Shown: positions 1-64,000 of the stretch, one piece after another
Layout: every line of letters begins with the position of its first letter
Position numbering within the stretch: the stretch's first letter is position 1
NCBI GenBank assembly: GCA_022482625.1
Contig: JAKVOU010000001.1
Location: forward strand, 372,001-436,000
Direction: 5' to 3'
Length of the DNA stretch: 64,000 nt
Source of the DNA: Spirochaetia bacterium
GTDB lineage: Bacteria > Spirochaetota > Spirochaetia > Sphaerochaetales > Sphaerochaetaceae
Notes under the pieces: model-generated
Told to the model about the DNA's origin: nothing
The model's database searches: none
Seen by the model: only the letters and a program-made list of their open reading frames with translations
Made by a program: the position numbers and the translations under genes

Positions 1-543
1 TGCAACATTGCGGGAAAGGAATTCAAGGCCATGCCTGAACGTAGTTGCCTGAGGCATCCTTTCTTCACTAGTGATATATTTTCTGTTGGACTGGTCCTGG
101 AATTCTTTTTTTTCATGGTAGACAATGTCCTGCTTGCCTCGCAATTGTTCAATAAGTTCTGGATAGACTTTCCAAGGGTCGCCTTCCTGTCCTCGTGAGC
201 ATTCCCATGAACTATATCGTGTATGATAGGTACAGCCTCCGTCTTCCCAATAGTGGTAGTGATCAGATATGAGATGGGAATAGATACCGTTTTGTTTGAG
301 CATCTCAGGCATAGAGTTGTCATACGGTTCCATAGGGCCCCAGCTACGGTGAAGGAAATTATACCTTCCGGTATGGAGTTCTCTTCTTGCAGGCATACAG
401 GGCATGCTGCCTACATATTGACAATCAAAGGTAAGGGAGTTGTCAGCCAATCGCTTGAAATTTGGCGTTGGAATCCAATTGCATCCGTAGGGTTCCAGCA
501 TCCTTCTGTTAAGGGAATCAAACATTACCATTATTGCTTTCAT
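1..543 (-). CDS. Sulfatase, N-terminal part (runs off window)
   Basis: This is the first 181 codons of an arylsulfatase-family protein, read on the minus strand from an ATG at 543 and open to the window edge. AGGAGA lies about 7 nt before the ATG. The N-terminus MKAIMVMFDSLNRR fits the first metal-binding strand of sulfatases. Cys49-Met-Pro51-Ala-Arg53 matches the C-x-P-x-R signature, whose Cys is converted to formylglycine; in anaerobes the anSME radical SAM enzyme does this. No signal peptide is seen, so it is probably cytoplasmic. It is divergent from the TctCBA transporter, and a second sulfatase with its Cys also at residue 49 lies beyond that transporter. The substrate is unknown and the C-terminal half is not visible. 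Confidence 0.88.
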   Translation of the reverse strand, partial: MKAIMVMFDSLNRRMLEPYGCNWIPTPNFKRLADNSLTFDCQYVGSMPCMPARRELHTGRYNFLHRSWGPMEPYDNSMPEMLKQNGIYSHLISDHYHYWEDGGCTYHTRYSSWECSRGQEGDPWKVYPELIEQLRGKQDIVYHEKKEFQDQSNRKYITSEERMPQATTFRHGLEFLSRNVA

Positions 544-945
544 CAGTCGTTCTCCTCGTAGATGGTTACAATCTGATAGCTGCATCAATAAAAAAAAGAA
601 TATCCATGTCGCTTCGGAAAGGGAAATCCGAAGTCATGCTTCACACTAACAGAAATCATTCAGCAAGTCAATCTAGAATTTATTTCCAGCTATTGAAAGG
701 AATAGATATGCAGTTAAAAAATTTATTTTTTCTTTTGACAAAACAGTAACCTGGGGTTATCATACTTATGTAAATTTAATTAAATAAATTAAAAAAATAA
801 AAATCTGATTGAATCCTGCATCAATCAAAAGAAGTATCTGGCCTTTACAGGGAAAAGGGAATGAGCATATGTTGCAACTCATGGAAATATAATGATAAAG
901 CCACATATGAAGTTTTTAGCGCATCAACCAATGGAGGTTTGCAAA
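544..945. other. Divergent intergenic region, sulfatase / TctC
   Basis: About 400 AT-rich bases separate the minus-strand sulfatase from the TctC gene. I see no convincing gene. The region holds a good plus-strand promoter at 735-763 and then a long leader with a small inverted repeat (GATTGA...TCAATC near 808-828). It is the natural place for an operator controlling both directions, but I could not identify a regulator site. Confidence 0.6.
735..763 (+). promoter_or_regulatory. Sigma-70 promoter for the tct operon
   Basis: TTGACA (735-740), a 17-nt spacer and TATCAT (758-763) form a near-consensus promoter pointing at tctC. Transcription would start near 770, giving a leader of about 175 nt. 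Confidence 0.65.
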
Positions 946-1938
946 ATGAAAAAGAGAGATATCTTGGCAATGATCTGCATGCTGTCAATGGCATCAGCAG
1001 TTTTCGCCAATGGCAAATCAGAGCAGCAGTCTGCTTCTGAAAGTGGAGCAGAGTGGAAACCGGATCATAATATTACCATCCGTGTACCTAATTCTGCCGG
1101 TGGCACAATGGATACCCTGAGCCGAATCTTCGCACAGGGCGTACAGAAAGAAATGGATGTACCTACCGTAGTGAAAAATGTTACAGGTGCAGCCGGTGCC
1201 CTTTGTCTCAATGACCTGAACAAATCAGATCCAAGTATCAGTGAAATGATGGCAAGTGGCATAGCCTTCTTCACATTGACTCCTCTTGTCAACAAGGATG
1301 TAAAGGTTTCATTAGATGACTATGACCCCATTGCCAGCCTTGTAAGTGAGGATTTTGTACTCTATGTTGCTCCCAAGGATACCGGTATTGAAAATTGGGA
1401 TGATTTCCTTGCCTATGCCAAGAAAAACGGCATAACAGCAGGCTGCAATGCACCTGGTGGTGCAACCCACATGCTATTCTCTGCCTTGCTGGGTGATGCA
1501 GGGATCAAATGGAATGCTGTTTCAACTGCAGGTTCAAACAAAGATTTGCTGAATCTTGTGTCAGGCAATGTCGATTGTGTCATAGCGACTGTTTCTGTAG
1601 GAAGCCAATTCGTCGAAGGTGGTATGGTCAAGCCGATTGCCTGTTTCTCGGACGCACCATTTACAGGGTTTGATAATTATACGGTTCCGACGGTATCCAG
1701 CAAAGGATATAACATCGTCTTCAAGTCCAATAATTTCATAATGGTACGTAAGGGAGTACCTCAGGATCATATTGATGCCGTGTACAACGCTTATATGGAT
1801 TACCAGAAAACTGATGAATTCAAGGCTTTGGCCCAAAAAGCAAATTTTACTCCGAATACGATGAACGGAGCGGAAATTCGTAAGAGCGTCAATGATGAAA
1901 AAGACTTTTGCCAAACTTACTATAAGAAATACTATTGA
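946..1938 (+). CDS. TctC-family periplasmic solute-binding protein
   Basis: This is the substrate-binding subunit of a tripartite tricarboxylate transporter (TTT). It is 330 aa from the ATG at 946, which has GGAGG about 8 nt upstream; an in-frame ATG at 892 lacks that. An N-terminal signal peptide (residues 1-21, ...SAVFA|NGKSE) precedes the mature protein, which begins IRVPNSAGGTMDTLSR, the usual TctC/Bug start with a ligand-binding loop. The family binds carboxylates such as citrate, tartrate or aromatic acids. It overlaps or abuts tctB. The neighbouring sulfatases suggest a desulfated or sulfonated organic acid as ligand, but that is inference only. Confidence 0.9.
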   Translation: MKKRDILAMICMLSMASAVFANGKSEQQSASESGAEWKPDHNITIRVPNSAGGTMDTLSRIFAQGVQKEMDVPTVVKNVTGAAGALCLNDLNKSDPSISEMMASGIAFFTLTPLVNKDVKVSLDDYDPIASLVSEDFVLYVAPKDTGIENWDDFLAYAKKNGITAGCNAPGGATHMLFSALLGDAGIKWNAVSTAGSNKDLLNLVSGNVDCVIATVSVGSQFVEGGMVKPIACFSDAPFTGFDNYTVPTVSSKGYNIVFKSNNFIMVRKGVPQDHIDAVYNAYMDYQKTDEFKALAQKANFTPNTMNGAEIRKSVNDEKDFCQTYYKKYY

Positions 1939-1958
1939 TCGGGTTTAGGAGTTTTGTG

Positions 1959-2402
1959 TTGAAAATCAAATACAAATCCAATTTTATCGCAGGTGTCTGC
2001 TCTGCCGTGTTTGGGGTCGTGGTACTTCTATTGATCCCAAGCCAGGTAGGGGTGGATACCGGTAAAACGTTCGGCGTCGGATCTGCGTCAATTCCTATGG
2101 GTATGGCACTGGTCTGTATTGTCTGTGGTATATTGCTGGTTATCAAAAGCAAGGTATTCAAGGATGATGTTGAAAAAGAACTAGAGGTCTCTCGGGAACT
2201 CAAGATATTCTTGTATTTCCTTGTACTACTTGCCTATGCTCTTACGTTTGATTATAGCTTTGTCATTTCAACCTGTATATTGGCTGTAGTGACGCTATTG
2301 TTTACCGGCTCGAGAAAAATCTCCTATTACTTGATTTCAGTCGGAATGGTTCTGTTGTTATATGTCACGTTCAGATTTTTGCTGAACGTCAACTTACCTT
2401 AG
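1959..2402 (+). CDS. TctB-family small membrane subunit
   Basis: This is the small four-helix subunit of the TTT transporter, 147 aa from a TTG at 1959. AGGAG at 1947-1951 is 7 nt before that TTG; a GTG at 1956 is also possible. Hydrophobic segments lie near residues 8-27, 43-62, 82-100 and 103-138. TctB proteins vary in sequence, so the assignment rests on size, topology and the position between TctC and TctA. Its stop is 12 nt before tctA, with GGAGGAG in the gap, so the genes are cotranscribed. Confidence 0.82.
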   Translation: MKIKYKSNFIAGVCSAVFGVVVLLLIPSQVGVDTGKTFGVGSASIPMGMALVCIVCGILLVIKSKVFKDDVEKELEVSRELKIFLYFLVLLAYALTFDYSFVISTCILAVVTLLFTGSRKISYYLISVGMVLLLYVTFRFLLNVNLP

Positions 2403-2414
2403 GAGGAGTGAGGA

Positions 2415-3947
2415 ATGTCCCCAGTTCTTGTTGAAGCTTTTCATAATTTGTTATCATTCCAAAATCTGCTCTTTATCAATCTTGGAATGTTTATCGGCAT
2501 AATCTTCGGAGCTATTCCTGGCCTGAATGGCAACCTTGCCATTACAGTACTGCTTCCGTTCACTTTTTCCTTGGGAACAGTTCCTGCCATATTGTTGCTT
2601 ACTGCTATTTTCTTTGGTTCAAATTTCGGTGGATCAATCAGTGCAATACTGATCAATACCCCGGGAACAAATGCTGCAGCGGCAACTCTACTTGACGGAT
2701 ATCCACTGGCCCATATTCAGAACAAACCAAGGAAAGCCCTGGATGTTGCCTTGCTGGCTTCTACCTTCGGCGGTATCGTAAGTGCCTTGTGCCTTCTTTT
2801 CTTTGCTCCGCAAATCAGCAAGGTTGCAATGAAATTCGGTCCACCGGAATATTTTGCCTTGGCAATCTTCGGATTATCAATCATAGCATCCGTCAGTGGT
2901 AAAAGTATCCTGAAAGGATTGATCATGGGAGCTTTCGGAGTCCTTTTGTCCACCATGGGTATGGATACCATCAGCGGGAATCCTCGTTTTACTTTCCATA
3001 ATCTTACATTATACAATGGTGTAGGTATGCTTGCTGTGTTGCTGGGCGTCTATGCAATTTCCCAGATGCTGGCAAGAATCAATGGATCAGAGAAAGTCCA
3101 TCAACTGAAGGATTTGAAAAAACGTGATGAAGATGACCGGTTGACCAAGCAAGAGAAAAAACATCTTATACCTACGATGCTGCGTTCTTCCCTGATCGGT
3201 TCTTTCATCGGTGCCATTCCTGGCACAGGTGGTGCTATTGCAGCTTTCATTTCCTATAACCAGGCACAGAACCGTGCTAAGCCAGGAGAACATTTTGGAA
3301 AAGGTGAAATAAAGGGAATTGCAGCGCCGGAATCTGCAAATAACGGTGCTACTGCCGCGACTCTGATTCCTTTGCTGACATTGGGCATACCGGGTGATGT
3401 TGTTTCCGCTACTCTTGCAGGTGCCTTTACCATGCAAGGCCTGATTGTTGGACCGAGACTGTTTATCAACTCAGGACCTACGGTCTATGCAATTCTTCTC
3501 GGTTGTCTTATAACTCAGATTTTTATTCTTATACAGGGAAGGTACCTGCTGCCTGTATTTGTCAAGATCACACGCGTACCACAGGACTTGTTGACAACCA
3601 TCCTCATCGTAGTCTGCTGTGCCGGAGCTTTTGCCATTTCGGATTCATCCTTTGATCTGAAAGTCATGCTTATCTTCGGTGTGCTAGCATATTTCTTCAT
3701 GAAAGTGGATCTTCCGCCGGTTCCTATTGTACTTGGAATTGTCCTTGGGCCAATCGCTGAAGAAAACTTCAGGAATTCCCTGGTCATGTCGAAAGGTTCA
3801 TGGAGTATTTTCGTTACCAGACCGATCAGTCTTCTTTTTATTGTACTGACGTTCATCTTTATCTATTTGTTGAAAAAGAATGAAAAAAAGGAAGCACAGG
3901 CTGCGGAAGAATTCAAACGGACGACACAGGGTACTGAAGAACTCTAG
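2415..3947 (+). CDS. TctA-family large permease subunit
   Basis: This is the large membrane subunit of the TTT secondary transporter (510 aa), which moves the substrate with an ion gradient after delivery by TctC. The sequence carries the two conserved TctA glycine/proline motifs, GAIPGLNGNLAI near residue 32 and GAIPGTGGAIAAF near residue 260. There are about eleven predicted membrane helices and a charged cytoplasmic loop near residues 225-250. The length is normal for the family and the start has a strong GGAGGAGTGAGG just upstream. It ends the tct transporter unit; a sulfatase gene follows in the same direction after a 200-nt gap. Confidence 0.92.
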   Translation: MSPVLVEAFHNLLSFQNLLFINLGMFIGIIFGAIPGLNGNLAITVLLPFTFSLGTVPAILLLTAIFFGSNFGGSISAILINTPGTNAAAATLLDGYPLAHIQNKPRKALDVALLASTFGGIVSALCLLFFAPQISKVAMKFGPPEYFALAIFGLSIIASVSGKSILKGLIMGAFGVLLSTMGMDTISGNPRFTFHNLTLYNGVGMLAVLLGVYAISQMLARINGSEKVHQLKDLKKRDEDDRLTKQEKKHLIPTMLRSSLIGSFIGAIPGTGGAIAAFISYNQAQNRAKPGEHFGKGEIKGIAAPESANNGATAATLIPLLTLGIPGDVVSATLAGAFTMQGLIVGPRLFINSGPTVYAILLGCLITQIFILIQGRYLLPVFVKITRVPQDLLTTILIVVCCAGAFAISDSSFDLKVMLIFGVLAYFFMKVDLPPVPIVLGIVLGPIAEENFRNSLVMSKGSWSIFVTRPISLLFIVLTFIFIYLLKKNEKKEAQAAEEFKRTTQGTEEL

Positions 3948-3986
3948 CATTCCATAGGTTCTGGTCAAAGGTTGATAGAGATCAGC

Positions 3987-4016
3987 CTGACATATGGTTT
4001 TTCCGTACTCTATATA
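3987..4016 (+). promoter_or_regulatory. Possible promoter for the second sulfatase
   Basis: CTGACA (3987-3992) and TATATA (4011-4016) are separated by 18 nt; TATAAT overlaps at 4013. They lie about 130 nt before the sulfatase ATG, so that gene could be transcribed apart from tctCBA. Only pattern matching supports this. Confidence 0.4.
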
Positions 4017-4149
4017 ATAATGAAATCTTTTTCGTAAAAAAGAATTGATATTGAAGTTTTCCCTGCATCAGTATCCATAGAAAGGATACTGGAATCGGGG
4101 AAAGGGTAGTCTTTATCATTTCAGGCAAAAATAAGGAAGGACAGTTACT

Positions 4150-5493
4150 ATGAAATATAACATAATCTACATACATACCCATGACAGCGGTCGATATTGG
4201 AGTCCGTATGGTTATGATGTACCGACACCGAATGTCATGGAATTTGCAAAAAAAAGTACAACATTTCGCAATTGTTTCTGTGCAGGGCCGACGTGTTCAC
4301 CAAGCAGGTCTGGTCTGCTGACAGGGACATATCCGCATCAGAACGGAATGTTAGGCCTGGCCCATAGAGGTTTTGCACTCTATGACTACCATGACCACAT
4401 TGCAAACTATCTGAAAGACTCTGGATTCAAGTCCGTACTATGCGGTGTGCAGCACGTGGCGGCCCATAAATCTACCATTGGGTACGATACAATCGTAGGA
4501 ACAAAAGACAAGGACTTGTTTGATCCTGTCTCCATGGAAAAATGGGACAGGGACAATGCCGATGCCTTATGTACCTATCTGCAGAAAACAAAAAGTGAAA
4601 AGAAACCACGGTTTGTTTCCATGGGTTTCTTTTCTACACATCGGAAATATCCGGCACCCGATCCCTCTGTTGTAAATGCAGATTACATACATGCGCCTTT
4701 TCCCATTGCAGACTGTCCTGAGACACGTCAGGATATGGCCGGTTACTGTCAGTCTGCCCACATATTCGATGAATGTTTCGGAAAAGTTGTCACCTCATTG
4801 GAACAGAATGGATATTTTGAGAATTCAATCATACTGTTGACTACTGACCATGGCATTGCTTTCCCTCAGATGAAATGTACACTCTATGATACTGGTATCG
4901 GAGTTGCCTGTATTGTCTATTATCCTGGAAATCACGCAAACGGTACTGTCTGTGATGCTTTGGTTTCACAATTGGATATTTTCCCGACTTTATGCGAGCT
5001 CGAAGGGCTTGAGAAGCCAGAAAGGCTCCAGGGAGTTTCTCTCTTGCCGTTGCTTGAAAAGAAATCTGCTGCAGTGAGAAAAGAAATCTTTGCGGAAATA
5101 AATTACCATGCTGCCTATGAACCTGCCAGATGTGTCAGGACAGATAGGTACAAGTACATACGACGATATCTTGCATATGACAAACCTGTACTTTCGAACA
5201 TCGATCCTTCTTTGAGCAAGACGATGTTGCTCTCAAATGGGCTGGCAGAAAAAAAAGGTGTAGCCAGTGAGATGCTTTTTGACTTACTTTTCGATCCATG
5301 TGAACGTATAAATCTGATAAATGATGTTTCGTATGCTTCTTGTGCAGCAAAAATGTCAGCTGATCTGGACGACTGGATGAAAAAAACAGCTGATCCAATC
5401 CTGACTTATGGTGCACGTATCCCGAAACCCGATGGGGCAGTAGTCAATACATTGTCATGCATCAATCCAAAAGATCTGGACTATGAACTCTGA
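4150..5493 (+). CDS. Sulfatase (arylsulfatase A-like)
   Basis: This hydrolase of sulfate esters or sulfamates is 447 aa with no signal peptide. Cys49-Ser-Pro-Ser-Arg53 is the formylglycine signature, followed by the usual SGLLTGTYPHQNG. The first metal-binding motif is THDSGR (residues 10-15), the HD form seen in heparan N-sulfatase-like members. TTDHGIAFP near residue 240 gives the second metal-binding Asp-His. It lies downstream of tctCBA and upstream of a phosphoglucose isomerase. The formylglycine-generating enzyme must be elsewhere in the genome. The substrate is unknown; an amino-sugar sulfate is a guess from the HD motif. Confidence 0.92.
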   Translation: MKYNIIYIHTHDSGRYWSPYGYDVPTPNVMEFAKKSTTFRNCFCAGPTCSPSRSGLLTGTYPHQNGMLGLAHRGFALYDYHDHIANYLKDSGFKSVLCGVQHVAAHKSTIGYDTIVGTKDKDLFDPVSMEKWDRDNADALCTYLQKTKSEKKPRFVSMGFFSTHRKYPAPDPSVVNADYIHAPFPIADCPETRQDMAGYCQSAHIFDECFGKVVTSLEQNGYFENSIILLTTDHGIAFPQMKCTLYDTGIGVACIVYYPGNHANGTVCDALVSQLDIFPTLCELEGLEKPERLQGVSLLPLLEKKSAAVRKEIFAEINYHAAYEPARCVRTDRYKYIRRYLAYDKPVLSNIDPSLSKTMLLSNGLAEKKGVASEMLFDLLFDPCERINLINDVSYASCAAKMSADLDDWMKKTADPILTYGARIPKPDGAVVNTLSCINPKDLDYEL

Positions 5494-5596
5494 TTGCTGT
5501 CATTGAACCGAAACCATTGGAAATTAATTAAAGCTTGATTTGGCATATCTGTTGACAGCATCTAGCATCAGACGGATATGGAAGGAGTACTGTGGT

Positions 5597-6874
5597 ATGG
5601 AAAAATTTCAGTTTTCGGTTGTGGATACTGTCGGTTTGCTCGGACAGGATACCCTTACGAAAGAATGTAAAAGACAATTATCGGTCCTGCACAAAGTGCA
5701 GGCCGGAGAACAAAAATACAGTGATAATCTTGGTTGGTCGACGGTTGATTCATGGGCAAATGAAAAGCAAATAGACGACTTGCTGGCATTGTCCAAGCAG
5801 ATCAAGGAGAAGGCTGATACCCTTGTAGTCATCGGCATCGGTGGGTCAAACCAAGGAGCAAGAGCTGCGATTTCTGCCTTGAACAAGAAATCATCCGTGG
5901 AAATCATTTGGGCAGGCAATAACTTGTCCAGTTACGAAGCCAACAAGACACTTGAGCACCTGAAAGACAAGGTATTTGTCATAGATGTCATTGCAAAAAA
6001 CTTTGAAACGTTGGAACCAGGTGTAGCATTTCGGATTTTTAGACATGAATTGGAGTTGCGCTATAAAAAAAATGCAAAGGATTATATTGTCATAACAGGT
6101 ACCAGAGGAAGTTTTTCACAGCAGCTTGCACAGCAGCATGGCTACCGTTTCTTGACATTTCCGACTGATATCGGCGGCCGATATTCTGTTTTGAGTGATG
6201 TCGGGCTCTTCCCGATGGCTGTAGCTGATATAGACATCAAGCAACTGGTTGCAGGAGCCCGCACTATGCAGGATAAACTTGCAAAGAATGATACACCAAC
6301 AAACCCTGCATTGGAATATGCAGTTTTTCGCAATCTGATAGGCAAATTGGGTTATAAAATAGAGATGCTATCATTCTTTGAACCGCGCTTGACCGATTTC
6401 GGGAGATGGTGGGTGCAGCTGATGGCTGAAAGTGAAGGAAAAGACAACAAAGGATTATTTCCTGTCGTATCCTGTTATTCAGAATTGCTGCACTCAACCG
6501 GTCAGTTTGTCCAGGAGGGATCAAACATCCTGTTTGAAACATTCATACGGGTAGTGGATGATGGAAGCCCAGTCATATCCTTGCATAATGACAACGTGGA
6601 TGATCATTTTGACTACTTGGACACAAAGAACCTTTCACAAGTAAACCATGCTGCTTTCAAGGCAACATTGACTGCACATGCCATGCGCTTCCCCTGCCTG
6701 GAACTGACGGTGGGACGACTTGAAGAATTTGAACTAGGGGAGTTGTTTTTTTTCTTTATGTATACATGCTACCTTTCTTGTCTGCTTACAGGCGTAAATC
6801 CCTTCGACCAGCCTGGAGTGGAAGCTTATAAGAACTATATGTTCCAGGAATTAGGGAAAAATTCTGCAAAATAA
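5597..6874 (+). CDS. pgi: Glucose-6-phosphate isomerase
   Basis: This enzyme interconverts glucose 6-phosphate and fructose 6-phosphate. The ATG at 5597 is preceded by AGGAG at 5583, giving 425 aa, which is on the short side for the family. Both family signatures are visible: DIGGRYSVLSDVGLFP (about residues 192-207) and a C-terminal GVNPFDQPGVEAYKNY. LLHSTGQFVQEG resembles the Bacillus-type enzymes. It follows the sulfatase by about 100 nt and could serve sugars released by that unit. It may be the only pgi of the cell or a specialised paralogue; the window cannot tell. Confidence 0.9.
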   Translation: MEKFQFSVVDTVGLLGQDTLTKECKRQLSVLHKVQAGEQKYSDNLGWSTVDSWANEKQIDDLLALSKQIKEKADTLVVIGIGGSNQGARAAISALNKKSSVEIIWAGNNLSSYEANKTLEHLKDKVFVIDVIAKNFETLEPGVAFRIFRHELELRYKKNAKDYIVITGTRGSFSQQLAQQHGYRFLTFPTDIGGRYSVLSDVGLFPMAVADIDIKQLVAGARTMQDKLAKNDTPTNPALEYAVFRNLIGKLGYKIEMLSFFEPRLTDFGRWWVQLMAESEGKDNKGLFPVVSCYSELLHSTGQFVQEGSNILFETFIRVVDDGSPVISLHNDNVDDHFDYLDTKNLSQVNHAAFKATLTAHAMRFPCLELTVGRLEEFELGELFFFFMYTCYLSCLLTGVNPFDQPGVEAYKNYMFQELGKNSAK

Positions 6875-6895
6875 AACATCTTGGATATAGATAGC

Positions 6896-6943
6896 ATCGG
6901 TAGCTGCGTAACGATGGGAAGTCTTCTCACGTCAGCTACCGAT
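6896..6943 (+). repeat. Perfect 11-bp inverted repeat downstream of pgi
   Basis: ATCGGTAGCTG (6896-6906) and CAGCTACCGAT (6933-6943) can pair around a 26-nt loop just after the pgi stop codon. No T-run follows directly, so it is more likely a 3' UTR structure than a simple terminator. Confidence 0.6.
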
Positions 6944-7025
6944 TACTTATCGGTTCAGATTACTTTTCTGCTTTATCCAGTGTGACATTCTGAAGCAAAG
7001 CTGATAGGAATTATAACTTTACGAC

Positions 7026-7052
7026 AAAACCACCTCAAAAAGAGGTGGTTTT
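7026..7052. terminator. Bidirectional terminator between pgi and the next gene
   Basis: AAAACCACCTC and GAGGTGGTTTT form an 11-bp perfect hairpin with an A5 loop. It has T or A runs on both sides and lies between convergent genes. Confidence 0.88.
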
Positions 7053-7077
7053 CAATGAGTAATTCGTTTTCCTCTTA

Positions 7078-8064
7078 TCAACCATCGATGATATCATCGG
7101 TAACAATCTGCTGATCCTGCAACTCTTCTCCAGAAAAAGCTTGGGCTTGGGCAGCCATACGATTCTTTAAATCTGTCTCTGCCTCCTGAAGAAGTACTTC
7201 AGCATCAATACGCCGACCCTTACGAGTCGAAAAACCAAAGTTGCAAGATTGACCAGCTGCGTGTCCAGCAAAAAAATGTGTAAGATAGTGGCTGGCTTCC
7301 TGTATGTTGTAGAAGGGGAAGATCAGGCACACGGCACCGTCATTCATGACGTAGGAAAAAGCGGCATTGTCCGTGTTATGAAGCAATGTCTGTTTCAGTG
7401 CTGCTGGCAAACCATTTTCTTGGGCAAAGATACAAACAGAAAGATCATAATCATTGGCTATGCTTTCTTCAAGTTCATAGGCAAGTGCACTTTCCAAGGT
7501 CGGAAGCACCGTCGTTTCATGAACTTTTCCTGTTGCAGACGGTTCTGCAGCAGATTGCACAAATGGCTGTATATCTTCATGTTCCAGATAATTCAGTATG
7601 TCCATTACCTGTGTAGGCGTCAATCTGTTGAGGACTTTCATCGTCTCGTTGTTAAGAGAAACATAAGCATGTTCTTTTCCTTCAGCAGATTGCGGATTGT
7701 TTTTCCTTATAGGCTCAAATGTTTCTTCCTTTTCAGATTCTTCCCCAGGTTCTTCTCCCTGCGGTAGCGGATCATCGCCTGGCAATGTGAATAGCGGAGC
7801 ATCATAACTGTTACGTGGCAATATGTCCGCTTTGTCTTCTGCATCAGCAGTATTTCTGTCAGCAATGATGGAAGCAACCTCGATGAGACACAGACCTATC
7901 AGCACCGGGAAAATATAAATCATCAGATGATAGAGAGTTTCAGCATGAATATTATATTTCGGAACCAAATATCGAATAAAAAGGAATCCACCTAAAAAGA
8001 GCACACCTGCGGAGATAATGAAAGAAAAGAAAACCTGTTGGACAAAACTACGTTTGTGTTGCAT
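7078..8064 (-). CDS. Membrane protein with possible degenerate GGDEF-like domain
   Basis: This 328-aa protein is not recognised with certainty. GGAG lies 7 nt before the ATG. Two membrane helices (about residues 9-32 and 45-66) are followed by a charged, Glu-rich linker (80-125). A C-terminal domain (about 185-310) reads YDLSVCIFAQENGL, then a strand-turn-strand VMNDGAVCLIFPF, then FGFSTRKGRRIDAEVLLQEAE. This order resembles a diguanylate cyclase fold, but the GG(D/E)EF signature is absent, so no cyclase activity is expected. It may bind a ligand or a partner at the membrane. It is divergent from the ftsB-like gene. Confidence 0.6.
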   Translation of the reverse strand: MQHKRSFVQQVFFSFIISAGVLFLGGFLFIRYLVPKYNIHAETLYHLMIYIFPVLIGLCLIEVASIIADRNTADAEDKADILPRNSYDAPLFTLPGDDPLPQGEEPGEESEKEETFEPIRKNNPQSAEGKEHAYVSLNNETMKVLNRLTPTQVMDILNYLEHEDIQPFVQSAAEPSATGKVHETTVLPTLESALAYELEESIANDYDLSVCIFAQENGLPAALKQTLLHNTDNAAFSYVMNDGAVCLIFPFYNIQEASHYLTHFFAGHAAGQSCNFGFSTRKGRRIDAEVLLQEAETDLKNRMAAQAQAFSGEELQDQQIVTDDIIDG

Positions 8065-8097
8065 TGATCACTCCAGAGCTGTATTTCGGCAGGAATA

Positions 8098-8126
8098 TTG
8101 AAAATTCACTTCCTATTATATATGCT
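8098..8126 (+). promoter_or_regulatory. Promoter for the ftsB-like gene
   Basis: TTGAAA (8098-8103) and TATGCT (8121-8126) are separated by exactly 17 nt. The predicted start of transcription (about 8133) is only a few bases before the ATG at 8137. No Shine-Dalgarno sequence fits, so the transcript may be nearly leaderless. Confidence 0.6.
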
Positions 8127-8136
8127 ATAAACACCC

Positions 8137-8583
8137 ATGGCAATAAAATATTTCCGATTATTTGTTTTTAGTATGATTATTTTGTATTTTTCCTTATCTT
8201 CAGTTTTCTCTTCAAAGGGATATTTTGCCAATCGTCAGCTTCGTGAAGAGCTCATGGCACAGGAGGCGCAAGAACAGGAGCTTGAGGCACAGACTGCCGC
8301 GTTGGCACAGGAGCAAACCGAACTTGAACAAGGAAAGGGCGTGCTTGACGGCGTATATCATTTGGGATTCGTTGAAAACGGCGATTCGGTTTATCGCTTG
8401 GATTTACCGAAAGACAACCAAGAAAAAGGCAATACGGACACTTTTCATGCTACAAAGGAAGCACATACATTTATTCCTCTGTCCAGGAAGACAATTTCTT
8501 TGATTTCCTTGGCTTTCTCGCTTGCAATTTGTCTATTCTCTCGCATAATATCCTATCATATACAGAAATTAAAGGAACGATAG
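8137..8583 (+). CDS. FtsB/DivIC-like septum formation protein
   Basis: This 148-aa bitopic-type protein has an N-terminal membrane helix (residues 6-24) and then a coiled coil rich in Glu, Gln and Ala (about 32-68). That order is typical of FtsB/DivIC, which links FtsL and FtsQ in the divisome. GVYHLGFVENGDSVYRLD after the coil fits the small domain of that family. Unusually it has a second hydrophobic stretch (119-138) near the C-terminus, which would put both ends in the cytoplasm. Its stop is 2 nt before the Sua5-like gene. The assignment is by architecture. Confidence 0.65.
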   Translation: MAIKYFRLFVFSMIILYFSLSSVFSSKGYFANRQLREELMAQEAQEQELEAQTAALAQEQTELEQGKGVLDGVYHLGFVENGDSVYRLDLPKDNQEKGNTDTFHATKEAHTFIPLSRKTISLISLAFSLAICLFSRIISYHIQKLKER

Positions 8584-8585
8584 AA

Positions 8586-9164
8586 ATGAACTTTGATGAA
8601 AATTCAGAGGTACTGTACCTCGGTGAACAGAAAACTTTTGACCGCATCGTCGAGCTGATGAATGCCAATGAAGTAGTCATACTTCCATGCGATACCATCT
8701 ATGGGCTCTGCGCAAAAGTCGGACCTGCGGAACAGAACCTGCGGAATATCAAAGGGCGGGAAATGACAAAACCTTTCATTCAGCTGGCAACAGAAGAACA
8801 GGCGTTGTCAATTTGTGAAGTGCCAGATGAAATCAGAGCACTCTGGCCTTGTCCGTTGACATGCGTCATGAATCGGAAAGACGGCATGGGGACTCTTGCC
8901 ATACGGGTACCGTCTGATCCTTTTCTGCAAGCAGTAATGACTAAGATTGCCTCGCCGATGTATTCGACAAGCGTCAATGACAGCGGCTATGAAGCCCTGA
9001 CCAACATCATGGATATAATTTACACATATAAAGATAGAATTCCTGCTTTTGTCATCGGTGATGAAAAGCAGGGTACCGTTCCTTCAACTTTGCTCGACGT
9101 AACAAAAAGACCATTCAGGATACTTAGGCAAGGCGGCTATGATGCCTCCTTCCTCCTGCAGTAA
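8586..9164 (+). CDS. Sua5/YciO/YrdC family protein
   Basis: This 192-aa protein has the YrdC fold, used in making threonylcarbamoyl-AMP for the t6A modification of tRNA. The motif VVILPCDTIYGLCAKV (about residues 25-40) and the following KGREMTKPFIQLA are characteristic; KxR and S/T residues there bind ATP and bicarbonate. The ATG at 8586 has AAAGGA upstream. The C-terminal Sua5 domain is absent, so it is the short YrdC/YciO form. It is cotranscribed with the ftsB-like gene and ends at a clear terminator. A YciO-like paralogue of unknown role is possible. Confidence 0.85.
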   Translation: MNFDENSEVLYLGEQKTFDRIVELMNANEVVILPCDTIYGLCAKVGPAEQNLRNIKGREMTKPFIQLATEEQALSICEVPDEIRALWPCPLTCVMNRKDGMGTLAIRVPSDPFLQAVMTKIASPMYSTSVNDSGYEALTNIMDIIYTYKDRIPAFVIGDEKQGTVPSTLLDVTKRPFRILRQGGYDASFLLQ

Positions 9165-9195
9165 TTGCCTTTTCTTCCATAGGTTTCTTAGCTTA

Positions 9196-9227
9196 CCGGC
9201 AACAAAAAATCGGTTGCCGGCATTTTT
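9196..9227 (+). terminator. Rho-independent terminator after the YrdC gene
   Basis: CCGGCAAC and GTTGCCGG form an 8-bp stem with a 9-nt loop, followed by CATTTTTT. Confidence 0.9.
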
Positions 9228-9264
9228 TATCTCAAAAGCCGATGTACGATGCGTTGTGCCATCT

Positions 9265-10572
9265 TCAGTCTTTCAACGACCTTGCTTCCAGATAATATCG
9301 CTTTTCATTGGCCTCTCCCATGGAGAATGTCTTACGAGGCAAAGCCCTGTCCTTGATAATTGCGGAGAAGAAAGTCTGTTTCGATACATCAGGAAGCACA
9401 AGGCCAAGATTGCCTGTCTGGTTGCCCAGCCGCAGGGTCTCATCGACACCATGGATATAGTCTACTTTGCCGTTCGTTGTTTCAAGCATGAGGTCTATGA
9501 CTGACTGTATGCTTCCGGCGGCAAGCGAAGCTTTCGGCTCAGAAAGCGTATAGACCAACAATCCTTCTCCGGCTTCTGAAAGCCCGAACCTCTGTGCACC
9601 CGGTTCATTGATCTGTTTCAGGAAACCTGCAGCACTGCCTGTTACTTTTGCCACAGAGAAAGAACGGCACTGCTTTGTAAGCAAAGCGTCAAATTCTTTT
9701 CTTGACAAATTGAAGAAAACACGATGTATCGGCTCGAATTCCAAACCCTCATCATGGATATTCTCTATCTCAACCAAAGCGTAACGTGCCGGATGATGAA
9801 GTGCTTCCTCAGGGCTCAAGCGATTCCGTATATCTTCCCAACAACTTTTTGCCGTAGCCAGCGAATGGTTGCCATCTCCCATGGCAAAGAGAAGGGGATT
9901 GTCCGGGTCAAGTTTGTCATAGAGGCCCTGCAATGCTTCTGCAATGTGGGTAAAATCTTCTTCACTATCGACAAGATAACCACTTACATGGCCTCCGTTT
10001 TCCATCAGGTCCGTATCATAGACAAGTCGGTGTCCTGCCTTGAGAGGTTCTATGAGGCTTTTTTCTCCGTCGTCAATAAGAACCATGATATGCGGCAGTT
10101 CAAGCAATGCATGTTCTCTGATTGCTTTTCTCGGAGGAATACGGGAGACAATGGTACCTTCGGTAGCCCGTATGAGGGAAGTAGAATCAGGGCTGAAATC
10201 ATAGGCCTCAAGATCGAGGCAACCTACCAAACCCCATCGGGTACTTCTTGGTGTGTCGCGCCTGACAAGCATGAAGCAGTTGTGATATGTGTCGAAGATA
10301 CCATCCTTGACGTATTGTTCCATTGCCTTGTTGATCCGTTCAATCCTCTGTGCTGAGTCTTCGTCTTCAAGATAGACTTCAGGAAATGTCAGGGCCAATG
10401 TGCTGTAAGCATTGCCTACATAGTTGCTGACCCTTTCCCAATAGCTCTTGTTTGATGTATACTGGTCACAAGCTACGGTAGCCCACTTCCTTAGGTTGAT
10501 TCCTTTTTTCGGTATAAGGATATCAGCTGGATGTAAGGCTAACTTAGCCATGCTTTCTACTGGGTTTTTCAT
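9265..10572 (-). CDS. DUF1015 family protein
   Basis: This 435-aa protein belongs to the DUF1015 family, which is widespread in anaerobes and whose role is not established. The N-terminal block LHPADILIPKKGINLRKWATVACDQYTSNKSYWERV is the typical opening. HxxVxIDDGE-like and FAMGDGNHSLATAKSCW (about residue 230) are the other conserved blocks; the GDGNHS run suggests a nucleotide or metal site. No signal peptide or membrane helix is seen. It is divergent from thiN, with an 18-bp AT-rich palindrome in the gap. I can give family but not function. Confidence 0.85.
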   Translation of the reverse strand: MKNPVESMAKLALHPADILIPKKGINLRKWATVACDQYTSNKSYWERVSNYVGNAYSTLALTFPEVYLEDEDSAQRIERINKAMEQYVKDGIFDTYHNCFMLVRRDTPRSTRWGLVGCLDLEAYDFSPDSTSLIRATEGTIVSRIPPRKAIREHALLELPHIMVLIDDGEKSLIEPLKAGHRLVYDTDLMENGGHVSGYLVDSEEDFTHIAEALQGLYDKLDPDNPLLFAMGDGNHSLATAKSCWEDIRNRLSPEEALHHPARYALVEIENIHDEGLEFEPIHRVFFNLSRKEFDALLTKQCRSFSVAKVTGSAAGFLKQINEPGAQRFGLSEAGEGLLVYTLSEPKASLAAGSIQSVIDLMLETTNGKVDYIHGVDETLRLGNQTGNLGLVLPDVSKQTFFSAIIKDRALPRKTFSMGEANEKRYYLEARSLKD

Positions 10573-10589
10573 TATCTGACCTCGGTTTT

Positions 10590-10607
10590 GATATATTCAA
10601 ATATATC
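10590..10607. repeat. AT-rich palindrome between divergent genes
   Basis: GATATATT and AATATATC are separated by CA, midway between the starts of the DUF1015 gene and thiN. It could be an operator or part of overlapping promoters. Because it is AT-rich, it could also be chance. Confidence 0.4.
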
Positions 10608-10654
10608 TTACTTCAAGGTTTAGGAAATCGCAATAGTTTGCTGAAAGGAATAGT

Positions 10655-11281
10655 ATGAAGACTGCATTGATCATAACAAATGGAAATGCTCCTGCATCCC
10701 TGCCACCGGGATTGCCTGAAGGCGGTGAATTCATCGTGGCCGTGGACAAGGGCCTGGAGCTGTGTATTGTGCTTGGCGTAGAGGCAGATATTGCCGTAGG
10801 AGACTTTGATTCACTTACTTCCCTTTCCTTGTTGAAGGGTATCGAAACACGTTGTTTCCCCGCTGACAAGGACTGTTCTGATACAGAACTGGGTATCAGA
10901 CAGGCATATGAAAGCGGCTGTGACTCCTATGTGCTTCTTGGTGGCGGAGAGGGTAGAATGGACCATTTGGCTGCCATATGGAGCCTGTTTCCCACCTATG
11001 GGGCTCCGCAATGCTGGCTGACCAGACAGGAAGCCAGCTATAAGGTGGATGGGAAAAGGACTTTTCTTTGCAGCAAGGATGAAACGGTCAGCGTCCTTCC
11101 CTGTGACCCTTCGGTCATTTGTCATGTGACTGCCGAACAGTTGCGCTGGCCTTTGCATGATTTTACTGTAGGGAAAGGGGCGCTTTCTCTTTCCAACAGA
11201 TGTACCGCAGGAAAACTGGAAGTTTCAAGTGATGGCCCGGTCTTCATAACTTTTCTGAAACCGCGCGAGAATCATTGGTAA
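10655..11281 (+). CDS. thiN: Thiamine pyrophosphokinase
   Basis: This enzyme transfers pyrophosphate from ATP to thiamine to give thiamine diphosphate. It is 208 aa, the usual length. Conserved parts are VAVDKG (28-33), GDFDS with Asp50 and Asp52, DKDCSDTE (71-78) and GGGEGRMDH (96-104), which form the active site and metal sites. The ATG has AAGGA upstream. It heads a three-gene unit with a small membrane protein and a chorismate mutase. No TPP riboswitch is seen in the short upstream gap, which fits an enzyme that salvages thiamine rather than a synthesis operon. Confidence 0.92.
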   Translation: MKTALIITNGNAPASLPPGLPEGGEFIVAVDKGLELCIVLGVEADIAVGDFDSLTSLSLLKGIETRCFPADKDCSDTELGIRQAYESGCDSYVLLGGGEGRMDHLAAIWSLFPTYGAPQCWLTRQEASYKVDGKRTFLCSKDETVSVLPCDPSVICHVTAEQLRWPLHDFTVGKGALSLSNRCTAGKLEVSSDGPVFITFLKPRENHW

Positions 11282-11291
11282 GGAGAAAAGG

Positions 11292-11633
11292 ATGCTCAGA
11301 GAAAGAAGACTCCTTGAAATGGGAGACCGTGTACATTGGTACATGGTCTTTGCATTGTTGGGATTGCTGGTCTTTTATTTTCTATGCCTGCAGGCAGAAA
11401 TAAATGCAAATTATCTGCAGTATGTTGCAGATAGCATTTCCTACCTTGTGCTTGTTTCCCTTTTCTTTGGGTTTTGGCTGGTAATTTTCTCGATTTCCGT
11501 GTACATCAGGGACAGGATTTTTCCGGTTTCTGTATTTATGTTGTCCTTGCTGCGGCTGTTGATGGTTGCCGGCATGGACTTCTTATTTTCCCTAGCCAGC
11601 AAATTTGTCCTGAAAGGTTTTATATTTCAATAG
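11292..11633 (+). CDS. Small membrane protein, unknown
   Basis: This 113-aa protein has a strong Shine-Dalgarno (AAGGAG) just after thiN. Three hydrophobic segments are visible (about residues 17-37, 46-72 and 79-102), with a basic N-terminus (LRERR). No family is recognised. It sits 10 nt after thiN and 10 nt before the chorismate mutase gene, so it is part of the same transcript. A role with thiamine is possible but unsupported. Confidence 0.65.
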   Translation: MLRERRLLEMGDRVHWYMVFALLGLLVFYFLCLQAEINANYLQYVADSISYLVLVSLFFGFWLVIFSISVYIRDRIFPVSVFMLSLLRLLMVAGMDFLFSLASKFVLKGFIFQ

Positions 11634-11643
11634 GAGTAGTTCA

Positions 11644-12012
11644 GTGAAAGAAAGAATTGTCGATGCACTGAGAGGTGCCATCTGTGTTTCTTCCGATACA
11701 TCGGATGCAATCGATGATGCAGTAAAGAAACTATATGAGAACATCATGGAGAAGAACCATCTTGAAACAAATGATTTGGCATTTATTCTCTTTACGCAGA
11801 CAGGGGACCTAAGAAGCAGGAATCCTGCTGCTGCATTGCGGGCTTCAGGACATGGAAATGATGTGCCTCTGTTCTGTATGCAGGAACTGGAAATAGAGGG
11901 TATGCTGGAACGAGTCATACGCATCATGATCGTCACCAACGTCAAAATTGAGAATCCAAGACCGGTCTATATGGATGGAGCACAGCAGCTCCGACCTGAA
12001 TTCAAGTTTTGA
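11644..12012 (+). CDS. aroH: Chorismate mutase, AroH type
   Basis: This monofunctional chorismate mutase converts chorismate to prephenate for Phe and Tyr synthesis. It is 122 aa, matching the trimeric Bacillus AroH class. The family pattern is visible in order: LRGAI near residue 8, DDAVKKLYENIMEKNHL, FTQTGDLRSRNPAAALR, VPLFCMQELEIEG and the C-terminal VYMDGAQQLRPE. These include the Arg and Glu residues that hold chorismate. The start is GTG at 11644, with AGGAG a few bases upstream. It is last in the thiN unit, and an inverted repeat follows. Confidence 0.9.
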   Translation: MKERIVDALRGAICVSSDTSDAIDDAVKKLYENIMEKNHLETNDLAFILFTQTGDLRSRNPAAALRASGHGNDVPLFCMQELEIEGMLERVIRIMIVTNVKIENPRPVYMDGAQQLRPEFKF

Positions 12013-12035
12013 ACGCTATAGGAACATAAAAGAAG

Positions 12036-12080
12036 GGGCTGTTTCTTAAGTCTAGTTTTCTTAGTCTTTTGAAACAGCCC
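12036..12080. terminator. Hairpin between convergent aroH and lipoprotein genes
   Basis: GGGCTGTTTC (12036-12045) and GAAACAGCCC (12071-12080) pair perfectly around a 25-nt AT-rich loop. T-runs on either side are weak. The position between two convergent genes supports a shared terminator. Confidence 0.6.
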
Positions 12081-12092
12081 TAAATATATCTA

Positions 12093-14035
12093 TTATTTCG
12101 CAGCATATGCTCCAATAGACCAACTACTTCCTCGTGGAGTACCATTCATATCCTTACTTAATATGTCCATGATCTGCTCACCTGTAAAAGAAAAATCAGC
12201 ACCGGTTGAAGCCATATATGAATCCAATTTTGCGGAATCCAGCACAAACCCTCCGGTAGTAATAGAGCTATTTGCAGAAGGGCTCAAAGTAAAATCATCA
12301 TTGGTATAATCAGTAAAAATTGTCGAAGGATCCCAAGTATCATCGGAAACACCTATTGTTCCACCTACATTTCCTGACATATCTTCAGTGTCCAAGCCAG
12401 TACGACTCGTTGTAAACTGGCTGGGAGAAAGAACATAATACACGCTTGTTGTACTCCGTGGTGCATATAATGCGGTTGTAAAATCAAAATAGGCATTATT
12501 CAATAGCTTTTGAGGTTTTATGGAACTTGAATCAAAGTAAACGCCATAGCTTTCATATGTGCTTTCCTTAGAGAAGAGACCATTATTAATGAGTATAGGT
12601 GATCCACTTGCAACGTATATATCATATTCATTTTCTGAAGAACTTTTACAAGAGCCTCCTGCAATTGTATTGTTTATGAGTAATGGATAGTTGCTTCCTG
12701 TAGAATATATTCCGTACATTGAACCTCCTGAAGTACTCTTGCCCATGTTGATAACATTTCCGGCAACAATACAATTTGAAGAACTGAAATACAACCCATA
12801 TTGATTCATAAAACTGGTTGGCATACTTATAATGTTGTTGGCAATCAATGATGAAGACTGGGAACTCCAATAAACGCTTCCACTTCCACCAAAACCATTT
12901 GGTTTCGAGATAATTGTATTTTCAGTAATAATGCTAGTCGATGCGTTTTCAGATATTGCTCTCGTTCCTAATGAAATCCCAAACATACTAAGTGGTCCTC
13001 CAGCACTAGCCAGAATAGCATTGTTTTGAATCGTTGTTGTTGAAGAAGAATTAACAATTCCCATTGAAAAGCCGTAAAAACCATCCGAGTTCAATCCAGT
13101 GCTAATAATACAACAATGAGAGATAACAACATCCTTAGCAGAACTATTATATATTCCTTGTGTTCCTGAAAGTGCCGTACTAGTCTCAACTGAACTATAT
13201 GAGATTTTCATACTACCACTTTCATTGTAAATTCCATCAGAATATTTAGCAGCTCCCGATGTTATTGAACAATTAGTTATCGTAGAAGCAGAATCAATAT
13301 TTCGTATTCCTTGGGAATATGAAGTAGCTGTTCCCGAAGTTATTTTACAATTCTGAATAAGTGGACTTGCATTGTCACTTATTAGAATTCCAGCAATGCA
13401 ATCTCTTGATAAGGTATCATATTCAATAGTCAATCCATTGATCTGCGTAGCATTCGTAAATGAAGATCCTGACATTGATATAACAGAAAAATATGCATTA
13501 GAAGTTCCTGCTGCAATTGCATTACATGTAATTATGGATTGAGGATCAACTTCGGAACCCTGTTCGCTTTTAGAATATGTAGCAGCCGTCCAGTCTTTGC
13601 CATCAGTGCTGACAGTATAATTACCAACCAGTGATACACCCGGTTTCATCGTCAGTGTTGCATCTGTTGCATAATTACCAGTAGAAATTCTAACAGTTCC
13701 CGACGTTAGGCTGTTTATCGCATCTTGAATGTTACTAAATGGTAATCCTTTGGAACCATTTGCAGTATCACTTGCATAACCGTTTGGAGAAACATAAGCA
13801 ATGCCAGCTTCAGCTACTGTTGTGATGTAAACAGGTTTTATTTCTTTATCTTCTGTTGCATCGAAGGAAATTGGATTGTCCGTTGAATCAACACCATTTA
13901 TTCCCCAACTTGTAAAGATGCTATTTGTTGTGGTCTGATATTTCGCATATAACGTATCACCAGAGCCAACAGTATAGGTAGTCACATCATTTGAAAATGT
14001 TCCAGTTAATGGTTCTCCTGAACAATTGTTCGTTT
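12093..14035 (-). pseudogene. Beta-helix lipoprotein gene, 3' part (split by IS)
   Basis: This is the larger, C-terminal part of a surface protein whose gene is cut by the IS at 14040-15660. Joined to the 5' part at 15661-16576 it gives one uninterrupted frame of about 952 codons. This part begins inside a beta-sandwich-like repeat. At about YVSPNGYASDTANGSKGLPF it enters a DUF1565/pectate-lyase-like right-handed beta-helix with many turns of the form N..I.(S)...G. It ends with MNGTPRGSSWSIGAYAAK, the usual closing motif of such proteins. The first in-frame start left after the insertion is a GTG at 13985, with no signal peptide, so any product would not be exported. Confidence 0.85.
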
Positions 14036-14039
14036 TATA

Positions 14040-14057
14040 GAGGTTTTTGCAAAACTC
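14040..14057 (+). repeat. IS left terminal inverted repeat
   Basis: This 18-bp end starts GAGGTTTTTGC and is a perfect complement of the right end. TATA at 14036-14039 is the left copy of the target duplication. The inner TTTTGCAAAA is itself palindromic. Confidence 0.95.
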
Positions 14058-14232
14058 GAAACTGATGGGTCAGTGTGCATAAATATGCAGTTTTCTCAGC
14101 AGGATTCCCGGCCTGTGCCCGGAAGGGAAAGAAAGGGGAGAAACTGAGGGGAAGGCTGCACCGGCATGCCATGGTGCCGGGAGGACAGCCCCGCCCCGTA
14201 CGGCAAAGGACAGGTGTACCGTCATCTTTTTC

Positions 14233-14261
14233 TTGAAAAACAATTCTTTTTAGGGTATGAA
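14233..14261 (+). promoter_or_regulatory. Probable transposase promoter
   Basis: TTGAAA (14233-14238), a 17-nt spacer and TATGAA (14256-14261) lie in the AT-rich leader of the IS, about 60 nt before the transposase start. Confidence 0.55.
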
Positions 14262-14318
14262 AAAAGGCTCGCTTTTGATATACTTTGATTGTAAAAAAGA
14301 ATAAAAGGAGCCTTTACC

Positions 14319-15458
14319 ATGGATAGTACACCGAACCGCCTTTCACTGCAACCCCTCCTCTTCGACCGGCAGGACCTGTGCGGCTGCTTCTTCCTTGAGC
14401 CCACCCCGAAGGAGGTGGAGTTCCTGCGCTACTGGCAGGCACTGGTTGCCCTGGTCCCCACGCGGCTTTCACGGCCTGCGGGAGGGCGTACCGGGCGCAG
14501 GGGCTACAGCCTGATGGACATACTGGCGGTGCGTGCGGTGCTGCTCTTCTTCCGCCTGGACACCGTCACGGCTGCGGTTGCCCTGCTGCAGTCGAGCCCG
14601 AACCTGAGGACGGTGACACAGCTGGGGCGGGTACCCAGCCCGTCGTCGGTGAGCAGGCGGACGTCACGGCTGCTGGAGGAGATGGACTTCCGGGGGATCC
14701 ATGACCGGCTGTGCAGGCAGTTCTATGCAGGCAGGACGGTGTGCCACCTGAGCCTTGACAGCACGCCCGTGGATGCACGGGAGAAGCCTGCGGTGAGGGC
14801 GAAGCGGCAGAAGGGCCGGAGGGGCCGCCCGAAGGCCGGCAGCGCAGAGGAGAAGGCGGTGCAGGAAAGGAAGGGGCAGGAGGCACGCCTGGTGCAGCTG
14901 CGCGACAGCGGGGACCCCCATGCCTACCTGGCCACGCTGGAACAGCGGTGCACGGTCACGGGGAAGCGGAACAGCAGGGGGCACATGCAGTGGCGCGTGG
15001 GCTACAAGGTACACCTGGCAGTGGACGACAGCGGCATCCCGGTGGCCAGTGCGGTGACGGGGGCGTGCGTGCATGACACGCAGCCGGCGATCCCCCTGCT
15101 GCGCATCGCCGCAGGGCGGTGCACCTGGCTGTATGCCCTCATGGACGGTGGCTACAGCAGCGGGGCGATCAGGGACAGGGTGCTTGCCATGGGCAGGGTG
15201 CCGCTCATCGACTTCAAGGCCGACCGCAACGGGGCCAAGGAGGAGATGGACCCTGCGGGACGCGCCAGGTACCGGGCACGGACCACGGTGGAGCGTACCA
15301 ACAGCGAGCTGAAGGAGTGTTTCCTGCCGAAGGCGCTGTACGGCCGGGGGCCGAGGGCACGTTTCGACCTGCGGCTTGCGGTGCTGCTGCTGACCGTCAA
15401 GCGGATGGGCAAGGTGCTGGAAGCACGGCAGCAGGCGGCAAGGAAGAAGAGCGCATAG
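14319..15458 (+). CDS. IS transposase (DDE, Transposase_11-like)
   Basis: This transposase moves the IS by cut-and-paste. It is 379 aa; the ATG has AAAGGAG 8 nt upstream. It has an N-terminal helix-turn-helix-like region (about 62-120, GYSLMDILAVRAVLLFF...PSPSSVSRR). The catalytic triad is Asp147 in LDSTPVD, Asp276 in MDGGYSS and Glu325 in RTTVERTNSELK. A basic, low-complexity insert (160-195) lies between the first two. The frame is intact and the triad complete, so the enzyme is likely active. GC-rich codon use sets it apart from all neighbours. Confidence 0.93.
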   Translation: MDSTPNRLSLQPLLFDRQDLCGCFFLEPTPKEVEFLRYWQALVALVPTRLSRPAGGRTGRRGYSLMDILAVRAVLLFFRLDTVTAAVALLQSSPNLRTVTQLGRVPSPSSVSRRTSRLLEEMDFRGIHDRLCRQFYAGRTVCHLSLDSTPVDAREKPAVRAKRQKGRRGRPKAGSAEEKAVQERKGQEARLVQLRDSGDPHAYLATLEQRCTVTGKRNSRGHMQWRVGYKVHLAVDDSGIPVASAVTGACVHDTQPAIPLLRIAAGRCTWLYALMDGGYSSGAIRDRVLAMGRVPLIDFKADRNGAKEEMDPAGRARYRARTTVERTNSELKECFLPKALYGRGPRARFDLRLAVLLLTVKRMGKVLEARQQAARKKSA

Positions 15459-15642
15459 CAGGAAGGAATGGAAATGATGGCAGAGTGCAGGCACCCGGGA
15501 GGGCGTCCGTCCTGCGTGTGCGCGCAGGCCTGCGGCAGGCCATGAAGGCTACGTGATGCGGCCGGTTTCCATCCCCTGCAGCTGTCAGGCATGGCTTCTG
15601 CATGGATATGCATCATCCGTGAATATTTATTCAGGCATTCGT

Positions 15643-15660
15643 GAGTTTTGCAAAAACCTC
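15643..15660 (-). repeat. IS right terminal inverted repeat
   Basis: This 18-bp end, GAGTTTTGCAAAAACCTC on the plus strand, is a perfect inverse of the left end. TATA at 15661-15664 is the right copy of the target duplication. Confidence 0.95.
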
Positions 15661-16576
15661 TATAAAGCTTAACATATTGTTGTTTGCTCGGCTCCTGTAC
15701 GGTTATTATCCTAGGAATTTGTCGTACTGAGATACTGATCGATAAATTTTCATTTATGGAAGAAATAAAACCACTTGTTGCGCTAGAACTTGTAAGTTCG
15801 TTCCATTCGTTAACTTCATAATTTTTTGTATCCAAATCAACAATGGAGACAATTATGCTTGAACCGCTTTTTACATATTCGCTGACAATCTTACCTGCTA
15901 AAACAGTCTGTAGCGTACCATCATTAATCTTATAAGTAAGATTGTAGTTATCAGGTACATCGATTGTTATACAAGGCATCAATGCAGTTGAAAAAGAAAT
16001 TGTCTCATCCTCTGAAATGGTTAAGTCAGCTGAATCTTCCGTTAGAATATCTACATCATCATTGTCAGACCTTAGTTCGTGATGCTCAGGTGCATCTATT
16101 AAAGAAAAAGTATAAATATCGCCGCTCCAACCTTCAATTGAAGTAGTTTCTGAGGCTGTTAATGTCTCCACTACATTATTGTCTTTACTAATATTCAAAG
16201 CAGTATCGGAAGGTGCTGTAATTGAAAGAGAATGTTTTTGTTTAAATTCTACACTAATCTCGGTATCTGCGGATGCTATAACTGTAGCAGTCGTTGAAGA
16301 AACCATGGTCGCCTTGTTCCAGCGATATACTTCATAGTTTTGATCTTGATATGAAGTAAGCATACTAAGTTGAAGTGTTATTGTTTTTCCATCAACGACT
16401 TTGATCGTAGTACTTGTACCGGCATTTACTGTTTCTGATATAGAATCACCTGTTACAAGTATGTTCGCTTGTTCAGGTGCTTGAATTGAAATATTCCATG
16501 ATACAGTTGGTTTACTGGAACAGGAAACAAAAAATAGACTTGTGATTAACAAAAAAATGTTAAGAATTCTTTTCAA
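15661..16576 (-). pseudogene. Beta-helix lipoprotein gene, 5' part (split by IS)
   Basis: This is the first 305 codons of the interrupted surface lipoprotein. It starts at a TTG at 16576 with GAAGGGGA upstream. A signal sequence MKRILNIFLLITSLFFVSC ends in a lipobox with the lipidated Cys at about residue 19. It is followed by about three repeats of 80-90 aa, each opening with a strand like ISIQAP, LSITAPSD or ITIDVPDN and containing a YEVxxWN-type segment. These are probably bacterial Ig-like or InlB_B-type beta modules. The reading frame now runs on into antisense IS sequence to 15152, so a hybrid product of about 470 aa is possible. Confidence 0.85.
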
Positions 16577-17047
16577 AATACTTTCCCCTTCAAGTTGTTT
16601 ACTTATCAATATTTATAAAATATATAAGCAAACAAGTTTTTATTTTTTAGTAGAAATATAACGTAAATGAGGATATAAGTACAGGTACATAATTGCTTTG
16701 GTTCCGATGAAATTGTTCTTTGAAAATTTGTCGTTTATTTTCTTATACTTGTAAGTAGAGAATTATAATAAATTAGATTTTTATTTTCTCAATGTTTGAA
16801 AAAAACAAAAAAGTAAGTCTTTTTGTAACATTCAAGTTTGAACTATCCAGACAAAGTAGGGTGTAAGATAATATAAACTACTGAAGTAGATAAATGAATG
16901 GGTTGAAACCATTACAGTTGCCAAAGAATGTAAGTGCAGAGGAAAAAGAAAAAGCAAATCGTTATACTTGAATCGTATCCACGGTCTGCTTTCTTGTTTG
17001 TCTGTGGTTACTCAAAACTTAAGTTTGTAATAACCTGCTTTTTCATA
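16577..17047. other. AT-rich intergenic region
   Basis: About 470 bases lie between the split lipoprotein gene and tRNA-Thr. There is no open frame of note and no convincing RNA gene. It presumably holds the promoter of the lipoprotein gene (AT-rich TTGTTT and TATAAA-like elements near 16610-16640, read on the minus strand) and the 3' end of the tRNA-Thr transcript. Confidence 0.5.
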
Positions 17048-17121
17048 AGCCATCTGTCAGATTCGAACTGACGACCCCGAGATTACAAATCACGTGCTCT
17101 GGCCAGCTGAGCTAAGATGGC
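17048..17121 (-). tRNA. tRNA-Thr (TGT)
   Basis: This 74-nt cloverleaf is read on the minus strand. The acceptor stem is GCCATCT/AGATGGC, the D arm GCTC...GAGC, the anticodon loop TTTGTAA gives TGT (Thr), and the T arm is GTCAG-TTCGAAT-CTGAC. The CCA is not encoded. The anticodon stem CGTGA/TCTCG carries one T-T mismatch in the middle. Confidence 0.93.
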
Positions 17122-17160
17122 AAGTCGCTTTTCCAAGCGCCATTCTGTTTTGACTGTCGA

Positions 17161-17189
17161 ATGGTACAGATTTTCCTTTTCTTTGTCAA
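17161..17189 (-). promoter_or_regulatory. Promoter for tRNA-Thr
   Basis: Read on the minus strand, TTGACA (17189-17184), a 17-nt spacer and TACCAT (17166-17161) stand about 40 nt before the tRNA 5' end. Confidence 0.6.
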
Positions 17190-17325
17190 TCAAATCCGAT
17201 ATTCTTTTTTTAGTCCTGTCTTTTTGCACGGTCTGTACCCTTGCAGAAAATGCCCAGCATGTCTAAGCTGGAAGCAAGGTGTTCTTTGTTGGAAAAAATA
17301 GTTTTGTTTTTTTTTGCGAAGCATG

Positions 17326-17354
17326 TTGACAGGATGCTTCATTTTCTCTATATT
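17326..17354 (+). promoter_or_regulatory. Promoter for tRNA-Tyr
   Basis: TTGACA (17326-17331), a 17-nt spacer and TATATT (17349-17354) lie 20 nt before the tRNA. GAAGCAT (17318-17324) and ATGCTTC (17334-17340) form an inverted repeat across the -35 box. Confidence 0.75.
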
Positions 17355-17374
17355 CCTACTTGTCTTGAGCGCAT

Positions 17375-17456
17375 GGAGAGGTTCCCGAGCGGTCAAAGGG
17401 GGCAGACTGTAAATCTGTTGGCTCCGCCTTCGAAGGTTCGAATCCTTCTCTCTCCA
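17375..17456 (+). tRNA. tRNA-Tyr (GTA)
   Basis: This 82-nt tRNA has a long variable arm. The acceptor is GGAGAGG/TCTCTCC, the anticodon loop CTGTAAA gives GTA (Tyr), the variable arm is GGCTCCGCCTTC, and the T arm is GAAGG-TTCGAAT-CCTTC. CCA is not encoded. Confidence 0.95.
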
Positions 17457-17468
17457 TAACTTGTGAAC

Positions 17469-17500
17469 ACCTTCTTCAGTCGCTGAGGAAGGTTTTTTTT
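17469..17500 (+). terminator. Terminator after tRNA-Tyr
   Basis: ACCTTCTTCAG and CTGAGGAAGGT pair, with one G-T, around a TCG loop and are followed by eight T residues. Confidence 0.88.
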
Positions 17501-17516
17501 ATCCTTGGGGGTAGAC

Positions 17517-17960
17517 ATGGTGCATTTTTATGATAAAGGACTCTGTTTTGCCTGCAGAGGGTGCCATTACTGTTGCAGCACAGAACCTGGATTTGTATTT
17601 CTCAACCAAGGCGACGTGGATGCAGCCTGTGCATACCTGAAACTTGATGAAGCATCTTTCATTGCTTCATATTGCCGTAAGGTACCCCAGGGAGAAGGAT
17701 GGTATAAGATAAGTCTGATTGAAAAAAAGAATTTTGACTGTATCTTCCTGACAAAAGAAGGGTGTGGCATTTATCCAGCCAGACCACTGCAGTGCCGGAC
17801 CTATCCCTTCTGGCCGTCAATCATGGAAAACCAGCACAGCTGGGAGGAAGAGACACGGTATTGCCCAGGAGTAGGAAAGGGGACGCTGCGGTCAGGTGAG
17901 GAGATCAGACATCTGCTGAAACTGCAGGAAGAAAATGTCCCGTTGCTGAAGAGGTGCTGA
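17517..17960 (+). CDS. YkgJ-family cysteine cluster protein
   Basis: This 147-aa protein belongs to the YkgJ/CxxCxxCC family, thought to bind zinc or an iron-sulfur cluster; its role is unknown. An N-terminal Cys group (10, 13, 16, 19, 20, in GLCFACRGCHYCC) and the later CGIYPARPLQCRTYPFWP are the family hallmarks. The ATG at 17517 is preferred, with GGGGG just upstream; an in-frame TTG at 17505 is less likely. Its stop is 1 nt before the dnaG start, so it is transcribed with the macromolecular synthesis genes that follow. Confidence 0.85.
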   Translation: MVHFYDKGLCFACRGCHYCCSTEPGFVFLNQGDVDAACAYLKLDEASFIASYCRKVPQGEGWYKISLIEKKNFDCIFLTKEGCGIYPARPLQCRTYPFWPSIMENQHSWEEETRYCPGVGKGTLRSGEEIRHLLKLQEENVPLLKRC

Positions 17961-17961
17961 G

Positions 17962-19779
17962 GTGAAGATATCGGATGAAGTGCTGTCGCAGATAAAGGAA
18001 AGGCTCTCGCTTTCCCAGGTAGTCGGCCGGTATGTGACCTTGCACAGCGCAGGAGGAAGTGATTTCAAAGCTTGCTGTCCTTTTCATCACGAAAAGACCC
18101 CCAGCTTCTATGTCCACGATGACAAGGGCTACTATCATTGTTTCGGTTGTGGCAAAAGCGGTACAATCTTCAATTTTGTCATGGAAATGGATCATTTGAC
18201 TTTTCCTGAGGCTGTAGCCAAACTTGCTTCGCAGGCTGGCATACAGCTGCGGGAAGAAAGTGAAAATGACAAGAAAAACCGTAACCAGAGGCAAAGCCTC
18301 TATGAGCTTAACCATAGATTGTCTGCAACTTTCCATTATTTGTTGCTCAAATCAGACCAAGCAACCTTTGCCCGCCAATACCTGAAAGACCGAGGCGTCA
18401 GCGACGAAATGATAGAGAACTTTAATTTGGGATATGCTCCGGCGGGAGGCAGATGGCTGTATACTTTCCTCAGGAAAAAAGGCTATGACGACGTGCTGTT
18501 GCAGGCAAGCGGCTTGTTTTCAAAGAACTATTTTCCTTATTCCATCTTTCAGGACCGTCTGATGTTTCCCATACGGACCTGGGACAACAAGACCATTGCT
18601 TTTTCCGGCAGGCAACTGAACGGAGAAAGCAAGGCCAAGTATATAAATTCCCCTGAAACAGCAATCTTCTCAAAGAAACATAATCTTTTCGGGATCCATG
18701 AGGCACTGCAGACACTGAGGGACAAGAAGGAAGCCCTGCTCTGTGAAGGCAACTTCGATGTCATGGCTTTGCATCAGGCGGGTGTCACCCAGGCAATGGC
18801 GCCTCTTGGAACGGCATTTACACAGGAACAGGGCAAATTATTAAGCCGCTACTGCAGCAAGGTAAGCCTGCTTTTTGACAATGATGCAGCAGGAGCGTCT
18901 GCAACAAAAAAGGCAGTGGTACTCCTACAGCAATTGGGACTCGAATGCCAAGTCATAGACATGCAGGGAGGGAAAGATCCCTCGGAAGTTCTCAATTCAC
19001 ATGGGGCAGAAGCCTTGCATGCAGGAGTTTCCTCTTCTCTTTCCGGTTTTGATTACCTGGTCCAGGTCAACAGAAAAGAACATGATATCAGGAAACCGAA
19101 AGGCAAAGGCGACTTCTTTGCAGCCATGTGTCCCTATCTTGATGCCACGGACAACGAAATTGAAAAGGATACATTCCTCAGGTCTATTGCAGAAATACTG
19201 CAAGTTGACCGTAATACCATCAACCAGCAATATCTCTCAGCACAACAACAATTCCGACGACAGGACTTTCAGCAGCAGGCTGCCGAGCCTGCCGTCCATC
19301 CTCTATCCTTGGACCGGTTGTCGGTTGACCTTTACCTGATGCTGACGGTTGCCAACAACCGCAGTCTGTTTGTTGAACTGAGGCAACATCTGGATGCGGA
19401 AGAGCTTAAGGATGACGAGGCACGACAGGTTTATACGCTTCTGGAGGACTTGGGAAGAGAACAGGAAGGCAAGAATGATGAATACTTGCTTCAGGCATGC
19501 CATGATCCGCAATTGCTTTCTGACTTGAAATCTTCATTCATACTCTCTGATTTCCACAGAGAAAACAGCCATCGGATAATGAATGAGCTGATTGACCGCA
19601 TACTGTTGAGGAATATGGAAGAACAGCGAAATACCATCGTGCACCTGATCAGTCTTTCTTCCGAAGACGGCAGACTCGAAGGACAAGAGGAGCTGCTTCA
19701 GGAAAAAATGGAACTGGACAAGCAGATCATGCTCCTTAAGGCAAAGCCGATAAACTCTATAGACACTTTCAGAAACTGA
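17962..19779 (+). CDS. dnaG: DNA primase
   Basis: This primase makes RNA primers for DNA replication. It is 605 aa from a GTG at 17962. The N-terminal CHC2 zinc finger is complete: Cys39, His42, Cys60 and Cys63 in CCPFHHEKTPSF...YHCFGCGKSG. Next come the DnaG catalytic core and a Toprim domain (LLCEGNFDVMALHQAGV about 255-271, SLLFDNDAAG about 302-311). The C-terminal helical part (about 430-605) would bind the DnaB helicase. It follows the YkgJ-like gene directly. A second primase-like gene and rpoD come after, a variant of the classical dnaG-rpoD order. Confidence 0.95.
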   Translation: MKISDEVLSQIKERLSLSQVVGRYVTLHSAGGSDFKACCPFHHEKTPSFYVHDDKGYYHCFGCGKSGTIFNFVMEMDHLTFPEAVAKLASQAGIQLREESENDKKNRNQRQSLYELNHRLSATFHYLLLKSDQATFARQYLKDRGVSDEMIENFNLGYAPAGGRWLYTFLRKKGYDDVLLQASGLFSKNYFPYSIFQDRLMFPIRTWDNKTIAFSGRQLNGESKAKYINSPETAIFSKKHNLFGIHEALQTLRDKKEALLCEGNFDVMALHQAGVTQAMAPLGTAFTQEQGKLLSRYCSKVSLLFDNDAAGASATKKAVVLLQQLGLECQVIDMQGGKDPSEVLNSHGAEALHAGVSSSLSGFDYLVQVNRKEHDIRKPKGKGDFFAAMCPYLDATDNEIEKDTFLRSIAEILQVDRNTINQQYLSAQQQFRRQDFQQQAAEPAVHPLSLDRLSVDLYLMLTVANNRSLFVELRQHLDAEELKDDEARQVYTLLEDLGREQEGKNDEYLLQACHDPQLLSDLKSSFILSDFHRENSHRIMNELIDRILLRNMEEQRNTIVHLISLSSEDGRLEGQEELLQEKMELDKQIMLLKAKPINSIDTFRN

Positions 19780-19818
19780 AAAGGACTTCTTTCCTGCTAA
19801 TAAGGGAGGAGGGACACC

Positions 19819-20919
19819 ATGATGGAATTTACACGAAGGGATCTCGACAGGATTTCACATGCCTACAGCATCACCGAGGCATTGTCACAGTTTGCAGGAA
19901 TCGACATCAACTGCAGAACCAGAACAGGAAAACGTGTAGTCATCCGCTGTCCTTTTGCAGATCATGAAGACCGCCATCCAAGTTTTGTCATTTACCAAAA
20001 CAGAAGGTTCTGTTGTTTCGGTTGTCATCGTAGTGGCGATGTATTTACACTGGTCCAAGAACTTACCGGTTGGAATTTCCTACGTACCGTCAGGACCATT
20101 GCCCGTCTTTCAGGAATCAATCCAGCAACGATGGTACAGGACAGGATGAAAAACGATAGGTTGCTTGACAGGCAAAGCCACCTGTACAACCGTCAGTTGG
20201 CAAACTGTAGCAAAACCGTTTCGCTATATCTTGCCAAACGGGGATTTTCCGTCAGCCAGCTCGTCATACAAGGAATCGGGTTTGCTTCATCTGCGCTTCA
20301 TACCCATTCTTACGAATCTCTTGAAAAAAACAGTGCTCCCTTTTCAAGTTCAGGATATATCGTTTTCCCACTGGTTTGTGTCAGCGGACATACGGAAGCA
20401 TTTCTTACGCGCACTGTCGGCACTGGGATGCCTAAGTATAGATTGAATCAATACTTGGAACGAAGACCTTTGTTCTACGGTGCCCCTGAGGCATGGAAAG
20501 CCATAACAGCAGCAGGCAGGACGATATTGGTCGAAGGTCCATTTGATGCCCTTGCTTTTGTCGTTTCAGGAGAAAAAGCTGTCTTGGCAGAATGCGGATG
20601 CTATCTTTCTGAGGCAGCAATTGCATTGTTGAAGCGACAAAGGGTACAATGTGTCTATCTTTGCCTCGATAATGATCCTGCAGGAAGGATTGCAGAAAGA
20701 AGGCAAGTATTGGAACTTATGCAGGCAGGGATGACTGTTTTCATAGGCCGTTACACTGCCAAGGATCCTGCGGAATGTCATGCCAAGGCCATGTTGTCCG
20801 ATATTGTCTGGCTGAGATGTAATCTGAGAGCCGAAAGAGATAAAAACCAGAGAAAAAGAAGGCTGGAAACAGTTAAATACAGTACCCAGATGGTTGACAA
20901 TCGAACAATTTTGCTGTAG
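19819..20919 (+). CDS. Second, short DnaG-like primase (CHC2 + Toprim)
   Basis: This 366-aa protein has the front half of a DnaG primase. The ATG at 19819 has GGGAGGAGGG upstream. A zinc-finger-like region (RCPFADHEDRHPSF...FCCFGCHRSGD) offers Cys44, His49, Cys65/66 and Cys69; the usual Cys-x2-His spacing is altered. A Toprim domain follows, with TILVEGPFDALAF (about 234-246) and the metal-binding CLDNDPAG (about 272-279). The C-terminal helicase-binding domain is absent. It lies between dnaG and rpoD in the same direction. It may be a phage- or plasmid-type primase captured by the operon, or an accessory primase. Codon use looks native. Confidence 0.8.
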   Translation: MMEFTRRDLDRISHAYSITEALSQFAGIDINCRTRTGKRVVIRCPFADHEDRHPSFVIYQNRRFCCFGCHRSGDVFTLVQELTGWNFLRTVRTIARLSGINPATMVQDRMKNDRLLDRQSHLYNRQLANCSKTVSLYLAKRGFSVSQLVIQGIGFASSALHTHSYESLEKNSAPFSSSGYIVFPLVCVSGHTEAFLTRTVGTGMPKYRLNQYLERRPLFYGAPEAWKAITAAGRTILVEGPFDALAFVVSGEKAVLAECGCYLSEAAIALLKRQRVQCVYLCLDNDPAGRIAERRQVLELMQAGMTVFIGRYTAKDPAECHAKAMLSDIVWLRCNLRAERDKNQRKRRLETVKYSTQMVDNRTILL

Positions 20920-20922
20920 TTT
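20894..20922 (+). promoter_or_regulatory. Possible promoter for rpoD
   Basis: TTGACA (20894-20899), a 17-nt spacer and TAGTTT (20917-20922) overlap the end of the primase-like gene. The 346-nt gap that follows, up to the rpoD start, holds no gene I can support, so it would be a long rpoD leader. Confidence 0.4.
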
Positions 20923-21265
20923 TAGCAGTATTGCTTATTATCGTAAAATGGGTTGGACTCACTTTTTTTTCATTGAGCTTCAACTCACGATAGTATATGT
21001 GTTTTCGTTGGAGGGGCAATGGCTTAGGTACATGGAATCAAACGAACAGAACAAATCCCAGCTGATACTTGCCTTTGGAAAACAGTGACAGGAAAAAAGA
21101 AACTGCCAGAAAAATCAATAATATACAAGGAAGTAAGTTGAAAGGATTTGTCCAAGCCGGTGCTTGGATTGCCGGATCGTGAATGGCAGGTTCCCATATG
21201 GTCAGCCTGTCTGTCGCTCTGTTGATACGATTTTCCCTTAGAGGGCATAGAGGAACTATTTCAGG

Positions 21266-23773
21266 ATGTTTGATGGTGAAAACCTCCCTTTCTTTAAGAA
21301 CTTAGTGATGCTTTCTGAAAAGAAAGCTTTGACACAGGAAGATGTCAAGCAAGCAATCGGACCAGACAGTTCCAAGGAACTTTTTGATGAAGTTGTGGAA
21401 GCTCTTCAGGCTCATGATGTGAAGCTTGCCTTCATTCTTGATGATGAAAATGAACCGGAATTGCCGGATGGTGACATCGGAACTGACATGGAAGAAGAAC
21501 CTGAAGATGATATCTTCGTCGATGATGAAGATGTCGATATGGAAGATGAGACCTTTGTTCCTGAAGATACAGGCAAAGGGACACCGGCTTCCGATGCAGA
21601 CAAAGGCACGTATCTTGACATCGAAAATGACGAAGAAGATACGGAAGAGTCTGACGATGAAGAAGAGGAAGATGACGATGATGATGACGATGATGATGAC
21701 GATAATGATGAAGAGGAAGATGATAGCGAGGATTCTGACCTTACGCTTTCTCCGTCCATTTCCCTTTCTTCTGATTGGAACAATTCGGATGATGAAACAG
21801 TAGGATCTTCCGAAAAGTATCCGGATGTCGCTTCCATCGGTTCATCCCATGACCTTTCGGAAAGACCATCCAGGCAAGGAGCCGTTCTTTCCAGCAAAGG
21901 GGACGGAAACGTCGATGACCCCATCCGTCTGTACCTGCGGGAAATAGGAAAGGAAAGTCTGCTCAAGGCTGAAGATGAAGTCGAGCTTTCAAAGGCAATG
22001 GAAGAAGGAACAAGGATTATACTCTCAGTCATCCATGACAGCGGCATACTTATTTCCTTCTTCAATGAGATCATTACCAAACTTGCGACCAAAGTCGACG
22101 AAAGCGAAATGGAGTTTTCCCAGAAAGAGCTCAAGGAGCTGCTTTCCGAGCAGAAACGATATAGCCAGTACTATAGGGAAAGCCTGAAGAGAAACATCAG
22201 CGTCGACTTCAAGACCTTGCAGGAAAAGCAGACCAGGCAACTTGAGCATTATGACAAACTGATCAAGATGCAGATGGAAGCAGTAAAGCAGGCCGACAAT
22301 GAAGAAAACGAGGATGAAGACAAATCCAAACTTATGTCTTCAGGTCCAAAGCTTGATGTCCCTGAAAATCAATTCTACAAGAACTTCAGTGAACGGGTCT
22401 TGTCTCTTTGGTATGAAAGGATATTTGACCAGATTTCAGAAGAAGGCCAGACTCTCGACCTTGATGTTGAAGGCAATGCTGTAATTGATGCCTCTACCCA
22501 GACATATAGACAGTTGATTGAAAAGATTACAGAAGTACGAAGTTTGATTACCGGTACGAAATCAAAGACCGTAAAGGAACTTCCGAATGTCATGGATACA
22601 CTTGCCGTCTATGAAGAAATGAAACAGAACTGCATCACCAACGGAGGCCTTTTCCTTGAAGATGAAAATCTTCTGGCCTTACGGGAATATCTGATGGTCG
22701 TGCTTTCCTGCATCGAGTTACAGCCGGAAGAACTTACAGCCTTCACGGAAAAGTTCATTGCAGCAGAATCTTCGATCGTAGAACTCATGGATATCATGCA
22801 GACGTTGGAAAACAAACTGCATATTTCTTCCCAAAAGGATTTTCTCCTGCTTAGACGGGGACTGGCAACACGGTCCAAGTGCAAGGCAATCGAAGAAAAG
22901 CTGATGATGAGTTCCTTTGAGATCAAGGAATATATTTCCCGCTATCAGAGAACTGAAAAGCAACTGAGGGATATAGAATACAAATTTGAAGCTCCGAAAG
23001 AACAGATTCTTGCACAGGCAGTAGATATCAAAAGCGGCAGAAAGAAGATGAAGGATGCAAAGGACCGTCTGATACGTGCAAACCTCCGTCTTGTCGTTTC
23101 AATTGCAAAGAAATATACCAACAGGGGATTACATTTCTTCGATCTTGTCCAGGAAGGAAACATAGGCCTGATCAAAGCTGTCGAAAAATTTGAATACCGA
23201 AAGGGATATAAATTCTCGACTTATGCGACATGGTGGATCAGACAGGCAATCACCAGGTCTATAAGTGACCAAGCAAGGACAATCAGGGTACCTGTCCACA
23301 TGATCGAACAGATCAACAAGGTGGTACGGGAATCCAGGATGCTCATGCAACAGCTGGGGCAGGAGCCGACTGACGAGCAGATTGCCGAACGTTTGGGCTG
23401 GGATGAGAAAAAGGTCAAAGGCGTCAAGGGTGTTGCCAGAGAACCCATAAGTCTTGAAACTCCGGTAGGCGAAGAAGAAGATTCCTTGCTTTCTGATTTC
23501 ATTGAGGACAAGGATGTGGAGAATCCGGCAACCCAAACAGCATACAACCTGTTGAAGCAGCAGCTTTCTGATGTCCTTGATACCTTGCCGCCACGGGAGC
23601 AGGAAGTCATCAAGATGAGATTCGGACTTGACGGTGGTTACCAGCTTACGTTGGAGGAAGTCGGACTGTACTTCGGGGTGACACGAGAAAGGATTCGGCA
23701 GATTGAAGCAAAGGCACTTCGCAGACTTCGCCATCCGAAGAGAGCGAAGCAGTTGAAGGACTTCATGAACTGA
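21266..23773 (+). CDS. rpoD: Primary RNA polymerase sigma factor (sigma-70)
   Basis: This is the housekeeping sigma factor. At 835 aa it is much longer than the roughly 610 of E. coli. Region 1.1-like sequence is followed by a very acidic stretch (about 59-158) with an almost unbroken run of Asp and Glu at 129-156. Region 1.2 starts at [12 protein letters not shown] (217). A long non-conserved helical insert (about 245-590) precedes region 2: [27 protein letters not shown] and [16 protein letters not shown]. Regions 3 and 4 follow, with [18 protein letters not shown] near the end. The ATG at 21266 has only a weak, distant GAGG. Confidence 0.96.
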
Positions 23774-23842
23774 TTGATTTCAATTGTAAAAAATTGTACT
23801 ATACGATTCGCATTTCGTTATAAATAAATTTGGAGTTATGCA

Positions 23843-24619
23843 ATGCAAAAGAATGTGTTCGAAAAGTTGGCGGTTCTTCAGGATAGCTTAAAGGAGAAAT
23901 TCAAGCTTGAGGATGAAATCAAGTCCTTGCCCTTGGACCTGAGGAACAAGCAGGATGTACTTGCCAAATCCAAAAGTAAATTTGAGGAATTGAGTGAACA
24001 GGTAAAAACTGATGAAGCTGAACTCAAGACATTACGGTTTGACTATGCCAATGCTGTGAATGCCCATGAAAAATCAATGAAACAGATGGAAGTCATCACT
24101 ACCCAACGTGAATTCGAAGCATTGGAAAAGGAAATCAGTGATGCTGATGCCTTGGAACAGAGCCTTCTCAAACAGTTACATGCAAAGGAACGTCAGTTCA
24201 ATGACCTTGTTGCCATAAAAAGTTCAGATGAAGAGACTTTGGTTGCCCTTGATGCAGAAGTAAGCGCAGAAACAAGTAAGATTGATGCTATTCTCAAGGA
24301 CAAGCAGGCAGAACTGACTCGGCTGGAGGAAACCTGCAAGGCTTCCATTGATGAAGACATTACACCGCAGCTCTATACCAAGTTTGCAAGTATTGTCCGT
24401 AACAAGGAAGACAATGGTATCGTACCGATACATAACAATGTCTGTTGCGGTTGCCACATGGTACTGCCGGTACAATTCGTAAACGATGTCCGTTCCATGC
24501 ATGATATCGAGTTCTGTCCGTACTGTTCCAGGATTCTTTACTATGAAGAAGTAGAGGAAGTAGAGACACAGGGACTCGATGCTTTCACGTCGGAAGAGGA
24601 TTTCGACGACATCCTGTAG
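23843..24619 (+). CDS. Zinc-ribbon coiled-coil protein (DUF164 / CT398-like)
   Basis: This 258-aa protein has a long coiled-coil hairpin (residues 1-180) and then a C4 zinc ribbon (Cys201 or 202, Cys204, Cys225, Cys228). That is the layout of the DUF164 family, whose crystal-characterised member is chlamydial CT398. Family members are linked to sigma-54 or secretion in chlamydia; their general role is not settled. An acidic tail ends the protein. It lies between rpoD and rnpB in the same direction, and the start has TTGGAG upstream. Confidence 0.85.
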   Translation: MQKNVFEKLAVLQDSLKEKFKLEDEIKSLPLDLRNKQDVLAKSKSKFEELSEQVKTDEAELKTLRFDYANAVNAHEKSMKQMEVITTQREFEALEKEISDADALEQSLLKQLHAKERQFNDLVAIKSSDEETLVALDAEVSAETSKIDAILKDKQAELTRLEETCKASIDEDITPQLYTKFASIVRNKEDNGIVPIHNNVCCGCHMVLPVQFVNDVRSMHDIEFCPYCSRILYYEEVEEVETQGLDAFTSEEDFDDIL

Positions 24620-24634
24620 TTTTAGTTTTTTTTC

Positions 24635-24963
24635 AAGGTCGGCTAGATGATCGCGTGTGGTTCTGCCACATGAGGAAAGTCCGGGCTCCACAGGGCATGA
24701 TGCCGGGTAACACCCGGGAGCAGCAATGCTATAGAAAGCGCAACAGAAAACAAACCGCCTTCGGGTAAGGGTGAAATGGTGGGGTAAGAGCCCACCGCGT
24801 CGGCGGCAACGCAGGCGGCACGGCAAGCCTCGTCAGGAGCAAGTTCAAGCAGTGGATAGGGTAGCCCGCCTGTTATCCACGGGTAGAATGCTTGAGGTAC
24901 ACGGTAACGTGTATCCTAGATAGATGATCATCGTTATACAGAACCCGGCTTATTGCCGACCTT
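24635..24963 (+). ncRNA. rnpB: RNase P RNA (bacterial type A)
   Basis: This catalytic RNA of RNase P trims the 5' ends of tRNA precursors. The hallmark GAGGAAAGTCCGGGCTCC lies near 24674-24691 and ACAGAACCCGGCTTA near 24938-24952. The 5' end AAGGTCGGC (24635-24643) pairs with GCCGACCTT (24955-24963) to form helix P1. A T-run (24965-24972) follows at once and serves as terminator. AGAGCCCACCGC and the GGCGGCAACGCAGGCGG loop fit the P7-P11 core. It lies between two protein genes. Confidence 0.97.
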
Positions 24964-24991
24964 GTTTTTTTTATGTTTCTGGGGGTGCATG

Positions 24992-25756
24992 ATGAAAAAA
25001 CTGCTATTGTTCATCGTCTGTACCCTTTCTTTTTGCCTGGTTTCCTGTTCTTTTGTCCATGATAGGAAATTGTCTGCGTATCTCTCACGTGAAGACTATT
25101 CCGAAGGCATCAGCTACTGCCAAAAGGAAGGGGTACACTCTTCTCAAGATTTATATTATATGGGACAGTTTTCATATGGCCTAGGTAAAAAGGAAACAGC
25201 ATACCGTTATCTGAAGAGTGCATTCCTGCTTTCTTCTGCTACAGCCTGCCTGCCTTTGGCCTATCTTGCCAGGGACAGAGGGGAACAATCTCTTGTACTG
25301 GCTGTGGTAAGCCATCTTCCCGAGGTAAATGAAGAGGGAAGGATGCTCCAGTTCCAGGCATACTCCATACTTGGAGACAAAGAAAAGGCACAGGAAATCC
25401 TTACTACCTATCTCAAAGGCAACATGCCTGCGTACACATACCTGTCAATGCTTGTCCAAGGCGGTGGAAATGCAAGCGAAGTAAAGGACCTGCTTCTGAA
25501 AGGTAAGTTTACACAGGAACAGCTTAACAAAATCCTGAAGCAACTGTACGACAGGCACTACCTGAATGAAGGATATATCGATTATCTTCAATCATTGCTT
25601 GATGATACATCCATAGATTCCATCATACGGTCAAATGTTGCTTCATACCAGGCATCCATATATACCGATATGGGAAGCCGAGTCATGGCAAGACGATACA
25701 ATGCTGAGGCACTTCGGCTGAATCCTGCCAATGGTTTGTCAAAAGACAAACTCTAA
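24992..25756 (+). CDS. Lipoprotein with TPR-like helices, unknown
   Basis: This 254-aa protein has a lipoprotein signal, KKLLLFIVCTLSFCLVSC, with the lipidated Cys at about residue 19. The mature part is helical and resembles degenerate tetratricopeptide repeats (YYMGQFSYGLGKKETAYRYLKSAF; SILGDKEKAQEILTTYL). ATGATG at 24989 offers two starts; the second has better spacing from GGGGG. It starts just after rnpB. It ends in a 4-nt overlap with the convergent mazG gene. The likely place is the periplasmic face of a membrane. The function is unknown. Confidence 0.75.
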   Translation: MKKLLLFIVCTLSFCLVSCSFVHDRKLSAYLSREDYSEGISYCQKEGVHSSQDLYYMGQFSYGLGKKETAYRYLKSAFLLSSATACLPLAYLARDRGEQSLVLAVVSHLPEVNEEGRMLQFQAYSILGDKEKAQEILTTYLKGNMPAYTYLSMLVQGGGNASEVKDLLLKGKFTQEQLNKILKQLYDRHYLNEGYIDYLQSLLDDTSIDSIIRSNVASYQASIYTDMGSRVMARRYNAEALRLNPANGLSKDKL

Positions 25757-26646
25757 CCGTTCTCTTTCTTCTTCACTTCATTCCAGATTGCATCCATTGC
25801 TGCCATATGGGCCTTATCCATCGGTACATTCTTCTCACGGCAACCGTCAGCTACATCATTGAAACGTCGACGGAACTTAAGATTTGCAATGTGGAGTGCT
25901 ATCTGAGGATCAACATCCAGGTGCCTGGCCAGGTTTACAACAGAAAAAAGCAGATCACCTATCTCTTCTGTAAGAGCTTCCTTGCCTTTATCTGCTGCGT
26001 CCCGGGTCTCTTCAATTTCTTCATTTATCTTTTCATAGACTTCTTCAGCATCATTCCAATCAAAACCGACTTTATGGGCTTTTTTCTGCAGTTCATAAGC
26101 CTCGGAAAGAAACGGAAGGTGTGAGGGTACGCGGGAGAAGAAATCCCTTTCGCAGGTTGTCCGTCCTTCTACCTTTGTCTTGACCTCATCCCAGATCTTC
26201 AATACCTCATCACTATCTGCTGCATCCATCTTGTCGGTAAAGACATGGGGATGGCGACGGACCAACTTCTGGCTTTCCTTGTCAATCGTATCTCTCAAGT
26301 CAAGGTCACCCATATCTTCTTCTATCTGTAGGATAAACGTCATATTACCCAGCAGATCACCCAATTCTTCGCTTCGGTTTTCTATATCCTTGCTGTAGAT
26401 TGCATCAAGATACTCATATGTTTCGTCAATGAGATATTTTGCATAATCCATATTTGTCTGCTTCCTGTCCCAAGGGCAGCCGTCTGGAGTCCTCAGTAAC
26501 CGCGTAATCTGCGCAAGTTGCCTATAGGCTTCCTCAATTGTTGTGCTTGTCTTGCATGTATAGTCAATCATGACCATAGTATAGGGACAAACGTCCCTTT
26601 GGTGAATCATTTTTTTGACCAATGTGTATTTTTCACTTGAATTCAA
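25753..26646 (-). CDS. mazG: Nucleoside triphosphate pyrophosphohydrolase MazG
   Basis: This enzyme hydrolyses NTPs to NMP and PPi, with roles in nucleotide-pool cleaning and stringent-response control. It carries two MazG domains. The N-terminal one reads LLRTPDGCPWDRKQTNMDYAKYLIDETYEYLDAI...EELGDLLGNM. The C-terminal one reads EKINEEIEETRDAADKG...EEIGDLLFSVVNLARHL and ends with LKFRRRF. The two E-x2-E...E-x2-D sets bind magnesium. The start is uncertain: the longest frame uses a TTG at 26646, while ATGs at 26610 or 26577 remain possible. A small hairpin, AGGGAC/GTCCCT (26583-26598), lies just upstream of the 26577 ATG. Confidence 0.9.
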   Translation of the reverse strand: MNSSEKYTLVKKMIHQRDVCPYTMVMIDYTCKTSTTIEEAYRQLAQITRLLRTPDGCPWDRKQTNMDYAKYLIDETYEYLDAIYSKDIENRSEELGDLLGNMTFILQIEEDMGDLDLRDTIDKESQKLVRRHPHVFTDKMDAADSDEVLKIWDEVKTKVEGRTTCERDFFSRVPSHLPFLSEAYELQKKAHKVGFDWNDAEEVYEKINEEIEETRDAADKGKEALTEEIGDLLFSVVNLARHLDVDPQIALHIANLKFRRRFNDVADGCREKNVPMDKAHMAAMDAIWNEVKKKENG

Positions 26647-26675
26647 TTGTTATCTGGGTAGGTATGTTGTAAAAT
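26647..26675 (+). promoter_or_regulatory. Promoter for glmS
   Basis: TTGTTA (26647-26652), a 17-nt spacer and TAAAAT (26670-26675) predict a start near 26682, some 22 nt before the ATG. This leaves no room for a glmS ribozyme. Confidence 0.6.
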
Positions 26676-26703
26676 CAGTAGGATAGTAGGGAGATAAAGT
26701 CAT

Positions 26704-28512
26704 ATGTGCGGAATCGTTGGATTTGTAGGGCAGGAAGGGCGTACTGATGCCTCACGGATATTGCTGGACAGCCTTGCCCAGTTGGAATATAGGGGATATG
26801 ACTCGGCTGGTATTGCAGTCATTGATACCAAAGGAGCTCTCCAAGTACTGAAAAGCAAGGGTAGGTTAGCAAAGCTGGAGGCCTTGGTAGCAGCACATCC
26901 GGTCGAAGGTACCTGCGGTATCGGACATACGCGTTGGGCAACCCACGGGGAACCGAGTGATGTCAATTCCCATCCCCATACCGACGTAAGCGGTGACATT
27001 GCCATCGTGCACAACGGCATCATCGAGAACTATGCGTCCCTCCATAGCTGGCTGGTAAAGCATAAAGTGACGTTCCGTAGCGAGACTGACAGCGAATGCG
27101 TCGCACATCTGGTGGATTTCCATTACAACGGGGACCTGCTGACAGCCGTGCAGGAAGCCGTGAAGCGTCTGGAAGGCTCCTATGCCATCGGTGTCATCTG
27201 CAAGAATGAACCGGGAACCATTGTCGTTGCAAGGAAGGATTGCCCGCTTGTCATCGGCAGGGCCGATGGCTGCAACCTGATTGCCAGTGACGTTACCCCA
27301 TTGCTTGCCTACACAAGGGAAGTACAGTACCTTGACAACGGCCAGATTGCGAAGATTACGGCAAATACCGTCGATATTTACCAGGATGAAGAGAAGGTTG
27401 ACCTGCCTGTGGAGCATGTCGACTGGGACCTGCAGAGCGCACAGAAGAACGGCTATGAACATTTCATGCTGAAGGAAATCTGTGAGCAGCCCAATGCAAT
27501 CGACCAGACATACAGGGCAAGGGTCTACGGAGGTAAACTTGACTTGGGAGACATCGAATCGTATGTTGCCTCGTGCAAGCGGGTCGTCATCCTTGGATGC
27601 GGTACTGCCTATCACGCAGCAGTAGTTGCAAAATATGTAATAGAGCATTTTGCACGTATCCCCGTCGAAGCGGACGTTGCCAGTGAATTCCGCTACCGTG
27701 ACCCGATCATCAACCCTGATGACCTGTGCATCGTCATCAGCCAAAGCGGTGAGACGGCTGATACGCTCCAGGGATTGCGGCTTCTCAAGAAACGCAAGGC
27801 AAAGGTGGTTGCAATCACCAACGTCGTAGGTTCCTCTGTTGCCCGCGAGGCTGACAAGGTCATCTATACGCAGGCAGGACCGGAGATTGCAGTTGCTTCC
27901 ACAAAAGCCTTTACGACGCAGCTGCTGTGTGTCTATCTGCTTGCCTGTGCATTGTGCAAGGACAAGGAAGTGAAGACAAGGCTCCTGGAGGAGCTTGCCG
28001 AGTTGAGCGAGAAAAGTGCAAAGGTACTCGGGCAGCAGGATGTGCTGCAACGGTTTGCGTCCAGACAGTTCAACAAATCGAAGGTATTTTACCTAGGCAG
28101 GCAGTGTGATTATGCAATCAGCCTTGAATCTGCCCTGAAACTGAAGGAAATCAGCTATACGCACAGCGAGGCCTTTGCCGCAGGAGAACTCAAGCATGGT
28201 CCGATTGCACTTGTCGACGATGATACCTTGGTGGTAGCTACCTGTTGTCTTCCCAGCCTCTATGACAAGATGGATTCGAACATCAAGGAAGTAAAGGCTC
28301 GTGGAGCCCGAACCCTTGCCATTACCTTTGAAGGAAACAACCGGTTTGACGAATGTGCGGATGAAGTATTCAAGATTCCTGTGACGGATCCTTATTTCTC
28401 ATCTATCCTTGCCGTAATCGTCACTCAGCTGTATGCTTACTACTGCAGTGTGTACAAAGGCAATGATCCTGACAAGCCGAGGAATCTTGCAAAGTCAGTA
28501 ACTGTCGAATAA
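26704..28512 (+). CDS. glmS: Glutamine-fructose-6-phosphate aminotransferase
   Basis: This enzyme makes glucosamine 6-phosphate from fructose 6-phosphate and glutamine, the first step to peptidoglycan amino sugars. It is 602 aa, full length. The N-terminal glutaminase domain starts with Cys2 as nucleophile (MCGIVGFVG) and has RGYDSAG and GHTRWATHG. Two SIS domains bind the sugar (ILGCGTAYHAA...VISQSGETADT and YLGRQCDYAISLESALKLKEISYTHSEAFAAGELKHG). It ends with the typical NLAKSVTVE. GGGAG lies upstream of the ATG. It is followed after 32 nt by a Sel1-repeat gene. Confidence 0.97.
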   Translation: MCGIVGFVGQEGRTDASRILLDSLAQLEYRGYDSAGIAVIDTKGALQVLKSKGRLAKLEALVAAHPVEGTCGIGHTRWATHGEPSDVNSHPHTDVSGDIAIVHNGIIENYASLHSWLVKHKVTFRSETDSECVAHLVDFHYNGDLLTAVQEAVKRLEGSYAIGVICKNEPGTIVVARKDCPLVIGRADGCNLIASDVTPLLAYTREVQYLDNGQIAKITANTVDIYQDEEKVDLPVEHVDWDLQSAQKNGYEHFMLKEICEQPNAIDQTYRARVYGGKLDLGDIESYVASCKRVVILGCGTAYHAAVVAKYVIEHFARIPVEADVASEFRYRDPIINPDDLCIVISQSGETADTLQGLRLLKKRKAKVVAITNVVGSSVAREADKVIYTQAGPEIAVASTKAFTTQLLCVYLLACALCKDKEVKTRLLEELAELSEKSAKVLGQQDVLQRFASRQFNKSKVFYLGRQCDYAISLESALKLKEISYTHSEAFAAGELKHGPIALVDDDTLVVATCCLPSLYDKMDSNIKEVKARGARTLAITFEGNNRFDECADEVFKIPVTDPYFSSILAVIVTQLYAYYCSVYKGNDPDKPRNLAKSVTVE

Positions 28513-28544
28513 ATTTTAGATATGGTAGGTAGGAGAATTCCATT

Positions 28545-29801
28545 TTGAAGGTTGAAGACCTGAATAGAGAAGAATTGTTTGCTCTGGCCGGTGAATATTA
28601 TCGGAAAAATGAATACAGCAAAGCTGTTGCCTGCTTTCTTCGCGCAGCACAGAAAGGTGATGGAAAAAGCCAATATAATCTGGGCGTATGTCTGTCCCAG
28701 GGCAAGGGTACAGCCAGGGATCTTGACAAGGCTCTGTATTGGTTCGGCAAGGCAGCACATCAAGGGATTTCCAAGGCACAGTACAACCTTGCCGTTCGTT
28801 ATGACAATGGACAAGGCATAAAGCAGGATTTTAAGAAAGCGCTGTATTGGTATACCAAAGCAGCTGAACAAGGAGATGCAAGAGCCCAATACAATCTTGG
28901 TGGCTGCTATGCGTTGGGGCAGGGTGCAGACAAGAATGAAGAGAAGGCATTCTTCTGGTATCACAAAGCTGCAGAAAACGGTGATGCAAAGGCCCAATAT
29001 CATGTCGGTATCAGATACGAGAACGGCAAGGGTACAGAAAAGGATGACAAACTGGCTGCCTACTGGTATCTCTGTGCGGCAGAACGGGGCGTTGCAGAAG
29101 CCCAACTTGGCATAGGTCTGTGCTATGCTTACGAAATAGGTGTAAAAAAAGACGAAGAAAGGGCTGCCTATTGGTATCTGAAAGCTGCAGAGCAAGGACT
29201 GGGAGAAGCTGAATACAACCTTGGTGCCTGCTATACCTTCGGACTTGGTGTCCCCAAGGACTCAGAAAAAGCGGCCTACTGGAACAAGAAGGCCGCAGAC
29301 AAAGGGGTAGTGAAAGCCCAGTCCCTGTTTGCTCTTTCTGTTGCCAACGGCATAGGTGTAGAACAGAATGAGGGCGAAGCTGTCCGTTGGTATAGGAAGG
29401 CCGCCGAAAGCGGTGATGCCGAGGCTGCTTTCAATCTGGCAATCTGCTATTCTGTAGGCAGAGGTGTGGAGAAAGATGATGAGCAGGCTTTCTATTGGTT
29501 TCACATCAGCGCAGAAAAAGGCGACGACAGGGCCCAATATAACCTCGGTGTCTGCTATGATATGGGCAACGGAGTCGGCAAGGATTATAAAAAAGCAGTC
29601 TACTGGTACAGCAAGTCTGCCGACCAAGGCAATGACAAGGCGCAATACAATCTAGGAATCTGCTATGCCAATGGGAATGGTGTTCCTCAGGACTACGAAA
29701 AAGCAGCACAGTTGCTCTGTCAGGCTGCTATCCAAGGCAATGAAAAAGCACGTTTCAGACTCGGTGTAAAATGCAAGGATATCGACCTTGATAATTTCTA
29801 G
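28545..29801 (+). CDS. Sel1-like repeat protein
   Basis: This 418-aa protein consists almost wholly of Sel1-type (TPR-like) repeats. Ten 36-aa units run from about residue 39 to 398, with a consensus of the form G-D-x-x-A-Q-Y-N-L-G-x-C-Y-x-x-G-x-G-V-x-K-D-x-x-K-A-x-Y-W-Y-x-K-A-A-E-x. They are preceded by one short unit and followed by a partial one. The start is a TTG at 28545 with AGGAG 9 nt upstream. There is no signal peptide or membrane helix, so it should be a cytoplasmic scaffold. Sel1 proteins mediate protein-protein contacts; the partner is unknown. It may share the glmS transcript. Confidence 0.85.
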   Translation: MKVEDLNREELFALAGEYYRKNEYSKAVACFLRAAQKGDGKSQYNLGVCLSQGKGTARDLDKALYWFGKAAHQGISKAQYNLAVRYDNGQGIKQDFKKALYWYTKAAEQGDARAQYNLGGCYALGQGADKNEEKAFFWYHKAAENGDAKAQYHVGIRYENGKGTEKDDKLAAYWYLCAAERGVAEAQLGIGLCYAYEIGVKKDEERAAYWYLKAAEQGLGEAEYNLGACYTFGLGVPKDSEKAAYWNKKAADKGVVKAQSLFALSVANGIGVEQNEGEAVRWYRKAAESGDAEAAFNLAICYSVGRGVEKDDEQAFYWFHISAEKGDDRAQYNLGVCYDMGNGVGKDYKKAVYWYSKSADQGNDKAQYNLGICYANGNGVPQDYEKAAQLLCQAAIQGNEKARFRLGVKCKDIDLDNF

Positions 29802-29806
29802 GACAG

Positions 29807-31219
29807 TCAGGAAGCAATGATAACTTTTTTAGGTTGCTTCAGCAACTGGGCATAAGTATATGGATAGAAATGTCGCAATTGGTAAAACAATGACTTTTTT
29901 ACATGTTTTGACGTGAATTCCACTGCATGGAGACCCAATCGGATCAATACCATGAGAGCCAACCTGCGGTATTCATATTCTTTACCGAATATTTTCCCGA
30001 TCCGCACTGCCGAAGCCCGGTCATAAAAGACTTTTGCAGCATGGTAAAATTCCTTTTGCAATTCCCACGGTGTCAGATTCATCGGCAGGAAAGTCGTATT
30101 GAACATGTCAAAATAATTCCATTCTTTAAAAATAATGCGCTTTTGTTGAGTCATTTGGTCAAAAACGGGCGTACCAGGATAGGGCGTAAGCAAGGCCGGT
30201 TGCAATTGATATGCATCGATTGATTTTGTAAAATCAACTGATTTGCGGATATCCTCCCGTGAATCTTCGTCAAGTCCGAGCACGATGCTGGCAATCAGCC
30301 GTATCTTATATTTCTTACAGGCAGCAGCGGCATTCTTGATATCTTCGACATTCTGACGTTTGTTGATCGAGTCCAAAGCCTTTTGGTTCAAGGACTCAAT
30401 GCCTATAAGGACTCTGCTGAGATGGGCATCATGAAGCAACTGCAAAAGTTCCTCGTCTCGTGCCAGATCTGTCCTGCCAAAGAAAAAGATTTCCCTGAAC
30501 ATCAGATTCTCTTTGATCATACGTCGGCAGATTTCCTTTGCCCGCTCCTTATCTGCCGTAAAGTTATCATCTTCAAAGTTGATATACTTGAAACCCATCT
30601 CCTTATACATGCGGATTTCTTTGATGACATTGTCAACGCTTCGCTGTCGATAGGGTCTGAACATCCTGGAGGATGAACAGAATGTACAACTGAAAGGGCA
30701 ACCTCGTGTCGTCAGTACATTGGCAGCCTGACATGGCGTCTTGAGTACGGAATAATCAGGAAAAGGATTGTCATCGAGATCTGCACTTGGCTTCCCTTGG
30801 ACAATTTTCTCTGTCAGACGCCCTTCTACTACATCAACTATGACATTTTCTGCTTCTCCGACAATTACCTGGTCAGCATGCTCGGCTGCCTCATTCGGCA
30901 ATGCGGATGCATGGTACCCACCGATGAGTACACGGGCCGAAGAATTCTTATGAATCATATCAGCAAGTTCGTATGCACGGGGAGCCGTGGAAGTCATCGT
31001 ATAGAGACAGAATATATCTGTATCTTTTAACAGCTGCTTATAAGGAACGCTCCCGTTCAATTCTTCATAATCTTCCACTTCGTAGCCAGCGCGTTTGAGA
31101 ATACCACCAAGGATCAAAGGACCGGTTATTGAATTTGAATGACCGTATGCCAGGCCCGCCAGACGATAAATCTTAGTTCTTCTTAGAGTAGTCGTAGGAA
31201 CAATAAAAACAATTTTCAT
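29807..31219 (-). CDS. B12-binding-domain radical SAM protein
   Basis: This 470-aa radical SAM enzyme is of the BchE/P-methylase-like class. Residues 1-140 resemble a cobalamin-binding Rossmann domain (ARVLIGGYHASALPNEA...VIVGEAE). The 4Fe-4S site is Cys174-x3-Cys178-x2-Cys181 in TTRGCPFSCTFCSS. FEDDNFT, LIGIESLNQKALDSINKRQ and TPYPGTPVFDQM are typical of the core. The usual D-x-H-x-x-G of B12 binding is not seen, so cobalamin may bind base-off without His or not at all. The substrate is unknown. It is convergent with the Sel1 gene and lies downstream of a transposase-like gene on the same strand. Confidence 0.88.
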   Translation of the reverse strand: MKIVFIVPTTTLRRTKIYRLAGLAYGHSNSITGPLILGGILKRAGYEVEDYEELNGSVPYKQLLKDTDIFCLYTMTSTAPRAYELADMIHKNSSARVLIGGYHASALPNEAAEHADQVIVGEAENVIVDVVEGRLTEKIVQGKPSADLDDNPFPDYSVLKTPCQAANVLTTRGCPFSCTFCSSSRMFRPYRQRSVDNVIKEIRMYKEMGFKYINFEDDNFTADKERAKEICRRMIKENLMFREIFFFGRTDLARDEELLQLLHDAHLSRVLIGIESLNQKALDSINKRQNVEDIKNAAAACKKYKIRLIASIVLGLDEDSREDIRKSVDFTKSIDAYQLQPALLTPYPGTPVFDQMTQQKRIIFKEWNYFDMFNTTFLPMNLTPWELQKEFYHAAKVFYDRASAVRIGKIFGKEYEYRRLALMVLIRLGLHAVEFTSKHVKKSLFYQLRHFYPYTYAQLLKQPKKVIIAS

Positions 31220-31273
31220 TCTGCGCCTCCAGGTTCACAGTAACCTGCCTGTTGCCTCTTTGCTTGCAACCGG

Positions 31274-32713
31274 TCAGGGAGAAATAAGGAAAGGCTGGTC
31301 AACCAACAGAGACCTGTAGCGGTAATCAATGGTGTTGAGAGTTTTTCCTGGTATTGCATAGCCATTGCTGACAGTGCACTTCTGATTTCTCAATTCATGA
31401 AAAATCCTGCCTATATCAAGTCCTTGGGAAGAAAATTCCTTATCAAGGAGTGATGTAATCATTGAAGCTATGAACAAAACAAGGAACTGTCCCTTGATTG
31501 CTTGCAGTGAATTGCCTACTGGAAATCCTGTCAGCATGCCAAAGTCTTTGTTCGCCTTGTTTTTTGTACAGAAAAGTGGCAATACCTGATCTATCGGAAG
31601 GTCTGCAGAAGAGACAAACACAGAGGTTCCTTCGCATGTATGGTTGATTTTTTCTTTTTGCTTGTATCCTGTAGGCATAGTTTGGTTGTTGGCTAAAGTA
31701 AGATAAGCATATACAGGAATTCCGTCTCCAAACAAATAAGGAATTTTCTTGATGAAGTACTGTTTCATGCCATAGGTAACGATATTTTCAGGTCCATAGG
31801 TTTTTGAAGAATAAGAATCGACGATTTCCCTGAACAAGGAACTACCAGGGACCAAATCAGTAATGTAGGCGATTGCTTCCTTATGAAGCAATGACAGCAA
31901 GGTTTCAGGCAATTGACGGTTATCAGGAATGGTAAAATCTGTAGCTATGCCATATTTATGTAAGATACTGATCGTCTTGGCCATAGGTTGCACAAGGTCA
32001 GATACGCTGTCAAGGCCATAAGAAAAATAAAGTGGAAGTCCTGATGATCTTTCAGCGACATAGAGCAACCGTGAGGGAAATAAGTCTGATGATGATGAAA
32101 AAAAAGTATTGCAGTCCGACTTTTGGTTTTGCGAAGGAACATCGACAAGAATACCATGAATATCCTTTTCTTGTGAAAGTTTTCCAAAATATGCTGTAAA
32201 AAACCTGTTTTGTATTTCTGTACTCCCTAGGTACTCCAACAATGCGGAAATTCCCTCTGTATCCAGCTCAGCTTTCGGAAACAGATGTTTTACAAAGTTT
32301 CCATACCACCATGGCTGCACGTACTCCAAGGGACCAGGGGAGAGAATATGGTAAGCAAGCAGTGAAAAAAACGTATCAGACACGCCTGGTGCCATATTTT
32401 CGAGAATTCCATAGTAAGGCGTCTTCTGCAGAAACGAAAAAAGAAAGTGACTATCGCCAAAATCAAGGAGTTCTGCCTCACTGACAGGTATCTTTGATAT
32501 ATGGTAGGACGCAGAAACCGGTTCAAAGCCTCCTTCTAAGGTATACTTGAAGGTCCCTTGTTTCCTATTGGAAAAGAGGCTGTTTTCCTTGTCTAAGACA
32601 CGTCCAAGATACGTCATCTGGTTGACTTTCTTTCCTTTGATACGCTTTGGCAGGCAGACGGATGCATACTCGTTGTTACCTTTTCTTTCATAGCGTATGA
32701 ATTGCTTGGCCAT
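31274..32713 (-). CDS. Transposase-like protein with eroded catalytic motifs
   Basis: This 479-aa protein resembles IS1634/IS4-type transposases: an N-terminal NEYASVCLPKRIKGKKVNQMTYLGRVLDKENSLFSNRKQGTF and a C-terminal LRNQKCTVSNGYAIP are both typical. The first Asp (GILVDVPSQ) and a second (FTIPDNRQ) are kept, but the G-Y after the second Asp is gone. The E-containing helix that carries the third catalytic residue reads KNKANKDFGML, with no acidic residue in place. The frame is nonetheless full length. The ATG at 32713 has AAAGGA 9 nt upstream. No terminal repeats were found around it. It may be a recently decayed copy or a domesticated gene. Confidence 0.72.
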   Translation of the reverse strand: MAKQFIRYERKGNNEYASVCLPKRIKGKKVNQMTYLGRVLDKENSLFSNRKQGTFKYTLEGGFEPVSASYHISKIPVSEAELLDFGDSHFLFSFLQKTPYYGILENMAPGVSDTFFSLLAYHILSPGPLEYVQPWWYGNFVKHLFPKAELDTEGISALLEYLGSTEIQNRFFTAYFGKLSQEKDIHGILVDVPSQNQKSDCNTFFSSSSDLFPSRLLYVAERSSGLPLYFSYGLDSVSDLVQPMAKTISILHKYGIATDFTIPDNRQLPETLLSLLHKEAIAYITDLVPGSSLFREIVDSYSSKTYGPENIVTYGMKQYFIKKIPYLFGDGIPVYAYLTLANNQTMPTGYKQKEKINHTCEGTSVFVSSADLPIDQVLPLFCTKNKANKDFGMLTGFPVGNSLQAIKGQFLVLFIASMITSLLDKEFSSQGLDIGRIFHELRNQKCTVSNGYAIPGKTLNTIDYRYRSLLVDQPFLISP

Positions 32714-32725
32714 AGAGCACATTCC

Positions 32726-32755
32726 TTTGTGGTGAGAAAATATTCTCACCACAAA
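32726..32755 (-). repeat. Perfect 13-bp hairpin before the transposase-like gene
   Basis: TTTGTGGTGAGAA (32726-32738) and TTCTCACCACAAA (32743-32755) pair around a 4-nt loop. In the minus-strand transcript the 3' arm runs into the AAAGGA ribosome-binding site, so folding could limit translation. A dyad operator is also possible. Confidence 0.75.
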
Positions 32756-33035
32756 TCAAATGTTACACTGTTGAGTAATTTAATACAAGGAAATTTAATG
32801 TAGTGTATGTGTAGTTTTATGAAGTAGCATCACAAATCATATAATTGCAGTTACCAGTGATGGCAATTAATATTCTACCGATATTCTAGGCATGGCACTG
32901 AAAATTAAAATACGGAATAATAGCTTTCAGTAGGATGAATTGTGGCATCTATCAATGAAAGCAGAATGCAAAATGTAAATTACGCTATCCGATTGCTTGG
33001 ACACTATTGCAGTCTCACGGGAAATAAAAATATTG

Positions 33036-33064
33036 TTGACACAATTTTTATAATGAAGTAGAGT
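33036..33064 (+). promoter_or_regulatory. Promoter for the metal/lar operon
   Basis: TTGACA (33036-33041), a 17-nt spacer and TAGAGT (33059-33064) predict a start near 33071 and a leader of about 210 nt. A TATAAT at 33049 lacks a matching -35 box. Confidence 0.5.
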
Positions 33065-33077
33065 ACTTTTCGAAAAA

Positions 33078-33098
33078 CAGGTTTCAGGAAGAAATCTG
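33078..33098 (+). promoter_or_regulatory. Leader hairpin with AGGAA loop
   Basis: CAGGTTTC (33078-33085) pairs with GAAATCTG (33091-33098), with one G-T, around an AGGAA loop. A second leader hairpin (33154-33168) shows the same loop. A GGA in a hairpin loop is the CsrA target pattern, but a role here is only inferred. Confidence 0.45.
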
Positions 33099-33135
33099 AC
33101 AATAACATTCATAAATCATTTTACTTTCGTTAAAA

Positions 33136-33193
33136 GACCATGAAGGCCAAATTGGGATAGGAAATCCCTGTTTTGCTTCTATGGTCTTTTTTT
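33136..33193 (+). promoter_or_regulatory. Terminator-like attenuator in the lar operon leader
   Basis: GACCATGAAG (33136-33145) pairs with CTTCTATGGTC (33176-33186), with a bulged T, and a run of seven T follows. Inside, GGGAT/ATCCC (33154-33158, 33164-33168) closes an AGGAA loop. No plus-strand gene lies upstream, so the structure can only act on the operon's own transcript. It looks like an attenuator or riboswitch expression platform, or a read-out of an RNA-binding protein. The ligand is unknown. Confidence 0.6.
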
Positions 33194-33283
33194 ACGCTTC
33201 AGTCTTCAGAAATATTTTCTTGTGACAGAAAAACAACTATGACTGCAACTGCTTAGATAAATTTATACTGAATGGAGGTATTT

Positions 33284-34087
33284 ATGCAGCAATTCCATGA
33301 CACTGACTCCAGCCGTGCATTCTGGGATGCCATGGCAAGTTCCTTTTCCAAAGACAGCACTTTGCCCGACATCCAACATGACAGGACAATGAAACTGATC
33401 ATGGAAAACCAAATGATAGGACCGGACAGAAAAATCCTTGATATCGGTTGTGGTACAGGACGACATGCCTTCGCATTGGCACAGGAAGGTGCAACTGTCA
33501 CTGGCATTGATTTTTCTTCAAAGATGCTTGCCGCAGCAGAATCAAAAAGGAAAGGAATGACTGATGTCAGTTTTTCTCTTCTTGACTGGTCACAGATCGA
33601 CCTGGACCATGAAGGATGGAATCATTGCTTTGATCTCGTACTTGCCAATATGACACCTGCGGTTTCCTCTGATGAAACATTGCTCAAGATGTGCCAGGCT
33701 TCCAAAAACTGGTGCCTTATAGCAAAACCGACAAGAAGGATAAACTCGGTACTGGACCCTTTGCTGGAAATTTCCGAAACTCAAAGGGACCGGACTGCCT
33801 TAGATGAAAGTTTTGTACATATGTTTGATTTACTTTGGGCATCAGGTTACTGTCCCAACATTACTTATGAAAAACAAATCTGGCATTCCTGCGAACCGAT
33901 CATAAAAGCAATTCGCATGTATACCGACCGCATCGCTTCAAAAAAAGAACTTAGCAAAGACCAGCAGGACCATATAGTGGACTACCTGCAGTCCATTGCT
34001 GTCAATGGACAGGTTGAAGAAGAAACACACGTGACTGTTGCTACACTTTACTGGCAAGTCATTGATGAAAAAGGGAGAAGGCTATGA
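33284..34087 (+). CDS. Class I SAM-dependent methyltransferase
   Basis: This 267-aa protein has a Rossmann-type methyltransferase fold. Motif I is KILDIGCGTGRHAFALA (50-66). An acidic strand end, VTGIDFSSKML, binds the ribose of SAM, and the post-I region is LVLANMTPA. The ATG at 33284 has GGAGG at 33274-33278; an upstream in-frame ATG at 33272 overlaps that site and is rejected. It is the first gene of the operon and overlaps the FmdE-like gene by 4 nt (ATGA). The substrate is unknown; a small molecule or metal ligand tied to the cofactor pathway is an inference from the operon. Confidence 0.85.
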   Translation: MQQFHDTDSSRAFWDAMASSFSKDSTLPDIQHDRTMKLIMENQMIGPDRKILDIGCGTGRHAFALAQEGATVTGIDFSSKMLAAAESKRKGMTDVSFSLLDWSQIDLDHEGWNHCFDLVLANMTPAVSSDETLLKMCQASKNWCLIAKPTRRINSVLDPLLEISETQRDRTALDESFVHMFDLLWASGYCPNITYEKQIWHSCEPIIKAIRMYTDRIASKKELSKDQQDHIVDYLQSIAVNGQVEEETHVTVATLYWQVIDEKGRRL

Positions 34088-34620
34088 CTCAACATGAATT
34101 ATGGGAAAAGGCAGTTGCTTTTCATGGGCATGAATGTCCTGGACTTGCAATAGGTGTGCGGGCAAGCATGATTGCTATGAAAAGATTGAAAATCAATGAC
34201 AGGGCCAAGGATGAAGAACTTGTCTGCATAACCGAAAATGATGCCTGCGGAGTCGATGCCGTACAAGCATTGCTTGGCTGTACACTTGGCAAAGGTAATT
34301 TGATTTTCCGTGATACAGGGAAACAGGCATTCAGTTTCTACGAACGAAAAACAGGAAGCAGCTTCAGGATTGTACTGAACCAACTGCCCAAGGAACTGAA
34401 CAGGAACGAAAAGATCAACTACATACTTACCGCTGATGAAGAAAAAGTATTCTCATCCACACCTGTCAAATGCCAAATACCGGAAAGAGCCCGTCTGTTT
34501 ACATCGGTCCAATGTGAAACATGCCACGAATATGCCTCTGAAGGCAGGATACGTCTGCAGAATGGCAAGAAAGTCTGCATGGATTGCTTTGTTCCATATG
34601 AAAGGTGGGAAAAAAGATGA
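34084..34620 (+). CDS. FmdE-family protein with zinc ribbon
   Basis: This 178-aa protein belongs to the FmdE family, named from a gene next to molybdenum formylmethanofuran dehydrogenase; its exact function is unsettled. The metal-site motif FHGHECPG gives His14, His16 and Cys18. ACGVDAVQALLGCTLGKGNL (54-73) contributes Cys55 and Cys66. A C-terminal zinc ribbon has Cys144, Cys147, Cys165 and Cys168. It overlaps the methyltransferase and the binding-protein genes by 4 nt each. FmdE genes often lie beside metal transporters, so a role in metal handling fits. Confidence 0.88.
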   Translation: MTQHELWEKAVAFHGHECPGLAIGVRASMIAMKRLKINDRAKDEELVCITENDACGVDAVQALLGCTLGKGNLIFRDTGKQAFSFYERKTGSSFRIVLNQLPKELNRNEKINYILTADEEKVFSSTPVKCQIPERARLFTSVQCETCHEYASEGRIRLQNGKKVCMDCFVPYERWEKR

Positions 34621-35771
34621 ACAGATTCACTATAACATCAATGATCATGTTACTTTGTCTGAGCCTTTCAGTGACAGTCAGTTGTACAAAGAAAGAAACC
34701 AGCAGCCAACGTGCACAAGGAACAATTTCAAAGGAAGAGGCCACTGCAACGGTACAAGACAATGCCGAACCTACAAAAATGCGTACAGTTACAGACCTGT
34801 TCGGACGGCAAGTCCAAGTACCTGAAGAAGTAAAGACAATAGCCGCAATAGGGGGAGCCGCACGGCTCCTGACGTATGCCGGGTGCGCTGACAAACTTGT
34901 CGGTGTAACGGATATGGACAAGGAAAATATACCTTCCATGCCATATACAGTTGTCAATGCTGACCATTTTGCAAAAATTGGGAGCGTAGGAAAAGGAGGT
35001 AGCAAAGATGTCTGCTACCCTGAGAAACTTGTAACCCAATCTCCAGATGTCATATTTGCCTTGACTGATCAGGATACGGTGCAATCTATCCAAGAACAGA
35101 CGGGTATACCGACCATTGCCCTGTCTGTCGATGATATGTTTGACGTAAAGCTCTACAAAAGTCTGATGCTTGTAGGAGACATCATGGGAACCGATAGCCA
35201 ATGCAACCAAGTAGTGGATTACATCAAGTCCTGCCAGAAAGACCTAGATGCAAGGACACGGGACATTCCTGAACAAAACAAACCCACTGTCTATACCGGA
35301 GCTGTCAGTTTCAGAGGGGCCCATGGTTTTGAAGGAACTTATGGTGCTTATCCTCCTTTTGATGCCATCCATGCCAAGAATGTCGTCGACAGTACCGGAA
35401 CAAAAGGAGCACTATTGGTTGACAGAGAAAAAGTTGTCGTTTGGAATCCTGATATCATTTTTCTCAATCCTACGAACCTACAGCTTGTGCGTGATGATTA
35501 TCCCATTCATAGATCGTTCTATGACAGCTTGACCGCAGTACAGGAAGACAAGTTATATGCACAGATTGCCTACAACTACAACTGGACGAATATTGAACTC
35601 TCCATTGCCGATGCCTACTATGCAGGAAAGATCATCTATCCTGAGGCCTTCAGTGATATTGATCCTGCTAAAAAGGCTGATGAAATATTTACAGTTATGT
35701 TAGGAAAGCCTATTTATCAGTCTTTGCAGGACGCAGGACTGGGATTCGGGCGATTGAAAATCAAGGATTGA
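34617..35771 (+). CDS. ABC importer substrate-binding lipoprotein (BtuF/FecB type)
   Basis: This binding protein for a metal or metal complex is 384 aa from the ATG at 34617 (ATGA overlap with the FmdE gene). The lipoprotein signal ends in SVTVSC with the lipidated Cys near residue 23. The mature protein has the two-lobe Peripla_BP_2 fold: TVTDLFGRQVQVPEEVKTIAAIG is the usual opening, followed by PDVIFALTDQ and a long linking helix. The class covers siderophores, haem, cobalamin and, in Helicobacter NiuBDE, nickel. Next to larE-larB-larC, nickel is the best guess. Confidence 0.88.
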   Translation: MNRFTITSMIMLLCLSLSVTVSCTKKETSSQRAQGTISKEEATATVQDNAEPTKMRTVTDLFGRQVQVPEEVKTIAAIGGAARLLTYAGCADKLVGVTDMDKENIPSMPYTVVNADHFAKIGSVGKGGSKDVCYPEKLVTQSPDVIFALTDQDTVQSIQEQTGIPTIALSVDDMFDVKLYKSLMLVGDIMGTDSQCNQVVDYIKSCQKDLDARTRDIPEQNKPTVYTGAVSFRGAHGFEGTYGAYPPFDAIHAKNVVDSTGTKGALLVDREKVVVWNPDIIFLNPTNLQLVRDDYPIHRSFYDSLTAVQEDKLYAQIAYNYNWTNIELSIADAYYAGKIIYPEAFSDIDPAKKADEIFTVMLGKPIYQSLQDAGLGFGRLKIKD

Positions 35772-35779
35772 TAGAGACA

Positions 35780-36838
35780 ATGAAACGATGTCAAGAAAAA
35801 AACTATGAAGGATATATACACAGGAAAATCAGCATCATCATTTGCATGGGAATACTTGCAGTTGTTGTTTCTATAATTGCAATCGGGGCAGGGGCATCCA
35901 ATCTGAGTTTTTTTTCAGTAGTACAGACACTTCTGGGACATGGGACGAAACAGGCAAAGATTATCATCTTCGATATCAGGTTACCGCGGATCATTGCCGC
36001 CTGTGTAGCGGGCATCGGCCTTGCAGTATCAGGTTGTGTCATGCAGAGTATCCTGAAGAATCCTCTTGCTTCCGCATCGACACTTGGAGTTTCTCAAGGA
36101 GCGGCCTTTGGGGCTGCCTTTGCCATTATTGTCCTTGGTGCAGGAATGACAGACCAAGCGGCAGATAGCGTTGCTATTGCAAATCCCTATCTTGTTACGT
36201 GCTGTGCCTTCATAAGTTCGATGCTTTCAACCTTTGTAGTTCTTGGACTTTCACGATTCCGACACATAACACCGGAAACGATGATACTTTCAGGCGTAGC
36301 CCTCAGTGCATTGTTTTCCGGAGGCACGACACTTTTGCAATATTTCTCATCTGATGTAAAATTGGCTTCTGTAGTATTCTGGACATTCGGAGACCTTGGA
36401 CGTGCCTCATGGAAAGAAATTGCAGTAATGTCTGTAGTTACTTCTGCCTTGCTGTTGTATGCATTGTATAACAGATGGAACTACAATGCTCTTCTTTCTG
36501 GCGAGCAATCTGCAAAAAGCCTTGGTGTCAGCGTAGATGTGTTACGGATGGTAGGTATGGTCCTTTGTTCCCTTGCCGCTGCAACTATTGTTTCTTTTGT
36601 CGGGATCATCAATTTCATTGGCTTGATTGCACCGCATCTGATGCGAAGGCTGGTAGGAAGCGATTACCGTTTTCTTCTACCGACATCGGCATTATGCGGA
36701 GCCTTGCTGATGTTGCTCAGTGATACAGCGGCTAGGATGATCATCTCTCCGATAATCCTACCTATCGGAGCAATAACTTCATTCCTTGGAGCACCATTGT
36801 TTCTTTATCTACTTGTAAAGGGGGCAGACAGATGCTGA
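35780..36838 (+). CDS. ABC importer permease (FecCD/BtuC type)
   Basis: This is the membrane subunit of the importer, 352 aa from the ATG at 35780. It has about ten helices. The conserved RLPRIIAACVAGIGLAVSGCVMQSILKNPLASASTLGVSQGAAFG (about 57-102) is the FecCD family block, and GIINFIGLIAPHLMRRLVGSDYR (about 272-294) is the coupling-helix region that meets the ATPase. A TTG at 35768 is an alternative start but has poor spacing. It overlaps the ATPase gene by 7 nt. Confidence 0.93.
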   Translation: MKRCQEKNYEGYIHRKISIIICMGILAVVVSIIAIGAGASNLSFFSVVQTLLGHGTKQAKIIIFDIRLPRIIAACVAGIGLAVSGCVMQSILKNPLASASTLGVSQGAAFGAAFAIIVLGAGMTDQAADSVAIANPYLVTCCAFISSMLSTFVVLGLSRFRHITPETMILSGVALSALFSGGTTLLQYFSSDVKLASVVFWTFGDLGRASWKEIAVMSVVTSALLLYALYNRWNYNALLSGEQSAKSLGVSVDVLRMVGMVLCSLAAATIVSFVGIINFIGLIAPHLMRRLVGSDYRFLLPTSALCGALLMLLSDTAARMIISPIILPIGAITSFLGAPLFLYLLVKGADRC

Positions 36839-37626
36839 TGCAGATACATGGCATGGGCTTTGGCTATACATCCCATTCTCCTATATTGACGGATATCTGC
36901 TTTGACGTTTCAGAGGGAGAAAGTATTGCCGTACTCGGCAACAACGGAGCAGGCAAGAGTACGTTAATCAAGTGCATCGATCGGATTCTCAAGCCAAATC
37001 TCGGTACCGCATACATCAATGGCAATGATACCCGACAAATGAAACGAATGGAACTTGCAACGAATATTTCTTACGTACCTCAACAGGGTGAAACTGACAG
37101 ACTTACTGTATTTGATTCCGTCTTGCTCGGAAGGAAACCATACATGAAGGGAAATCCATCTGAAGAAGATCTTAAGCTGACTGCAGATGCCATATGCAGG
37201 ATGGGATTGCAAGGTCTTGAATTAAGATATCTTAATGAATTGTCTGGTGGTGAATTACAGAAAGTCATGCTTGCAAGGGCCTTGGCGCAACAGCCGAAAG
37301 TACTACTCTTGGATGAACCGACAAGCAATCTTGATCTCCATAACCAATATGAAGTGCTTGCCAACATTACGGCCATTGCCGAAGAGCAAAGGTTCGGAGT
37401 TGTCATTGTCATACACGATCTGAATTTGGCACTTCGTTATTGCAGCAAGTTTCTGTTTCTCAAGGACAGAAAGGTCTTTGCTTACGGTGGTACCGAAGTA
37501 ATGACAGAGAAAATAATCGACGAAGTCTATGGTCTGCCTGTCGCAGTTGAGACAGTATGTGGAATCAGGACTGTAATTCCATTACCACAGGAAGATACCG
37601 CTAAGAAAATAAGGATAACATCATGA
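36832..37626 (+). CDS. ABC importer ATPase (FecE/BtuD type)
   Basis: This is the nucleotide-binding subunit of the importer, 264 aa. Walker A is GNNGAGKST (36-44), the Q-loop is VPQQGE, the signature is LSGGELQK (137-144), Walker B is VLLLDEP (157-163) and the switch His is in VIHDLN. The ATG has GGGGG upstream; a second ATG 6 nt later is possible. It overlaps larE by 4 nt (ATGA), which ties the importer tightly to the cofactor genes. Confidence 0.95.
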   Translation: MLMQIHGMGFGYTSHSPILTDICFDVSEGESIAVLGNNGAGKSTLIKCIDRILKPNLGTAYINGNDTRQMKRMELATNISYVPQQGETDRLTVFDSVLLGRKPYMKGNPSEEDLKLTADAICRMGLQGLELRYLNELSGGELQKVMLARALAQQPKVLLLDEPTSNLDLHNQYEVLANITAIAEEQRFGVVIVIHDLNLALRYCSKFLFLKDRKVFAYGGTEVMTEKIIDEVYGLPVAVETVCGIRTVIPLPQEDTAKKIRITS

Positions 37627-38378
37627 CATTGGAAGATTTTTTTGCCTTGCATGACAATTGTGCAGTCTGCTTTTCCGGTGGATGCGATTCAGCTTATTTA
37701 CTATATGAAGCCATGAAATCGGCAAAATCAGTCTGTGCGTACTATGTAAGATCAGCGTTTCAGCCACAAGTTGATCTTGAAGATGCGAAGAAAATTGCCG
37801 ATATGTTACATGCTCATCTTACAATAGTAGATATTGATGTATTGTCTGATACGAAGATCAGAGAAAACAGCACCTTGCGATGCTACTATTGCAAGAAAGC
37901 AATCATGGCTGCAGTAAAAAAACAGGCTGAAAAGGATGGAAAACCTGTAATACTTGACGGCACCAATGCTTCTGATGAAGTTTCAGACCGTCCAGGTATG
38001 AAAGCTTTGGAAGAAGAGGGCATCCTGTCACCCTTGCGATTATGTGGTTTGACCAAGAAGGACATAAGGGAATCATCGAAACTGGCTGGTCTTTCAACAT
38101 GGGACAAACCTGCAAATGCCTGTTTGGCAACAAGGATTCCTTGTGGAACTGAATTGTCATTATGTCAGCTTCAAATAATCGAAACCGTTGAAGATGGTCT
38201 CAGGAAACTTGGTTTTTCTGATTTTAGGGTAAGAGAACGAGGCTCAACAGCTAGACTTGAGGTGCCTATACAGCAGCTTTCAATGGCAATTTGGCAACGT
38301 TATGAAATACTCGGCATACTGCAGCCTTATTTTTCAGATATTGTACTCGATCTCAAAGGAAGAAAAGGAACAGACTAA
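37623..38378 (+). CDS. larE: LarE, sulfur insertion for the nickel-pincer cofactor
   Basis: LarE adenylates the carboxylates of the pincer precursor and turns them into thiocarboxylates. This 251-aa protein has the PP-loop SGGCDS (18-23). ACLATR contains Cys167, at the place of the sacrificial Cys176 of Lactobacillus plantarum LarE. Cys87 and Cys90 (RCYYCKK) give, with Cys167, a three-Cys set like that of LarE proteins reported to hold a 4Fe-4S cluster and act catalytically. It shares ATGA with the ATPase gene before it and one base with larB after it. Confidence 0.93.
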   Translation: MTLEDFFALHDNCAVCFSGGCDSAYLLYEAMKSAKSVCAYYVRSAFQPQVDLEDAKKIADMLHAHLTIVDIDVLSDTKIRENSTLRCYYCKKAIMAAVKKQAEKDGKPVILDGTNASDEVSDRPGMKALEEEGILSPLRLCGLTKKDIRESSKLAGLSTWDKPANACLATRIPCGTELSLCQLQIIETVEDGLRKLGFSDFRVRERGSTARLEVPIQQLSMAIWQRYEILGILQPYFSDIVLDLKGRKGTD

Positions 38379-39133
38379 TGGAAAAGAAAGAGATACGTCA
38401 GTTGCTTGAACAAGTCGCAGATGGAAGGTTATCTATCGATAAGGCTTTGCTCAAACTTAAGATGGAACCGTTTGAGGAATTAGGTTTTGCCAAAATTGAT
38501 ACTCATCGTTCACTCAGGCAAGGAGTCAGTGAGGTGATATATGGAGCTGGAAAAACCGTAGAACAGATGTCAGCTATAATCAGTGCAATGCTACAGCAAG
38601 GTCAAAAAACAATTCTTATTACACGATTGACAGCTGCAGCAGCAGAACAACTTGCAGCAGACTATGCACTTGATTACCGTAGTGCTGCAAAAATCGGTAT
38701 CATAGGAATGGTACCGAAGCCGGATGGTGTTGGAAAGATAGTGGTTGCAACCGGCGGTACGAGCGATTTTCCCGTGGCAGAGGAAGCGGCAATAACGGCA
38801 GAGGTACTGGGTAATCAAGTTATCAGGCTCTATGATGTCGGTGTCGCTGGCTTGCATCGGCTTTTGGCGCATCTTGAAGAAATCATGGATGCCCAAGCAA
38901 TCATTGCTGTAGCCGGCATGGAAGGAGCACTTGCCAGCGTCATCGGTGGTTTGGCAGATTGTCCTGTCATCGGCGTACCGACCAGCGTAGGGTACGGTGC
39001 ATCATTCAATGGGCTTTCAGCATTGCTGTCAATGCTGAACAGCTGTGCCAGCGGAGTAAGCGTCGTAAACATAGACAACGGTTTCGGTGCCGGTTATCTG
39101 GCAAGTATGATCAATCATGGAAAGGAGAAATAA
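38378..39133 (+). CDS. larB: LarB, pincer cofactor carboxylase/hydrolase
   Basis: LarB carboxylates the pyridinium ring of nicotinic acid adenine dinucleotide and cleaves it to the mononucleotide, the first step of nickel-pincer nucleotide synthesis. It is 251 aa. The C-terminal half is PurE-like (KIVVATGGTSDFPVAEEAAITAEVLG about 116-141, AGMEGALASVIGGLADCPVIGVPTSVGYG about 179-207). The N-terminal LLEQVADGRLSIDKALLKL is the usual LarB opening. Its start overlaps the larE stop by one base (TAATG). larC follows 3 nt after the stop. Confidence 0.94.
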   Translation: MEKKEIRQLLEQVADGRLSIDKALLKLKMEPFEELGFAKIDTHRSLRQGVSEVIYGAGKTVEQMSAIISAMLQQGQKTILITRLTAAAAEQLAADYALDYRSAAKIGIIGMVPKPDGVGKIVVATGGTSDFPVAEEAAITAEVLGNQVIRLYDVGVAGLHRLLAHLEEIMDAQAIIAVAGMEGALASVIGGLADCPVIGVPTSVGYGASFNGLSALLSMLNSCASGVSVVNIDNGFGAGYLASMINHGKEK

Positions 39134-39136
39134 CAG

Positions 39137-40336
39137 ATGAAGACATTATATCTTGAATGTACTATGGGAGCTTCCGGTGATATGCTTACCGGAGCATTGC
39201 TTGAATTATTGCCAGATGCAAAGTCATTCATGCAACGTCTTAATGGCCTTCAGATTCCTGGTGTGTCAATTACTTCAGCCAGCTGTACGAAATGTGGTAT
39301 CGTCGGTACACATGTTACGGTAAGCATACACGGAACTGTCGAGGGAGAGGTTCATACCCATGAGGAAGAGCATAACCACCATGGGCATGAGCATCATCAC
39401 CATGAAGGCCTTCACGGAATTGAACATATCGTACATCATCTAGACTTGGATAAACAGGTTGAAAGCGATGTGCTCAATGTCTATCAGTTGCTTGCGGAAG
39501 CCGAAAGCCATGCCCATCAGATGCCGGTTGAAATGATACATTTCCATGAAGTCGGCATGATGGATGCTGTTGCTGATATCGTCAGTGTCTGCATGCTCAT
39601 CAGAGAACTTGCACCGGAAAAAATAGTGGCATCTCCAGTCAATGTGGGAAAAGGACAAGTATCCTGTGCACATGGAATACTTCCTGTTCCAGCTCCAGCT
39701 ACTGCATACTTACTAAAAGGTATACCGACGTATAACAATGAAATTGAAGGTGAACTTTGCACGCCGACCGGAGCTGCCTTGCTTAAATATTTCGTAAATA
39801 GTTTCGGCCCAATGCCATTGATGGCAACAGACGCAATAGGCTACGGTATGGGAAGCCGTGATTTTCCTGCTGCGAATTGTCTCAGGACATATCTAGGAAA
39901 TACTGGAGATCAGAATAAAGACACAGTCATCTCATTAAGCTGCAACCTAGATGATATGACTGGAGAAGATATTGGTTATGCCGAGGAATGTCTGCTTACA
40001 GCAGGGGCCCTGGATGTCTATACAATTCCCATCGGTATGAAAAAAGGCCGACCAGCCGTAAGACTTTGCTGCATGTGCAACAAGGAAAGCGAACAGGCAA
40101 TGGTAGCATTGTTGTTCAGACATACCACGACACTTGGCATGCAGAGAATAGAAATCCAAAGATATGTCCTGGAACGCAATGAGAAAACCGTACAGACTGA
40201 TTTGGGTCCTGTAGAAGTTAAGCAAGCAACAGGCTGGAATATCTCAAAGAAGAAATTCGCTTATGAGGATTTGGCTGGCATAGCAAAAAAGCACAATATG
40301 CCATTGTCTGAAGTAAGAAAAAAAATGCCGCAGTAA
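39137..40336 (+). CDS. larC: LarC, nickel insertase for the pincer cofactor
   Basis: LarC inserts nickel into the pincer dithiocarboxylate using CTP. This single 399-aa frame covers both parts that are joined by programmed frameshifting in L. plantarum. The opening ECTMGASGDMLTGALLELL is the DUF111 motif. A His-rich stretch (73-101, fourteen His) should store or present nickel. VEMIHFHEVGMMDAVADIV and TPTGAALLKYF follow. The C-terminal half has CNLDDMTGEDIGYAEECLLTAGALDVYTIPIGMKKGRP. It is the last gene of the operon. Confidence 0.95.
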   Translation: MKTLYLECTMGASGDMLTGALLELLPDAKSFMQRLNGLQIPGVSITSASCTKCGIVGTHVTVSIHGTVEGEVHTHEEEHNHHGHEHHHHEGLHGIEHIVHHLDLDKQVESDVLNVYQLLAEAESHAHQMPVEMIHFHEVGMMDAVADIVSVCMLIRELAPEKIVASPVNVGKGQVSCAHGILPVPAPATAYLLKGIPTYNNEIEGELCTPTGAALLKYFVNSFGPMPLMATDAIGYGMGSRDFPAANCLRTYLGNTGDQNKDTVISLSCNLDDMTGEDIGYAEECLLTAGALDVYTIPIGMKKGRPAVRLCCMCNKESEQAMVALLFRHTTTLGMQRIEIQRYVLERNEKTVQTDLGPVEVKQATGWNISKKKFAYEDLAGIAKKHNMPLSEVRKKMPQ

Positions 40337-40352
40337 TAACAAATAAAATATT

Positions 40353-40440
40353 TGAAAATGGTTAATAGATCATGCATAATCTGGATGCCATTTTCAGATA
40401 ACTTTTTGTGTATTTTTTCCTGTAGAGTTTTCTACAGGAA
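40353..40440. terminator. Two inverted repeats after larC
   Basis: TGAAAATGG (40353-40361) pairs with CCATTTTCA (40388-40396), and AACTTTTTG follows soon after. TTCCTGTAGA (40417-40426) pairs perfectly with TCTACAGGAA (40431-40440) around GTTT. They lie between convergent genes. The first probably ends the lar operon; T-runs are modest. Confidence 0.6.
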
Positions 40441-40508
40441 TTCTAGTTTACAGAATATACATTATTTACAAAATTTTGAATTGAAATTCTCTTCATCGGG
40501 CCACTTAT

Positions 40509-41426
40509 TCAATCGCCAAAACTGATATCTGCAAGTAGCTGCAAAGGACTCCACACAATATTTGTAAAACCTGCACCGTCTACCGGAGAAAGATTGAATG
40601 CCATAAAAATCAGCAAATCATAGGTAGAAGTATCATTTATACTGCTATCATTCAGTATATATGCGGGATTGAAATCCTCATCGCTATAGTCAGCTGAAAG
40701 GCTAAAATTTTTTCCATTTGTTCGATAAAGATAAACTGGATCAGCTGTAAATAGTGAACCATCAGAATTATAATCTACGTCATCTTTTTGGGCATCAGAC
40801 TGGCTCAATTCAAAACTTAATACACCATCAGTATCTGTCTTTGTTAGAGTGAATGTGGTCGAAAATTTTGTACCATCTTCCAATGAGCCACCCGCGGTTA
40901 TTGTATAAGCAGGCGAATTCTGCTGTTCAGGTGTCGTTGTTGAACTAGCTACAGTCATCCCATAAAGACCAATACTTTCAGTATCATTATCAATTGACAA
41001 GACAGGACTGAACTTAGATGAAGAAAAGTTCTTACCATTATTACTTCGAACAAAATCAGTAGAAAAAGTTGATTTAAACGTAGATATACAGGTATCAACA
41101 TCATCGACATTATCATCGGAATTGTTTGGCACAATTGCATAGAACAATGCAATTGAGGGTGTGTCCTTTCCCACAATTCCACTTATATTATATGAAAGTG
41201 CATTGCCATCACTATCCGTATCGCTTAACCGATAAGTCAAGGTCGTATAATATTCTGTCTTTGTCGTATTTTTGGTTGCAGTATTGAAATAGTAATAACA
41301 TGGAGCATCATCATTTATACCATTATACAAATAGATCCACGTCGGCACACCACAAGACGAGCAAAAAAAGACACACCCGACCACAAGTAACAGATACTTA
41401 CAGAATCGGATGTGTTTTGCTTCCAT
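40509..41426 (-). CDS. Lipoprotein, unknown
   Basis: This 305-aa protein is not recognised. From the ATG at 41426 a lipoprotein signal (KYLLLVVGCVFFCSSC) ends with the lipidated Cys near residue 24. The mature part is rich in Ser, Thr, Asp and Asn, with predicted beta strands (YYYFNTATKNTTKTEYYTTLTYRLSD; FSTTFTLTKTDTDGVLSFELS), so a beta-sandwich surface domain is likely. An upstream TTG at 41444 is less likely. It lies 27 nt after the TPR gene on the same strand. Confidence 0.7.
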   Translation of the reverse strand: MEAKHIRFCKYLLLVVGCVFFCSSCGVPTWIYLYNGINDDAPCYYYFNTATKNTTKTEYYTTLTYRLSDTDSDGNALSYNISGIVGKDTPSIALFYAIVPNNSDDNVDDVDTCISTFKSTFSTDFVRSNNGKNFSSSKFSPVLSIDNDTESIGLYGMTVASSTTTPEQQNSPAYTITAGGSLEDGTKFSTTFTLTKTDTDGVLSFELSQSDAQKDDVDYNSDGSLFTADPVYLYRTNGKNFSLSADYSDEDFNPAYILNDSSINDTSTYDLLIFMAFNLSPVDGAGFTNIVWSPLQLLADISFGD

Positions 41427-41453
41427 ATAGATAATCTTGACCAAGTGCTAAAA

Positions 41454-42137
41454 TCAGAATTTCAGCAGACTATTCTTTGCAAGCTTTCCATATTCACTCT
41501 TGGGGAACTGGTCAGCAAGCTGCTGATACTGAGCCTTTGCAAGGTCATTCTTTCCCTCTTTTTCATAAATTCGTCCAATGGTAAACATCGCCTTTGGAGA
41601 TTCAGCAGCAAAGTTACCGAATTTATCCAACAGTTGTTGGCTATATTCCAAAGCCTTGTCATCATTACCCATTTGTTCCGCCGTAGCTGCAGCAGAACTC
41701 AATGCAACAGAACCCAAGTAATTCTTGTCAGAAACTTTGTTCCAAACAGCAACATACAGATCCAAAGCATCCTGATACTTCTTTTCGGCATAGTAACGAT
41801 CAGCAACAACAAGTTTTGCTTTATCCCCGACATAGCCTTTTGAATTCTCAAGTGCAATGACGCCTTCCAATGCCTTCTGCACATTAGCATCATAATCAGA
41901 AGCCTTGCTGTCAGCTTGGATAGCCTGTGACAAAGCAACCTGTGCATTGTAAAGCTGGTCATATTGCTTGGCAGAAGTCTTATTGCCATAGATTTCAACA
42001 AAACCGATGATAACCAATGCAGCAACGACAACAATACATCCCCACAGGATCTGTCTCAGATGACTTGAAAGAAACGTGTTCAGCTTGTTTTCGGCTTCCA
42101 GTTCACTTTCTATATTTACTTTTTCTTTTTTGCTCAT
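41454..42137 (-). CDS. TPR membrane protein (YfgM-like)
   Basis: This 227-aa protein has a charged cytoplasmic N-terminus, one membrane helix (about 31-50, ILWGCIVVVAALVIIGFVEIYG) and then tetratricopeptide-like helices to the end (AKLVVADRYYAEKKYQDALDLY; MFTIGRIYEKEGKNDLAKAQYQQL). This topology matches YfgM-type ancillary SecYEG proteins and related TPR_21 proteins. It is 66 nt after rpsA on the same strand. The function is not known; the assignment rests on architecture. Confidence 0.75.
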   Translation of the reverse strand: MSKKEKVNIESELEAENKLNTFLSSHLRQILWGCIVVVAALVIIGFVEIYGNKTSAKQYDQLYNAQVALSQAIQADSKASDYDANVQKALEGVIALENSKGYVGDKAKLVVADRYYAEKKYQDALDLYVAVWNKVSDKNYLGSVALSSAAATAEQMGNDDKALEYSQQLLDKFGNFAAESPKAMFTIGRIYEKEGKNDLAKAQYQQLADQFPKSEYGKLAKNSLLKF

Positions 42138-42203
42138 CTTTCACTCCTTGGATTGCAGGAAGACTGGCAGATGGCACGAGACCATCTACCAGCCCTACCC
42201 GAT

Positions 42204-43910
42204 TTACTTCTCATCCTTGGAACGCATGAGATCAGCAAAGGTAAAAGTATCACTTTCATCATCATCGTCATGGATATACTTTGCAATCTCAGACTGTTCA
42301 GAACGCTTGATCATTTCCTTGATGGAAAGTGAAAGCTTCTGGGTACTTGGATTGCATTCAATGACCATGGCGGTAATCGGATCCCCTACCTTGAATTTCT
42401 CCAATACTTTGTCGGTGTACTCTTCATCAGGACCAATCAGATTGTACTTGCTGATCAAACCCTCGATATCACCGATAACTTTTACAAAGACACCGAAATC
42501 AGTTACGTTCGAAACAGTCCCGTTTATGGTGCTGTATTTCGGATAATCATGACGGAGTGTCTGCCAAGGGTTGCCCTCAAGCTGCTTGACGCCAAGACGA
42601 ATCCTTCTGTTTTCCGGTTCGACGCGTGTAACAACGACATCAAGCATATCTCCTTCCTTGCAGAACTGAGACATATTCTTGACTTTCTTTGTCCACGATA
42701 CATCGTCGATATGCAGGAAACCGTCGATACCTTCTTCCAAATTCAGGAAAGCACCACTGTTGGTAACCTTGACAACCTTTGCTGTCAACGTCTTGCCGAC
42801 AGGATATCTCTCACCGATAGTATCCCACGGATTTTCCATCAGCTGCTTGAGGCCAAGGGAAACACGCTTCTTATCGAGGTCATATCCAAGAATCTTTGCA
42901 TTGACGACTTGTCCGATACTGAGGACTTCTTTTGGATTATTGATTCTCTTTGTCCAAGACAGCTCAGAAATATGAGCCAAACCTTCAATACCCGGTTCAA
43001 TCTCAATGAAAGCACCGAAACTGGTAATCTTTGTTACCGGAGCCTTGATGACATCACCTACATGGTAACGCTGTTCAAAGGTCGTCCATGGATCTTCAGA
43101 CATGTGCTTGAGACTGAGGTTGATCTTCTGAGTCTCTGGATCAATATTGATCAGACGAAGCTGTACGACCTGTCCTTTCTTTACAAAATCCTTAGGTCTT
43201 GTTACATGTCCCCAGCTCATATCATTGATATGGAGCAGTCCATCAAAACCTCCCAAATCAATGAAAGCACCAAAGGAAGTAAAAGATTTTACCACACCTT
43301 CCACGACATCACCGATCTGTACGGTAGAGAAAAACTTCTCTTTGTTTTCTTTTATCTTTCTGTCAAGGTATTCCCTGCGGTTCACGACACTCTTCAGTTT
43401 CGTACCTGCATGGAACTTGTCAATGATGAAGTAATCTTCAATGCCAATAAGTGTCTCAGGATCTTCAACCCTGACTACATCAGCCTTTGAGAGAGGGCAA
43501 AAGCCTCTGTACTCACCACCGAGGTCGACTTCAAAGCCACCCTTTATGACCTTGACGAACTTGCCAAGCACTGGTTCGCGTTTTTCTGCTGCTGCCTTGA
43601 GGATGTCAGTCCTTTCCTTGGTATCAGCTCTTTTCTTGGAAACGACGATCTGTCCGCCCTTTCCTTCCTTGTTGATGATGACGACATTTACCTGATTCCC
43701 GATTTCCGGTACTTCCTGGAACTCTTCACGAGGAATTCTACCCTCGCTCTTGTAACCGACGTCAACAAAAACATACTCGTTGTTTACCTGAACCACAGTT
43801 CCGGTCACGAGCTGACCGTCTTCGATGTCATCAAGAGATTTAAGATTATCCTCCAACATCTGCTTCATCATGTTGGTCTTCTTTTCATCCATCTCACTCT
43901 CGTTAGCCAC
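42204..43910 (-). CDS. rpsA: 30S ribosomal protein S1
   Basis: S1 holds mRNA on the 30S subunit. This 568-aa protein has six S1 (OB-fold) domains; each later one opens like G-D-V-V-x-G-x-V-K-x-x-x-x-F-G-A-F-I-D-L and ends near L-S-L-K. Domains 3-6 are the most regular (VEGVVKSFTSFGAFIDLGGFDGLLHINDMSW; IKAPVTKITSFGAFIEIEPGIEGLAHISELSW; and two more). The acidic tail HDDDDESDTF ends it. It is 16 nt after cmk, the usual cmk-rpsA pair. Confidence 0.97.
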   Translation of the reverse strand: MANESEMDEKKTNMMKQMLEDNLKSLDDIEDGQLVTGTVVQVNNEYVFVDVGYKSEGRIPREEFQEVPEIGNQVNVVIINKEGKGGQIVVSKKRADTKERTDILKAAAEKREPVLGKFVKVIKGGFEVDLGGEYRGFCPLSKADVVRVEDPETLIGIEDYFIIDKFHAGTKLKSVVNRREYLDRKIKENKEKFFSTVQIGDVVEGVVKSFTSFGAFIDLGGFDGLLHINDMSWGHVTRPKDFVKKGQVVQLRLINIDPETQKINLSLKHMSEDPWTTFEQRYHVGDVIKAPVTKITSFGAFIEIEPGIEGLAHISELSWTKRINNPKEVLSIGQVVNAKILGYDLDKKRVSLGLKQLMENPWDTIGERYPVGKTLTAKVVKVTNSGAFLNLEEGIDGFLHIDDVSWTKKVKNMSQFCKEGDMLDVVVTRVEPENRRIRLGVKQLEGNPWQTLRHDYPKYSTINGTVSNVTDFGVFVKVIGDIEGLISKYNLIGPDEEYTDKVLEKFKVGDPITAMVIECNPSTQKLSLSIKEMIKRSEQSEIAKYIHDDDDESDTFTFADLMRSKDEK

Positions 43911-43926
43911 TTGCTTTCTCCTGATC

Positions 43927-44586
43927 CTAATATTTCCTATTTCTCCGCATGTTATGCGAGTTTATAGCAGATACCACTTTCTCACAAACTTCAGATATGG
44001 TCAAGTAAGATGTGTCAATTATAACTGCATCTTTTGCAATCTTAAGGCCGCCGAAGGCTTTTTCCTTGTCAATCCGGTCCCTGGCAAGGATTCCGTCAAG
44101 AACGCTTTTGTAATCTGTATCCTGGGGATGCTGTTCATAACGTCGCCGTGCCCGTACCTCTGGAGTTGCATCAAAGTAAAACTTGAAATCAGCATCAGGA
44201 AATACTACCGTAGTAATGTCCCTGCCCTCTGCAATCATATCCATTCCCATTGCAATGGAACGGATCTGCTTGTTTACCCACTTACGCAACCGAGGGTCTA
44301 TGCTGACCTGTGCAACCCATCTGTCTACCTGGGAAGTGTGTAATTTGTCCTCAATGGGAATTCCCTTGTTACAGACCTTGCCCTCCGTTACGGAAAGCAC
44401 CATGTGCTCAGCAACGGCAAGCACTGCATCCTGGTCCAAGGGATCAACACCCTCAAGTTCAGCCTGATAGGTTACGCCTCTGTAGAAGGAACCCGAATTA
44501 AGATAATAAAGGTCCAATCGCTGTGCAATCAAGGCAGCAATCGTACTCTTGCCCACACCGGCAGGTCCGTCAATCGCAACAATCAT
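43927..44586 (-). CDS. cmk: Cytidylate kinase
   Basis: This enzyme phosphorylates CMP and dCMP. It is 219 aa. The P-loop is GPAGVGKST (7-15). YYLNSGSFYRGVTY is the CMP-binding part, with Ser in place of the more common Thr of NTGxxYR. AEGRDITTVVFPDADFKFYFDATPEVRARRR is the lid region. The start is 1 nt after the pseudouridine synthase stop, and rpsA follows. Confidence 0.95.
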   Translation of the reverse strand: MIVAIDGPAGVGKSTIAALIAQRLDLYYLNSGSFYRGVTYQAELEGVDPLDQDAVLAVAEHMVLSVTEGKVCNKGIPIEDKLHTSQVDRWVAQVSIDPRLRKWVNKQIRSIAMGMDMIAEGRDITTVVFPDADFKFYFDATPEVRARRRYEQHPQDTDYKSVLDGILARDRIDKEKAFGGLKIAKDAVIIDTSYLTISEVCEKVVSAINSHNMRRNRKY

Positions 44587-44587
44587 C

Positions 44588-45337
44588 CTAGTTCGCTTCC
44601 CGTGAAGCCTTGTCTGCGGGCAAATCTCCCACCAGCTTCTGCATTTCCTGCACCGACAACTGCCTGTATTGGCCTACTTTCAGGTTCCCAAGCTGGATAT
44701 TGCCGATTCTGGTCCTGCATAGTTGCTTGACTTCATAGCCGAAATAACTGAATATCTTTCTCAGTTCCCTGTTCTTGCCTTCGGTAAGGACGACTTTTGT
44801 CCATTTGCTTGTCAACATCTGGTAACTTTTTATCTTGTAGGGTTGCTTCAAATCAATATAAAGGCCCTTACATGCAAGTTCAAGATCTCTTTTATGCACT
44901 TCCCTGTCACAGGAAACCAAGTATTCTTTTTCAATCTCATGCGAAGGATGTGCAATTTTGTTTGCTATATCACCATCATTGGTATAAATGATCAGTCCTG
45001 TAGAATCCTTGTCAAGCCTTCCCACATGGAACAGCAGGTCCCAGTCATTGATCATGATGAGCTCACGGGCATAAAGCCTTTCGTTCGGATCATAATTCGT
45101 GCAGACATACCCTTTGGGCTTGTTCAATGCAAAATAGTAGTTTTTTTCAATCGGTTCCACCGGTACATCATCAACCATTACAGCATCTTCCTTGTTGACT
45201 TTTGTCCCCAACTTCACGATGCGCTCATTGTTGACCTTGACTCTTCCTGCAACGATAAGGGATTCGCAGGATCTCCTGCTGCCTACACCGCTCTTTGCCA
45301 AAAATACCTGCAACCTGATCGGATACTCAATCTTCAT
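44588..45337 (-). CDS. Pseudouridine synthase, RsuA/RluB family
   Basis: This 249-aa enzyme modifies uridine in ribosomal RNA. An N-terminal S4 domain (RLQVFLAKSGVGSRRSCESLIVAGRVKVN) binds RNA. The catalytic Asp lies in HVGRLDKDSTGLIIYTNDGD. NRELRKIFSYFGYEVKQLCRTRIGNIQLGNL is the closing family block. The ATG at 45337 has AAAGGA upstream, and an upstream in-frame start (45355) is less likely. It lies in the scpB-cmk interval, where rluB is common. Target position in rRNA cannot be told from sequence. Confidence 0.92.
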   Translation of the reverse strand: MKIEYPIRLQVFLAKSGVGSRRSCESLIVAGRVKVNNERIVKLGTKVNKEDAVMVDDVPVEPIEKNYYFALNKPKGYVCTNYDPNERLYARELIMINDWDLLFHVGRLDKDSTGLIIYTNDGDIANKIAHPSHEIEKEYLVSCDREVHKRDLELACKGLYIDLKQPYKIKSYQMLTSKWTKVVLTEGKNRELRKIFSYFGYEVKQLCRTRIGNIQLGNLKVGQYRQLSVQEMQKLVGDLPADKASREAN

Positions 45338-45399
45338 CTCAATTCCTTTAATCAATTCTTTTGTAGCAGATGAACTATACAGGGTTTGACCATATGAGT

Positions 45400-46032
45400 C
45401 TAGCGCTCATCTTCATCTGACTGTTTTTCTTTCTCATCATCACCAGTAGCCACGAACCGCTGTTCATCAATCATAGACAACCTCGGCAAATCACTTATAC
45501 TCTGCAAATTGAATTCCAGTAAGAATTTTCTGCTGGTCCCGTAGAGACATGGATGTCCGGGGACATCCTTCCTTCCGATTACCTTGATGTATTCCCTATC
45601 GCGAAGCAATCTGACGATTGTATCACTGGTAACCCCCCTGAGGTTATCAATTTCCCTCCGAGTAATCGGCTGGCTGTAGGCAATTATTGACAGAGTTTCC
45701 AATGCCGCCCTGCTAAGCCTTCTGTCCACTTTCTTTCCGTAGCAGGCCTTCAACTCATCATGAAGGTCAGAGGAAGGCAGGAACTGGTACCGGCCGTTCT
45801 TGTCAGAAAGTTCCATGCCATGCATAAAAAGCAGGAAATGTTCCTTCAATTCGGACAATGCACCCTCAAGGGCATTGTCATCCATACTTGTCATCTTGGC
45901 AAGTCTTTCCATCCCTACGGGTTCATTCTCAAGGAAAAGGATAGTTTCTACCAACCTTGCTTCCCTGCTGAGGATAGGACCCGTTTCCATGGTGGCCTTC
46001 CCCTTCGTCTTTGTTACCGACCTACGAGCCAT
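45400..46032 (-). CDS. scpB: Segregation and condensation protein B
   Basis: ScpB is the winged-helix (kite) subunit of the Smc-ScpA-ScpB condensin. This 210-aa protein has the typical LVETILFLENEPVGMERLAKM opening. LSRAALETLSIIAYSQPITRREIDNLRGV (about 105-133) and VIGRKDVPGHPCLYGTSRKFLLEF are diagnostic. The tail is acidic. Its start shares a base with the scpA stop (TGATG), so the pair is translationally coupled. Confidence 0.94.
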   Translation of the reverse strand: MARRSVTKTKGKATMETGPILSREARLVETILFLENEPVGMERLAKMTSMDDNALEGALSELKEHFLLFMHGMELSDKNGRYQFLPSSDLHDELKACYGKKVDRRLSRAALETLSIIAYSQPITRREIDNLRGVTSDTIVRLLRDREYIKVIGRKDVPGHPCLYGTSRKFLLEFNLQSISDLPRLSMIDEQRFVATGDDEKEKQSDEDER

Positions 46033-47069
46033 CAGTCATCTTCCTTATCATCAGATTCATCTTCATCCAATGAGATTTCTTCGAAATCCCCGATACCGAC
46101 CAAGTCTTCCCTTTCACCTTCAATTTCCCGTCCAGTCTTTTTGTCTGCCGTGGCTTCGGCAGGAACTATAGGCTTGTCAGGCAGGGATTCATCTTCTCTA
46201 TGAATGGAGAAATCATCACCGTCTTCATCGTGAAGAATTTCCTGCTCCTTATAGTACCCCTTTTCAATTGCCTTCTCATACATTTCATCTATTTCATCAG
46301 CTTCTTCATCGCTGATTGTTTCTTCTTTCCGTTTCCTGATCAATATAGGACCGAACTGTTTTTCCTGTCGGATGGTAATCATCCTGAACTTACAGCCTTC
46401 GAGAATTGCCATGAACGCACAGATGACATGCATAGGACGATCAGGATGTACAATTACCTCAAGAAAATTTATTTCCGTTTTTTTTTCGAACAGTTCCATC
46501 ATCAAGGTAAGCTTTTCGTTGACAGTGACTTCTTCAAAGACATTGAAAACCTTGGTTATGTTCTTGTTGGAAATGATATTGCTGAAGACTGAACGGAGCA
46601 GGTCAAGGTCAACGCCTTCAAAAAGCTCCTGGTCATCAAACGGAATCATAAAATCAGTCGGTTTTCTTTCAATGTAAATCTGGTCGTCTGCGGCTCCCTC
46701 TTCCAGCAATTTTGTGTATTGCTTGAATTTCTGGTAATCAAGGAGCCTGTTGACAAGTTCCTGGCGGGGATCCTCATATTCTTCGTCAAAATCAACTTCG
46801 ACAGGCAACAGCATCCTGCTTTTGATATAGAGCAAGTCAGCTGCCATTTTGTAGAAATCAGATAGATCACCAAGATTAAGCTGACTGGCCTCACTGCTAT
46901 GCAGATAGGCTAGGAACTGTTCGGTGATGTTACTGATGGGAATATCATAGATGTTGATCTCAGATTTCTGAATGAGAAACAGCAACAAATCCAGCGGCCC
47001 TTCGAAGGCCGCTGTCCTGAACATATGGGGAGCTCCCTCAAGTTTTGTACTTTCTGCCGTTTCCATCAT
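46032..47069 (-). CDS. scpA: Segregation and condensation protein A
   Basis: ScpA is the kleisin of the Smc complex. This protein is about 345 aa, longer than the usual 250. FEGPLDLLLFLIQKSEINIYDIPISNITEQFLAYL is the Smc-binding start, and LLYIKSRMLLP follows. The C-terminal winged-helix part is near TFVIRQEKQFG-like sequence. Then an acidic tail (about 275-345) adds the extra length. ATGATG at 47069/47066 follows AAAGGA; either may be used. It lies between recA and scpB. Confidence 0.93.
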   Translation of the reverse strand: MMETAESTKLEGAPHMFRTAAFEGPLDLLLFLIQKSEINIYDIPISNITEQFLAYLHSSEASQLNLGDLSDFYKMAADLLYIKSRMLLPVEVDFDEEYEDPRQELVNRLLDYQKFKQYTKLLEEGAADDQIYIERKPTDFMIPFDDQELFEGVDLDLLRSVFSNIISNKNITKVFNVFEEVTVNEKLTLMMELFEKKTEINFLEVIVHPDRPMHVICAFMAILEGCKFRMITIRQEKQFGPILIRKRKEETISDEEADEIDEMYEKAIEKGYYKEQEILHDEDGDDFSIHREDESLPDKPIVPAEATADKKTGREIEGEREDLVGIGDFEEISLDEDESDDKEDD

Positions 47070-47118
47070 TGTCCTTTCCTGCAAGAAATAACGGAGAAAA
47101 GAAGTTCACCTGGTCCCA

Positions 47119-48222
47119 TCAGCTTTCCGATGACGGCTTTACCTCATTGCTCGCAGCTTCCTCACCCTTTTTTTCTTCCGAAGCTTTCGGGAACATAAGT
47201 GCACGCAGTTTTTTGTCCAAATCTGATGCAATATCAGGGTGATCAGTCAGGAAGGTAACTGCATTGTCTTTTCCCTGCCCGATTTTTTCATCATTGTAGC
47301 TATACCAAGAGCCACTCTTTTCAATCAGGTTATACTTGAGCGCGGCATCAAGTATGGAACCCGTATAACTGATGCCATGTCCGAACAGCAGGTCCAGTTC
47401 AACTTTCTTGAAAGGAGGCGCTACCTTGTTCTTGACAATCTTTACTCTGATACGGTTGCCATAGATATCATCGGCGCCTTTGCTGAGAGTCTCGATCTTC
47501 CGTACTTCCATTCTTACCGAGGCATAGAACTTGAGGGCATTGCCGCCTGTCGTCGTCTCTGGATTGCCAAACATCACGCCGATTTTCATTCGGATCTGGT
47601 TGATGAAGATGATAGTCGTATTGCTCTTTGAGAGAATACCTGTCAGTTTCCGAAGAGCTTGGCTCATCAGACGGGCCTGAAGCCCCATATGGGAATCTCC
47701 CATTTCCCCATCAATTTCTGCCTGGGGTGTCAAGGCAGCAACCGAATCAACGACAATGATATCAATTGCACCGGATCGGACCAACCTCTCACAGATTTCC
47801 AAGGCCTGTTCACCACTGTCCGGTTGGCTGATCCAAAGTTCGTCTATATTGACGCCGAGGTTCTTGGAATATGAAGGATCCAAGGCATGCTCGGCATCAA
47901 TGAAAGCAGCTATACCGCCCTTTTTCTGGGCTTCGGCTATTGCATGGAGTGCCAAGGTTGTCTTGCCGCTTGATTCTGGTCCATAGATTTCAATAATCCT
48001 CCCTTTCGGATAACCTCCGATACCGAGGGCTTCATCCAAAAGAAGTGAACCGCTGGAAATGGCATCCACATCTGTCCGGGCCTGCTGGTCACCCAGCTTC
48101 ATCAGTGATCCCTTGCCGAACTGTTTGTCAATCTGGCTACGGGCCATTTCTAGGACTTCTGCTTTCTGCTTGTCTGAAGAAGGAGTCCCCAGTGTACTAT
48201 TGTCTTTGTTTGACTTTGCCAT
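47119..48222 (-). CDS. recA: Recombinase RecA
   Basis: RecA forms the strand-exchange filament and activates the SOS repressor. It is 367 aa. Walker A is GPESSGKTT (81-89). The DNA-binding loop region [17 protein letters not shown] and the [22 protein letters not shown] block are intact. The C-terminus is acidic and charged ([19 protein letters not shown]). GAGAGGA precedes the ATG. A 20-bp dyad lies about 18-37 nt upstream and may be its operator. scpA follows after 49 nt. Confidence 0.98.
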
Positions 48223-48239
48223 ATGTATCCTCTCTAGTT

Positions 48240-48259
48240 TGTATACCCTATGATATACA
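48240..48259 (-). promoter_or_regulatory. Dyad upstream of recA (candidate operator)
   Basis: TGTATA (48240-48245) and TATACA (48254-48259) flank an 8-nt spacer just upstream of the recA ribosome-binding site. It does not match the LexA boxes I know (CGAACN4GTTCG, CTGN10CAG), but its place fits an SOS operator of another type. Confidence 0.4.
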
Positions 48260-48281
48260 TGGAAAGCGACTGCTTTGTTTT

Positions 48282-48953
48282 CTAAAGGCTATCTGCCTGC
48301 CTATGCAGGTCAGCAACAAATTCCCCACGGTCTTTGTTCTTGAAAAAAGCACTGCCACATACTACGGCATCAACCCCTGCCTTTCTGACCTTGCAGACCG
48401 TGTTACCATTGATTCCACCGTCACAGCTGATCTTATAGGAAAAACCTTCCTTTTCTCTGATTTCAGCAAGCCTGGCAATTTTTTTGAGTGTAGAAGGAAT
48501 CAGTACTTGACCACCGAAACCAGGATTCACCGTCATGACCAGAACAAGATCGACCATATCGAGTACAGGCTCAACCATTTCGACAGGAGTGCCGGGATTA
48601 AGCGCAACGCCACAGCCCTTGCCTGCATTCCTGATCATCTGCAATGCCCTGTGCAAGTGTGCCGTAGCTTCAGCATGGACTGTCAGGCAATCACAGCCGG
48701 CAGTAATGAAGTCCTGCAGGTAACGCTGCGGTTCTTCAATCATCAGGTGACAGTCAAAATACAGGCTGCTATGTGGCCGCAGGTCCTTGATGAATTTCGG
48801 CCCAAAGGAAATATTGGGAACAAACGCCCCATCCATGACATCCAGATGTACCCAAGATGCACCGCTTTTCCCTATGGTATCGACTTCATCAGCAATATGG
48901 GAGAAATCAGCAGAAAGAATGCTGGGTGCGATAATCAATTTTTCATTTTCCAT
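48282..48953 (-). CDS. rpe: Ribulose-phosphate 3-epimerase
   Basis: This enzyme interconverts ribulose 5-phosphate and xylulose 5-phosphate. From the ATG at 48953 it is 223 aa, the normal length. [32 protein letters not shown] (metal-binding His and Asp), [17 protein letters not shown] and [10 protein letters not shown] are all present. A longer frame to 49037 adds residues without homology. It lies upstream of recA on the same strand, with 59 nt between them. Confidence 0.95.
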
Positions 48954-49068
48954 ACGCAAAAGCGTACCAGAAAAGAACGCTTGGTGCAATCGCTCTACTG
49001 ATCCATACTTGCAAAATGTACCCAAAAGGTTTACCATGAAACTACAAATATGGAATTGTCATACTCAT

Positions 49069-49101
49069 CGAGCATCTTTTCAATTGTTGCTCGTTTTTTT
49101 T
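49069..49101 (+). terminator. Terminator-like hairpin in the leader of the GreA-fusion gene
   Basis: CGAGCA (49069-49074) and TGCTCG (49088-49093) pair around 13 nt, followed by eight T. No plus-strand gene lies upstream (rpe and recA are on the minus strand), so it would act on the leader of the gene starting at 49135, as an attenuator. Confidence 0.6.
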
Positions 49102-49134
49102 GCGTTTCATTTTTTGTTTTTTTGGGAGGAAAAT

Positions 49135-51861
49135 ATGGAACTGAATGATCTGCAAGTCTTGTTGGCTGAAGAAAATTGGTCACCTGCTCGTATGCTTCGC
49201 TATACACCCGATTACTTTGATGAACTGGACAAGAAGATTGATACATTCAATGAAGAAGACCTGTATGAAGCCAAGGCCATGTGCGACGAACATGTTGAAA
49301 AAATTGTCCCGAACAGTGTAGTCGCGCGTTATTTGTCCGGCATTATTTCACTCCGGACCAGACCCCAGGAAGACAACTTCAATTTCCTGGATCTTATCTC
49401 TTCCTTCGTGCAGGTGCAGCAATGGCAGATCGTCGATTACCTATGCGCAAAAGTACTTGCAAAGAACGAAAGCAAGCATGCGCTGCGTTTCTTTGCCCAA
49501 TCATGTGAAGCGCAAGGTAAGGAAGACGAAAAAATTGCCTTATGGCGCAGACTTGTAAAAGTAGATTTTGAAGAAACGACCATTGTCATGAACCTTGCAA
49601 AGCTCGAATTTGCAGCAGGACATGAAGAAGAAGGAATTGCCTATCTGAAGAAAGGTATCAACCGCTTCATCAACAATAAGGATTCTGTATCCATCAAGGC
49701 AAACTTCCCTCTGCTTATTGAGAAATTACCTGGGGAATTTTCCTATATGATGAGTCTTTGTGACCGTGTCGCATCACGTGTCGGCAAGAGCTATGCTGTT
49801 GCATTGCTCAACGACCTGCAGCCGCAGTACAGGGATGATGTTGACAAGTCAATCACCATCTATAAGAAAATACTTACCTTTGCACATGAAGACCAAGGAG
49901 CCAGGAAAAACCTCATCGAAGCCTATAAGAAAAAATATTCTGACCATGGCAGATTGAATACCTGTCTGGTCCACAGCAAGTTGGATACCCGTGGCAGCAA
50001 GGATATCCTGCATGCCATCGAAGACTTTGAAACAGATATCGCTTTCGACAGAGGAACTTTCGTTTTCCAGAAAAGTACCGGCAGAATCGGCCGCATACGG
50101 AGCATCGATGAGAAAAAGGTCATCGTTGACTTTGCCGGACAGAAAGGAACGGCTGGTTCACAGATGACTACATCAATGGCTTTCCGTAGTCTCCAAGCTT
50201 TGTCAAAGTCACATATCTGGGTCTTGAAAAGTGCCCTTAGCAAGGAAAAGCTAAGCAAGAAATTCATCTCAGATGTAAACTGGGGACTCAATATCCTCAT
50301 GTCAAGCAACGGTGACAAGGCTTCTCTGAAGGAAATGAAAGCAGAACTGGTTCCGGATTTGCTTACTCCACGTGAATGGACAAACTGGAGTAATGAAGCA
50401 AAGAAAATGCTCATGAGTGATCCTCTTTTCGGTGTCAGTCCCAATGATCCTGATGTCTTTATCCTGCGGTCAACGCCTATCACCTACGAGGAAAAGCAAC
50501 TCAATATCTTCAAGGGTGAAAAATACTTCTATGACAAAGTCAAGGATATGAGGGAATTCATTCTTAACAAGGGTGATGTCGAATCCGATTCCTTCCTTGA
50601 AATGGTAGCTTATTTCTACAGCTTCATCACGAACAGTGATGGAACTGCGCTTGCCTTGAATGATGTAACTGATACCATCGTTTCCAGTTACATGCAGCTT
50701 GAACTGCTTTACAATGCCTACAACATGAGTTTCATAAAATTGCCTGATGGGCTACCATTTGAAGCCCTGTATTCAAGAATTGACAATAAGATAGAACTTT
50801 TCTGCAATATCAAGGACAACGAGCTGAAGAAGTGTTTCATCAAACATGTGGAAGAGTGTGATCCTGATTGGGAAAAGACCCTTCTGGATATTTTCCCTTA
50901 CTTCCTCAATAACACCATTCCGAATGCCTTCAGGACACATAGGAAGACCAAGGACTTTACAAAGATCTTCCGGCAGAGCGTCGATCAGGTACGTGATATG
51001 GGCAATGTGTTCATTTATCTCCATAAGGAATATCCACCCAAGGAATGGGCAAAGGCCGGTATAAGTGAAGAGCAGATGCTCTTTGCTGCCATCCAGCATC
51101 TTGACTATGCTCTCAAGTGCATCAGCAACAAGAGCAATGTCACAGAAAACCGCAAGAATGCCAAGATCCTTTCATCGTATCTGTTTGAATCAAAGACTGT
51201 GTATAACTACATTGAAAACGGTGATGAAGATCAGGCAAAGATGGTTTATTCCCTCATTGCTGACCTTCCGTTGGATGCTGCCCAAAGCGGACGGAAGATT
51301 GAGGTCAAGCACCAGATATCTACCAAGTATCCAGGATTTGATTTCTCAGACGAAGCTCCGCTTCCGGACAGGACAAAGATCATCCCGACCGGTTTGTTCT
51401 GCCTGCAGGCCAGCCTTGACAAGAAAAAGGCTGAAATGTATGACCTGCAGCATGTCCAGATTCCTGAGAATTCAAAGGAAATCGGCATTGCAAGGGAAAT
51501 GGGTGACTTGCGGGAAAACAGTGAATACAAGTATGGCAAAGAACGGCAAAGATTCCTCAGTGCACAACTTCAGAAACTTTCAGGTGAATTGGACCGTGCC
51601 CAGGTAGTAAAGCCTGAAATGGTAAAAGGCGACATCATTGAGTTCGGTACCCGCGTGACGTTGCATGACAACCTGAAAGACAAAGATGTCGTGTACACGG
51701 TAATGGGACCTTGGGAATCCGACCCGAACAACAATGTGATAAACATGGTTGCTCCGCTGGGACAGCACATGCTGAACCACAAGGTCGGGGAAACGCTCAA
51801 GTTCACCATCAATGAAACCGAATACGATTTTTCTGTATTGAAAATAGAAGCAGCGATCTGA
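49135..51861 (+). CDS. greA: Long spirochaetal GreA-type transcription elongation factor
   Basis: This 908-aa protein ends in a GreA domain (about 765-908). GreA stimulates transcript cleavage by backtracked RNA polymerase. The coiled-coil tip AREMGDLRENSEYKYGKERQR is intact, including the acidic residues. The C-terminal FKBP-like part VVYTVMGPWESDPNNNVINMVAPLGQHMLNHKVGETL is also present. The first about 750 residues are helical and TPR-like in places (EKIALWRRLVKVDFEETTIVMNLAKLEFAAGHEEEGIAYLKKG). A CarD/Tudor-like strand pattern lies at about 300-345 (GTFVFQKSTGRIGRIRSIDEKKVIVDFAGQKG). Treponema and Borrelia have similarly long GreA proteins. GGGAGGA precedes the ATG. Confidence 0.92.
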   Translation: MELNDLQVLLAEENWSPARMLRYTPDYFDELDKKIDTFNEEDLYEAKAMCDEHVEKIVPNSVVARYLSGIISLRTRPQEDNFNFLDLISSFVQVQQWQIVDYLCAKVLAKNESKHALRFFAQSCEAQGKEDEKIALWRRLVKVDFEETTIVMNLAKLEFAAGHEEEGIAYLKKGINRFINNKDSVSIKANFPLLIEKLPGEFSYMMSLCDRVASRVGKSYAVALLNDLQPQYRDDVDKSITIYKKILTFAHEDQGARKNLIEAYKKKYSDHGRLNTCLVHSKLDTRGSKDILHAIEDFETDIAFDRGTFVFQKSTGRIGRIRSIDEKKVIVDFAGQKGTAGSQMTTSMAFRSLQALSKSHIWVLKSALSKEKLSKKFISDVNWGLNILMSSNGDKASLKEMKAELVPDLLTPREWTNWSNEAKKMLMSDPLFGVSPNDPDVFILRSTPITYEEKQLNIFKGEKYFYDKVKDMREFILNKGDVESDSFLEMVAYFYSFITNSDGTALALNDVTDTIVSSYMQLELLYNAYNMSFIKLPDGLPFEALYSRIDNKIELFCNIKDNELKKCFIKHVEECDPDWEKTLLDIFPYFLNNTIPNAFRTHRKTKDFTKIFRQSVDQVRDMGNVFIYLHKEYPPKEWAKAGISEEQMLFAAIQHLDYALKCISNKSNVTENRKNAKILSSYLFESKTVYNYIENGDEDQAKMVYSLIADLPLDAAQSGRKIEVKHQISTKYPGFDFSDEAPLPDRTKIIPTGLFCLQASLDKKKAEMYDLQHVQIPENSKEIGIAREMGDLRENSEYKYGKERQRFLSAQLQKLSGELDRAQVVKPEMVKGDIIEFGTRVTLHDNLKDKDVVYTVMGPWESDPNNNVINMVAPLGQHMLNHKVGETLKFTINETEYDFSVLKIEAAI

Positions 51862-52312
51862 TACAGGTTCCTACTAATGTTTGCAAAGGGCTGTTGCAAA
51901 AGTAAGTTTTGGATAGGCCCGAAACAGATGGAAAAGCAGACCATGGATACAATTGAAGTATGATGGCCTGCTTTTTCTGTCTTCCGACGACATCGTCCAC
52001 TTTTCCATAAAAGAGAAAAAACACAAAACCTGTACACACAACATATCAGGATTTGAATCAAATCAGTGGATCATTACCGTGTTCTCCGATTTTCTGGTTC
52101 CGCCTGCAAGTCCATGTACCCTACCGGATTCATTTCGTTCCAAATGTACTCAAGGCCGGCAACCTCCGCTGTGAGAACCATGTAGGGATCAAGCAAGCAG
52201 TTCCTTCCTTCACATGATGGCCTTTTTCTACTAGACTGTATTTCATGAATATTTCAATTCTGTCAGCACAAATTTACCTTTTCACCCGTCATGAGGAAAA
52301 GGCGGAGGTCGT
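51862..52312. other. Intergenic region between greA fusion and tetR
   Basis: About 450 bases lie here without a supported gene. GGGCT near 51888 and AGGCCC near 51917, with an inner CAAAA/TTTTG pair, could fold into a hairpin after the GreA gene; no T-run follows. Short open frames on both strands lack ribosome-binding sites and coding character. It marks the boundary between native and GC-richer sequence. Confidence 0.5.
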
Positions 52313-52882
52313 ATGTCGACAGCTATGATCACCCAGCAGGCCATGGCGAATTCCCTGAAGCGTCTGATGAAGGTCATGCCCATCGACAGCATCCATGTGC
52401 AGATGATCACCGAGGACTGCGGGTTGACGCGCCATACATTCTACAATCATTTCCGCAACGTCTATGATCTGCTCGGGTGGATCTATGACAGGGAAGTCAT
52501 AGATGGACTGGAGCAGTACTGTACGCTTCAGGATTGGCAGAAAGGACTCAGACTGGTGCTTGACTATACCCTCGACAACCGCATCGTCTGCTTGAATACC
52601 TTTCATTCCATAGGCCGTGACTTGCTGGAGGATTTCCTCCATCGGGTGTTCTTTCACCTGCTCCATGCAGTGGTCGAGGACATTTCCCGTACGGTGCAGG
52701 TATCCGGAAATCTCAAGAGCGAGTGCTGTGAGTTCTATGCCGATGCCTTGGTAGGTGTCTTCGTCGCCTGGTTGAAGGACAACCTCATGGAAGATCCAGA
52801 ACGCATGGTCCGCCGCATAGACCGGATGTTGAGCGGAAGCATTGTCAGCCTGCTGGAACGTTATGCCGATCAGCCATTCTGA
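52313..52882 (+). CDS. TetR/AcrR family regulator
   Basis: This 189-aa DNA-binding regulator resembles DhaS-type TetR proteins. The helix-turn-helix region is SLKRLMKVMPIDSIHVQMITEDCGLTRHTFYNHFRNVYDLLGWIYDRE (about 14-60). The rest is the ligand-binding helical domain, ending LSGSIVSLLERY. It lies 134 nt before oleate hydratase in the same direction and probably controls it, perhaps in response to fatty acids. Base use is GC-richer than the genes to the left. A dyad at 52885-52904 right after the stop is a candidate operator. Confidence 0.88.
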   Translation: MSTAMITQQAMANSLKRLMKVMPIDSIHVQMITEDCGLTRHTFYNHFRNVYDLLGWIYDREVIDGLEQYCTLQDWQKGLRLVLDYTLDNRIVCLNTFHSIGRDLLEDFLHRVFFHLLHAVVEDISRTVQVSGNLKSECCEFYADALVGVFVAWLKDNLMEDPERMVRRIDRMLSGSIVSLLERYADQPF

Positions 52883-52884
52883 GA

Positions 52885-52904
52885 CACAGATAGCTGCATC
52901 TGTG
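52885..52904. promoter_or_regulatory. Dyad between tetR and ohyA
   Basis: CACAGAT (52885-52891) and ATCTGTG (52898-52904) flank a 6-nt spacer, just after the tetR stop and upstream of oleate hydratase. The 20-bp size suits a TetR dimer site. A small transcript hairpin is the alternative. Confidence 0.45.
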
Positions 52905-53016
52905 TAAATCAAACACGGAATCGCTATGTTGTTCATTGTATTCACGGGAACTACGGACTACATTCAGCTATGCAAAGGCCTTTGAAATACAAGAATGAAT
53001 AGGAAATGAAACAACC

Positions 53017-54705
53017 ATGAACAACTATGAACGAATAAACCCCAAAGCTCCCAAGGGCATCGAGAAACGACACGCGTATCTGCTGGGAGGCGGCATAGGC
53101 TCCCTTTCTGCGGCTGCCTTCCTGATACATGACGCCCATATGCCGGGCAACAACATCCACATCGTCGAGCAGTTGGACCGCATAGGCGGATCCATGGACG
53201 GAGCCGGAAACGCGGAAACCGGGTATACTGCAAGGGGCGGACGGGAGATCGAATCTCATTTCGAATGCTTCTGCGACCTTTTCTCCTTCATACCCTCCTT
53301 GACGGATCCTTCTTCCAGCGTACTTGATGAATTCAGGGCGCTCAACCTTGAGGAACCCATCGAGTCCCATTGCCGTTTGGTAGAGAAACAAGGAGTTCCA
53401 GCCGATTTCTCCTCGTTCGGACTGCGTCCAGAAAACGTCCTCGAACTGTCCAGGCTACATGCCCTTACGGAAGAGACCTTGGGGGCAACTACTGTGGAGC
53501 AGTTCTTCTCCCCCGGATTCTTCCAGACCAACTTCTGGTATTTCTGGGCTACGATGTTTGCCTTCGAACCTTGGCACAGCGTCGTTGAGGTAAAACGATA
53601 TATGGAACGGTTCATGCATCTGATCGGAGGCATGAATCAGCTTAAGGGGATCCTCCATACGGAATACAACCAGTATGATTCCCTTATCCTTCCATTGCTG
53701 ACATGGCTACGCAAGAATGGAGTATGTTTTGACTTCGGCTGTACCGTGACCGACATCGACTTCGATTTTTCCGACGACAGGAAGACTGCAAAGGGTTTCT
53801 CCTTCATCAAGGACGGAAAGGACAGGTATACTTCCGTAGGCCCTGATGATCTCGTCCTGTTCACCAACGGATCCATGACCCAGAACACCGAACGCGGAAG
53901 CTTGGATGTTCCTGCCATGCTCAACCGTTCGGAGGACAAGGGATGCTTCTCAGTATGGAAGAATCTCGCAGCAAAGTCTCCCGATTTTGGCCATCCTGAC
54001 GTGTTCTGCTCCGATATCGACAAATCAAAATGGATGAGTTTCACTGTAACGCTGCGCGACGATGACATCGTGTTCCCCTACCTCGAGAAACTTACCAAAG
54101 ACAAGCCGGGAATAGGCGGGTTGGTCACCATCAAGGATTCTCCTTGGTTGATGAGCTGGGTAGTGCCCAAGCATCCTCATTTCATCAATCAGCCTGATGA
54201 TGTGAAGGTACTATGGGCCTATGCGCTCCACCTTGATGTGCCGGGGACATATGTCAAGAAGACCTATGAGGAATGTACCGGAAAAGAGATGTTCGAGGAA
54301 CTGCTGTACCATATGGGACTTAAGGACCGGATTCCTGAAATCCTTTCCCATACCGTCAACGTGATTCCGGCGATGATGCCATACATTACTTCCCAGTTCA
54401 TGCCCCGTGTCCATGGAGACCGGCCTGCGGTCATTCCGAATGGAAGCAGGAACTTCGGGTTCCTCGGCCAGTTTGCCGAAGTCCCCCGTGACTGCGTATT
54501 TACGGTGGAGTACTCCGTCAGATCCGCCATGATGGCAGTCTATGGGTTGCTTGGATTGGAGAAGCCTGTCGAGGAAGTCTATCCCTGCAGGTATGATGTA
54601 CGCGTTCTTGCCAATGCGGCGAAGACTTGTCTCGGAATGAAGGATGTGCCGTTGTCAGCCCTGCTTTCTCAACTTGGAAATCTTGAGGTCAGCAAGTTGC
54701 TGTAG
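53017..54705 (+). CDS. ohyA: Oleate hydratase (MCRA family)
   Basis: This FAD enzyme adds water to the double bond of oleate to give 10-hydroxystearate, thought to detoxify unsaturated fatty acids. It is 562 aa, the usual length. The FAD motif is YLLGGGIGSLSAAAFL (about 20-35), followed by IVEQLDRIGGSMDG. YTARGGREIESHFECFCDLF is the conserved block that holds the catalytic Glu and loop. ANxWYFWATMFAFEPWHS-like and FxxxYSVRSAxMAVY-like blocks follow. The region is clearly GC-richer than most of the window, and the family is common in lactobacilli and other gut bacteria, so transfer is likely. Confidence 0.95.
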   Translation: MNNYERINPKAPKGIEKRHAYLLGGGIGSLSAAAFLIHDAHMPGNNIHIVEQLDRIGGSMDGAGNAETGYTARGGREIESHFECFCDLFSFIPSLTDPSSSVLDEFRALNLEEPIESHCRLVEKQGVPADFSSFGLRPENVLELSRLHALTEETLGATTVEQFFSPGFFQTNFWYFWATMFAFEPWHSVVEVKRYMERFMHLIGGMNQLKGILHTEYNQYDSLILPLLTWLRKNGVCFDFGCTVTDIDFDFSDDRKTAKGFSFIKDGKDRYTSVGPDDLVLFTNGSMTQNTERGSLDVPAMLNRSEDKGCFSVWKNLAAKSPDFGHPDVFCSDIDKSKWMSFTVTLRDDDIVFPYLEKLTKDKPGIGGLVTIKDSPWLMSWVVPKHPHFINQPDDVKVLWAYALHLDVPGTYVKKTYEECTGKEMFEELLYHMGLKDRIPEILSHTVNVIPAMMPYITSQFMPRVHGDRPAVIPNGSRNFGFLGQFAEVPRDCVFTVEYSVRSAMMAVYGLLGLEKPVEEVYPCRYDVRVLANAAKTCLGMKDVPLSALLSQLGNLEVSKLL

Positions 54706-54719
54706 TTTCCTGCTAATGG

Positions 54720-54751
54720 AAAAAGCGACCCGGTCGGTTTGATCGGGTCGT
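54720..54751 (-). terminator. Terminator after murJ
   Basis: Read on the minus strand, CGACCCG and CGGGTCG form a 7-bp stem around 11 nt, followed by CTTTTT. It ends the long minus-strand operon and may also stop ohyA transcripts from the other side. Confidence 0.75.
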
Positions 54752-54784
54752 CTCTCGCTTTCCTAAACTTTTGTAACGACCACT

Positions 54785-56353
54785 TTATTTTTCCTGATGC
54801 CTTCTGCCGCCAGCCTTAAGGAAATCAATGACTGGAATACCTGCAATATGATAGCTGAACAATACCAGGATGCCCAGCAAAAGCATGCACAGGCAAAGAT
54901 AGAGAAGATTCCGTCCTGTCGAGCCCGATTGGAACCACGTAAAGTCCTGATGGGCATACAGAAGCAAGACAAAGAGCAAAGGCAAATTGGCGAGAATGAC
55001 TTTCAGACCTGAAGCAAGAATCCTTTTACCCTGCATGTCGTTTTTCAACAGGCCGATGTAAATCATCAGCATGACAAAAGCACTCAGGTTACCCGCTATC
55101 GGAAGGACTTCCACCGAATGATACTTGCCAACCAACAGCCAGCTGAGAAAAATATCAAGCAATGCTTCTATTATGGTCAAAGACAAAGTCTTGTTGACTT
55201 CTCTCTTTGCCAACATGGTCCTGTACATGCAGGCTTTCAATGCAACGATGACGATACCTGCCATCAACTGGATCAATACCCCTGATGTCAACTGGGTATC
55301 TGCGTAGGTAAAACGGCCTGTCTGCAGTATGCAGGCAATGACTTCCTTGCTAAGGAATCCAAGTACCAAGGCACTGGGAACCAAGCAGGCAACAAGACCG
55401 TTGATCGCATAGGAAAGATGAAAGCTGAACCGGTCAGCCTGACCATGAGAATGGGCATCGGAAAGCTCAGTGAAAGCTACGGCAACTATACCGTTGAAAA
55501 TGATGCCATACGGTACCGAAAAAAAGATGATACCGTTGGCATAGGCAGTAGCACTCCCTTCTGCAAGACTGCTTGCCAAATATTGTGAATATTGCTGGGA
55601 AAGGATTGTTATAGCCGAAGAAAGGATGATGATCAACCAAGCCTTCAGCACTTTCAGGAAATCAGGATCCCTGAATGCAAGGGACAAGTGAAAGGAATAA
55701 CCGAACCTGACCGTCAATATGATACAATAAGCCATCTGAAGCAACGAGCCGATGACAGTACCTAGCGCCATGCTGAATGCGCCAAGCGTATCAGAAAGGA
55801 AAGTAAGGCAAAGGATTATTGCTATGGAACAAAACAAGGGAGACAAGGAAGCAAGTAAAAACTTCCTATCACACTTCAGCAATCCCCAGAAAACTGTTGC
55901 AATTGAAAGAAACGCAAGAAAAAGCATAAAAGCCGGTAGCAGGTTTCCACCGAGTCTCAGGCTTTCACCTTTGAAATCACTGATAAAACCAAAAATATCA
56001 TAACGGAACAGATACGTGATGCCGACAAGCAGAAGGAAAAGACCTGCCTGAAATGATACGATAAGAGAAAGTAGCCTGCTGCGGTCCTTTTTGCTGTCCA
56101 TAGTTGAAAAACCAGGTATGAAAGCAGCATCAGCAGCACCCTCAGCAAAAAGTTTCCTCAGGCTGTTCGGGAAAAAATAAGCGACATTGATGACATCTGC
56201 AACAGCCCCTGCACCGAAAGCAGCAGTAAGGGCCCTCGCTTTTATGATGCCCAGCAATCTCGATGCCAGCGTACAGGCCATTACCTGAAAACTATGCCTG
56301 CTATTTTCCTGTACCGTAGAATCTTTCAAGATAATCTCGCTTGAATTGGGCAA
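54785..56353 (-). CDS. murJ: Lipid II flippase MurJ (MviN)
   Basis: MurJ flips lipid II across the inner membrane for peptidoglycan synthesis. This 522-aa protein has about 14 helices. The opening ASRLLGIIKARALTAAFGAGAVADVINVAYFFPNSLRKLFAEGAADAAFIPGF is the family signature. The ATG at 56353 lies inside the end of tgt (53-nt overlap); an internal ATG at 56281 would avoid the overlap but would cut the N-terminal helix short, so the longer form is kept. It is the last gene of the operon that begins before truB. Confidence 0.93.
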   Translation of the reverse strand: MPNSSEIILKDSTVQENSRHSFQVMACTLASRLLGIIKARALTAAFGAGAVADVINVAYFFPNSLRKLFAEGAADAAFIPGFSTMDSKKDRSRLLSLIVSFQAGLFLLLVGITYLFRYDIFGFISDFKGESLRLGGNLLPAFMLFLAFLSIATVFWGLLKCDRKFLLASLSPLFCSIAIILCLTFLSDTLGAFSMALGTVIGSLLQMAYCIILTVRFGYSFHLSLAFRDPDFLKVLKAWLIIILSSAITILSQQYSQYLASSLAEGSATAYANGIIFFSVPYGIIFNGIVAVAFTELSDAHSHGQADRFSFHLSYAINGLVACLVPSALVLGFLSKEVIACILQTGRFTYADTQLTSGVLIQLMAGIVIVALKACMYRTMLAKREVNKTLSLTIIEALLDIFLSWLLVGKYHSVEVLPIAGNLSAFVMLMIYIGLLKNDMQGKRILASGLKVILANLPLLFVLLLYAHQDFTWFQSGSTGRNLLYLCLCMLLLGILVLFSYHIAGIPVIDFLKAGGRRHQEK

Positions 56354-57434
56354 ATCGGTCTTCCCTGATTGCCTGACGTATACGTTCCATAAAATGATAA
56401 AGATAGGTCAGATTATGTTCCGTTGCAAGCATGCCGGCCAACATTTCCCCAGTCTTGACCAAATGATGCAGGTAAGCCCGTGAATAATGGGTACAAGCTT
56501 CACATGTACATCCCTCCTGCAACGGTCCATGGTCGAAGGTGTGTATTGCCTTCTTCAGCGTTACGATGCCATCATCGGTAAAGACTGCACCGTTTCTTGC
56601 CATTCTGGTTGCAAGTACACAATCAAAAAGATCAATACCGTTCTCCACTGCAGCCAGAATGTAATCCGGAGAACCGATGCCCATCACGTATCTCGGTTTT
56701 GCCTCATCGATGTAAGATGCCGTATAAGCCAAGTAGTCAAGGAACTTGCTTTTTTCCTCACCTACCGACAGCCCACCGATAGCAATACCGGGGAAGTCAA
56801 GGGAAGAAATGAACTCAGCGCTTTCTTTGCGTAAATCCTTGTAGAAATTGCCCTGTACGATACCGAACAGCTTGCCATGAAAGTCTTCTCCAAGTTCTTC
56901 GGCTTGATGTTGGGATCTCTGAGCCCAGCTATGCGTGATGTCCATAGCTTCCTTTGCAGCCTTGTAGGTTATATTCGGAGGTGTACAGACATCCAATACC
57001 ATGCAGATATCTGATCCGATGCTTTTCTGGACATTGATGACTTTTTCAGGAGTAAAGACATGTCGGGAACCGTCAATGTGAGACTGGAACTGTACGCCGC
57101 TTTCTTTTATCTTACGCAGGTTCGAAAGTGAAAACACCTGAAATCCACCGCTGTCAGTAAGTATGTTACCCTGCCAATTGGAAAAATTATGCAAGCCGGA
57201 AAAACTATCAAGGACTTCAGTTCCGGGACGAAGATACAGATGATAGGTATTTGCCAAGATAAGGTTATAGCCAATCTGCTTTACTTTGTCATGGTAGATG
57301 CCTTTTACCGTTCCATTTGTGCCGACCGGCATGAAGGCAGGTGTCTGTACGACGCCATGGCCCAGCGTAACCTGCCCTAGCCTGGCATGGGAACCAGCAT
57401 CCTGATGTATCTTTTTATAAATAAGTTCACTCAT
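56301..57434 (-). CDS. tgt: Queuine tRNA-ribosyltransferase
   Basis: This enzyme exchanges G34 for preQ1 in tRNAs for Asp, Asn, His and Tyr (GUN anticodons). It is 377 aa. ILTDSGGFQVFSLS holds the general-base Asp, LDVCTPPN binds substrate, and CVLATRMARNGAVFT is typical. The zinc site CTCEACTHYSRAYLHHL has three Cys and a His. The start overlaps the lptG stop by 4 nt (ATGA). The tRNA-Tyr(GTA) gene in this window would be one of its targets. Confidence 0.97.
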   Translation of the reverse strand: MSELIYKKIHQDAGSHARLGQVTLGHGVVQTPAFMPVGTNGTVKGIYHDKVKQIGYNLILANTYHLYLRPGTEVLDSFSGLHNFSNWQGNILTDSGGFQVFSLSNLRKIKESGVQFQSHIDGSRHVFTPEKVINVQKSIGSDICMVLDVCTPPNITYKAAKEAMDITHSWAQRSQHQAEELGEDFHGKLFGIVQGNFYKDLRKESAEFISSLDFPGIAIGGLSVGEEKSKFLDYLAYTASYIDEAKPRYVMGIGSPDYILAAVENGIDLFDCVLATRMARNGAVFTDDGIVTLKKAIHTFDHGPLQEGCTCEACTHYSRAYLHHLVKTGEMLAGMLATEHNLTYLYHFMERIRQAIREDRFAQFKRDYLERFYGTGK

Positions 57435-58510
57435 GTTTTATTCCTGTCAAACTTGAATAGAAGCGGTAGGAAGCATACCACAAAATAAGGAATCATGACA
57501 CCCCAGCCAGGTGAAATGACACCTTGACGAGACAGAATCTGCAGAAGCATCTTGCCTACATAGTAGACAATGGCAATAAGAATTGAACTGAAGATAGAAA
57601 AAAGAAAAACATTACGTCTGTTCCTATAATCGATCAGACAGGCTATCCAAGCCATGACGAGGACAGTCAAGGGTGTAGACAGACGATCATAGAAGGTCGT
57701 TGCCTGCTCCCACCATGATTCAATGTCTACCCGATGAAGTTGCCCGAGGTATCGGATTGCAAGATTGATTCCCATAGTAGCTATGTCCGTAGAATTATTA
57801 CGGAAGAGATTTGGCGCCAATGTCACACGGTTATCTGAAAAACTATCCATGCGTACTCTTGGAAGTTTTCCTGCCTCAGGTGTCGATACCAATGCATTCT
57901 TGAATTCCCACACACCGTCCGAGAAAATTGCCCTGTCAGCATCTACCCGTCTGGAAATTTTTCCCTGACTGTCCTTGAAGACCAAGGTGGTATCCCGAAG
58001 ACTTCTGTCACGCTCAACATATCGCCTGGCATAGAGGATATAGCCTTGGGATTCATCCATAAGCGTAATATTCCGATTGTCAAAGTTCTGGGTAGTCTTG
58101 AACAGTCCATCAACATACTGTTGATGATCAACAGTCGTCGGAAGAACAACAAACTCATTGAAGAAAAAGGTACTGACAGAAATGACCATTGACAAAATCA
58201 AGATAGGTGCCAGTATCCTGGGTAGCGAAAAACCACTTCCCATCAAGGCAATCATCTCATTGTTTGCATAGAGCTGTGACAGGAAAAACGTCAGAGTAAA
58301 CAAGATGGCCGGAGGCAATACCAACATGAAAGCCTGCGGGGCATAAAGCAAAGTTGCCCAGACAATCTGAAGTTTTCCCACATCATGGGAAACATAAGAA
58401 TCAAGTTTTGAAAACAAATCAACTGACATGAGCATCAGGGTACATAACAGTACGGACAGTATCAGTATCCTGAGTATGGAAGAGACAATATGACGGTCCA
58501 GCAACTTCAT
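57431..58510 (-). CDS. lptG: LptG/YjgQ-type permease
   Basis: This 359-aa protein is one of the two LptF/LptG-family membrane subunits, which with LptB extract outer-membrane lipids. The ATG at 58510 has GGAGG upstream and overlaps the lptF stop (ATGA). Three helices come before and three after a periplasmic beta-jellyroll (about residues 130-260). LYANNEMIALMGSGFSLPRILAPI is the coupling-helix motif. A much longer open frame upstream of 58510 is only overlap with lptF. Many spirochaetes make no classical LPS, so the cargo may be another glycolipid. Confidence 0.9.
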   Translation of the reverse strand: MKLLDRHIVSSILRILILSVLLCTLMLMSVDLFSKLDSYVSHDVGKLQIVWATLLYAPQAFMLVLPPAILFTLTFFLSQLYANNEMIALMGSGFSLPRILAPILILSMVISVSTFFFNEFVVLPTTVDHQQYVDGLFKTTQNFDNRNITLMDESQGYILYARRYVERDRSLRDTTLVFKDSQGKISRRVDADRAIFSDGVWEFKNALVSTPEAGKLPRVRMDSFSDNRVTLAPNLFRNNSTDIATMGINLAIRYLGQLHRVDIESWWEQATTFYDRLSTPLTVLVMAWIACLIDYRNRRNVFLFSIFSSILIAIVYYVGKMLLQILSRQGVISPGWGVMIPYFVVCFLPLLFKFDRNKT

Positions 58511-59769
58511 GTCATCCTCCGTATCTTGAGCAAAACCATTGCCAAGACAAACATAAGCGCATTCGGCATCCAAATCCAAAAAAGAGGATTTACCATATGG
58601 GAAAAGACTTGGAGCTGGGCAAAGAAAAGCAAATACCAATAACTGACTGCAACCAACATAGAGATGGCAAAACCAAGAAGCCTCCCATGCCTGAACTTTA
58701 CGAAACTCAGGGGGAAAGCAATGAATACCAAGAAGAAACAAGCAGCAGAAAGTGCAAATTTTTTTTGAAGTTCAGCCCTGAAGTATTGCAGATAAAAGTC
58801 CTCAGGTCGTTTTTTACCCAAAGATTTGAAATGCTGGTAGTCAGATACAAGTTGTTTCCTTCCTGTGGCAGCATCAGAAAGTCCGAAAGCAAGTTCATCC
58901 GATGCTTGCCTCAGATCTTTTCTCCAATCCTGCACGTCTTCTTGCAAAGCTTTGCTGTTCTTACGTATCTTTGCAAGCAGATCGACCGTACTGAGGTTAC
59001 TTGGTGCATTCGTTCCCATTGAGGGGACTTGGGAAGAAAAATCAAGGAAAAGCCTCGCATGTTTTCCCTTTGCCACACTCCAGTCTTCCAAGCTGTTTTT
59101 TCTGGTAACCATCAGGTTCGGGTTCTCGAGATCCAGCATGTAGATGAAATTGAGAGGATCAACCAATGCAAGGGTCCCTTTTGCAGCCCCCAACAATTGG
59201 TCATCCCCATTCGATTGCTTCTGCATGATGACAAGGTCATTGATCGTCTGTCCCTCAACATGTCCATTTGAAATGATTACATCACCGATGGAATTGCTAC
59301 TGTTGCTTTTCACTTCCAGTGTCGGCAGAGAAGACATCAGATGAGTATAAAGCTTGCGATACTGTACGGCAGAATACGGAAGCAACATATCTGCAACAAG
59401 AAAAGTAGTACACGATAGGACGATGGAAATGCAGATGATCGGAGCGTAGATGCGCCTGAGCGAATAGCCGACAGACCGAAGAGCAAGAATCTCATTCGTG
59501 CTGGTAAATTCTCCGATTACCATCGATGCCCCGGTAAGGGTTGCAAAAGGAAAGGTATAAAGAAGGAACTGAGGAATAGCCAGCAAGACCAATGTAAACA
59601 AGGAATCAGGGGCAATCTTGTTCATCGGAATCTGCTTGGCAAGAAGCAGAATCTGATTGACAAAGAAAATCATAAAGAAAAAAACAAATGCTGCACAGAA
59701 AGAAAGCAGATATTGCCTGCTCACATAGTATCTTGCCAAAGAATACTCTGCTTTTCCCCGTTGCAACAA
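58507..59769 (-). CDS. lptF: LptF/YjgP-type permease
   Basis: This is the partner permease, 420 aa. The upstream dut stop is at 59771-59773. The best start is a TTG at 59769 with GGAG 6 nt before it, overlapping the dut end. Helices precede and follow a periplasmic domain that is longer than in LptG (about 130-330) and includes a charged helical insert (DLLAKIRKNSKALQEDVQDWRKDLRQASDEL). FTSTNEILALRSVGYSLRRIYAPI is the coupling motif. Its end overlaps lptG by 4 nt. Confidence 0.88.
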   Translation of the reverse strand: MLQRGKAEYSLARYYVSRQYLLSFCAAFVFFFMIFFVNQILLLAKQIPMNKIAPDSLFTLVLLAIPQFLLYTFPFATLTGASMVIGEFTSTNEILALRSVGYSLRRIYAPIICISIVLSCTTFLVADMLLPYSAVQYRKLYTHLMSSLPTLEVKSNSSNSIGDVIISNGHVEGQTINDLVIMQKQSNGDDQLLGAAKGTLALVDPLNFIYMLDLENPNLMVTRKNSLEDWSVAKGKHARLFLDFSSQVPSMGTNAPSNLSTVDLLAKIRKNSKALQEDVQDWRKDLRQASDELAFGLSDAATGRKQLVSDYQHFKSLGKKRPEDFYLQYFRAELQKKFALSAACFFLVFIAFPLSFVKFRHGRLLGFAISMLVAVSYWYLLFFAQLQVFSHMVNPLFWIWMPNALMFVLAMVLLKIRRMT

Positions 59770-59770
59770 C

Positions 59771-60211
59771 TCATACTCCAGTGGAACCGAAGCCACCTTC
59801 CCCACGCTCGGTAACATCCAAAGTCGCAACGGCCTTGAATGAAACCTGACAGACGGGTACAATGACCAGCTGCGCAATCCGATCTCCGTCATTCAGGTGA
59901 AAAGTCTCATTCCCTAGGTTTATCAGAATTACCTTGACCTCTCCCCTATAGTCGGCATCGATGGTACCCGGTGCATTGAGAACCGTAATTCCATTGCGGA
60001 TAGCAAGTCCGCTACGTGGCCTTACCTGTGCTTCAAAACCCTCAGGAATGGAAAGCTTCAGTCCTGTAGGGACCAATACACGTTCCATCGGTTTGATGAT
60101 GAGCTCACCGTCAAGATGAGCCCTCAAGTCAGCACCTGCACTGAGGGCCGTAGCCTGCAGAGGAAGGGAAACCCTATCCTCTGTACATACTGGTATGGTA
60201 ATCACTGCCAT
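59771..60211 (-). CDS. dut: dUTP diphosphatase
   Basis: This trimeric dUTPase converts dUTP to dUMP, keeping uracil out of DNA and supplying thymidylate synthesis. It is 146 aa. The five motifs are present: SAGADLRA, PRSGLAIRNG, NAPGTIDADYRGEV with the catalytic Asp, RIAQLV, and the C-terminal GEGGFGSTGV that closes over the substrate. Its ATG shares a base with the pnp stop (TGATG), so it is coupled to pnp. Confidence 0.97.
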   Translation of the reverse strand: MAVITIPVCTEDRVSLPLQATALSAGADLRAHLDGELIIKPMERVLVPTGLKLSIPEGFEAQVRPRSGLAIRNGITVLNAPGTIDADYRGEVKVILINLGNETFHLNDGDRIAQLVIVPVCQVSFKAVATLDVTERGEGGFGSTGV

Positions 60212-62337
60212 CAGTTCTTATCGTCCTTCTTTTCCAAATCCATCAAAGCATCTATGTAAGAAAGATTCAACCTGTTTTGTCTGTCAATTTCAATCAGTTT
60301 GACAGGAATTTCCTGTCCGACTTTCAGCACATCCTCAACGTTGTTGACACGCTTCTTTGAAAGCTTGGAAATATGACACAGACCTTCCTTGCCTGGAAGG
60401 ATTTCAATGAAAGCACCGAAATCCATGATACGCTTTACCGTTCCATTATAGATGCGGCCGACTTCTGGCTCCTCGATTATCTGATTGACCAGGTCACGTG
60501 CAGCCTTTGCAGCCTTGCTGTTCGGTCCGTAGATGGTGATGGTTCCGTCATCTGAAATATTGACTTCGGCACCACTCTGTGCCGCAATTCCCTTGATGGT
60601 CTTTCCACCTGTACCGATGACTGCACCTATTTTTTCTTCAGCCACCTTCATGGTAAGAATCTTCGGTGCGTTTTCATTGACTTCAGTCCTAGGTGCAGCA
60701 ATTGCTTTTTTCATGATACCAAGGATATGCAGTCTACCTTCCTTTGCCTGGGCAAGTGCCTTGCTCATGATCTCAGGAGTAACACCAGCAATCTTGATAT
60801 CCATCTGGAAAGCCGTGATACCATCTTCAGTACCGGTTACCTTGAAATCCATATCACCCAAATGGTCTTCTTCACCAAGGATATCGGAAAGAATGACATA
60901 CTTGGAATAATCAGCTCCTTCAGTAATCAGACCCATGGCAACACCTGCAACAGGCTTCTTGATGGGAACACCTGCATCCATGAGAGACAGGCAGCCGCCG
61001 CAGACACTGGCCATTGAAGAAGAACCGTTGCTTTCCATGATATCGGAAACGACACGGATGGTGTACGGGAATGTTTCCTTTGAAGGAACCACAGCCTGCA
61101 AAGCCCTCTGTGCAAGATGTCCATGGCCGATTTCCCTTCTTCCGGTGGTCAGTCTGCCTGTTTCTCCTACGCTGTACGGAGGAAAGTTATAATGCAGCAT
61201 GAAGGAAGAAAAAGTTTTTGCTCCATCAATATCATCAAACATCTGTTCATCACTGGCAGTTCCGAGTGTGGTAGTTGCCAAAGACTGTGTTTCACCACGG
61301 GTAAACAATGCAGAACCATGGGTCTTGGGAAGAACACCTACTTCACAGGTAATGGGACGGATTTCCGTCACTTTCCTTCCATCAGTCCTTACCCCTTTGT
61401 CAAGGATAGACTTACGCAATATGGTATATTCCAGTTCATCATACATTGCAGCCATCTGGGCAGGTCTCTTGGGATCTTCTGCGATGACCTGTGCATATTC
61501 ACTGTTGATCTGCTCATGCACCTTTTCCAAGGCTGCATAGCGCTTCTGCTTTCCTTTTACGAACGAAGCTACTTCAACCAAGGGATATGCAGCAGCCCTT
61601 ACCGGCTCAATCCAACTCATATCGATGTCTTCATGGAATACCGGAAGTTTTTCCTTGCCTGCAAGTTCCTTCAGTTCAAGCTGTGCCTGGCAGATCTGCT
61701 TGATGACAGGATGAGCCTTGGCAATTGCTTCAAGCATGGTCTCTTCGCTTACTTCCTTTGCCCCGCCTTCAACCATCGTGATACCGACCATAGTTCCGGC
61801 AACTACGATATCCATTTCAGCTTTTTCAATCTGCTGGAAAGTCGGGTTGACAACAAGTTCTCCATCGACCTTGGCCATCCTTACAGCTGCAATAGGACCA
61901 TCAAAGGGAATATCACTTATCGTTACAGCCGCAGAAGCTGCGTTGATGGCAATGATATCAGGACAATTGATCTGATCGGTCGAGACAACCGTAGGAATTA
62001 CCTGGATCTCACGGCCAAATGCCTTGTCAAACAAGGGTCTCATTGGACGGTCAATCAGACGGCTTACCAAAATCTCCTTGTCTTTCGGTCTAGCTTCTCT
62101 CTTGAGATAACCTCCGGGAATTTTCCCGGCAGCATAGAATTTTTCATTGTATTCCACGGAAAGGGGAACATAATCGAGAGCCTCTGTAGGAGCTGGGCCA
62201 CAGCAGACCGTTGCAACGACTGCGCTTCCTGCATAGCGTGCATAGACTGCACCATTGGCTTGCTTGGCAATTTTTCCCGTTTCAAAGATCAGTTCGTCAT
62301 TACCGATGCGAACACGTGAAGTCTTTGTTTCAAACAT
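60211..62337 (-). CDS. pnp: Polyribonucleotide nucleotidyltransferase
   Basis: PNPase degrades RNA from the 3' end with phosphate. It is 708 aa from the ATG at 62337, which has AAAGGA upstream; an ATG at 62373 is less likely. Two RNase PH cores (about 1-215 and 300-540) are joined by a helical linker. The second has RTDGRKVTEIRPI and GDMDFKVTGTEDGITAFQMDIK with the metal-binding Asp residues. A KH domain (IGAVIGTGGKTIKGIAAQSGAEV) and an S1 domain (YNGTVKRIMDFGAFIEILPGKEGLCHISKLS) end it. It follows rpsO, the classical order. Confidence 0.97.
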   Translation of the reverse strand: MFETKTSRVRIGNDELIFETGKIAKQANGAVYARYAGSAVVATVCCGPAPTEALDYVPLSVEYNEKFYAAGKIPGGYLKREARPKDKEILVSRLIDRPMRPLFDKAFGREIQVIPTVVSTDQINCPDIIAINAASAAVTISDIPFDGPIAAVRMAKVDGELVVNPTFQQIEKAEMDIVVAGTMVGITMVEGGAKEVSEETMLEAIAKAHPVIKQICQAQLELKELAGKEKLPVFHEDIDMSWIEPVRAAAYPLVEVASFVKGKQKRYAALEKVHEQINSEYAQVIAEDPKRPAQMAAMYDELEYTILRKSILDKGVRTDGRKVTEIRPITCEVGVLPKTHGSALFTRGETQSLATTTLGTASDEQMFDDIDGAKTFSSFMLHYNFPPYSVGETGRLTTGRREIGHGHLAQRALQAVVPSKETFPYTIRVVSDIMESNGSSSMASVCGGCLSLMDAGVPIKKPVAGVAMGLITEGADYSKYVILSDILGEEDHLGDMDFKVTGTEDGITAFQMDIKIAGVTPEIMSKALAQAKEGRLHILGIMKKAIAAPRTEVNENAPKILTMKVAEEKIGAVIGTGGKTIKGIAAQSGAEVNISDDGTITIYGPNSKAAKAARDLVNQIIEEPEVGRIYNGTVKRIMDFGAFIEILPGKEGLCHISKLSKKRVNNVEDVLKVGQEIPVKLIEIDRQNRLNLSYIDALMDLEKKDDKN

Positions 62338-62610
62338 GTATTGTTCCTTTGCCTTTCCAATAGTTTCTTTCAACCCTATTATAATTTTCCATAGCAGGCT
62401 TCCTCACAGCGAAAAACTCCTAAAGAAAATCCAATAGGAAGGAACTATCAGAAAGTAATTGAGATTATGCAATTTTCATTGCAGACCTAATTATCACAGA
62501 ATCCTTTGTTTCATGCAAGGTCTGAAACATGTTTTCAACAACATTCCACAGGGAGTCCTTGCTATCAGGAAATAAAATGACCGATATATTTCTTTGGAAA
62601 GGCTAAAGCC
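62338..62610. other. Intergenic region before pnp
   Basis: About 270 bases lie between the rpsO terminator and pnp. On the minus strand a TATAAT (62383-62378) could be the -10 box of a pnp promoter, though its -35 box is poor. I see no gene. It is the usual site of the folded pnp leader, but I found no strong RNase III-type stem. Confidence 0.45.
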
Positions 62611-62641
62611 AAAAAAGAGACACCTGTATAAAGCAGGTGTC
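62611..62641 (-). terminator. Terminator after rpsO
   Basis: On the minus strand GACACCTG and CAGGTGTC pair around 7 nt, followed by TCTTTTTT. Confidence 0.9.
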
Positions 62642-62660
62642 ATGCAATTTACAGAAGAAA

Positions 62661-62927
62661 CTATTTTCTGAGGTTCAGTTCCTGCAGAAGAGCCCTGTAA
62701 GCAGTAATATCCGTTTTGTTGAGATAGCGCAACAGCCTTCTTCGCTGACCAACCATCTGCAACAGACCTCTTCTGCTGGCGTGGTCTTTCGGATTCTGCT
62801 TGAAATGGCCTTGCAAATCATTGATACGGGCTGTCAACAATGCAATCTGGACCCTTGTACTGCCGGTATTAGTGGCAGATTCACCGAACTTGGCTATGAT
62901 TTCAGCCTTCTGTTCCTTTGTAATCAT
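62661..62927 (-). CDS. rpsO: 30S ribosomal protein S15
   Basis: S15 binds 16S rRNA early in 30S assembly. It is 88 aa, the normal length. [52 protein letters not shown] is the typical sequence, with the conserved H-x-x-D-x-x-S-R-R-G-L. It follows ribF by 4 nt and is ended by a strong terminator before pnp. Confidence 0.98.
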
Positions 62928-62931
62928 CTTG

Positions 62932-63738
62932 TTACCCCTTCGGCTGGATTAATTCCAGTCCATTTTTTTGCAAGAGAAACGTATCCTCAGTGTCAACTTC
63001 AAGCACATGGGCATCAATTCTGACGCTTACAGGCTCGCTGTTTCCTGCTACCCTGGCATCATACAGACCCTGCCGGGGAAGCAACTGTTTCAACTCTTCT
63101 CTTTTATAATACAGACAGCTACCGGAAACATGGGAGGGTGTTGACCCCAAGTCCAGCAAATACGGTCTGCCGAGCAATTCCCGGACAATGTCCAGTCTGC
63201 CCTCGACAAGTTGTTTTCTGACCATGCTGCTGCTGATGACCTTTCCCTTGCAATCAAGGACTGCAGGAGGAACAACCAGAACAGTAGCAGGATACTTTCG
63301 AAGCAGATATTCCCGCAGCTGAGAAGCCCCATAAGACGTAGTGGGTTCACCGCATCGGAAATCCTCTCCGACGATCACCTTGTCCACCTTTACCGAAGCA
63401 AAAACTGAATCAAGGAACCTGTCTGCGCTAAGTTTACTGAATTCAGGAGAAAAGTCAATTACTATCTCCTTATCAAAACCAAGTTTCTCAAATATCCGGC
63501 TACGTTGTTCCTGTGTCGTCAACGGTAAACGTCTTTTCATCGTACCACACAGCATCTTGGGATTGACATTGAAAGTCATGACAAGTGCCAATGTATCCTT
63601 CCTTCGATTTTCAAGGCAATGTGAAAGGATAGAAATATGTCCTCGGTGCACTCCGTCAAACACACCGATGGTAAGATTGGCATGGAAGGATTCCAATGGT
63701 CTGCCCGCTGTAAATTCAGTAAAAGAAATCCTCTCCAT
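62932..63738 (-). CDS. ribF: RibF-type FAD synthetase, kinase part reduced
   Basis: RibF normally phosphorylates riboflavin and adenylates FMN. This protein is 268 aa against the usual 300-320. The N-terminal adenylyltransferase domain is intact: [16 protein letters not shown] (about 23-38) with the HxGH-like motif, [10 protein letters not shown], and [31 protein letters not shown]. The C-terminal riboflavin kinase domain is short, and its metal and phosphate motif G-x-P-T-A-N is missing; only an [12 protein letters not shown] strand remains. FMN may have to come from another kinase. It lies 4 nt before rpsO and 2 nt after the gene at the window end. Confidence 0.88.
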
Positions 63739-63740
63739 TG

Positions 63741-64000
63741 CTAGTTCTCCTGCGGTATACGGGCAATAACCTTAGTACAGTTGCCTCCTGCATCAAATTC
63801 AATGACAGCCTTCAGCAACCCATCTGAAGTATACAGCAATCCATAACGGAAATCACAGGCAGAAGTGCAATCAACTGTAAGTTCTGATTTGTCGGGCCTT
63901 TTTCCACTGGACATCAACGAAAGGAAGGCCTTGTCAGGAATCGTACAGGAAACTACTCCCTTGAGCCTCAGCAACAAAGAATCCCTCTGAGATGCAAGAC
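63741..64000 (-). CDS. truB: C-terminal end of a gene, probably truB
   Basis: This is the last 86 codons of a frame that is open to the window edge. The visible end reads SQRDSLLLRLKGVVSCTIPDKAFLSLMSSGKRPDKSELTV and then strands such as DFRYGLLYTSDGLLKAVIEFD. This suits the small C-terminal RNA-binding domain of TruB, the tRNA pseudouridine-55 synthase. The order truB-ribF-rpsO-pnp is widespread, which is the main support. The catalytic domain is outside the window. Confidence 0.6.
   Translation of the reverse strand, partial: LASQRDSLLLRLKGVVSCTIPDKAFLSLMSSGKRPDKSELTVDCTSACDFRYGLLYTSDGLLKAVIEFDAGGNCTKVIARIPQEN

Follow-up and report, generated by a model that had tools for sequence, protein, structure and literature searches.

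What controls an operon for import and nickel-pincer cofactor synthesis when a transcription terminator stands between its promoter and its first gene, and what recognizes the similar hairpin loops that are repeated in its leader? The window (the whole 64,000-nucleotide stretch of DNA that we analysed) raises this question on its plus strand.

The operon and its leader

The operon starts at 33284 with a gene for a SAM-dependent methyltransferase (33284-34087, plus strand like the rest of the operon; Pfam Methyltransf_31), which has a homologue in 11 other loci, mostly FmdE operons. Next come FmdE with a C-terminal dksA/traR-type zinc finger (34084-34620) and an ABC importer made up of a Peripla_BP_2 binding protein, a FecCD permease and an ATPase (34617-37626), both identified with Pfam. 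The last genes are larE, larB and larC for synthesis of the nickel-pincer cofactor (37623-40336), identified by NCBIfam equivalogs above the cut-offs, and the gene after larC is on the opposite strand. The first-pass annotation stated that no plus-strand gene lies upstream. We found this to be true between 29801 and the promoter, where the genes are all on the minus strand, so the leader serves the operon starting at 33284.

A degenerate IS1634-like transposase gene (31274-32752, minus strand) lies beside the operon. It scored 21 bits with NCBIfam, far under the cut-off, and had no Pfam match; a perfect 13-bp inverted repeat (TTTGTGGTGAGAA/TTCTCACCACAAA) is at 32726-32755, at the start of this gene. 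We rejected an insertion-sequence origin of the leader for two reasons: a DNA-level search of the genome gave no further copy of the transposase-like gene, and the matches to the leader are leaders of Clostridia. A genome search found no second copy of the leader itself.

Promoter. The promoter (33036-33064, plus strand) has TTGACA at 33036-33041 and TAGAGT at 33059-33064, with 17 nt between them. Taken alone this match is at chance level. Relatives have TTGACA-N17-TATNNT boxes 5-25 nt before the first hairpin, and the window promoter is placed alike.

Hairpins and terminator. The first element of the transcript is P1 (33078-33098), an 8-bp hairpin with the sequence CAGGTTTC-AGGAA-GAAATCTG and a folding energy of -8.2 kcal/mol (z -4.1, with 0 of 200 shuffles as stable). 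The intrinsic terminator (33132-33193) has an interrupted stem (33132-33190) and a run of seven T (33187-33193), and it aligns to the terminator helices of model R3 (described below). Its stem at 33134-33194 folds at -24.7 kcal/mol (z -4.6), and none of the shuffles was as stable. The apical hairpin of the terminator, P3 (33154-33168, GGGAT-AGGAA-ATCCC), is unremarkable by itself when its folding is compared with shuffles (z -0.7), and relatives have the same type of apical loop. The AGGAA loops of P1 and P3 are at 33086 and 33159. When we read the sequence, the promoter, P1, the terminator with its T run and the second AGGAA hairpin were all where the first-pass annotation had put them, and the two loops were indeed 73 nt apart. 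That observation was right and understated, and it overlooked P2.

P2 is a putative antiterminator hairpin with the core CC-ATGAA-GG at 33138-33146 (flanks GACC...GGCC, 33136-33148), which is shared with relatives. It is wholly within the 5' arm of the terminator, about 37-39 nt after P1, and is thermodynamically weak alone, with only about 2-3 bp. It competes with another hairpin, since CTTTCGT (33124-33130) can pair with ATGAAGG of the P2 loop (33140-33146) before the terminator is complete; this may be a third competing fold. The ribosome binding site GGAGG and the ATG of the first gene are at 33274-33286. A predicted hairpin around them (33251-33289) is no stabler than shuffles (z -1.05).

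Two other arrangements were considered and rejected. A ribosome-mediated attenuator with a leader peptide would need a start codon and a short reading frame before the terminator, and inspection found no ATG, GTG or TTG in 33066-33136. A long-range pairing of 33074-33081 with 33167-33174 as the antiterminator is not generally kept in relatives, although L022 has a similar pairing.

A recurrent element ahead of homologous operons

We used the methyltransferase gene of the operon as a marker and did not find it in three genus-mates, nor in the 139 genomes of the same family and 393 of the same phylum that were searched. As the operon was not found in the three genus-mates, nor the marker in the near relatives, we drew covariation from homologous operons of other phyla, fetched by FmdE similarity and mostly from Clostridia. 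Our initial pattern scan required a promoter and missed several true leaders, which we read by eye.

The related leaders share a plan. A TTGACA-N17-TATNNT promoter is followed within about 25 nt by the start of P1, then by a linker and an intrinsic terminator. A short P2 in the terminator's 5' arm repeats the loop of P1, and there is often a third loop at the tip. The loops are ANGAA (AAGAA, ACGAA, ATGAA or AGGAA) or NGAA, and the linkers are about 20-100 nt with no conserved core. Homologues of P1 were present in 26 other leaders, with an ANGAA loop on a variable stem. The P2 core CCATGAAGG is identical in L069, L087, L089, L090 and L106, longer P2 stems occur in L078, L106 and L108, and an apical loop like P3 is found in L047, L069, L088, L089, L093 and L108.

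The nearest leader is that of L069, which is ahead of genes for FmdE, a binding protein, a permease, an ATPase, larE and larB. Its P1, P2 and P3 are CGGACC-ATGAA-GGTTCG, AACC-ATGAA-GGG and GCTGC-AAGAA-GCAGC, against GGTTTC-AGGAA-GAAATC, GACC-ATGAA-GGCC and GGGAT-AGGAA-ATCCC in the window. The stems vary with compensation across the family while the loops are kept, and the window carries all three loop sites.

To count the loops we took 51 leaders of FmdE/FecBCD/lar operons, chosen irrespective of the motif and not fully independent of each other, and considered hairpins with a stem of at least 6. Loops of the [A]NGAA type (counted as [N]NGAA) made up 33 of 86 hairpins, spread over 26 leaders; in roughly half of the leaders there was no strong loop hairpin. 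The reverse strand of the same leaders, used as a control, gave 1 such loop in 58 hairpins, and dinucleotide shuffles gave a mean of 0.5 and a maximum of 3. The surrounding DNA (1.47 Mb, counted on both strands) had this type of loop in 52 of 3415 hairpins (Fisher p of 1e-33 against the leaders). In the full pattern an ANGAA hairpin (stem of 6 or more) is followed by YCANGAAGR and then by a T run. The window has one occurrence of it, and 60 simulated 64-kb sequences have none.

We also built covariance models that excluded the window; their E-values are rough. Model R2, from six leaders, matched the window leader with 33.8 bits (E 7e-4), and model R3, from 23 leaders, matched it with 53.5 bits (E 4.7e-8), the next match having 16.3 bits. 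Of the 25 pairs in the alignment of 23 leaders, 18 vary on both sides, compared to 10.2 for shuffles and at most 9 for slid controls, a count that is flattered because the alignment was fitted to the structure. Another count, on the separate alignment A5, was set aside as biased, as its hairpins had been picked for pairing.

The window leader is thus matched by R2 and R3, has [A]NGAA loops at the places of P1 and P2, and is followed by genes for FmdE, a FecBCD-type importer and LarE/B/C. It belongs to a recurrent RNA element found ahead of homologous operons. The first-pass annotation had proposed that an attenuator controls this operon and that its repeated loop has a meaning, and the loop enrichment, the covariation and the R3 match bear this out. 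It also named missing covariation and missing hairpins in relatives as grounds for doubt, and both covariation and hairpins are present in the homologous Clostridia operons.

Genes behind the element

We scanned 391 Clostridia genomes with R2 and obtained 28 matches at E <= 0.01, of which 23 directly precede genes of the transport/FmdE/lar/methyltransferase set. Eleven of these are ahead of CbiM/NikM (several fused to PDGLE) and seven are ahead of FmdE or lar operons. The remaining downstream genes are ECF S components (two), SBP_bac_5 (one), DUF3842 followed by SBP_bac_5 (one) and a methyltransferase (one). At least four matches (L096, L098, L102 and L103) resemble unrelated terminators, and L087 had no identified downstream gene. 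In addition, L005 was fetched only for its FmdE and also has two sites before its cbiM.

Nickel/cobalt importers, FmdE and lar predominate downstream, and this gene content points to the element as a mark of a nickel, possibly nickel/cobalt, uptake regulon.

Comparison with known RNAs

No family of Rfam 15 matches the element. For the window and its relatives there was no significant match at gathering or relaxed thresholds; the first-pass annotation had thought that a NiCo or other hit would decide the matter, and RF02683 (the NiCo riboswitch) matched neither the window nor any of 17 other motif loci. We found no description of the element in the literature, in a search that was incomplete, so it is possible that it has been described elsewhere. 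The main text of two large structured-RNA surveys (PMC8632094, PMC11109978) does not mention nickel, cobalt or cbiM. As far as Rfam 15 and the searched literature show, the element is an undescribed switch family.

The NiCo (czcD) riboswitch is associated with efflux genes. Like our element it is a regulatory leader RNA tied to nickel/cobalt genes, but the element lacks its junction fold and precedes importers, not efflux genes. A paper cited in PMC11477304 is said to have reconsidered the NiCo class as an iron sensor.

Proposed mechanism

On balance we favor reading the leader as a transcription-antitermination switch that belongs to an undescribed family, controls nickel (possibly also cobalt) uptake and use, and is bound by a trans-acting protein. 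In the default state the terminator would form and the operon would be off. When nickel is scarce, an RNA-binding protein encoded elsewhere would bind the loops of P1 and P2, and perhaps P3; P2 held by the protein would block the terminator, and read-through would turn the operon on. Nickel would then release the protein and restore the terminator.

The terminator stem uses every P2 nucleotide for pairing, and P2 and the terminator therefore cannot form together. Because the downstream genes are importers, we expect read-through under nickel scarcity. If the RNA bound the metal itself the sign would be reversed, which makes a protein that binds at low nickel the best candidate. A protein is also favored because P2 in the window has so few base pairs and the linkers have no conserved core. 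Judging from gene content, from which the direction of the switch, its effector and the metal are all read, a protein rather than an ion is the likeliest effector. We compared the neighbor genes of the homologous loci and found no conserved regulator or RNA-binding gene beside the operons.

Alternative readings

It is possible, but we think unlikely, that the leader is a riboswitch, in which the tandem [A]NGAA loops dock together and need no protein to bind Ni2+, another metal ion or a nickel compound. Short repeated hairpins with conserved purine loops in a nickel/cobalt regulon would suit such a reading. Small hairpin pairs can be aptamers, as in guanidine-II (mini-ykkC), which has the loop ACGR and offers a precedent: its hairpins are likewise small and arranged in tandem, their loops are identical and the linker between them varies. 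Our element differs from it in the loop, in having no loop self-complementarity and in its genes. There is no conserved linker or junction and the loops are not mutually complementary, which argues against this reading. Moreover, the conserved P2 is the antiterminator, so a ligand would switch the importers on when the metal is plentiful. The first-pass annotation had mentioned an uncharacterised metal-sensing RNA; its link to nickel stands, through the genes downstream of the relatives, but the regulatory logic favors a protein as the sensor over the RNA. If the riboswitch reading were true, this would be a minimal metal riboswitch class controlling nickel uptake across Clostridia and in the bacterium of the window.

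We consider it improbable that an ANTAR-domain regulator is the protein that binds the tandem loops and causes antitermination. The logic is the same: in the ANTAR targets of eut, nas and ami leaders (PMC3369931, PMC8934654) there are two conserved-loop hairpins, the second is concealed within the terminator's 5' arm, so that hairpin and terminator exclude each other (PMC8934654) as they do in the window, and binding leads to read-through. The window's genome has an ANTAR gene, as do 15 of 20 motif-bearing genomes. However, ANTAR targets are defined by hexanucleotide loops with A at position 1 and G at position 4 (PMC8934654) and by a linker of 5-12 nt between the stems (PMC3369931), and their stems have 3 bp. 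In the element the [A]NGAA loops are 4-5 nt, P1 has a stem of 6-9 bp, the linkers are long and variable (about 20-100 nt), and the tip of the terminator often provides a third site. The window departs from the definition in the same way, with 5-nt loops and its long linker, and agrees with it in having a second hairpin that excludes the terminator. The ANTAR gene is absent from five of the 20 motif genomes, including that of L069, the nearest leader. In the window's genome the ANTAR-domain protein (L110 2982-3668; G000:C1 about 1849981-1850667) is encoded directly behind glutamine synthetase, a position that suggests a role in nitrogen control.

A constitutive leader, in which the terminator merely keeps basal expression low or marks the end of a small RNA and there is no regulated switch, seems to us quite improbable. 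The window terminator is far stabler than P2, as would be expected without a switch, but the loop type recurs at two or three places per leader with changing stems, and mainly before one set of functions.

CsrA-type control through GGA loops, which was one suggestion of the first-pass annotation, is hardly credible: P1 and P3 do display AGGAA in hairpin loops, as CsrA/RsmE sites do, and a similar L022 hairpin weakly resembles RsmZ (23 bits, under the gathering score of 44), but a search that was positive in three control genomes found no csrA in the window's genome, which is 98.6% complete, csrA is also absent from the genome of L019 with its AGGAA loop, most relatives carry AAGAA, ATGAA, ACGAA or NGAA without GGA, and the conserved part of the [A]NGAA loop is GAA, with GGA as just one variant.

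Possible extent and use of the regulon

Among organisms that have NikABCDE, only a minority were found to have NikR as well (PMC2667541), so for much of nickel regulation no regulator is known. The antitermination element that we favor is a lead on nickel control in such bacteria: it occurs upstream of NikM/CbiM, FmdE/FecBCD and lar operons and would predict a nickel regulon from sequence, and it could be used as bait for finding the regulator. Behind it would be a new RNA-binding metal regulator, or else the RNA would be a new metal riboswitch. The element also ties the poorly understood FmdE-type importers and the associated methyltransferase to nickel.

Some less expected genes are found beside the element. 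A two-site element in L005 (8964-9051; GGTATC-ATGAA-GATACC, GGCC-ATGAA-GGTT and a terminator) lies ahead of a NuoE-like gene, which may encode a subunit of a hydrogenase or dehydrogenase, and the regulon may take in enzymes besides transporters. S components of ECF transporters lie behind the element at L100 1219-1749, L105 876-1418 and L054 6650-7165 (a weak match in L054), and are possibly related to nickel/cobalt. DUF3842 genes recur beside the element (L022 1206-1589, L043 7712-8095, L089 1870-2283 and L095 993-1403), which makes DUF3842 a candidate nickel-related protein.
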